A DNA stretch of 31,760 nucleotides from IMG/VR virus record IMGVR_UViG_3300025276_000121, positions 1 to 31,760 of that record; one strand, 5' to 3'. Made by a program: the position numbers and the translations under genes. Each line of letters starts with the position of its first letter. Positions within the stretch are counted from its first letter, which is position 1. The notes beneath the pieces are model-generated. The model made no database searches. It was not told the origin of the DNA and saw only the letters and a program-made list of their open reading frames with translations. This DNA is from a virus. Positions 1-31,760 of the stretch are shown here, piece after piece.

Positions 1-1
1 A

Positions 2-586
2 GGTCTAGGCCTGGACTTGCAGGTTATAAAATGGTACGATCAAGCTGGAACAGATCAGTCTTTGGTAGCTACTACAAAAACCGCGCCATATCTATTAAGC
101 AAGGGTGAGATGTTCTTTGAGGGTTTAAAGCCAGCAATACATTTTAATAACGGCAGTAAAATTGAATTAACAACTTTCTTAAAACCTATAAGGGACAACA
201 TAAGCATATACAACGTATCATCTTATGCCGAGGAGCAGAGAGCATCTTTAGGAGGCAATTCTCTTCTATACAATGCTGGCAGAATCGTTCAATCAATAAT
301 AAACTGGTTGCCAAAAGACATGTTAAATATGCCTTTTGTAGAAGGTCCTATTGTTCAAAATGGAGGTCGCGGGTTAAGCGGAGAGAAAGGTACATTTGGA
401 CCATTCCCTAGTCCATTAAAAAACTTAAATTTATATCAAATACCGAACGCTTTAAGTGCTCCTATTAATTTTGGTTTTGGTCAAGCTGTAGAGATGAATA
501 TGTGTGAGTTTATTTTATATCCAGAAGAAAACAAAAATATAGCAGAAGTAACCAAGAATATTACTAGTTACTATAACATTGATTAA
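2..586 (+). CDS. C-terminal part of a phage appendage protein with LamG/concanavalin-like domain (5' truncated)
   Basis: The reading frame is open to the left edge, so this is the 3' end of a longer gene. The TTG at 17 is internal and not a real start. The visible part begins with a VIKWYDQAG stretch and ends with a CEFILYPEE...NITSYYNID pattern. Both are typical of the jelly-roll (LamG or arabinofuranosidase-B-like) sugar-binding domains that Bacteroidota phages carry on tail fibres, with a WYDQSG strand near the N-terminus and an 'E-hhhY...NI..YY' strand at the C-terminus. The likely role is receptor or glycan recognition at the tail tip. The region between is glycine and proline rich with no catalytic motif. 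It lies directly upstream of the packaging genes on the same strand. The fold assignment is by motif resemblance only; the N-terminal part is outside the window. Confidence 0.55.
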   Translation, partial: GLGLDLQVIKWYDQAGTDQSLVATTKTAPYLLSKGEMFFEGLKPAIHFNNGSKIELTTFLKPIRDNISIYNVSSYAEEQRASLGGNSLLYNAGRIVQSIINWLPKDMLNMPFVEGPIVQNGGRGLSGEKGTFGPFPSPLKNLNLYQIPNALSAPINFGFGQAVEMNMCEFILYPEENKNIAEVTKNITSYYNID

Positions 587-591
587 TTAGG

Positions 592-621
592 TTGGATTTC
601 ACGTGATAATATAGATATAAT
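592..621 (+). promoter_or_regulatory. Possible sigma70-like promoter before the packaging operon
   Basis: In the 54-base gap between the appendage gene and the next gene, TTGGAT (592-597) and TATAAT (616-621) are separated by 18 bases. The spacing fits a sigma70-type promoter. The gap is very AT-rich, so chance matches are likely, and Bacteroidota housekeeping promoters use a different consensus (TTTG / TAnnTTTG), which is not seen here. Weak call. Confidence 0.18.
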
Positions 622-640
622 AATATAAAATTAAATAAAA

Positions 641-958
641 ATGAAAAAAGTACAAGATGAAGTAGGTCAGTATGTTGATTTCGAGGAATTAGCGCTTAAT
701 GAACTCTCAAAAAAGAAATTAAGTGAAGTTGAGTTAAAAGAATTACAACTAGCAATGCAAAGCGTAAATAACGCACAAATGCAAATAGGTGGCGTTGAGG
801 CTTATAAAACTGAATTAATAGCAAAATTCTCAATCCTTGTTAAAGAACTAGAAAGTACTAGAAGTATACTTTCAGGTAAATATGGATCTGTTGATATAGA
901 TATGGCTACTGGTGAGGTAAAAGAAATAAAAGAAGATGAGACTAATAAGAAAAATTAG
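641..958 (+). CDS. Small helical coiled-coil phage protein, function unknown
   Basis: A 105-residue charged protein that is mostly helical. Heptad-like Leu/Ile spacing runs from about residue 15 to 80, followed by a short C-terminal turn and strand (KYGSVDIDMATGEVK). The combination of a coiled coil with a 'KYG..xI...TGEV' tail is, as I recall, common in small proteins beside the structural genes of tailed phages. No catalytic motif is present. The start ATG follows an A-rich leader (TAAATAAAA) with no Shine-Dalgarno motif. The end overlaps the next gene by 23 bases, suggesting translational coupling. A role in head assembly or as a small virion accessory protein is possible but not shown by the sequence. 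Confidence 0.7.
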   Translation: MKKVQDEVGQYVDFEELALNELSKKKLSEVELKELQLAMQSVNNAQMQIGGVEAYKTELIAKFSILVKELESTRSILSGKYGSVDIDMATGEVKEIKEDETNKKN

Positions 959-1154
959 TATCGGTAGAGACTATAAGAATGATGCGATGCATTATTCTGT
1001 TGGGCAAGAAGTTTATGGTGGTCATATTATAGAAAACATAATTGAAGAAAATAATAAGTTTTCAGTTTTTATTAAAAAAAACAATGAACTAATGCCTTGG
1101 AAAGATTTTTACAAAACAATGTCTATAGCCATTGAATATGATCTTCAATATTAA
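936..1154 (+). CDS. Conserved-looking small phage protein, function unknown
   Basis: A 72-residue protein starting inside the previous gene, in another frame. It begins with a basic segment (RLIRKISIGRDYKN) followed by AMHYSVGQEVYGGHII and strand-rich sequence, which suggests a small beta-barrel or SH3-like fold. Its stop shares one base with the start of the next gene (TAATG at 1152-1156). This dense packing argues for a real gene in a translationally coupled cluster of virion or packaging genes. No known enzymatic motif was found. The protein resembles small uncharacterised proteins near the terminase in marine Bacteroidota phages, by memory only. Confidence 0.65.
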   Translation: MRLIRKISIGRDYKNDAMHYSVGQEVYGGHIIENIIEENNKFSVFIKKNNELMPWKDFYKTMSIAIEYDLQY

Positions 1155-1759
1155 TGAAAGGTTATTTAGACTTTGTAGTAAAGACAGTTGATGGTAGATA
1201 TAATAACAAGAAATCCATTGATGGTAAAGAATTGATATTAAATACGGAATTAGAGAATCATAATTACGTTAGCAGAATAGCTGAAGTTGTATATGAGCCG
1301 TATAAGAACAAAACAGGTATAAGTGTTGGTGACAAAGTAGTAGTACATCATAATGTTTTTAGGCGCTTTAGAGACATAAGAGGAGAAGAAAAAAACAGTA
1401 AGAGTTACTACGGTGATGGAATGTATATTGTTCAACCAAACCAGGTATATGCCTACAAGAAAACAACAACCACATGCTGGGTATCTTGTAAAGGTTTTAA
1501 CTTAATTAAGCCTATAAAAGAAACTAAAATGTTTTCTAATAATTTCGAGAAACCATTAGTTGGCGTTTTAAAAACTAAAGACCCAGATCTAAATGGTGTA
1601 AACGAGGGAGATTTGGTTGGATTCGGTCCAAGCTCTGAATATGAATTTATTATAGGTACTCAAAGATTATATAGAGTACCAACCACTTCAATAACAGTTA
1701 AATATGAACGTACAGGAAACGAAGAAGAATATAATCCTAGCTGGACAGAAAGCAGTTGA
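1154..1759 (+). CDS. Probable GroES-like co-chaperonin with two tandem barrels
   Basis: 201 residues that read as two copies of a GroES-type barrel. Copy 1 (about residues 3-102) has the order strand, mobile-loop-like IDGKELILNTELE (22-34), a RIAEVV strand, then SVGDKVVVHH (57-66) and a closing strand ending VYAYKK. Copy 2 (about 113-186) starts GFNLIKPI, then VGVLKT, NEGDLVGFG and RLYRVPTTSITVKYE. GroES family members share the hydrophobic mobile loop (IVL; here LIL), the 'G.V..VG' strand and 'V.VGD.V.F'. Some phages encode such co-chaperonins (T4 gp31) to fold their capsid protein with host GroEL. The position just upstream of the terminase and capsid genes fits. The assignment is by pattern only. 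The alternative is a beta-barrel structural protein. It overlaps the next gene by 56 bases. Confidence 0.45.
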   Translation: MKGYLDFVVKTVDGRYNNKKSIDGKELILNTELENHNYVSRIAEVVYEPYKNKTGISVGDKVVVHHNVFRRFRDIRGEEKNSKSYYGDGMYIVQPNQVYAYKKTTTTCWVSCKGFNLIKPIKETKMFSNNFEKPLVGVLKTKDPDLNGVNEGDLVGFGPSSEYEFIIGTQRLYRVPTTSITVKYERTGNEEEYNPSWTESS

Positions 1760-1985
1760 AGAATTAATAAAAGTAGCTGAAGAAGCTATAGTTGATTCTG
1801 GAGACGATTTAACAGCAGATAAACTAAAAAATGCAGCTGCTACTAAAAAACTAGCTATATTTGATGCATTTGAGATATTAAGTAGAATACAAGAAGAAGA
1901 GGATTTATTAAACAACAAGCCAAAGGAGCAGATTGAAGAAAAGAGCTTTACTGGTTTTGCTGAAAAAAGATCTAAAAAGAAATGA
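1704..1985 (+). CDS. Probable terminase small subunit
   Basis: A 93-residue, almost wholly helical acidic/basic protein immediately before the large terminase gene. It overlaps that gene by four bases (ATGA, 1982-1985), the usual arrangement for a terminase pair. Segments such as GQKAVEELIKVAEEAI and KLKNAAATKKLAIFDAFEIL look like a DNA-recognition and oligomerisation helical bundle, and the tail is strongly basic (EKRSKKK). Small terminases recognise viral DNA and start packaging. The call rests on position, size and helical content rather than a diagnostic motif. The start codon lies inside the preceding gene, giving a long 56-base overlap. Confidence 0.45.
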   Translation: MNVQETKKNIILAGQKAVEELIKVAEEAIVDSGDDLTADKLKNAAATKKLAIFDAFEILSRIQEEEDLLNNKPKEQIEEKSFTGFAEKRSKKK

Positions 1986-4192
1986 TCTATAAGCAAACGT
2001 TGTACAGTGTTATAACGCCTATAAAGAAAAACACTATATCTAGACTAAATAAGTCTAAGAAGTGGTCTTATGGCTATAACAAAGAGCATGATATAATTGT
2101 GATAAGTAAGACTGGTCAAATAGGTGAGATATATAGTATAAACAACTTAAGTATAGCCTTACCCAAGCAACCTGCAAAAATAGATAGATCTACTAACAAG
2201 TGGAAAGCTAAGGAATATCCTAAAGAACTTAAGTCTGTAGAAAACATATTTGAGTGGAGAGATTATCCTGAGGATTTTCAGAATAAATGGGAACCATATA
2301 TAGATGAACAATTCAGAAGAAGAGAAGAAGGCCATTGGTTTAATAATAAGGGCTTGGTTACTTACATTACTGGTACTCACTTTATGTACTTGCAGTGGTC
2401 CAAGATTGACGTTGGGAAACCTGATTTTAGAGAATCAAACAGATTATTCTACATATTCTGGGAAGCTTGCAAAGCAGACAACAGATGCTACGGCATGTGC
2501 TACCTTAAGAATAGAAGATCGGGATTTTCTTTCATGGGTTCCGGCGAGACCGTTAACCAAGCAACAATATCTTCGGATGCTAGATTTGGTATATTGTCCA
2601 AATCTGGATCTGATGCAAAGAAGATGTTTACAGATAAAGTTGTACCAATATCGGTCAACTATCCATTCTTCTTTAAACCAATACAAGACGGTATGGACCG
2701 TCCAAAAACAGAACTCGCATACAGAATCCCCGCGTCTAGACTTACAAGGAAATCAATACAATCAAAACAGAGTGCAGAAAAACTCGAGGGTCTCGACACA
2801 ACTATTGACTGGAAAAACACAGGTGACAACTCCTATGATGGTGAAAAACTAAAACTATTAGTACATGATGAGAGCGGAAAGTGGGAGAGACCTGATAACA
2901 TACTAAATAATTGGCGAGTTACTAAAACCTGTTTAAGACTAGGTAATAGGATTATAGGTAAGTGCATGATGGGATCAACATCAAATGCTTTAGATAAGGG
3001 TGGTGCTAATTTTAAGAAATTATTTAATAGCTCTAATACAACCAATAGAAATAGAAATGGACAAACAGCATCTGGCTTATACTCCTTGTTTATACCAATG
3101 GAGTGGAACTACGAGGGATTTATAGACGAATATGGATATCCAGTGTTTGATACACCTACAGAAGAAGTTTTAGATATATATGGTGATCCTATAGAAATGG
3201 GTGTTGTAGAAAACTGGAATAACGAAGCAGACGGTTTAAGAAGTGATCAAGATGCTTTAAATGAATTCTACAGACAATTCCCAAGAACAGAAGAGCATGC
3301 TTTTAGAGACGAGACAAAAAATAGTTTATTTAATCTTGTTAAGATATACGAACAAATTGACTATAATGAAGATCTAAAAAACAGCAATGTTGTAACCACT
3401 GGCAGCTTTCAGTGGGCAAATGGTATAAAAGACTCTACAGTTATTTTTACGCCAAATACTAATGGTAGGTTTGCGGTATCTTGGGTTCCAAACTCAAGTT
3501 TGCAGAATAGTCAGATACTAAAAAACGGAATTAAATTCCCAGGCAATGATCACATGGGTGCTTTTGGATGTGACAGTTATGACATATCTGGAACGACTGA
3601 TGGTAGAGGATCAAAAGGAGCTTTACACGGTTTAACTAAGTTTAGTATGGAGGATTCTCCTCCTAACACTTTTTTCTTACAATACGTAGCTAGACCTCAA
3701 ACAGCTGAGATGTTTTTCGAAGATGTTTTAATGGCCTGTGTATTCTACGGTATGCCTATACTTTGCGAGAATAACAAACCAAGATTGTTATACCACTTCA
3801 AGAGAAGAGGTTATAGAGGATACTCTATGAATAGACCTGACAAGTTATGGAACAAGTTGTCTATAACTGAAAAAGAGTTGGGTGGTATACCTAATTCTAG
3901 TGAAGACATAAAACAAGCACACGCAGCTGCAATAGAAACTTATATAGACAAATATGTTGGGATAAAGTCTGATGGTCAATATGGTGACATGTATTTTACA
4001 GAAACACTAAATGACTGGGCTGGTTTTGACATAAACAAACGAACCAAGTTTGATGCTGCTATTAGCTCCGGTCTAGCTATAATGGCTTGCAATAAAAATC
4101 TGTATAGACCTAATCAAAATGTACAAAGACCTAAATTAGATTTAAAAATAGCAAGATACACCAATGATGGTGCATTTTCTAAAATAATATAA
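1982..4192 (+). CDS. terL: Terminase large subunit (packaging ATPase/nuclease)
   Basis: 736 residues, a little longer than most large terminases. This is the motor that pumps DNA into the procapsid through the portal and cuts the concatemer. The N-terminal ATPase part shows a Walker-A-like KNRRSGFSF (176-184), with Arg/Ser in place of the classical GKT as in many terminases. It also has a Walker B LLVHDE (292-297) with the catalytic Glu, followed by a coupling-type MGSTSNA segment (330-336). The C-terminal RNase-H-like nuclease part shows a first acidic strand GAFGCDSYD (Asp531), further acidic residues near FFED (580-581), and a late KFDAAISSG. It is followed after 8 bases by the portal gene and preceded by the putative small subunit. 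Assignment is confident. Confidence 0.93.
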   Translation: MIYKQTLYSVITPIKKNTISRLNKSKKWSYGYNKEHDIIVISKTGQIGEIYSINNLSIALPKQPAKIDRSTNKWKAKEYPKELKSVENIFEWRDYPEDFQNKWEPYIDEQFRRREEGHWFNNKGLVTYITGTHFMYLQWSKIDVGKPDFRESNRLFYIFWEACKADNRCYGMCYLKNRRSGFSFMGSGETVNQATISSDARFGILSKSGSDAKKMFTDKVVPISVNYPFFFKPIQDGMDRPKTELAYRIPASRLTRKSIQSKQSAEKLEGLDTTIDWKNTGDNSYDGEKLKLLVHDESGKWERPDNILNNWRVTKTCLRLGNRIIGKCMMGSTSNALDKGGANFKKLFNSSNTTNRNRNGQTASGLYSLFIPMEWNYEGFIDEYGYPVFDTPTEEVLDIYGDPIEMGVVENWNNEADGLRSDQDALNEFYRQFPRTEEHAFRDETKNSLFNLVKIYEQIDYNEDLKNSNVVTTGSFQWANGIKDSTVIFTPNTNGRFAVSWVPNSSLQNSQILKNGIKFPGNDHMGAFGCDSYDISGTTDGRGSKGALHGLTKFSMEDSPPNTFFLQYVARPQTAEMFFEDVLMACVFYGMPILCENNKPRLLYHFKRRGYRGYSMNRPDKLWNKLSITEKELGGIPNSSEDIKQAHAAAIETYIDKYVGIKSDGQYGDMYFTETLNDWAGFDINKRTKFDAAISSGLAIMACNKNLYRPNQNVQRPKLDLKIARYTNDGAFSKII

Positions 4193-4200
4193 AAATAAAT

Positions 4201-6633
4201 ATGGCTCAATTACCAATAACAAGTTATTTTCCAAGCCAGATTGCTAGCGATCAGGAGAAGGCATCATTAAAGTACGGTACCCTAATAGGTAGAGCCATAG
4301 AGAGCGAGTGGTTCAATTCTGGTAGTGGAGGAAGAGGAAGTAGATTCGAAAGCAATAGAAATAGCTTTCATGGATTAAGACTTTATTCTAGAGGAGAGCA
4401 ACCTGTTCAAAAATACAAAGACGAATTATCTATAAATGGTGATATGTCTTACTTGAATTTAGATTGGAAACCAGTACCTGTCATCCCAAAATTTGTGGAT
4501 ATAGTAACTAATGGTATATCTGATAGATCGTTTGATATAAAAGCTTATTCACAAGATCCATTTGGAGTAGACAAACGTACTAGATATATGGATTCTATCT
4601 TACGGGATATGCAAACAAGAGAACTTACTGAAATGGTTCAAACTAACTTCGGTGTTGACTTGTTCGAAAACAATCCAGAAACCTTACCAAAAAACAAGGA
4701 GGAGTTAGATCTTCACATGCAATTAAGCTATAAGCAAAGTGTTGAGTTAGCTGAGGAGCAAGCTATAAATGTATTACTGGAAGGTAATAAATATGATTTA
4801 ATAAAAAGGAGATGCAACTATGATCTAACCACAATAGGATTAGGAGCAATAAAAAATAGATTCTCAAAATCCGAGGGTGTTAAAGTAGAGTATGTTGATC
4901 CAGTTAATCTGGTTTACTCTTATACGGAATCACCTTATTTTGATGATTTATATTATGTTGGTGAAGTAAAGAGCGTGCACATCAACGAATTAAAAAAACA
5001 ATTTCCTGGCTTAACAGATGAGGACTTGAAGAAGATTGCTGGTCAGTCATATGGTAACAATAATGCTTCTAATAGAAACCTACAGAATTATAGTGAAGAT
5101 GATGGTAATACCATACAGGTATTGTATTATAACTATAAGACTTATACTAACGAAGTTTATAAAGTAAAAGACACTTCTACAGGAGCTTCTAAATTAATAC
5201 CAAAAGATGACACTTTCTCTCCACCTCCAGAAATGTATGATCAATTTGGTATAGAAAAATTATCTAGATCAATAGAGGTTTTATATGAAGGCGTTAAGAT
5301 ACTAGGTGGGATGACACTAGAGTGGAAGATAGCTTCTAATATGATAAGACCTAAAAGTGATTTTACTAAGGTTAAGATGAACTATAGTATAGTTGCGCCT
5401 AGAATGTATAAGGGTCGCATAGAATCAATTGTAAGCCGTATAACTGGATTTGCTGATATGATACAGCTAACTCATCTTAAACTGCAACAGGTGTTGTCTA
5501 GAATGGTTCCTGACGGGGTTTACTTAGATGCAGACGGTTTAGCTGAGATAGATTTAGGTAATGGGACAAATTACAATCCGCAAGAAGCATTAAACATGTT
5601 TTTTCAAACAGGTTCTGTTATAGGTAGATCTTTTACGCAGGATGGTGATATGAATCCTGGTAAAATACCTATACAAGAAATAACTAGCGGTTCTGGTGGA
5701 AACAAATTATCGGCTCTAATAAGCACATATAATTACTATCTGCAAATGATACGTGATGTAACTGGCTTGAATGAAGCTAGAGATGGAAGTACGCCTGATG
5801 CTAGAGCTCTAGTTGGTGTACAAAAAATAGCCGCTGCTAATTCTAATACAGCTACTAGACATATATTAGATGGTAGCTTATTCTTAACATCTGATTTAGC
5901 TGAAAATTTATCTCTTAGAATATCTGACATATTAGAATATTCACCAGCAAAAGAAGCTTTCGCACACAAGATAGGTAATCAAAACGTAGCTGTATTAGAG
6001 GAGATGAAAGATCTATACTTACACGATTTCGCTATTTTCATAGAACTACAACCTGATGATGAAGAAAAGGCTATACTAGAAAACAACATACAAGCTGCGA
6101 TATCTTCTGGCTTGATAGATATTGATGATGCTATAGATCTTAGAGAGATAAGAAGCACTAGGTTAGCTAATCAATTATTGAAGATAAGAAGAAAAGCTAA
6201 GCAGGAAAGAGATATGCAAATGCAGCAGCAGAACATACAGGCTCAAGCAGATGCTAATGCCCAGGCACAACAGGTTTCTGCTCAAGCAGAGGTTATGAAA
6301 AACCAGGCAATAACAGCTCAAAAAGCAGAACTACTAAAATTGCAAGCATCAATAGACTCACAAAAAATGATGCAAGAAATAGCTGCTAAGAAAGAATTAA
6401 TGCAACTAGAGTTTCAAATGAACATAAGACTAAAGCAAGCAGAGTTTAGTGGAACTAAAAAAAGAGAGTTACTCAAGGAGGACAGAAAAGACGATAGATC
6501 TAGAATGGAAGCAACTCAGCAAGGAGAAATAAAATACAGAAACCAAACAAATCAAGTACCAAAGAATTTTGAATCAGCGGGAAATGATATATTAGGTGGT
6601 GGATTTAACTTAGATTCCACTAATCCTAGGTAA
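4201..6633 (+). CDS. Portal protein
   Basis: 810 residues, directly after the large terminase. The portal forms the dodecameric ring at the DNA-entry vertex and docks the terminase and tail. The sequence has an N-terminal wing-type region (TLIGRAIESEW, then the VPKFVDIVTNGI-like helix near residue 95-107). It also has a central stem/clip region ending in QMIRDVTGLNEARDGSTPD (about 516-534), a pattern common in large portals of podovirus-type phages. The C-terminus is a long Gln/Ala/Lys-rich coiled coil (about 659-780) with many MQQQNIQAQADANAQAQ-type stretches, a likely barrel extending into the capsid. The start follows AAAATAAAT and no Shine-Dalgarno. It ends in five consecutive in-frame stop codons. 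Confidence 0.88.
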   Translation: MAQLPITSYFPSQIASDQEKASLKYGTLIGRAIESEWFNSGSGGRGSRFESNRNSFHGLRLYSRGEQPVQKYKDELSINGDMSYLNLDWKPVPVIPKFVDIVTNGISDRSFDIKAYSQDPFGVDKRTRYMDSILRDMQTRELTEMVQTNFGVDLFENNPETLPKNKEELDLHMQLSYKQSVELAEEQAINVLLEGNKYDLIKRRCNYDLTTIGLGAIKNRFSKSEGVKVEYVDPVNLVYSYTESPYFDDLYYVGEVKSVHINELKKQFPGLTDEDLKKIAGQSYGNNNASNRNLQNYSEDDGNTIQVLYYNYKTYTNEVYKVKDTSTGASKLIPKDDTFSPPPEMYDQFGIEKLSRSIEVLYEGVKILGGMTLEWKIASNMIRPKSDFTKVKMNYSIVAPRMYKGRIESIVSRITGFADMIQLTHLKLQQVLSRMVPDGVYLDADGLAEIDLGNGTNYNPQEALNMFFQTGSVIGRSFTQDGDMNPGKIPIQEITSGSGGNKLSALISTYNYYLQMIRDVTGLNEARDGSTPDARALVGVQKIAAANSNTATRHILDGSLFLTSDLAENLSLRISDILEYSPAKEAFAHKIGNQNVAVLEEMKDLYLHDFAIFIELQPDDEEKAILENNIQAAISSGLIDIDDAIDLREIRSTRLANQLLKIRRKAKQERDMQMQQQNIQAQADANAQAQQVSAQAEVMKNQAITAQKAELLKLQASIDSQKMMQEIAAKKELMQLEFQMNIRLKQAEFSGTKKRELLKEDRKDDRSRMEATQQGEIKYRNQTNQVPKNFESAGNDILGGGFNLDSTNPR

Positions 6634-6645
6634 TAATAGTAATAA
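6631..6645 (+). other. Run of five in-frame stop codons after the portal gene
   Basis: The portal frame ends TAA TAA TAG TAA TAA with no sense codon between. A similar run of four (TAA TAG TAA TAA) ends the 211-residue protein at 20584-20595. AT-rich composition makes stop triplets common, but runs this long in frame are still notable. Confidence 0.9.
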
Positions 6646-6665
6646 CACTTATATAATATCTTATC

Positions 6666-7850
6666 ATGTCAGAAAAAACACAAGAAGTAACCGAGGTAGT
6701 TGAAGAAGCTGCAGCGGAAGTAGGAACTAATCCAATGTCATTTAATGATGGCATTATAAAGGTTGATTTATCAGAACTTAATAAGTCAGAAGATAAAAAA
6801 GAACCTGAACAAACACAACAGGAAGTTGTAGAACAACCAAAACCAGAAGTTGTTGAGGAAATAATAGAACAGGTAATGGATACTCCAGCTGAAGAAGCTG
6901 TATTACCAGACACTGTTGAATCCGTTATAGAAGAAATAACAGATGAAGAGGTTGTTGAGCAGGTTCAAGACTTAGCAGAAGAAGTTCAAGAAGCGGTAGA
7001 GTACGAACAACAAACAGGTGCAGAATTACCTGAAAATATACAGAAAGTTGTTGATTTCATGAATGAAACTAACGGCACTTTAGAAGATTATGTTAAGTTA
7101 AATCAAAACTATGATGACCTAAACGAAGATCAACTATTGATGGAGTACTACAATACTACTAAACCTCACCTGGATAGAGAGGATATAGATTTTCTAATGG
7201 AAGACAATTTCTCTTATGATGAAGATTTAGATGAAGATGTAGATGTAAGACGAAAGAAAATAGCTAGAAGAGAAGAACTAGCTAAAGCTAAGAGTCATCT
7301 AGATGGTTTAAAAAATAATTATTACGAAGAAATAAAAGGTGGTAGTAAGCTGTTACCTGAACAAAAAGAAGCGGTTGATTTTTTCAATCGTTATAAAAAA
7401 GAAAACGAAGAAGCTAGTAAAATGGCTGAACATAATGTGTCTACATTTAATAAGAAGACTGAAAATGTATTTTCTAAGGATTTCAAAGGTTTTGAATATT
7501 CTGTGGGAGATAAGAAGTTTAGGTTTAAAGTAAACAATGCAGACGAAGTAAAGACTAACCAAAGCGACATTAATAATTTCGTCAAGAAGTTCTTGAATGA
7601 TAAAAATGAAATGTCAGATGCTAAGGGTTATCATAAGTCTTTATTTACAGCTATGAATCCTGATAAGATTGCACAGCACTTTTACGAGCAAGGAAAAGCC
7701 GATGGCGTAAGAGATAGTATAAAGAAATCAAAAAACATTGATATGAGTCCTAGAGGGACGCATGAAGAAGTCAGTGATAATGGTGGATTTAAAGTGCGAG
7801 CTATTAGTGATTCTAAAACTTCTAAGTTTGGAATTAAACGAAAAAAATAA
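6666..7850 (+). CDS. Acidic scaffold-like head assembly protein
   Basis: 394 residues between portal and capsid genes, the usual site of the scaffolding protein. The N-terminal about 125 residues are extremely acidic and low-complexity (repeated EEVVEQ/EEIIEQ-type stretches). A helical middle follows (about 185-270, with RRKKIARREELAKAKSHLDG), and then a more folded part with the strand-rich FKGFEYSVGDKKFRFKV. The C-terminus is basic (TSKFGIKRKK), as in many scaffolds that bind capsid protein through a positively charged tail. No protease motif is visible, so it is not obviously a prohead protease. The inferred role is to template procapsid assembly and then leave. It could alternatively be an internal head protein. 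Confidence 0.7.
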   Translation: MSEKTQEVTEVVEEAAAEVGTNPMSFNDGIIKVDLSELNKSEDKKEPEQTQQEVVEQPKPEVVEEIIEQVMDTPAEEAVLPDTVESVIEEITDEEVVEQVQDLAEEVQEAVEYEQQTGAELPENIQKVVDFMNETNGTLEDYVKLNQNYDDLNEDQLLMEYYNTTKPHLDREDIDFLMEDNFSYDEDLDEDVDVRRKKIARREELAKAKSHLDGLKNNYYEEIKGGSKLLPEQKEAVDFFNRYKKENEEASKMAEHNVSTFNKKTENVFSKDFKGFEYSVGDKKFRFKVNNADEVKTNQSDINNFVKKFLNDKNEMSDAKGYHKSLFTAMNPDKIAQHFYEQGKADGVRDSIKKSKNIDMSPRGTHEEVSDNGGFKVRAISDSKTSKFGIKRKK

Positions 7851-7867
7851 CTTAAAATTTAAAAATT

Positions 7868-9307
7868 ATGGCTGCAAACGGCTCATTCACGGGTAGTGCT
7901 GGCGCATTAGCGCATTTAACACCACGCCCAACACAAACATTATTTAACGACAATTACCTGTCTCTAACGGACATGGATTTTACACAACAATTCTTACCAG
8001 AAGTATATGAGAAAGAAGTTGAGCGTTTTGGAAACAGAACAATCTCTGGATTTTTACGTATGGTTGGAGCTGAAATGCCTATGGCATCTGATCAAGTAGT
8101 TTGGTCTGAACAAGGTCGACTACACATTGCATATGATAATGCAACAATTACTACAACTACTGCCTTAACTATACCTGCGAATGCTGGTGCCTCTACAAAC
8201 CTTATTGGACCTGGAGCTACTATTGTTATCGCTAGTGCTGATGGTTTTACAGTAGATAAAGCATACGTGCAAACTGTTACTACAGCTGCAGGTGTTGCTA
8301 CTATTACTTTCGCTTGTTACGGAGCTACTCAAACCACTGCCATTACAGGTTCTGGTAATGTTAAAGTATTCGTATATGGTTCTGAGTATGCTAAAGGAAC
8401 TCAAAACGCTGGTACTTCTGTAGATGCTGCTTTCGAGCAATTCAACAATAAGCCAATCATCTTGAGAGACAAGTATTCAGTTAATGGATCTGACACTGCT
8501 CAAATTGGGTGGGTTGAAGTTACAACTGAAGCTGGAACATCTGGTTACTTATGGTACTTAAAATCTGAGCATGAAGCTCGTATTCGTTTTGAGGATCAAC
8601 TAGAAATGTCTATGATTGAAGCTGAACGTACCGCTGCTGGTACTACTATCGTTCCAGGAGCTGGATTTGGTGGTGGAACTGCTATTACTGGTTCTGACGG
8701 TTTATTCTCAGCACTAGAAAACAGAGGTTTAGTTTATACTGATGCTGATTTTGATGGCGCTACTGGTTTAGATGATTTCGATCTTATTCTACAGGAACTT
8801 GACAAGCAAGGATCTATTGAAGAGAATATGTTATTCTTAGACCGATCTACTTCACTAGGTATCGACAATATGTTAGCTGCACAAAATTCTTACGGAGCAG
8901 GAGGTACATCTTACGGTGTATTTGAAAACTCTGAAGATATGGCACTTAACTTAGGTTTCTCTGGTTTCAGACGTGGATCTTACGATTTCTACAAGACTGA
9001 CTGGAAATACTTAAATGACGCTACAACTCGTGGTTTAGTTGGTGATGTTCAAGGGGTATTAGTACCTGCTGGAACTTCTTCAGTATATGACCAAATGCTA
9101 GGGCAGAACATTTCAAGACCTTTCCTACACATTCGTTACAGAGCTTCTGAAGCGGATGATCGTAAGATGAAATCTTGGATTACTGGATCTGTTGGAGGTA
9201 ATTTTACTTCTGATGAAGATGCAATGAACGTTCATTTCTTATCTGAGAGATGTTTATGTGTTCAAGCTGCTAACAACTTTATCTTGTTCAAAGATTTAGC
9301 TGCATAG
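7868..9307 (+). CDS. Major capsid protein
   Basis: 479 residues following the scaffold-like gene. It is Gly/Ala/Thr-rich with the length and composition of an HK97-fold major capsid protein. The N-terminal arm (1-60) precedes a helix (FLPEVYEKEVERFGNRT). A beta-rich Thr/Ala segment (about 92-175) lies where the E-loop or an inserted surface domain would be. The C-terminal half (ENMLFLDRSTSLGIDNMLA..., GFSGFRRGSYDFYKTDWKYLND) resembles capsid proteins of marine Bacteroidota phages. Codon use differs from neighbours: more CGT for Arg and ATT/ATC for Ile, where flanking genes favour AGA and ATA, as expected for the most abundant virion protein. Start after an A/T-only leader. A strong hairpin terminator follows. 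Confidence 0.88.
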   Translation: MAANGSFTGSAGALAHLTPRPTQTLFNDNYLSLTDMDFTQQFLPEVYEKEVERFGNRTISGFLRMVGAEMPMASDQVVWSEQGRLHIAYDNATITTTTALTIPANAGASTNLIGPGATIVIASADGFTVDKAYVQTVTTAAGVATITFACYGATQTTAITGSGNVKVFVYGSEYAKGTQNAGTSVDAAFEQFNNKPIILRDKYSVNGSDTAQIGWVEVTTEAGTSGYLWYLKSEHEARIRFEDQLEMSMIEAERTAAGTTIVPGAGFGGGTAITGSDGLFSALENRGLVYTDADFDGATGLDDFDLILQELDKQGSIEENMLFLDRSTSLGIDNMLAAQNSYGAGGTSYGVFENSEDMALNLGFSGFRRGSYDFYKTDWKYLNDATTRGLVGDVQGVLVPAGTSSVYDQMLGQNISRPFLHIRYRASEADDRKMKSWITGSVGGNFTSDEDAMNVHFLSERCLCVQAANNFILFKDLAA

Positions 9308-9319
9308 TTAATTATTTAT

Positions 9320-9364
9320 AATAATTACCCCTGTTGAATATACGGGGGTGGTTATTATTTTTTT
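9320..9364 (+). terminator. Intrinsic terminator after the capsid gene
   Basis: ACCCC (9327-9331) pairs with GGGGT (9345-9349) around a loop of about 13 bases. An outer AATAAT (9320-9325) pairs with ATTATT (9353-9358), and an imperfect internal loop separates the two stems. The hairpin is followed by a run of T to 9364. This would end or attenuate transcription right after the capsid gene. Confidence 0.7.
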
Positions 9365-9365
9365 G

Positions 9366-9413
9366 TGACATTAGCTAGCTATATATATAGTAACAGGCTA
9401 TTGTCAATTTTTT
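9366..9413 (+). terminator. Second hairpin (tandem terminator or operator) after the capsid gene
   Basis: TGACATTAGC (9366-9375) and GCTATTGTCA (9397-9406) are inverted repeats matching at 9 of 10 positions. They are followed by ATTTTTT (9407-9413), so the structure can act as a second terminator. The 21-base loop holds a palindromic AT-rich segment, CTATATATATAG (9379-9390). It could instead be a protein-binding operator for the next gene, whose start is only 25 bases downstream. Confidence 0.5.
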
Positions 9414-9438
9414 AATAACATTTATATTTTATCATATT

Positions 9439-10272
9439 ATGGCTAACAAGAAAGCTACAGCAAAAAAAGTTGAGGTTGCTCCTCAGGAATTAGAACAAGT
9501 AAGTACACCTATACAGGTGAAAAAGACATTAAAACCAACATGGGAATACAAGGTTAGGACATACTACCTTAAGACCGGTAAATCACCATTGGTATATACT
9601 ATACCTTCTAGGCATAGTCAAAAGAAACCTTTATTATATTTTGATGAAAAAAAAGGTTACCAAAGAGAACTCAGGTATGCAACAAATCATGCCTCACCAT
9701 TTGTTGATGAGCAGGAAGGACCTGTTACACTTGGTAGAATAATTTTGAGAGATGGACTTATTACAGTAAGAAAAGAAGATGTTTGTTTACAAAAACTTCT
9801 ATCATTATACCACCCTTTCTTGAATAAGATATATTCAGAACACAATCCAGTCAAAGATTCTAAGAATGAACTTTATTGGATAGAGCTAGAGCTTGAAGCT
9901 TTAAATACAGCTAGATTATTAGAAATAGAACAAGCAGAGGCTATATTAAGAGCTGAATTTGGTAGTTCTGTATCTGATTTATCTTCTAGTGAGCTTAAGA
10001 GAGATCTAATGATCTTTGCTAAAAGACAACCGGGTTTATTTATAGAACTTGCTGATGACGAAAATGTACAACTTAGAAACATTGGAGTAAAAGCTACAGA
10101 GGCTGGTATACTTAATCTATCAGCTGACCAAAGAACTTTTACATACGGTCAGTCTAGTAGAAAACTAATGACAGTACCATTTGATGAACATCCTTATTCA
10201 GCTTTAGCTGCATACTTTAAAACAGATGAAGGAATGGAAGTATATAAGTCAATACTAAAAAAACTTAGATAA
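9439..10272 (+). CDS. Virion-type protein of unknown function downstream of the capsid gene
   Basis: 277 residues. The N-terminus is a basic, disordered Lys/Ala-rich tail (MANKKATAKKVEV). The middle has beta-type sequence (WEYKVRTYYL, VTLGRIILRDGLITV) and a helical region (about 145-205, ELELEALNTARLLEIEQAEAI). It ends with a basic helix (YKSILKKLR). No enzymatic motif is recognisable. The position between the capsid gene and the connector proteins suggests a head-decoration, head-completion or internal head protein. It is the first gene after the double hairpin and so may be expressed at a lower level than the capsid gene. Function remains unassigned. Confidence 0.75.
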   Translation: MANKKATAKKVEVAPQELEQVSTPIQVKKTLKPTWEYKVRTYYLKTGKSPLVYTIPSRHSQKKPLLYFDEKKGYQRELRYATNHASPFVDEQEGPVTLGRIILRDGLITVRKEDVCLQKLLSLYHPFLNKIYSEHNPVKDSKNELYWIELELEALNTARLLEIEQAEAILRAEFGSSVSDLSSSELKRDLMIFAKRQPGLFIELADDENVQLRNIGVKATEAGILNLSADQRTFTYGQSSRKLMTVPFDEHPYSALAAYFKTDEGMEVYKSILKKLR

Positions 10273-10283
10273 CAATGTAAAGT

Positions 10284-10301
10284 AACCGCCTTCGGGCGGT
10301 T
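10284..10301 (+). terminator. Very stable UUCG-capped hairpin
   Basis: AACCGCC and GGCGGTT form a perfect 7-bp stem closing a C(UUCG)G tetraloop, one of the most stable RNA loops known. It is followed by TGCATTTACTT, which is not a clean T-run. It may be a weak terminator, an RNA-processing mark or a 3'-end stabiliser between the 277-residue gene and the next small gene. Confidence 0.6.
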
Positions 10302-10325
10302 GCATTTACTTAATACATATATATT

Positions 10326-10487
10326 ATGGCTTTTAGCATGAAAAACAAAGGCTTAGGCGATACAATTGAAGCCATGACTAAAGCTACCGGAATAAAAAAG
10401 GTAGTTGAAAAAATAAGCGAAACCACGGGTTTAGACTGTGGATGTAGCAAAAGAAAAGAGTATTTAAATAACAAATTCCCTTATTAA
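10326..10487 (+). CDS. 53-residue protein with CxC / KRK motif
   Basis: A small gene that fills the gap between two larger ones, with start ATG after an AT-only leader and stop TAA two bases before the next ATG. The protein begins MAFSMKNKGLGDTIEAMTK, continues TGIKKVVEKISETTG, and ends LDCGCSKRKEYLNNKFPY. It has one amphipathic helical region and a CGC pair next to a basic KRK, which could bind a metal or stay as free thiols. Proteins with a 'LGDTIE..TKATGIKK...CGC.KRK..LN..FPY' layout recur near structural genes in phages of Bacteroidota and marine phages, as I recall. The tight spacing and clear protein-like composition support a real gene. Function unknown. Confidence 0.75.
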   Translation: MAFSMKNKGLGDTIEAMTKATGIKKVVEKISETTGLDCGCSKRKEYLNNKFPY

Positions 10488-10489
10488 TT

Positions 10490-11221
10490 ATGAGCGTAAG
10501 CATAGACACCGTATACCAAAGGGTATTAGGAATACTTAACAAAGAACAAAGAGGTTACGTTACACCTCAAGAATTCAATCTATTTGCCAACCAAGCTCAA
10601 GGAGATATGTTTGAGCAATATTTTTATGATATAAATCAATTTGGAAGAATACCTGGAAACAGTACAGAGTATTCTGATATGTTAAATTTATTGAATGAAA
10701 AAATAAATATATTTGAAACATCACTACAACCCACGCGCACAGCTCAGCATTTCAACGAACCTGTTGACATGTATAGGCTAGGTACGGTTGTTTATAAAAA
10801 TACTACAACAGATCCTTTTGGTGTAGTTTCCATTGAGCCTATTGAGGCTGAGAGAATACAGGCAAATGACTTCTTGTATATAAATTCTTCACCTTTAACA
10901 AAACCAAAAAACATACGACCTGTATTTGTTGCTAATTCAAGCGGCATAAAGATATATGGAGATTTAGAGGTAACATTAGTTAGTCAGGTACTATTTCAGT
11001 ACATAAAAAAACCAGCAAAAGCCGAATGGGCTTATCAAATGGTATTTGGAGAAGCTCTTTACGATGCTAGTCAATCAGTTGATTTTCAACTACATCCATC
11101 TGAAGAAACAGAATTAATTATTAAAATACTGGAAATGGCTGGGTTATTAGTAAAAGACTTAAGCTTATATCAAGTGTTTAATTCAGAAGAACAAGAAGCA
11201 ATTCAACAAGAAAAATCTTAA
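10490..11221 (+). CDS. Putative connector / ring protein
   Basis: 243 residues. It opens with a helical segment (DTVYQRVLGILNKEQRG) followed by TPQEFNLFANQAQGDMFEQYFYD, a pattern I associate with head-tail connector or ring proteins of Bacteroidota short-tailed phages. The middle is beta-rich, with a PIEAERIQANDFLYINSSPLT stretch and a FQYIKKPAKAEWAYQM strand, and the C-terminus is helical and acidic. The likely role is to form a ring below the portal and link head to tail. The gene lies 2 bases after the 53-residue gene and 3 bases before the next connector-type gene, so all are probably co-translated. Assignment rests on position and resemblance. Confidence 0.6.
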   Translation: MSVSIDTVYQRVLGILNKEQRGYVTPQEFNLFANQAQGDMFEQYFYDINQFGRIPGNSTEYSDMLNLLNEKINIFETSLQPTRTAQHFNEPVDMYRLGTVVYKNTTTDPFGVVSIEPIEAERIQANDFLYINSSPLTKPKNIRPVFVANSSGIKIYGDLEVTLVSQVLFQYIKKPAKAEWAYQMVFGEALYDASQSVDFQLHPSEETELIIKILEMAGLLVKDLSLYQVFNSEEQEAIQQEKS

Positions 11222-11224
11222 TAT

Positions 11225-12124
11225 ATGGGGCTAATAAATCAAACAGATGAACAATACTACTTAGGGCCTGATGGCGTTTGGGATAGTTGGGATGAGAATT
11301 ATGGTTCATACCAGTTCACTAGTATAAAAGATATAATAAATAATTTTATAATATCCTATGTTGGAGAAGATAAAATAATAAGCAAGATAAGAAGAACAGA
11401 TGTTTCTTTTCATGCACAAAGAGGTATACAAGAGTTTAGTTTTGATATATTACCCTCTGTAAAGTCTCAGGAAATCGAGGTTGGCCCAGCATTGAACTTT
11501 ATACTACCGAAAGACTACGTTAATTACGTTAAGATGGTTTGGGTTGATGGAGGTGGAGTAGAAAGAATAATATACCCTGCTATAAAGACGAGTAATCCAT
11601 TACCAATACTACAAGATAATAACTATGAATATCTTTTTGATGAGCAGAAAGGTGAGGTTATAACTGCTGATGAATCTGTTACTAGACAAAGGTTCCAAAC
11701 AACAAACAATAGAAGCAAAAGTGTTGATGGGAATGGTTTTCTTGGTTTAAACCACTTTGGAAGAAGATATGGTTTAGACCCACAGCACGCTCAGACTAAT
11801 GGTACATTCTATATAGATCCTATATCTAATATAATTTACTTTGACTCTAGCATGGCTGGTAGAATTGTTACACTTAAGTATATATCAGATGGTTTAGGTA
11901 CAGACGAAGAAATGGTTGTTCACAAATTTGCTGAAGAAGCATTGTACAAGTACATAGCTTACGCTATATTATCCACTAGAGCCAATACACAAGAATACAT
12001 GGTTGCTAGGTTTAAGAGAGAAATGGTTGCAGCAAGAAGAAATGCCAAGCTAAGACTATCTAATATAAAGATAGAGGAGATGGCGCAAATAATGAGAGGT
12101 AAGTCTAAGCAGATAAAACACTAA
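11225..12124 (+). CDS. Putative head-tail adaptor / tail tube protein
   Basis: 299 residues. Helices near the N-terminus (SIKDIINNFIISYVGEDKII, then RRTDVSFHAQRGIQEFSFDI) precede a beta-rich centre (LNFILPKDYVNYVKMVWVD). A helical C-terminus (about 230-295) is rich in Arg/Lys (VARFKREMVAARRNAKLR). The 'HAQRGIQEF' plus 'LP.DYVNYVK..WVD' layout is common in adaptor or tubular tail proteins of marine podovirus-type phages (similar in place to T7 gp11). It would sit between the portal complex and the long tail protein encoded 6 bases downstream. There is no catalytic motif. The fold is inferred from order and pattern, not from a search. Confidence 0.6.
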   Translation: MGLINQTDEQYYLGPDGVWDSWDENYGSYQFTSIKDIINNFIISYVGEDKIISKIRRTDVSFHAQRGIQEFSFDILPSVKSQEIEVGPALNFILPKDYVNYVKMVWVDGGGVERIIYPAIKTSNPLPILQDNNYEYLFDEQKGEVITADESVTRQRFQTTNNRSKSVDGNGFLGLNHFGRRYGLDPQHAQTNGTFYIDPISNIIYFDSSMAGRIVTLKYISDGLGTDEEMVVHKFAEEALYKYIAYAILSTRANTQEYMVARFKREMVAARRNAKLRLSNIKIEEMAQIMRGKSKQIKH

Positions 12125-12130
12125 TATTCA

Positions 12131-15100
12131 ATGGCTGAATTAATACACACGTTCAATTCGGGGAGAATGAATAAAGATCTCGACGAGAGATTAGTACCTA
12201 ATGGAGAGTATAGAGATGCATTAAACCTAGAGTTAGCATCTTCTGACACATCTCAGGTTGGTTCTTTCCAGAATATAAAAGGTAATTTAGAGTTACGTAA
12301 TAAAACTTACAACCCTAAAACAAAGATATATAACCAATGGTTAAACTCTGAGTATATTACAGCATTGAATTCTCCAGTTTGCATAGGAGCTAAAACAGAT
12401 GAAAACTCTAATGATGTATATTGGTTCATAGCATCTACTGCAATTAGTGTTATAGCCTATTATAATTCTAAAACAAAGTTAACTACACCATTAATTGTTG
12501 ACACACAAGGTGTATTAAATTTTAGCTCAAATCACTTAATAACAGGTATTAACGTACTTGAAGGTATGCTTATTTGGACAGATAACCAAACTGAACCAAA
12601 AAAAATACTTATAAAAGACTGGAAGAGTTCTACACCTAATTTTGTAACGCATTCACAGATATACAGTAGAAGCTTCATAGAAGATGATATAACGGTAATA
12701 AAAAAATATCCACTACAACCACCTGTAGTAACTGCTTATTCTACAAAGCAAGTAAATCCAGATGGAAGTCCTGGAGCAAATGTTGACACAAACGTATTAA
12801 CCAGTTTTTACGAAACTCCACCAGGTGCACCAGCTGGCACTATTAGACCAAAAGCAATAGGTAGCATAGTTGCTTTAACTTGGTTATCTAACACACCACC
12901 TGTTTACGCTGAAGGAGACGTACTTCTGTTAACTAATTCAGGTAATGATCCTTTGGATGTAGATGCTGTTATAAGAGTAAAAGTACAACCTAACCCAACA
13001 CAGTTAGGTGCTAACGTTGAAGTTCTTTCTATTGGTGTACCACTAGAGGGAATAACACTTACTAATCTTCCATATGATGTAACACTAGAGCAGCAACCAC
13101 CATTTTTTGAAATGATATTTGCTAGATTTGGTTACAGGTATAAGTATAAAAACAACGAATTATCTGCATTTTCACCCTTTTCAAACATAGCGTTTATACC
13201 AGGTGGTTTTGATTACTCTCCAAGTCAAGGTTATAATTTAGGTATGACTAACAACATAAGACAGTTAACTATATCTAATTTTGTACCTAATACAACTTTG
13301 TATCCAGACGTGGTCGCTGTTGACATACTTTATAAAGCTACAAACAACTCTAACGTGTACATAGTAGACACTTTTACGGACGAGGATACAGAGTGGAATT
13401 CAATCATAGGCGGTAATCTAGGTTCTTTTGATATAGACAGTGAGATAATAACCTCGGTTGTTCAGTCTAATCAAATACTTAGACCTTATGATAATGTTCC
13501 TAGAAAAGCAAAAGCACAAGAGATAACTGCTAATAGATTACTTTTTGGTAATTATACTCAAAATTTTAACTTATTGAACAATGACGGTTCTAAATTTAAA
13601 ACCAACATAGGTGTTACTACAAGTTCACTACTTGTAAGCGCTGGTCTAGATGAGTTTGGTAATGCTGAAGGCATTAGTATAGACGGAGAGCAGGTTGCTG
13701 AATCTGTTAAATCTATAAGAACTTATCAAGTTGGAGTAGCTTATATGGATAAATACGGTAGGACAACACCTGTTTTTACTAGTAATACGGCATCTGTAAC
13801 CGTTTTAAAAGAAGAAGCTGCTGGTTCTACTAAATTAATCGCTACATTAAATGGTAATGGTAATAATCCGACTTTAATACCATATTATGAGCAGAATAAG
13901 CAATTCCCTTACTTTAAGTACTACGTAAAAGAAACATCGCGTGAATACTATAATTTATCATTGGATAGGTTTTACAATGCAGAAGATGGTAATCTTTGGT
14001 TATCTTTTCCATCTGCAGAAAGAAATAAGGTTGATGAAGACACATTCTTAATACTAAAAAAAGGTCATGATAACTTCACTCCTGTAACTGAAACAGCTAG
14101 ATATAAAGTTATAGCTATAGAAAACGAAGCCCCAACATACTTAAAAGAAACTAAACTATCAATGGGTACAATGAGTACTCAGTTTGGTGTTGTAGGATTT
14201 CCTATAGAAGGTGTTAATGAAGTTGCTGTAACTAAAAGTGCTTTCGATGCTCAATTTGGACAGCAAGCTAGAGAGACTTCAGGTTTATTGATGAGGGTAA
14301 AAACTGGTGGTAATGCTAGTAATTACTATGAAATATCTACATTTGGATTAGACGCATCTAACGCTAATGTCCAAATAACTGTTGCTGGCGCATTTGGACC
14401 AGACATGAACTTCACATCTACAGAACCTTATAGTCAGCAAAATGCAGTACCCGGTCTATCACTTGAGTTGATTAAAGTAGAAACTAAAAACAAACCGGAG
14501 TTTACTGGTAGATTTTTTGTGAAAGTGTTTCAAGACGACGTTTTACGTAGAGAGATATCAAGTGCATCAGCTAATGTAAATAGAACTTATGTTAGAAAAG
14601 CACTAGGATTTTTGTACTGGAAAACCGGTTATAACGGTACCAGGACTTTTTGGCGCAATAGTTGGAGAACACCTGATGCACAAAATTCAGCACAGAGATT
14701 GTTTTTAGATCAATCATCTTTTGGTAATGGTCCAGTTACAGGAAAAGCTATAGGGATACAACCAAATACAATGGAAATAAGTTGGAGTGGTGGTTATGGT
14801 ATTTACTCGGGAGCCGGCCAGGAGGGTGCTGATCCACAATGGGGTGGTATAGCGACAGCAAATCCACCACTACTTGAGCAGCTGGATAATATTGGTACGC
14901 TTTTTAGATTCATAGATACTGGTAACGGAAAAGAGGATCCAGAAGGTACTATATACCAGGTAACAGCTTCTAGTGACAGAAAAACATATACCTACAACTT
15001 CGATAATGGTGTTGGTTTGTATGATCCTGAAGATGGAACTAACCAGATAACAAGGTGGACAATAACATATAATGTTTTGGATAGCTGGGAAAGTGTTCAA

Positions 15101-18100
15101 TGGAATCCTATTAATAGCCCAGGCGGAATATCTCAATGGTCTTCTGGAACATCTGATTATAGTAACTCTTATATAGGTATAGAATTCATAGAACCTTTAG
15201 ACACTGATGAATCTTTTACCACTAACAATCCAGCTATATTTGAAACAGAGCCAAAAGAGGCAGCTGAATTAGATATATATTGGGAAGTACCTAAGATCTA
15301 CAATAGTAGTACTGATGCAAGCACTCCACACACTTTAGATTTCTTTAATTGCTATTCATTTGGTAATGGTGTTGAATCTGACCGAATTAGAGACGATTTT
15401 AATCAACCTACAATTAACAATGGTGTTAAAGCCTCTGCCACTTTAGACGAGCCATACAAGGAGGAGCACCGTAGCAATGGTATAATATTTTCACAGATAT
15501 TCAATTCTATATCAGGAACAAATAACTTAAACCAGTTTATACAAGCAGAAGGAATAACTAAAGATGTTAACCCAGAATACGGTAGTATACAAAAACTACA
15601 CACTAGAGATACTGACTTGATAACGCTTTGCGAAAAGAAGTCTATGAAGATACTCGCTAACAAGAATGCTTTGTTCAACGCAGACGGTAATACAAACCTA
15701 ACATCGAACCAAGCTGTACTTGGAAGCACTTTAACGTTTCAAGGTGAATTTGGTATAGCTACTAATCCAGAGTCATTTGCTGAGTTTGGTTTTAGAATTT
15801 ATTTTACAGATGCAAATAGAGGTTCTGTTATAAGACTTTCTAGAGATGGTATTACTGATTTATCTAACTATGGAATGCACTCTTTTTTCTCAGACAATCT
15901 ACCTTTAAATAACAATGTAATAGGTACTTGGGATACTGACAAGAGAAACTATAATATAACTTTAAATTCTTTAACACCTTATTGGCAACAAACACTAGGT
16001 GCAGGTAGTTTTGATAGACTAAACAAGCATGCTCTATGCGATCAATTTGTAAACTCTCTCCCAACAACAAGTACAACTATTTCATATAAAGAAGCAGTAA
16101 ATGGTTTCACATCTAGAAAAGTCTACATGCCTGAAGCTGGAGCTTATCTAGATAACTCTTATTATACATTCAAGAATGGTAGGATATGGGAACATGGTGT
16201 AAACGAAAAGCGAAATACTTTTTACAATATAGGGCCTGATACTGTTAGTAGCACATTAAAAGATGGTAATCCTTATTACGAAAGTTCATTTAACACTATA
16301 TTCAACGAAAGTTCAGAGGCTGTTAAAGGTTTCAAAACACTAAACTACAGCGGAACTAAATCAAAAGAATATACGTATACGATAGGAGCATCTATTACTG
16401 GCAGAAGATATTCACTAGCTGAAATACAGGCAAATAACTTAATACCCACTGCCTCATCAGAGACAGATGGTTGGTATGTGAATTCTATATTGACTGATCT
16501 TCAAGAAGGTGAAATTAAAGAGTTCGTAGAAAAAGAAGGTAAATACTTCAACTACATAAAGGGTATGCCTACTTTCTTTACAACAAATTGTAACACAAAT
16601 GTTGATTCTAGTGAATTCAATGTACAAGGTATCGGTAGAGCTACTACTATAGAGGCGCCAGGTGTATCACAATACAATGTTACAAATGAGGTTAATCCTG
16701 ATTGCTCTACTAACATATCGCCTCCTGTAATATATAATCAGAATTTTGAGGTTGTTGAAGATACAGCAGGTACATTTACTATTGCACAGTCTAACACGTG
16801 TAGCTCAGCTATAACCTTTGAACTAGGAACAGACTCGACAACTAGCGGTGTATTTGTATTTAATGCTGCTGGTAGTTTTACTTTTAACCCAGATGCAGAC
16901 TACAACGGTTCTGCTGGTTCATTTACTGTTAGAGCTTGTTGTGGTGATGTTTGCAGCAACTACGCTGTAATGAGTATAATTGTAACACCTGTGGCTGATA
17001 GCCCTTACTTTTCAAGCAATCCAGCTCTACCTTTAAACAACTTAGTAAACGGAGACACTTGGGCTTATCCAAATATTACTTTACTTGATAATGACCACCT
17101 TTCTAGTCAACTAGTTATAAACCCCGTTGTTGGCATGCCTTCATGGATGGCTCAGCCTACACCAAAGAATGACGGAACTGACGAGTGGGAAATAGCTACA
17201 AGCACAGTAAGTGGCGGAGCTAGTGGCATAAGTTTCACAATGTTTGTGAAAGATCCTGACGGTAACCTAGGTGAACAAACCATTACAGGTTCCGTAATAG
17301 ACGTAGCTGTACCGGATACTTCAAAGTTTTTCATTAAAACATGGACCAGTGTTGGACCTGCTGAGACTATTAATATAGAGCCAGAGAGTTCTGCTCAGAA
17401 TGCAAAATGCTTGATAGATGGTTTCTATGAAGGTCAAGATCAAAACTATAATTTAATGTCTAATACCAGCGTGTCATTTAAGTACTTTTTAGAAGACGAT
17501 CTTCAAGTTGGCACTCAAATGTACAATAGCTCAACAAACGCTCCAATAGCTTCAGCGGGTGTGTATTTGTTTGCGAATGGGCAATCAGTTTTGACTGCGC
17601 AGTTTGGACACTCTGGACTAGATCCAACTAACTCTGAAACCGTACCTACTACGTACTTTATGATGGTTTTAAATAGTTCTGGTATAATAATAAACTATGT
17701 TCAATATAGCCAATTAGCTGCATGTGAAGATCCATGTACCTACTGGCCTACTTCAGAGTCAGGGTCTAGCGATGGTTATCGTGTTGAAGAAGGATACATA
17801 AATAATGTAACCAACGCTTCTATTAATTTCTCTGAGTATGGTAATTACACGTCAGCATTTTGCCAAGCATACAACGCCATGTTAGCTTGGGAGGCTGATT
17901 CTAGACCCGTTTGTACCACTACAATTAACAATAGTTGTAAGAGTCGTCAAAAATTAGTGTCGAGGATTTATTGGCTAGACAATGGCTGTAACCCAGGAGC
18001 AAGTCCATTTGATTTCAATGTAGGTGATAAACTTTTTGAGAGAGGCCTTTTTAATCCTGAAGTAAGTGATTATTTCTATCACCCAGTAGTTAACCGTAGA

Positions 18101-18259
18101 TTTATGACTGATACACTGCCATATAGCTCTGAATTTTGGAGAACTCTAGGATCTGGGTATAGTACACCACGTGTGCTAATAGAAACTAATAGCCTTGGAG
18201 TGTGTACAAGAAAGGAATTATTTTCAGACACTAACTGGGATTACACCGCCTGCCCATAA
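12131..18259 (+). CDS. Giant tail / DNA-stabilisation protein with adhesin-like C-terminal domains
   Basis: 2042 residues. The N-terminus (HTFNSGRMNKDLDERLVPNG, then EYRDALNLELASSD) is the hallmark of the stabilisation/tail-tubular family, comparable in role to T7 gp12 or P22 gp10. A conserved block follows near residues 595-680 (KYYVKETSREYYNLSLDRFY, LWLSFPSAERNKVDEDTFLI). The C-terminal part is different. About residues 1540-1625 resemble a VCBS/tandem-95 cadherin-like repeat (FTFNPDADYNGSAGSFTVRA, then IVTPVADSP). About 1626-1722 read as a second Ig/cadherin-type domain with a WxxxP core and KDPDGNLG. The last 320 residues are Cys-rich. The protein therefore appears to join the tail nozzle to surface-binding modules. 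It is about three times the size of simple family members. Confidence 0.78.
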   Translation: MAELIHTFNSGRMNKDLDERLVPNGEYRDALNLELASSDTSQVGSFQNIKGNLELRNKTYNPKTKIYNQWLNSEYITALNSPVCIGAKTDENSNDVYWFIASTAISVIAYYNSKTKLTTPLIVDTQGVLNFSSNHLITGINVLEGMLIWTDNQTEPKKILIKDWKSSTPNFVTHSQIYSRSFIEDDITVIKKYPLQPPVVTAYSTKQVNPDGSPGANVDTNVLTSFYETPPGAPAGTIRPKAIGSIVALTWLSNTPPVYAEGDVLLLTNSGNDPLDVDAVIRVKVQPNPTQLGANVEVLSIGVPLEGITLTNLPYDVTLEQQPPFFEMIFARFGYRYKYKNNELSAFSPFSNIAFIPGGFDYSPSQGYNLGMTNNIRQLTISNFVPNTTLYPDVVAVDILYKATNNSNVYIVDTFTDEDTEWNSIIGGNLGSFDIDSEIITSVVQSNQILRPYDNVPRKAKAQEITANRLLFGNYTQNFNLLNNDGSKFKTNIGVTTSSLLVSAGLDEFGNAEGISIDGEQVAESVKSIRTYQVGVAYMDKYGRTTPVFTSNTASVTVLKEEAAGSTKLIATLNGNGNNPTLIPYYEQNKQFPYFKYYVKETSREYYNLSLDRFYNAEDGNLWLSFPSAERNKVDEDTFLILKKGHDNFTPVTETARYKVIAIENEAPTYLKETKLSMGTMSTQFGVVGFPIEGVNEVAVTKSAFDAQFGQQARETSGLLMRVKTGGNASNYYEISTFGLDASNANVQITVAGAFGPDMNFTSTEPYSQQNAVPGLSLELIKVETKNKPEFTGRFFVKVFQDDVLRREISSASANVNRTYVRKALGFLYWKTGYNGTRTFWRNSWRTPDAQNSAQRLFLDQSSFGNGPVTGKAIGIQPNTMEISWSGGYGIYSGAGQEGADPQWGGIATANPPLLEQLDNIGTLFRFIDTGNGKEDPEGTIYQVTASSDRKTYTYNFDNGVGLYDPEDGTNQITRWTITYNVLDSWESVQWNPINSPGGISQWSSGTSDYSNSYIGIEFIEPLDTDESFTTNNPAIFETEPKEAAELDIYWEVPKIYNSSTDASTPHTLDFFNCYSFGNGVESDRIRDDFNQPTINNGVKASATLDEPYKEEHRSNGIIFSQIFNSISGTNNLNQFIQAEGITKDVNPEYGSIQKLHTRDTDLITLCEKKSMKILANKNALFNADGNTNLTSNQAVLGSTLTFQGEFGIATNPESFAEFGFRIYFTDANRGSVIRLSRDGITDLSNYGMHSFFSDNLPLNNNVIGTWDTDKRNYNITLNSLTPYWQQTLGAGSFDRLNKHALCDQFVNSLPTTSTTISYKEAVNGFTSRKVYMPEAGAYLDNSYYTFKNGRIWEHGVNEKRNTFYNIGPDTVSSTLKDGNPYYESSFNTIFNESSEAVKGFKTLNYSGTKSKEYTYTIGASITGRRYSLAEIQANNLIPTASSETDGWYVNSILTDLQEGEIKEFVEKEGKYFNYIKGMPTFFTTNCNTNVDSSEFNVQGIGRATTIEAPGVSQYNVTNEVNPDCSTNISPPVIYNQNFEVVEDTAGTFTIAQSNTCSSAITFELGTDSTTSGVFVFNAAGSFTFNPDADYNGSAGSFTVRACCGDVCSNYAVMSIIVTPVADSPYFSSNPALPLNNLVNGDTWAYPNITLLDNDHLSSQLVINPVVGMPSWMAQPTPKNDGTDEWEIATSTVSGGASGISFTMFVKDPDGNLGEQTITGSVIDVAVPDTSKFFIKTWTSVGPAETINIEPESSAQNAKCLIDGFYEGQDQNYNLMSNTSVSFKYFLEDDLQVGTQMYNSSTNAPIASAGVYLFANGQSVLTAQFGHSGLDPTNSETVPTTYFMMVLNSSGIIINYVQYSQLAACEDPCTYWPTSESGSSDGYRVEEGYINNVTNASINFSEYGNYTSAFCQAYNAMLAWEADSRPVCTTTINNSCKSRQKLVSRIYWLDNGCNPGASPFDFNVGDKLFERGLFNPEVSDYFYHPVVNRRFMTDTLPYSSEFWRTLGSGYSTPRVLIETNSLGVCTRKELFSDTNWDYTACP

Positions 18260-18279
18260 CCTTAAACAAAATAATTACT

Positions 18280-19578
18280 ATGGCTTTTCAAAACTTTACA
18301 GTAAATGTAGTTAGTTTTCCTGCGACAACGGGATTGGACTGGACTAATTCGTATTCTCAAATAACACTAACAATAACACCTGATACGGGTTACTCTGTAG
18401 ATGCTAATAATTTTTCTCCAATAGCACCTCTACCTACCTATGTTAATAGTGTTACTTTCACGCAAAACGGTACTAATATAGATTGCATCATAGTCTATAC
18501 TTCACCTAGTATAATGCCTGCCGCAGATGTGTTAATAGCATTATGTATACAAGGCTTTGCTTCTGAAGCTCCTATAGTAATAGGTGGTACACTGAAAAGT
18601 GGTGGTATAACTAATGTGTCTACACCATCTGCCGGTGATTTACCTAGTAACTTTAGTGGAAGTGGTAAGTGGGATTCCTCATTAACGGTTTTTACACAGG
18701 CGGTAGTGGCTTCAACTGGTTATTATTTTAAAACAAAACCAGTATTATCAATAAGCAAAGGAAATAGATCAGAGTATACAGTAACTAGCATTGAAACACT
18801 TGATCCTAAAAAGAGGTTAATACAAGTTGTTTTTTCTGTTTCTTATAAGTTCCCTGTAAACGATGTTTCAGGAAATGAATTTGTATTAATAGCTAACGCT
18901 ATCCAGTACTACAATCCTCTTGTTAAAATAACAGCGTATAAATTTAACACAGGTACAGTTGTAAACGCCGGAGGTGATACTAGAAATTTTACTATATACG
19001 GAATAACAGGTGCTAATTGGGCTTTAATAGGCTCATATGTTCCAGGCAATGTTATTGTAGTTAACGCATCAGGTGTAATAGATGGAACAGGTAAAGCTGT
19101 GGTCAGCGTTATATTTCCTGCAACTACAAATGTAGATAGAACATACACTTTCACACTAACTGGAGATTTAGCAACTAGCTTCAATACTGCTAATGGGCAA
19201 ACATCTACACCGTCTGTGATTCAATATATACAATCAAGTTTATCACTTGCGTTTACAAGCACAAATGCCGCCGTTACTCCCGGCTCTCCTGTTATTAGGT
19301 ACTTCTTACCTTACACTTCAACTTCTACAGTAGAATATACAGTGACAGCAACTTCTAGCCAAACAATTACTGTAGCAAATAATCCACCACCAGCTATTCT
19401 ATGGACAGGTCAAGATGGAGTTTCACCGGAATATATAATTGAGGTTTTAAGTCAAGATTTTGTAGTAAACAATTTGTCTTCTCCTTCAACACTGACAGCT
19501 AACGTGGTTGTAAGGGTGTTTAATGCGGGAGCTGTTTCCAAAGCTAGCGTACTTGATTTAGATAATGTATTGATTTAA
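18280..19578 (+). CDS. Beta-rich tail appendage protein, probably Ig-like domains
   Basis: 432 residues with hardly any charge: Thr, Ser, Val, Asn and Gly dominate, and predicted strands alternate throughout. The N-terminal part contains ITLTITPDTGYSVDANNFSP, resembling bacterial surface Ig/BACON-type modules. The later parts (about 205-300 and 300-425) have similar repeating strand patterns with TYTFTLTGDLA and VEYTVTATSSQTITV. No enzymatic motif is present. The location between the long tail protein and the ejection proteins suggests a fibre, a head-surface fibre or a tail accessory that binds glycans. It could be a receptor-binding protein. Start ATG after ATAATTACT; no Shine-Dalgarno. Confidence 0.6.
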   Translation: MAFQNFTVNVVSFPATTGLDWTNSYSQITLTITPDTGYSVDANNFSPIAPLPTYVNSVTFTQNGTNIDCIIVYTSPSIMPAADVLIALCIQGFASEAPIVIGGTLKSGGITNVSTPSAGDLPSNFSGSGKWDSSLTVFTQAVVASTGYYFKTKPVLSISKGNRSEYTVTSIETLDPKKRLIQVVFSVSYKFPVNDVSGNEFVLIANAIQYYNPLVKITAYKFNTGTVVNAGGDTRNFTIYGITGANWALIGSYVPGNVIVVNASGVIDGTGKAVVSVIFPATTNVDRTYTFTLTGDLATSFNTANGQTSTPSVIQYIQSSLSLAFTSTNAAVTPGSPVIRYFLPYTSTSTVEYTVTATSSQTITVANNPPPAILWTGQDGVSPEYIIEVLSQDFVVNNLSSPSTLTANVVVRVFNAGAVSKASVLDLDNVLI

Positions 19579-19591
19579 TAAATAATAAAAC

Positions 19592-19918
19592 ATGGATGAA
19601 ATAATATTAACATTCCCACAGCCAATAAACGTATCTGTACAGGTAGGTGATACCGCGTATTACACTAACGACATAAATGGTGTAGATATAGCAATAATAG
19701 GACGTATAACCGCTATAACAACATACACAGTTACAGCGGATATAGATCCCTACCAGATAAGACCTACGTTAAGTAGTTTTATATTGTTTAGTAAAACAGC
19801 AGATGTTAATACTAGTGGGCTAAAAGGCTATTACGCCGAGGCACAGATTAAAAATGATTCAATCGAATATGCTGAATTATTCCTTGTTGGATCTGAAATA
19901 TTTGAGAGTAGCAAATAA
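19592..19918 (+). CDS. Small beta-type structural protein
   Basis: 108 residues. The sequence is beta-rich (EIILTFPQPINVSVQVGDTA, YYTNDINGVDIAIIGRI), and then has the segment ILFSKTADVNTSGLKGYYAE followed by AELFLVGSEIFESSK. This C-terminal pattern (SKxxxxNTSGLKGYYAE...AELFxVGSEIFESSK) is one I recall from tail/virion proteins of Bacteroidota and marine phages. The role is unknown. By position between the fibre-like protein and the ejection proteins it is probably a small virion component. It ends 32 bases before the next gene. No transmembrane or catalytic signatures. Confidence 0.65.
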   Translation: MDEIILTFPQPINVSVQVGDTAYYTNDINGVDIAIIGRITAITTYTVTADIDPYQIRPTLSSFILFSKTADVNTSGLKGYYAEAQIKNDSIEYAELFLVGSEIFESSK

Positions 19919-19950
19919 TGTGTGATAATAAACTATAAAACAATATAATA

Positions 19951-20586
19951 ATGGTAGGAGCAATAATGGGAGCTGTAGGAGGAGTAACGCAGATAGCGGG
20001 AGGACTCATAGGTGCAGGTAAAAGAAAAAGAGAAGCTAGAAGTGCATCGAAAGAAATGGAGATGAGAAAAGCAACCTATGCAGGTGCTGATACGTCTAAC
20101 GTATATTCTAACATGGAAAATACCATGGAAGATCTAACTGTTAATACACAGGCAGCAGACTTTCAAGCACAACAACAACAAGCTGGTTTATCCAATATAA
20201 TGGGTCAAATGCAAGGTGCCGCTGGAGGATCAGGTATAGCGTCTCTAGCTCAATCAATGGCTAATCAACAGAATCAAAACTTACAAGTAGCGTCAGCAGA
20301 TATAGGTAGACAGGAGCAGTCTAATCAAAGAGCAGAAAGACAGCAGGCTGGTAACTTACAGTTATACGAAGCAAAAGGTGAATTAATATCAAGAGATGCT
20401 GAGTCTGAAAAAAATGAAACACTACTAGGTATGGCACAACAGAGAAGTGCAGCGGCTAACGAAGCTGTTCAAGCTGGTAAGGATTCCATAATGAGTGGTA
20501 TTGGCTCTTTAGCTGGTGCTGCAGCTGGTGGAGTTGGCGGTGGACAAGGAGGTTTCTTACAAAACCTAGGTATGCCAACTAGATAA
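19951..20586 (+). CDS. Internal virion (ejection) protein, T7 gp14-like in layout
   Basis: 211 residues, the same size class as T7 gp14. The N-terminus is a Gly/Ala-rich hydrophobic segment (MVGAIMGAVGGVTQIAGG, residues 1-18) followed by a basic patch (GKRKREARSASK). The middle is a Gln/Ala-rich helix without aromatic residues (about 60-180), and the C-terminus is again Gly-rich and hydrophobic (IMSGIGSLAGAAAGG). Such proteins leave the head with the DNA and form a pore in the outer membrane. It is the first of three consecutive genes of decreasing simplicity and increasing length, the order found for gp14-gp15-gp16 in T7. Identification is by layout and composition, not by sequence identity. 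Confidence 0.65.
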   Translation: MVGAIMGAVGGVTQIAGGLIGAGKRKREARSASKEMEMRKATYAGADTSNVYSNMENTMEDLTVNTQAADFQAQQQQAGLSNIMGQMQGAAGGSGIASLAQSMANQQNQNLQVASADIGRQEQSNQRAERQQAGNLQLYEAKGELISRDAESEKNETLLGMAQQRSAAANEAVQAGKDSIMSGIGSLAGAAAGGVGGGQGGFLQNLGMPTR

Positions 20587-20595
20587 TAGTAATAA
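20584..20595 (+). other. Run of four in-frame stop codons after the gp14-like gene
   Basis: TAA TAG TAA TAA directly closes the frame, like the five-codon run at 6631-6645. The next start lies 9 bases on. Confidence 0.9.
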
Positions 20596-20603
20596 AATAC
20601 ATT

Positions 20604-21995
20604 ATGATAAATAGAGAATTAATACGAGGAGAAAAGATACGCAGGAACTCACAGAGGTTCTCTGATCCATCGAAAAAACTAATGGAAGGTATACAATCAT
20701 CTGCTGCGCTGATGGCTCCAGATATAGCTATGAGAAGCGCTAAGAAAGCTGCGGCTAATCAAAGAATATCGACATATGTAAATCAACTAAGCTCCGATGT
20801 AGATTTAACTGAATTAACATCAGAGCAACAGGAAGGTGTTAGCACGTTCTTAGTTGAGGGTAGAAACGAATATGCTGAGGCTGCTAATGCTTTATCTAAG
20901 ATAGACGATTACTCATCTCCATTATATATGGAGTACAAAGGAACTTTAGATAGAGTTAATAGGTCTTTTAAGAGTTTAGCTGATCAAATAAACAACTACA
21001 AGAACGACAAGATAGCTTATCTAAAAGATCATGACGAGAGTCTGATATCGGATGGAAACACAGCCAGTGATATGGAAGAGTCTTCTAAGATGTATACGAA
21101 TGAAGCACAGTTAGGTGTTGGGCAAGGAGGTCAATTAGTTTTTTGGAACGAAGAAAACGCTAAATACACTAGTTATGGTGACATGCCAAAAGCTTTTCTA
21201 AAAGACTTTTCTTCAGCTGATCAAATAATACAATTGAACGAACAACTATATAATAAAGGACAAGCACTTACAGGTTCTACTGAAACTTTAACGCGTCAAA
21301 AACTGCGAAACATGGTTTCTAAGGGTGGTAGAGACACTTTACTGTCATTGGCTTCTGATGATTTCATAATAGAAGGAGGTTTAGGTTTACAAGATCCAGC
21401 TCTTTTTGAGGTTGGAAATGATGATCAACTTAGAGAGGCAGTGATAGACGGTTACATGAATGTCTTATCTGAGTCAGCAAAATCAGGTCAAGCTGAAAAA
21501 CAACCTAAATCAGGTGGTCGTGGTGGAGGATTTAACGGAGCTCTTAAAGATGAAATAAGTGTATCTGGCTCATTAGTCCAAGGCGCATATGATTTCTCAA
21601 ATATGACACCAGCTACTTCGTCTCTCAAGGAAATGGTTAATACGTTGAATACTATAAACCCTAGTAGACCAGGTGACTATATAACTAAAGACGATGTGTA
21701 TAGCATGTTCTTAGAGACGTACGAAATGGATGACGAACCGGAAAGCTTAGCTGCTTTTAAAAGAAACTATGGTGATAGCGATATTTTCGTAGCTTCAGGT
21801 GATGATGTAGTAGGTATACCAATGGATATAAGTGATCCTAGGGATTTACACAAACTATACATACAAAGTACAAACCTAAGTGAGAAGGCTAAGAACCACT
21901 TCATAGGTAGATATGGAAACAAAGAAGTTGAAAACAAAACAGTTACCAGTAAAGGACCAACAGCCGAGGAATTAATACAAAAATATAGAAATTAA
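20604..21995 (+). CDS. Internal virion (ejection) protein, second of three
   Basis: 463 residues, mostly helical, no signal peptide or catalytic motif. The N-terminus is basic (RELIRGEKIRRNSQRFSD), then an Ala/Ser-rich helical region (about 25-70). The centre is acidic/polar helices with a glycine-rich loop near 300 (SGGRGGGFNG), and the C-terminus ends AEELIQKYRN, a short helix that also recurs at the ends of such proteins. It sits between the gp14-like protein and the giant ejection protein (the next ATG follows the stop immediately, with no gap). It therefore takes the place of T7 gp15, the tube component of the periplasmic channel. Assigned by context only. Confidence 0.55.
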   Translation: MINRELIRGEKIRRNSQRFSDPSKKLMEGIQSSAALMAPDIAMRSAKKAAANQRISTYVNQLSSDVDLTELTSEQQEGVSTFLVEGRNEYAEAANALSKIDDYSSPLYMEYKGTLDRVNRSFKSLADQINNYKNDKIAYLKDHDESLISDGNTASDMEESSKMYTNEAQLGVGQGGQLVFWNEENAKYTSYGDMPKAFLKDFSSADQIIQLNEQLYNKGQALTGSTETLTRQKLRNMVSKGGRDTLLSLASDDFIIEGGLGLQDPALFEVGNDDQLREAVIDGYMNVLSESAKSGQAEKQPKSGGRGGGFNGALKDEISVSGSLVQGAYDFSNMTPATSSLKEMVNTLNTINPSRPGDYITKDDVYSMFLETYEMDDEPESLAAFKRNYGDSDIFVASGDDVVGIPMDISDPRDLHKLYIQSTNLSEKAKNHFIGRYGNKEVENKTVTSKGPTAEELIQKYRN

Positions 21996-24900
21996 ATGGA
22001 CGAATTAAATGATATTGTTCAAAATATGATTGACGCAGGTGAGTCAGAGCAGAACATTAAAACAGTAATAGAAGGCTATAAGCCGCAAGAAGGACCAATG
22101 ACTATGGATGAGTTGGAGAGAAGAGCGGGAAAGCCACAAGACTCTGTAAGTGCGGATCCAACTGCGGAGTCAAAAAGTATGGGTTCAACATTGGAAGAAC
22201 CTTTATCGGCTTGGCAATCTATTAAAAACTCATTCTCAAACCTAGGTGAGCAGATAGGAGATGTAAAAGAGTTTTGGTTTGATGATGATGGTGCATCCTC
22301 TTCATTAGATGTAGCAACTAATGCTGTTTACAGTATGGTGTTTGGCCAAGAAGCTGTAGATGAATGGGTAAACGAACATGATCCAAATGACACATTTAGT
22401 GTTAGAGGGCTAGGTACTGAGGCAACTTTAAAAAACATAGAAAAATATAGAGAAGAAAAACTAAAATCTAAACGAACCGTAGGTATAATAGATAGTGTAC
22501 AAGAAGGTGATATTGGTGGTATTTTAGCTGGTAGTATAAACGCTGTGACTAGTATGCTTGGTAGTGTAGCTTACGGTGCTGGTACTTTGATGACTGGTTT
22601 TTTCATGGATTACGCTGCTGAGAACTATGTTTCATTTAACGAAATGAAAGCTGAGAATGTAGGTTTAAGTTTAGATGAGCTAATAAAGTCCGGACAAGCT
22701 GATACAGCTATTCCAGTTGGTATGGCAGCGGTTTCTCAAGGTCTAGAAGCGTTCGGTATTGGAACTGTCCTAAAAGCTGCGAAAGGAGCTACTAAGGGAG
22801 CCGCCGGCGGAGGATCAACCGGATTACTAGGCATGGGTAGTAAATATCTTGCTGAAAAGATAATATATAACAAGAGCGCTAGAGCAACAATGAACGTTCT
22901 TTCCACTGGTTTAACAGAAATGTCTACTGAAATACTACAACATGCTGCAGATGAAGTAAACAAGGAGTATGGTAGAGTTTCTGGAACAGAAGAAGAGGCT
23001 AATGCTGGTAAAGCATTTATAGATGCTGTAACTAGTCAAGAAGGCTGGGAAGCAGGTATACAAGGTTTTATAGGTGGTGGTGGTATGGTTGGTGGTACTT
23101 ACTCCGCTAAAGCATTGAATAGTATAAGGACTGTAGTAGATGGCGAAGCTATAGAGACAAATATAAACGAGTTGTCAGGTCTTAGAAGACAAATGAAACA
23201 AGCTACTGACTCAACCGTAATACGTGGTTTACAGAGCAAGATAGACGCTAAAGAATCCGAAATATCAGCTTCTATAGTTAATGGTAATGAAATATACGAG
23301 AGTTTAGATCCAGCACAAGTTAAGGAGATAGATAATCTTACAGATCTAGCTGACGCATCTGCTTTTAATATAACTGAACTTAACAAGAAGTTAAGAAGAG
23401 GTGATATATCTGAATCTCAATACGAGTCCGCTAAAGAAGGTTTTACTATAGAGTACGACTCAGCTAAGTCTAAACTAGTTGAGATGAGGCTAGGCGAAAA
23501 TATAGAATTTGCAAGAAAAGAAGCTGGTAAAAGAGGTTTAGAAGTTGAGGTTTTCGAAACTACAGCTGAAACAGAACAAGCCCTGGAAGCTACCAATGTA
23601 AAAGAAGAAGGTAAACAAGAGTTTAGAGACTCTAAGAACAACATAGCTGGTTTTGCTGTTGGTAGAAAGATATTTATAAACAAAGAAGTTGCTAGAAACA
23701 CAGGTGCAATAAATGTTGGTAGTCATGAGCTATTACACCCTATACTTAAGGTAATGGTTGGCGACACAGAGGCTCAAGGTAAAATAGTTAAACAGTTTAG
23801 AAAAGCAATGACAACGACACAAAGGAGAGTTGTTGATAAGCAAATGCGAGACAGAGGGTACACTTCAACTAGTCAAGTAGCTACAGAATACATAAATGTA
23901 TTTTCAGACGCTTTAGCTAAAGGTCAAATAAACTATGACAAAACATCTATGGAAAAGATAGGTGGAGCTATTGTAGGTTTGTTTAAGCCTAAGGGTTTTG
24001 AAAATATATCTTTTGAGAACGGTCAAGATGTTTACAACTTCATGAAGGAGTATGACAAGAGTGGTAAGAAGGGGAAACTAACCAAAGCGGCTAAAAAAGC
24101 AATAGATAGTGAAGGTAAGATGATGAACACACCAGTGCAGAATCTATCAAAAGATGGTGATATAAAGAAAAGTCAATCAAAACCCGATGTATCGTTTTCT
24201 AAAAATAAGGTAGCAGACCTAGAACAAGAACTAGAAACTCTAGAAGATCTAGAATACGAGTTAGATCAAGATGATTTTATAAATCTAAAGTCTAATCTAG
24301 AACTTAAGATACAAATGGCTAAGAAAAGCCAAGCTAAATCTGCTGAGGAAGGGCCTAAAAAGGCAGATAAAGACACTAAGAAAAAAGAAGATAAAGAAGG
24401 TAAGAAGAAAGACAAAAAAGAGAAAAAGAAAAAGAAAGAAGCAAATAAGCTAGCCGGTAAGTACAAGGAGGGAAATATAACAGCAGCTGAAGAAGCAGAG
24501 CTAGTTAAGCAATACCAAGCAATAGCTGTTGAAGCTCTTGGCTACAAGGAGGTAAAAGGAAGTATAACTAGAGCTGAAGCTGTTTCTTTTGTCGATCAAT
24601 TCTTTGAGGGTATACTTAATAGGTACAATCCTTATACATCTAAATTCTCTACATATATAAACAGTAACATAAGACCTAAGAGACAGGCTTTTTATCAGCA
24701 GGAGATAGGTGATGGTTACTTAAGTAGAATTGACGATCCAGAATACAAGAAGCAAATAGCTAATCAAGAGGTTGAAAGAACTACGGCTGTATCTGCTGAA
24801 AATGAAAAGAAACTCATTGACGTGAGAGATAGTAGGTACGTTAAAGATAAAATGACAGATATAGAAAATGCTGTCGACGTTAAACCAGAAGAGTTTTCTT

Positions 24901-27900
24901 TCTACACATTTAAGGTTGTTGCTGATAAGTTTGCTGGTAAAGTTGCTCAGATAATATTTGGTATACCATTGAATAAGATAGAAAACCCTCAAGCTAATTT
25001 AACATACGCTAAAAATTGGGTTGATGGATATCCTGAAAAATCTGAAGCTGGTCGTATACAGGATCTGTTTAGAACATCTCAAGAGGCAAAAAACTTTATA
25101 AAAACACTACCTGAATTCAATATAGCTGGTAATGAGGTTAATGTTAACGAGACAGGTGAGATAATAGATGTTTCAGTTACTGCTAAAGGTTATTCTCTTA
25201 ATACACCTGGTCTATTATTGAAATTGCTATATGAACCATACATAGATAAAAGATCTAAGAGTGATGATGTTTATAAAAAAAAGAAATCTATAACTTCACC
25301 CAAGGGTAGAAGTAAAGGTGCTACTTCTCAAACAGCTGTTGTAAGACTTAAGCCTCAATTCAGAGGTAGGATAACACCAGACGCTGTACTAGAGCTTCAA
25401 GAGGCTATGGGTATAACGCCTAAGAATCAACTTAACAATTATGATAGAAAAATAGGTCAGCTTCTTAAAGGCGCAGCTAAACTATACGGTACTAAAGTTG
25501 CCAATGTCGTTGTTAGAGATAAGATTAATAAAATGGATATCAAGACTGCAAAGTCTAAAACTCAAATATTAGCTGATGTTGGAGCTGGTAAAAGTGATAT
25601 ACAGTTTTCTAAGAAGATACGAAAAGAATACACTTCTATATTAGAGAAGAATAGACCTGAACTAGACAGTAAAGTAATAGACGAGCAAATAAGTTCTGTG
25701 TTTAACTGGGTTGATTCACTTAAATTAAAAGATAGTCAAAAATCTAAGTATAAGAAAGTTGCACTTTATTACATAGCTAAGAGTAACGTTATATTTCCAG
25801 AAGATGCCGCAAAAGTACGTGAAGCTATACGTGTAGCTAGTATGAAGGGCTTAGACCCAATGAGTGTTGAAAATCCTAATACTTTAATAGAAAAATTTAT
25901 AGACGACGTTAAAGAAGCAAGAATAGACCCTAATACTGTTCCAGAGTTGTTTAATAAAAAGTCTCTACCAGAAGGTGTTGAAACTTTTAACATATATCCA
26001 GATGATCAAGGTCAATTAGCGGCTAGAAAAATACTGGAAAACCACTGGGGAAAAGAGTCTAATCCATGGTGTGTATTATATGCTGAAAGAGCTTTTACTG
26101 AAGATCAAGTAAGAAGAGGGATAAACCTACAAGAACAAAAAGGAGAAGCTAACTCAATGCCCGTGGGTGTTAAGGAACAAGTAACTAGCGTTAGAACAGT
26201 TATTGGTGGTATAACAACCGAAAGAAACCTTAATCCTGATATACGTGTTCTAGTTGCCCCTGGCAAAGTGGATTATAAAGATGTAAGAGGAAATTTTGAT
26301 ATCAATAACACTAAAGGCTGGTTTAGAAAAGCGTATGAGGATAGCGATTTCTTAGGTAGCGTTATGGTTAGAGGCGAAAACGGTATGATGGTGGAGAAAG
26401 AAACATATTTAGATACGTATTTTCTTCCAAAAAACCCAAACATAACTGAAAGTGAGTTCTATGATGGTAAATCTAAAGGAGGTACTGTATATATAGAGGA
26501 AAAACCAGCTGGAAAACCTGGGTTAACTAAGCAATCAAAAAAAGACTGGAAAGGTTACGGTGAGTTTGACACAGGTCAATACAACACACCTACGCAGCCT
26601 AGAGGTTATGAAATAGCTTTTAAGAATGGTAGGTTGCTTTCTCTTAAAAACCTTGGTAACAAAGACACTACAGCTCAACCTCAATGGTGGGACAGAAACG
26701 ATAAACCAACAAAAGACCTAGCGATAGTAGTCCCTAGAGATGAAGACGGTGAGATAAACGGTAACTATACCGTTATGAATACCGAAACTGGTAAAACTTC
26801 TGAGATTAATTTTTCTAAGACAAACAAAGTTGATTTATCACTAGATAATCGCATTGATAATACTACTTTTGATCTTTCACAAGATAATTTTGCTAAAGCA
26901 TTAGATGCAGAGCAGGAGATATCGTTTAGCAGGAATCCAAGCAAAGCATTCAATGATATAATAGAAGATGTTACAGGCATAGGTTCTAAGAAAAAGTATT
27001 CATACGCCAAGGGTAAAGTTAGAGGTGATAAGAAAGGCAGGTTTAAGTTTTTTATACCACCTTCAGCAGATGATTTCGCTGGGCTGTTATACAAGCTAAC
27101 AGGTAAGGGTAAACAAGGTGAAATGCACAGGGCTTTTTATAAAGAAAAGCTATTTGATCCGTTTGCTAAAGGTATCAGGGATTTTGAAGCATATAAAGAG
27201 AAAGTTTCTAAAACTATATCAACTCTAAAGAAAAAGATAAAGAATGTCCCTAAAGGTCTTGGTAAAGTTAATGAGACTGGCTTTACTAATGATGTAGCTG
27301 TTAGAGTTTATCTTTGGAACTTAATGGGTACTGAAATACCAGGCATGTCTAAAGGTGATCAAAAAGCATTAGTCGCTATAATTGAAGCAAACCCAGATTT
27401 AAAAAAGTTTGCTACTCAAGTCAAGGTGATATTAGGTGGTACGTATCCTGACCCTAAAGGAGATTGGTTAGCTGGTACTCTTACCACTGACGTAATAAAC
27501 ATGATAAATACCACAAAAAGAGAAGAGTTTCTTAAAGAGTGGCAAGATAATGTAGATATTATATTCCAGGACAAGAATATGAATAAGCTTAGAGCTGCTT
27601 TTGGAGATAACTATGTTGAAGCAATGGAAGATATGCTTTATAGAATGAAGTCTGGTAGAAATAGACCTAATGGATCAAATAAACTCACTAATAAGTTTAT
27701 GAACTGGATAAATGACTCTGTTGGTACTATAATGTTTTTTAACACTAGATCAGCATTACTACAAACTTTATCCATAGTTAACTTCGTTAACTGGACAGAC
27801 AATAGTCCTATAAAAGCCGCTAAAGCTTTTGCAAATCAAAAACAGTTTTGGGCTGATTTCTCTATGTTGTTCAATAGTGATTTTCTAAAACAAAGAAGAT

Positions 27901-28952
27901 CTGGTTTGAAGAATGATATAAATGCAGATGAAATAGCAAGTGCTGCTGCCACGGCAACTAACAAATCTAAAGCTGTTCTAGCTGCTATATTGAAGGCCGG
28001 TTTCTTACCAACACAAATTGCAGATAGTTTTGCTATTGCAATGGGTGGTTCTTCTTTCATTAGAAATAGAATAAATAAGTACAAGTCTGAAGGTATGAGT
28101 GATCTTGAAGCTAAGAAACAAGCTTTCCTTGATTTCCAAGAAACAGCTGAAGAAAACCAACAATCATCTAGACCTGATAGAGTTTCACAACAACAAGCGA
28201 GTCCATTAGGGCGCATTATATTAGCTTTCGCGAATACCCCAATGCAATATGCCAGATTAACAAAAAAGTCATTCCTGGACCTTATAAACAGACGTGGGGA
28301 TCAAAAGACGAACCTCAGTAAGTTGATGTATTATACTTTTGTGCAAAACGCAATATTTTCGGCGTTACAATCGGCTTTGTTTGCAGCTTTCTTTAACGAC
28401 GAGGGTGATGACGAGTTAGACGATAGAGAGGTAAAAATAGCAAACAGTATGTTAGATACTTTCTTAAGGGGTTCTGGTATATATGGTGCAATACTTTCTA
28501 CTTCTAAAAATGTTTTGCTTGAAATAAAGAAACAGAACGACTCTGATAGACCAGACTTTACTAAAGCAGCTATAAAAACATTAGATTTATCTCCACCAAT
28601 GTCTTCCAAGATGAGGAAGCTGATGAGTGCTGCTAGAGCTTTTAGTTATAAAAAGACTAGGGAAAAAATGACTGGTTATGGCTTAGACAATCCAGCTTAC
28701 TATGCTGGTGGACAAGTTATATCTGCTATAACAAACGTGCCTCTAGATAGAGCTATCAAAAAAGCCGACAACATAAGAGTTGCTATAGATGAAGACACTA
28801 AAATGTGGCAGTCAATATCTTTATTATTAGGTTACAGTCAGTGGGATTTAGGTTTAATAAATAAAAAGGAGAAGAAGGGCTTGCTAAATAAGATGAAGAT
28901 GAAGAAAAGAAAGCTTGGAGGTAGAAAATTAAAGAAAAGACAACTAAAATAA
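21996..28952 (+). CDS. Giant polyvalent ejection protein with zincin, sigma-like and membrane regions
   Basis: 2318 residues, third of the ejection trio and far larger than T7 gp16. Segments seen in order: a short helix (1-30); glycine-rich hydrophobic stretches (about 165-370) able to enter membranes; a metallopeptidase site HELLH (577-581) with a candidate third ligand Glu631; a Lys-rich linker (about 788-815); a sigma-region-2-like stretch (about 829-905) including RYNPYTSKFSTYINSNIRPK. Next comes a module with PWC (1357-1359), AFKNG (near 1540) and WWDR (1564-1567). A long C-terminal helical part contains hydrophobic stretches (about 1908-2125) and a basic tail. The motif (D/E)hxFS(K/R) recurs four times. 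The role is inferred: channel building plus delivery of effector domains. No lytic transglycosylase motif seen. Confidence 0.75.
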   Translation: MDELNDIVQNMIDAGESEQNIKTVIEGYKPQEGPMTMDELERRAGKPQDSVSADPTAESKSMGSTLEEPLSAWQSIKNSFSNLGEQIGDVKEFWFDDDGASSSLDVATNAVYSMVFGQEAVDEWVNEHDPNDTFSVRGLGTEATLKNIEKYREEKLKSKRTVGIIDSVQEGDIGGILAGSINAVTSMLGSVAYGAGTLMTGFFMDYAAENYVSFNEMKAENVGLSLDELIKSGQADTAIPVGMAAVSQGLEAFGIGTVLKAAKGATKGAAGGGSTGLLGMGSKYLAEKIIYNKSARATMNVLSTGLTEMSTEILQHAADEVNKEYGRVSGTEEEANAGKAFIDAVTSQEGWEAGIQGFIGGGGMVGGTYSAKALNSIRTVVDGEAIETNINELSGLRRQMKQATDSTVIRGLQSKIDAKESEISASIVNGNEIYESLDPAQVKEIDNLTDLADASAFNITELNKKLRRGDISESQYESAKEGFTIEYDSAKSKLVEMRLGENIEFARKEAGKRGLEVEVFETTAETEQALEATNVKEEGKQEFRDSKNNIAGFAVGRKIFINKEVARNTGAINVGSHELLHPILKVMVGDTEAQGKIVKQFRKAMTTTQRRVVDKQMRDRGYTSTSQVATEYINVFSDALAKGQINYDKTSMEKIGGAIVGLFKPKGFENISFENGQDVYNFMKEYDKSGKKGKLTKAAKKAIDSEGKMMNTPVQNLSKDGDIKKSQSKPDVSFSKNKVADLEQELETLEDLEYELDQDDFINLKSNLELKIQMAKKSQAKSAEEGPKKADKDTKKKEDKEGKKKDKKEKKKKKEANKLAGKYKEGNITAAEEAELVKQYQAIAVEALGYKEVKGSITRAEAVSFVDQFFEGILNRYNPYTSKFSTYINSNIRPKRQAFYQQEIGDGYLSRIDDPEYKKQIANQEVERTTAVSAENEKKLIDVRDSRYVKDKMTDIENAVDVKPEEFSFYTFKVVADKFAGKVAQIIFGIPLNKIENPQANLTYAKNWVDGYPEKSEAGRIQDLFRTSQEAKNFIKTLPEFNIAGNEVNVNETGEIIDVSVTAKGYSLNTPGLLLKLLYEPYIDKRSKSDDVYKKKKSITSPKGRSKGATSQTAVVRLKPQFRGRITPDAVLELQEAMGITPKNQLNNYDRKIGQLLKGAAKLYGTKVANVVVRDKINKMDIKTAKSKTQILADVGAGKSDIQFSKKIRKEYTSILEKNRPELDSKVIDEQISSVFNWVDSLKLKDSQKSKYKKVALYYIAKSNVIFPEDAAKVREAIRVASMKGLDPMSVENPNTLIEKFIDDVKEARIDPNTVPELFNKKSLPEGVETFNIYPDDQGQLAARKILENHWGKESNPWCVLYAERAFTEDQVRRGINLQEQKGEANSMPVGVKEQVTSVRTVIGGITTERNLNPDIRVLVAPGKVDYKDVRGNFDINNTKGWFRKAYEDSDFLGSVMVRGENGMMVEKETYLDTYFLPKNPNITESEFYDGKSKGGTVYIEEKPAGKPGLTKQSKKDWKGYGEFDTGQYNTPTQPRGYEIAFKNGRLLSLKNLGNKDTTAQPQWWDRNDKPTKDLAIVVPRDEDGEINGNYTVMNTETGKTSEINFSKTNKVDLSLDNRIDNTTFDLSQDNFAKALDAEQEISFSRNPSKAFNDIIEDVTGIGSKKKYSYAKGKVRGDKKGRFKFFIPPSADDFAGLLYKLTGKGKQGEMHRAFYKEKLFDPFAKGIRDFEAYKEKVSKTISTLKKKIKNVPKGLGKVNETGFTNDVAVRVYLWNLMGTEIPGMSKGDQKALVAIIEANPDLKKFATQVKVILGGTYPDPKGDWLAGTLTTDVINMINTTKREEFLKEWQDNVDIIFQDKNMNKLRAAFGDNYVEAMEDMLYRMKSGRNRPNGSNKLTNKFMNWINDSVGTIMFFNTRSALLQTLSIVNFVNWTDNSPIKAAKAFANQKQFWADFSMLFNSDFLKQRRSGLKNDINADEIASAAATATNKSKAVLAAILKAGFLPTQIADSFAIAMGGSSFIRNRINKYKSEGMSDLEAKKQAFLDFQETAEENQQSSRPDRVSQQQASPLGRIILAFANTPMQYARLTKKSFLDLINRRGDQKTNLSKLMYYTFVQNAIFSALQSALFAAFFNDEGDDELDDREVKIANSMLDTFLRGSGIYGAILSTSKNVLLEIKKQNDSDRPDFTKAAIKTLDLSPPMSSKMRKLMSAARAFSYKKTREKMTGYGLDNPAYYAGGQVISAITNVPLDRAIKKADNIRVAIDEDTKMWQSISLLLGYSQWDLGLINKKEKKGLLNKMKMKKRKLGGRKLKKRQLK
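24186..26936 (+). repeat. Four copies of a (D/E)-h-x-F-S-(K/R) motif within the giant protein
   Basis: DVSFSKN (731-737), DIQFSKK (1201-1207), EINFSKT (1603-1609) and EISFSRN (1641-1647), where h is a hydrophobic residue. They lie at likely joints between the zincin, sigma-like, PWC/WWDR and C-terminal parts, and two of them flank a 38-residue spacer. They look like linker or processing sites; this function is inferred. Confidence 0.7.
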
Positions 28953-28957
28953 TATAA

Positions 28958-29131
28958 ATGAGCATAAGCGAGATTAAACTTTACTTAATAAATGGTGGTA
29001 CACTAGGTGTAACAACATTCACCGGGATAGAGGACTGGTTGAAGATTTTACTATTACTTATAACCATAGGTTACACTTTGACTAAGTGGCTATCTTTGGG
29101 TAATAAAAAAGACAAGGATGAAGCTAACTAA
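28958..29131 (+). CDS. Small holin-like membrane protein
   Basis: 57 residues. A short N-terminal part (SISEIKLYLINGGTLGVTT) leads to one hydrophobic helix (about 28-47: LKILLLLITIGYTLTKWLSL) and a charged tail (NKKDKDEAN). This topology, directly before and overlapping the endolysin gene by 14 bases, is that of a small holin or pinholin-like protein. The frame has an AT-rich upstream sequence and a clean stop at 29129-29131. It would permeabilise the inner membrane so that the endolysin reaches the cell wall. The single helix makes a canonical multi-span holin unlikely; class III or an accessory is possible. Confidence 0.68.
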   Translation: MSISEIKLYLINGGTLGVTTFTGIEDWLKILLLLITIGYTLTKWLSLGNKKDKDEAN

Positions 29132-29501
29132 CAACTTTGACTCAAGCGAGTTTAAATGCAAGTGTGGCTGTGAAATGACTAGAGATGTTATTGAGAACAT
29201 GTTTAATTTATCTGACAAGCTACAACTTATAAGAGATGTATATGGTGCTATACACATTAACAGTGCATACCGTTGTAAGAAACATAACTCAAGCATAGGA
29301 AGCAAAGACACTAGTCAACATATACTTGGCAAAGCAGCTGATATAACAATAGACAATATGAGCCCAAGCGAAGTAGCTGATGCTGTAGAAAAGTCTATTG
29401 CTAAAGACGAAGTGGTTTTTGGAGGCTTAGGTAGATACAATACATTTACTCATGTAGACATTCGAGATAACAAAGCAAGATGGAATAACACTAAAAAATA
29501 A
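29118..29501 (+). CDS. Endolysin, M15-type peptidase
   Basis: 127 residues, a complete small D-Ala-D-Ala/L-Ala-D-Glu-type peptidase of the M15 family. It opens with NFDSSEFKCKCGCEM, the usual N-terminal F.xxEFxCxCG pattern. Zinc and catalytic signatures follow: SAYRCKKHN (49-57), QHILGKAADITI (67-78) with His68 and Asp75, and FTHVDIR (110-116) with His112. It cleaves the peptide part of peptidoglycan for lysis. It has no signal peptide, so it needs the upstream holin-like protein for access. It starts inside that gene and is 3 bases from the next one. No separate binding domain. Strong call. Confidence 0.9.
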   Translation: MKLTNNFDSSEFKCKCGCEMTRDVIENMFNLSDKLQLIRDVYGAIHINSAYRCKKHNSSIGSKDTSQHILGKAADITIDNMSPSEVADAVEKSIAKDEVVFGGLGRYNTFTHVDIRDNKARWNNTKK

Positions 29502-29504
29502 ATC

Positions 29505-30449
29505 ATGGCATTCAAAATGAATAAGAAGTTAAGTGATGGAGGTCTAGAAAAAACAAACACTAGTGAGTTTGCAGGTTCTTCTGTTGCACAGGGAGAAAAT
29601 GCTGTAGAATCGAATGATCCTCCTACTAAAGAAGATCCTTCTGTTATAGACAGCATGCTAAGTGGAATAAGTGACAAGCTTCAACATTATTCTAAACCAA
29701 AGAACATAGCAAGACTTTTAACTATGGGGCCATTATTAGAAGGTGGTTTATCATTTGCTAAGAATCAAATTGCAGAGAACCTTAATCCAGTAGGTTATGG
29801 GAATACCGTAAGTAATAAAAAAAATAAAAATCTTTCAGGTGAAAGTAGATTGTTGAAGGATGTTAATTCAAGACATAAAGGACCTGCCTATAAATTGCTA
29901 GATGCATTAGCAGGTAATACACAAGGACGATCTGCTAAGGATAAAGTAGAATCAAGAAGTGATATACCTTTCGTAAAAGAAAGACAGGATCTTTTACAAA
30001 TGTTGATGAATGATTCTTCACCTAAGGGTGGAAGTATTAGTGAGTCTGAATATAAGCCTTCGTTTGCAGTTAGTGGTCATAAATATTACAACTCTCCTGA
30101 GACTGAAGCAAGTATTATGAGGGACCTACAAAATAATCCGGATCTGATGAGTCAGTTTAAAGACAATGGTACCGGAATTAAAACACATACTGGCTATGGA
30201 GTAAACGACAATCAATCTGCTGAGGAGCAAGGAAATGTATTGGGTAATTATACAATGACATTGCAAAAAGATAAAGACGGAAGAGAGTATATAGACTATT
30301 ACGATAAATGGGATTTACAGCCTTACAAACGAAATAAAGGAGCAACAAAAATTACTGATGCCTTACAAAGTATGGCTGGTATAGAGGCTCCAGAAATATA
30401 TGGAAGGATATATCTTGATCAGATAAATAAAAATAAAAAACAAAAATAG
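29505..30449 (+). CDS. Phage protein of unknown function with a YYDKWDLQPY-type motif
   Basis: 314 residues starting 3 bases after the endolysin stop. The N-terminal about 50 residues are disordered and Lys/Ser-rich. A short hydrophobic helix (about 68-90: ARLLTMGPLLEGGLSFAKNQ) follows. The C-terminal part carries LGNYTMTLQKDKDGREYIDY, then YDKWDLQPY and a terminal APEIYGRIYLDQI. This last layout (LGNYT...YYDKWDL..., then EIYGRIY) is, as I recall, shared by proteins of unknown function in Bacteroidota phages and related mobile elements. The context with lysis and virion genes gives no clear role. The N-terminus MAFKMNK resembles that of the 53-residue protein (MAFSMKNK). Confidence 0.6.
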   Translation: MAFKMNKKLSDGGLEKTNTSEFAGSSVAQGENAVESNDPPTKEDPSVIDSMLSGISDKLQHYSKPKNIARLLTMGPLLEGGLSFAKNQIAENLNPVGYGNTVSNKKNKNLSGESRLLKDVNSRHKGPAYKLLDALAGNTQGRSAKDKVESRSDIPFVKERQDLLQMLMNDSSPKGGSISESEYKPSFAVSGHKYYNSPETEASIMRDLQNNPDLMSQFKDNGTGIKTHTGYGVNDNQSAEEQGNVLGNYTMTLQKDKDGREYIDYYDKWDLQPYKRNKGATKITDALQSMAGIEAPEIYGRIYLDQINKNKKQK

Positions 30450-30450
30450 T

Positions 30451-30708
30451 ATGAGAACAAAAGGAACAGGTCCTCAAGGACTAGGAGTGAAAGGAAATAA
30501 TGGATACCATATAGGATCACCAGCTAAGTTCACGGCTCACAAAATGCATAGCAAGTCTGGTAATACAGTAACAGCTGACACTAATAAAGAGCATTTAGAT
30601 TTAAAGAAAAAGGACTATACGCATACTTCTCCTGCTAAATGCTGGAAAGGTTACGAAAGGGTACCAGGGACTAAGAAGAATGCAAAAGGAAGTTGTAAGA
30701 AAAAATAA
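30451..30708 (+). CDS. Small strongly basic protein with CWKGYERVPGTKK motif
   Basis: 85 residues, about a third Lys/Arg/His. It contains two SPAK tetrapeptides (SPAKFTAHK and SPAKCWKGYER) and ends CWKGYERVPGTKKNAKGSCKKK. The CWKGYxRVPGTKxxxxGSCxKK ending recurs, as I recall, in small proteins of marine phages and is often annotated as unknown. High basic charge suggests binding of nucleic acid or of the capsid interior; the two cysteines could form a disulfide or metal site. It follows the previous gene by one base. The stop is TAA followed in frame by TAG. Confidence 0.6.
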   Translation: MRTKGTGPQGLGVKGNNGYHIGSPAKFTAHKMHSKSGNTVTADTNKEHLDLKKKDYTHTSPAKCWKGYERVPGTKKNAKGSCKKK

Positions 30709-30713
30709 TAGCT

Positions 30714-30782
30714 ATGATTAAAAAGATTAAAAAACATTGGAATAAGTTGATGTATTGGCTTATGTTTAAGAAATATCATTAA
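30714..30782 (+). CDS. Possible 22-residue basic amphipathic peptide
   Basis: A short frame of 22 residues (MIKKIKKHWNKLMYWLMFKK + YH) starting 5 bases after the preceding gene and ending 2 bases before the terminator. Basic residues cluster at the start and Trp/Leu/Met/Tyr alternate with Lys, giving a possible amphipathic membrane-active helix. Its tight coupling to neighbours supports translation, but a chance frame of this length is easy in AT-rich DNA. Confidence 0.35.
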   Translation: MIKKIKKHWNKLMYWLMFKKYH

Positions 30783-30784
30783 TA

Positions 30785-30822
30785 AAAAAAACGCCAGTAA
30801 AATTAATTACTGGCGTTTTTTT
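30785..30822. terminator. Bidirectional intrinsic terminator between convergent genes
   Basis: A perfect 16-bp inverted repeat: AAAAAAACGCCAGTAA (30785-30800) and TTACTGGCGTTTTTTT (30807-30822) with a 6-base loop AATTAA. A-runs on one side become T-runs on the other strand, so it can stop both the + strand late transcript and the - strand reductase transcript. Confidence 0.95.
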
Positions 30823-30837
30823 ATTTTAATATACTAC

Positions 30838-31760
30838 TTATCCATCACAAGCTGTACATTCTTCTTGCATTGCACTTGCGGCAATATCACCTCGCAATAC
30901 AGATTCTGTCCGCGTATAGTATAAGGTTTTAATACCTTTTTTCCACGCTTCCATGTGTACTTTGTTAATCCATTTAGGTGTTGCTACCGCAGGAAAAGCT
31001 AAGTTTAAGCTAACAGATTGATCTATATACTGCTGTCTTAGTCCGGCCTGGGTAACGAGTTCCAACTGGTTGATCTCTTTAAATGTTTTAAAAACTTCTT
31101 TGGCAGGTATGTCATGATCACCAACGGTAATATTATCCAACTCGTCAATATCCTGAATTGAACCATGGTCAGCCAGTATTTTATTCCACGTTTTTTCATT
31201 GTTTAAATTATGTTTAATTAATAGTTTAACAAGCGTAGGATTCTTTCTAATGAAAGTACCTTTAGCACTGTTCTCTGTAAATACATTAGCAGCCCAAGGC
31301 TCTATTCCGGGAGAGACATTGCCAGATAGTTTGCTATTAGAAACGGTAGGAGCAACAGCACGGAGATGAGTGTTACGCATACCAGTTCCAACACACCATA
31401 ATGGTTCTCCATAAATTTCTGCAAGATCCATAGATGCTCTTTCGCTTTCAATTTTAATCTGCGAAAATATTTTCCTAGTCTCAAACTGAGAGAGTAAGCC
31501 TTCGAAAGGAATTCCTTTCTCTTGGAGATACGTATGCCATCCGAGGACTCCCAAGCCCAATGCTCTCCCTTTCTGCGCAGATCGAATAGCATTCTCGAAT
31601 CCGCGTAACCCCTTGGCTCTTTGAATAAATTCCTCCATAACTCCATCAAGAAACATCGTAGCGTCATAGATAAGGTTAGTGTCCTTCCATTCTTCATATT
31701 TTGCTAAATTTAATGATGATAAGCAACAAACAAAACTGTGGTTTTCATCTGTGTGTAATG
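30838..31760 (-). CDS. nrdA: Class I ribonucleoside-diphosphate reductase, large subunit (5' part outside window)
   Basis: Convergent with the late block. The frame is open to the right edge (306 residues plus stop seen), so the N-terminal part lies outside. It reduces ribonucleoside diphosphates to deoxy forms, supplying dNTPs for phage replication. Evidence: VCCLSSLNLAKYEEW near the start of the visible part (the second cysteine matches the redox Cys of the active-site pair). Then GLGVLGWHTYLQEKGIPF, NSKLSGNVSPGIEPWAANVF, and near the end TLYYTRTESVLRGD. The C-terminus ECTACDG holds a CxxC dithiol that would receive electrons from a redoxin. The annotated internal Met at 31656 is not the start. 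The small subunit gene (nrdB) is expected beyond the right edge but not visible. Confidence 0.92.
   Translation of the reverse strand, partial: LHTDENHSFVCCLSSLNLAKYEEWKDTNLIYDATMFLDGVMEEFIQRAKGLRGFENAIRSAQKGRALGLGVLGWHTYLQEKGIPFEGLLSQFETRKIFSQIKIESERASMDLAEIYGEPLWCVGTGMRNTHLRAVAPTVSNSKLSGNVSPGIEPWAANVFTENSAKGTFIRKNPTLVKLLIKHNLNNEKTWNKILADHGSIQDIDELDNITVGDHDIPAKEVFKTFKEINQLELVTQAGLRQQYIDQSVSLNLAFPAVATPKWINKVHMEAWKKGIKTLYYTRTESVLRGDIAASAMQEECTACDG

Follow-up and report, generated by a model that had tools for sequence, protein, structure and literature searches.

The muzzle protein of the virus record IMGVR_UViG_3300025276_000121 ends in a long C-terminal extension, joined at a site that serves related phages as an optional, modular attachment point. 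The distal modules carried there have been swapped between distant muzzle genes. We consider it fairly likely, from domain content and pattern of exchange, that the extension is an evolvable arm by which the DNA gate binds surfaces. In the window (the whole stretch of DNA analysed here, 31,760 nucleotides), a single open reading frame at 12131-18259 on the plus strand encodes 2042 residues, made up of a muzzle core (residues 1-1507) and the extension with its four domains, Ig1, Ig2, D1 and D2. A sequence-only reading had claimed about 500 extra residues after the conserved part, close to the 535 that follow core residue 1507. It had placed adhesin-type repeats at 16751-17310; this interval (residues 1541-1727) does take in almost the whole of the two Ig domains, yet it is only part of the extension, which spans about 16652 to 18256. 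The features are as follows.

12131-16651, plus strand: muzzle core, a crassvirus-type tail muzzle (nozzle), residues 1-1507, recognised by phrog_14478, by crAss_MUZ_C in relatives and by tblastn
16271-16561, plus strand: muzzle C-terminal domain (PF25729), residues 1381-1477
16652-16708, plus strand: linker, residues 1508-1526, where many relatives end (tails of 18-25 residues)
16709-16996, plus strand: Ig1, a tandem-95/Big_9 Ig domain, residues 1527-1622
16997-17326, plus strand: Ig2, a second Ig/cadherin-like domain, residues 1623-1732, a beta-sandwich in the model, its family found on other muzzles
17327-17746, plus strand: D1, a recurrent muzzle-terminal domain, residues 1733-1872, with a conserved cysteine pair at 1760 and 1865
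17747-18256, plus strand: D2, residues 1873-2042, found only in the window and in its nearest relative
18280-19578, plus strand: fibre-like neighbour gene of 432 residues, a homologue type fused to the muzzle in nine related phages

By its profile and alignment matches, the protein is over residues 1-1507 a crassvirus-type muzzle, a term that denotes the muzzle family and claims no membership of Crassvirales. The core matches phrog_14478 at E 1.7e-120. The crAss_MUZ_C profile scores 19.7 bits on the window core, below its cut-off of 27, and matches all 12 aligned muzzle cores of relatives (best E 1.1e-18), three of which are also matched by the crAss_MUZ profile. By tblastn there are matches to 87 phage records (Flavobacterium, Cellulophaga, Tenacibaculum and others), and the named relatives belong to Pervagoviridae, Pachyviridae and Elemovirus. 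The gene sits in the virion block, preceded by terminase, portal and further head genes, in an order similar to that of phi38:1 and elemoE. In PDB sequence searches the core matched no solved muzzle chain, phiCrAss001 gp44 included. The phiCrAss001 muzzle gp44 (PMC10172136) belongs to the same protein family by profile, and by homology to it the protein is taken here to form a hexameric gate at the tip of the tail. Length variation of that muzzle is put down, in the portion of the report used here, to insertions in the crass and IG2 domains, and its two Ig domains are internal (PMC10172136), whereas the Ig and D domains described here follow the C-terminal domain. When the window is compared with L003, its nearest relative (L numbers label related muzzle loci or contigs), the core varies most at residues 801-1020 (14531-15190), with 72% identity, a dN/dS of 0.31 and 12 gap columns; this stretch perhaps corresponds to the known crass/IG2 insertion zone. 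Residues 1381-1507, directly before the extension, are 93.7% identical between the two.

The first half of the extension is an Ig pair. Ig1 matches Big_9 over residues 1531-1603 with 30.5 bits, above the curated cut-off of 23.6, and the NCBIfam tandem-95 model (tand_rpt_95) matches the extension at E 7.6e-8, its single copy reaching 32 bits against a cut-off of 90. The tandem-95 domain announced by the sequence-only reading is therefore present, and the motif it quoted lies at residues 1583-1602 (16877-16936). The predicted Ig1 superposes on an Ig domain from the neck/collar of phage Milano (Z 10.0, 2.1 Å, 83 residues). The second Ig/cadherin-type domain that had been expected corresponds to Ig2. 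As predicted beta-sandwiches the two superpose with Z scores of about 9-10 on tandem cadherins, and with one of 9.2 on the staphylococcal adhesin SraP, at its cadherin-like end, so that domain profiles and fold matches together bear out the appending of adhesin-type modules to a muzzle. Bacterial cadherin-like profiles stay below their cut-offs (Cadherin_4 17.7 against 25.1 bits, Cadherin_5 15.9 against 26.5), and the likeness of the modelled pair to cadherins is one of fold only. Pfam scans of the window at E 1 or better gave no match to the VCBS family. Counting duplicates of the window and of one contig, Ig1 is present at 22 muzzle loci; it is also found in 16 further open reading frames, each beginning close to the muzzle end. 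With the same duplicates counted, the Ig2 family occurs in the muzzles of 16 loci and in the open reading frame next to the muzzle in L043-L045.

With an Ig fold, a C-terminal position on a virion protein and an optional presence among relatives, the pair has the marks of phage-type Ig-like extensions, which have long been known at the C-termini of phage virion proteins (PMC5009743, citing Fraser et al. 2006). In contrast to the extensions treated in the part of that source used here, the present one is in frame rather than made by frameshifting, is placed on the tail gate, and is joined to a non-Ig terminal family that alternates with PARCEL repeats or with a whole fused gene. Expression by frameshifting was considered for the window and rejected: core and extension form one open frame, as they do in L003.

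The distal half had been described as a Cys-rich end. The cysteine content is indeed high (14 in the 535 residues of the extension against 5 in the 1507 of the core), but this end is not a mere tail; it comprises two folded domains, D1 and D2. A search with five D1 copies found 29 viral contigs with D1. In all 29 the match lies within an open reading frame with muzzle-core similarity, at the muzzle C-terminus, and 18 hold two or more copies; judged from these matches, D1 is a muzzle-specific family in the sample of 29 contigs. Every one of the 36 aligned copies keeps Cys1760; 34 keep Cys1865, and the remaining two show a gap at that position. This conservation suggests a disulphide between the two cysteines. 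Neither Pfam nor PHROG gave a match to D1 in the window. Three queries (E 1 / E 0.1) found none in 50,697 phage records, and thus no cultured phage with D1. The domain is modelled with a pLDDT of 86.6 and a pTM of 0.82. Foldseek hits in PDB and BFVD all fell short of E 0.001 (the best had 0.14 and 0.13, the closest viral structure being a protein of Virus NIOZ-UU157 at E 0.13), and the best Z by VIA-align was 2.2. Lack of a structural match to this model is no proof that the fold is new.

D2 is likely to be a second D1 copy that has diverged. The two models resemble each other in their succession of two strands, a helix and then more strands; hhalign gives 70% (E 4e-5) for D2 against a profile of second-copy D1 domains, and the placement by MAFFT fits a second copy. 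Against the pooled D1 profile the match is marginal, and a shorter D2 is not significant (probability 0.35%).

How variable is the muzzle C-terminus? Muzzle genes were sampled by core (the best 80 of 399 confirmed relatives), and tail lengths were counted in the 54 non-redundant complete muzzles of this set alone, because the D1 scan enriches D1. Muzzles cut by contig ends, broken ones (e.g., L005, L089) and L010, whose core match ends at 1367, were left out, and L043 and L044 were scored as short despite a split Ig1. The tail after the core has at most 60 residues in 25 of the 54, 61-130 in 5, 131-350 in 5 and more than 350 in 19. Nearly half of these muzzles have no extension, which is therefore not essential, and the C-terminus is not conserved across the family. 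L003 has the same four parts in one frame, its core 88% and its extension 65% identical to those of the window. Other relatives carry Ig1 alone (L004, L008), Ig1-Ig2 followed by a different end module (L012-L015, L031), tandems of D1, D1 with a weak BNR repeat match (L053), Thr-rich stretches (L028, L029, L033) or DUF285/PARCEL repeats (L020 and L082, E 2e-109 and 2e-117, the former also matching the PARCEL model). Even sisters or near-sisters can be wholly different: L034 has a tail of 21 residues and L087 an Ig tail of 115, with cores 82% identical, and L015 (Ig-Ig-X) and L082 (PARCEL repeats) have cores 79% identical. The expectation that the C-terminus would vary while the core is kept is thus borne out.

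The history of these modules is separate from that of the core. For the core tree, 92 muzzle open reading frames (3'-closed, filtered by core coverage) were reduced to 75 without near-copies and to 74 rows after dropping L016, which has a broken frame. Architecture labels were assigned by hand from domain and tail comparisons. On this tree, a quick one built without a mixture model, 18 changes account for the eleven architectures (the minimum being 10 and the mean after shuffling 43.9); for D1, starred branches force at least five. The window and L003 fall, on branches with SH-aLRT 99-100, in a clade of 19 rows (SH-aLRT 100) whose other 17 rows are without D1. In the D1 tree the same two group with L047, L086, L092 and L096 (bootstrap 93, SH-aLRT 95, a branch not starred). 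Between the window and L086 the D1 domains are 50% identical and the cores 46%; between the window and L003 the D1 domains are 55% identical and the cores 88%. For the latter pair, the proportion of synonymous differences is 0.37 in the core, 0.38 in Ig1-Ig2 and 0.65 (0.56-0.72) in D1-D2, compared with 0.15-0.47 in 12 neighbour genes. The conflict between the two trees, together with synonymous divergence raised only in D1-D2, shows that distal modules are exchanged between phages. The separate, older history of the D1-D2 tip suggests that it was replaced through recombination downstream of the Ig pair. The dN/dS is low in D1 (0.27) and D2 (0.20), with dS near saturation, so the modules are maintained as proteins under purifying selection. 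High dS with low dN/dS argues for exchange and not for an arms race on point changes. As for a diversity-generating retroelement, there is no template-like repeat in 16500-20000.

What might such an exchangeable end do? The muzzle core would close the tail, gating the passage of DNA and cargo; assuming a hexamer as in phiCrAss001, each virion would bear six copies of the extension. Six arms of 535 residues (about 350 kDa) would hardly fit inside the channel, so the arm should lie outside it. The Ig pair would then be a two-domain spacer and D1-D2 the terminal domains that contact a ligand on the flavobacterial host surface, and binding by the arm would act directly on the gate protein. That surface-type modules (Ig, PARCEL, BNR-like, stalks, a fibre gene) are absent from close relatives and are exchanged is the pattern expected of host-contact parts, and the earlier suggestion that the arm presents a binding surface is plausible. 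Against a contact arm, D1 gives no fold match that would suggest binding, and, since nearly half of the sampled muzzles do without an extension, receptor binding may reside in other genes. In a bolder version, D1 would be a new receptor-binding domain of muzzles in uncultured flavobacterial phages, uniting receptor recognition and DNA gating in a single polypeptide, a swappable tip whose contact is passed directly to the gate by pulling on it, with whole tips traded between distant phages to change host; we put this forward tentatively, as a possibility that could well fail.

Alternatively, the extension may provide generic stickiness or transport, its Ig modules binding weakly to glycans of particles, mucus or matrix and so raising the number of encounters without a specific receptor. 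Ig-like extensions are optional and mobile on many phage structural proteins (PMC5009743, in the part used here), and the Ig domains are likewise optional in the present sample, where they occur on two different genes. We nevertheless regard this explanation as unlikely, as it accounts neither for a dedicated D1 family that always sits on muzzles, often in tandem, nor for a raised divergence between the window and L003 that is confined to D1-D2.

A structural role is somewhat less likely still. The extension could brace the tail or dock the neighbouring fibre-like protein (18280-19578), varying with its partner. The neighbour family has the Ig1 family in common with the muzzle; nine of the phages sampled (L049, L056, L060, L061, L066, L070, L073, L076, L077) have a muzzle fused to a tail that matches downstream genes of other loci, and in L043-L045 Ig1 is split between the muzzle and the neighbouring open reading frame. 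However, muzzles without an extension have such a neighbour gene too, and in the window its synonymous divergence is only modestly raised (0.47 against 0.65 in D1-D2).

Recent capture of the extension from surface adhesins of the host, as the sequence-only reading had it, now appears very improbable. Big_9, cadherin-like and PARCEL modules are, by their family names, typical of bacterial surface proteins. Yet in a pattern scan of 84,980 prokaryote species genomes, which has limited sensitivity, D1 was confirmed in none of 27 candidate stretches, and the bacterial matches of the Ig pair were seven Vibrio loci with generic Ig domains at 30-33% identity. Moreover, every module apart from D2 has its relatives on the muzzles of other phages or on the gene adjoining the muzzle. 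A misassembly joining the muzzle to an unrelated gene, conceivable in a metagenomic contig, is practically dismissed by L003, which stems from a different phage and shows all four parts in the same arrangement within a single frame.

The surface-binding arm that we favour has counterparts elsewhere among crAss-like phages, described here from parts of the reports. Tail-associated proteins of crAssphage carry tandem BACON domains, spread by duplication and horizontal transfer and proposed to bind the host (PMC6949934). The extension resembles them in its tandem domains near tail genes, its spread by duplication and transfer and its proposed role, but its domain is a different one (Pfam scans of the window gave no BACON match at E 1 or better) and is placed on the muzzle itself. 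The tail fibres of zeta crAss-like phages, proposed trimers, combine Ig-like spacers with a C-type lectin tip diversified by a retroelement (PMC12386605). Both arrangements set an Ig-like spacer before a terminal domain; here, in contrast, the carrier is the muzzle, the terminal domain is another one and diversification proceeds by module exchange. The muzzle tails of L020 and L082 resemble PARCEL repeat surface proteins (PMC2996958), whose repeats are absent from the window. In L106 and L115 the muzzle ends in D1 and a short stretch of PARCEL-type repeats, and the 399-residue gene that follows resembles the PARCEL tails of the L020 and L082 muzzles. Among the titles and abstract openings listed in literature searches that covered few subscription journals, no description of such a muzzle extension was found. 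The crass domain of the muzzle has been credited with surface contact (PMC10172136, in the portion used here); for host finding by crassvirus-type phages and for the trigger that opens the muzzle, a hypervariable, exchangeable arm offers a second, testable candidate beside it. In addition, D1 can serve as a marker domain for such arms in uncultured phages.

Several observations concern the genes around the muzzle end. The 432-residue neighbour itself matches neither phage records nor PHROG, nor any Pfam family significantly, and its family is very uneven in length. In the cultured phages phi38:1 and elemoE (L009, L011), the short muzzle tail matches a separate protein of about 126 residues that follows the muzzle in L066, L070, L073, L076 and L077; by these matches, this is another fusion or fission at the muzzle end. 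A scan for out-of-frame extensions hidden after short muzzles mostly met the normal neighbour gene, a split Ig1 being seen only in L043-L045. There, the muzzle frame stops (TAA) inside Ig1 (12500-12700 in L043), and the next open reading frame starts two bases on in the -1 frame and holds the rest of Ig1 together with Ig2. The muzzle end might complete the Ig fold of its neighbour by strand exchange. Further downstream, at 21996-28952, the window encodes a protein of 2318 residues, with no significant family match, that bears one HELLH motif (HExxH-type, zinc-protease-like) at residue 577 and is perhaps an injected cargo protein.
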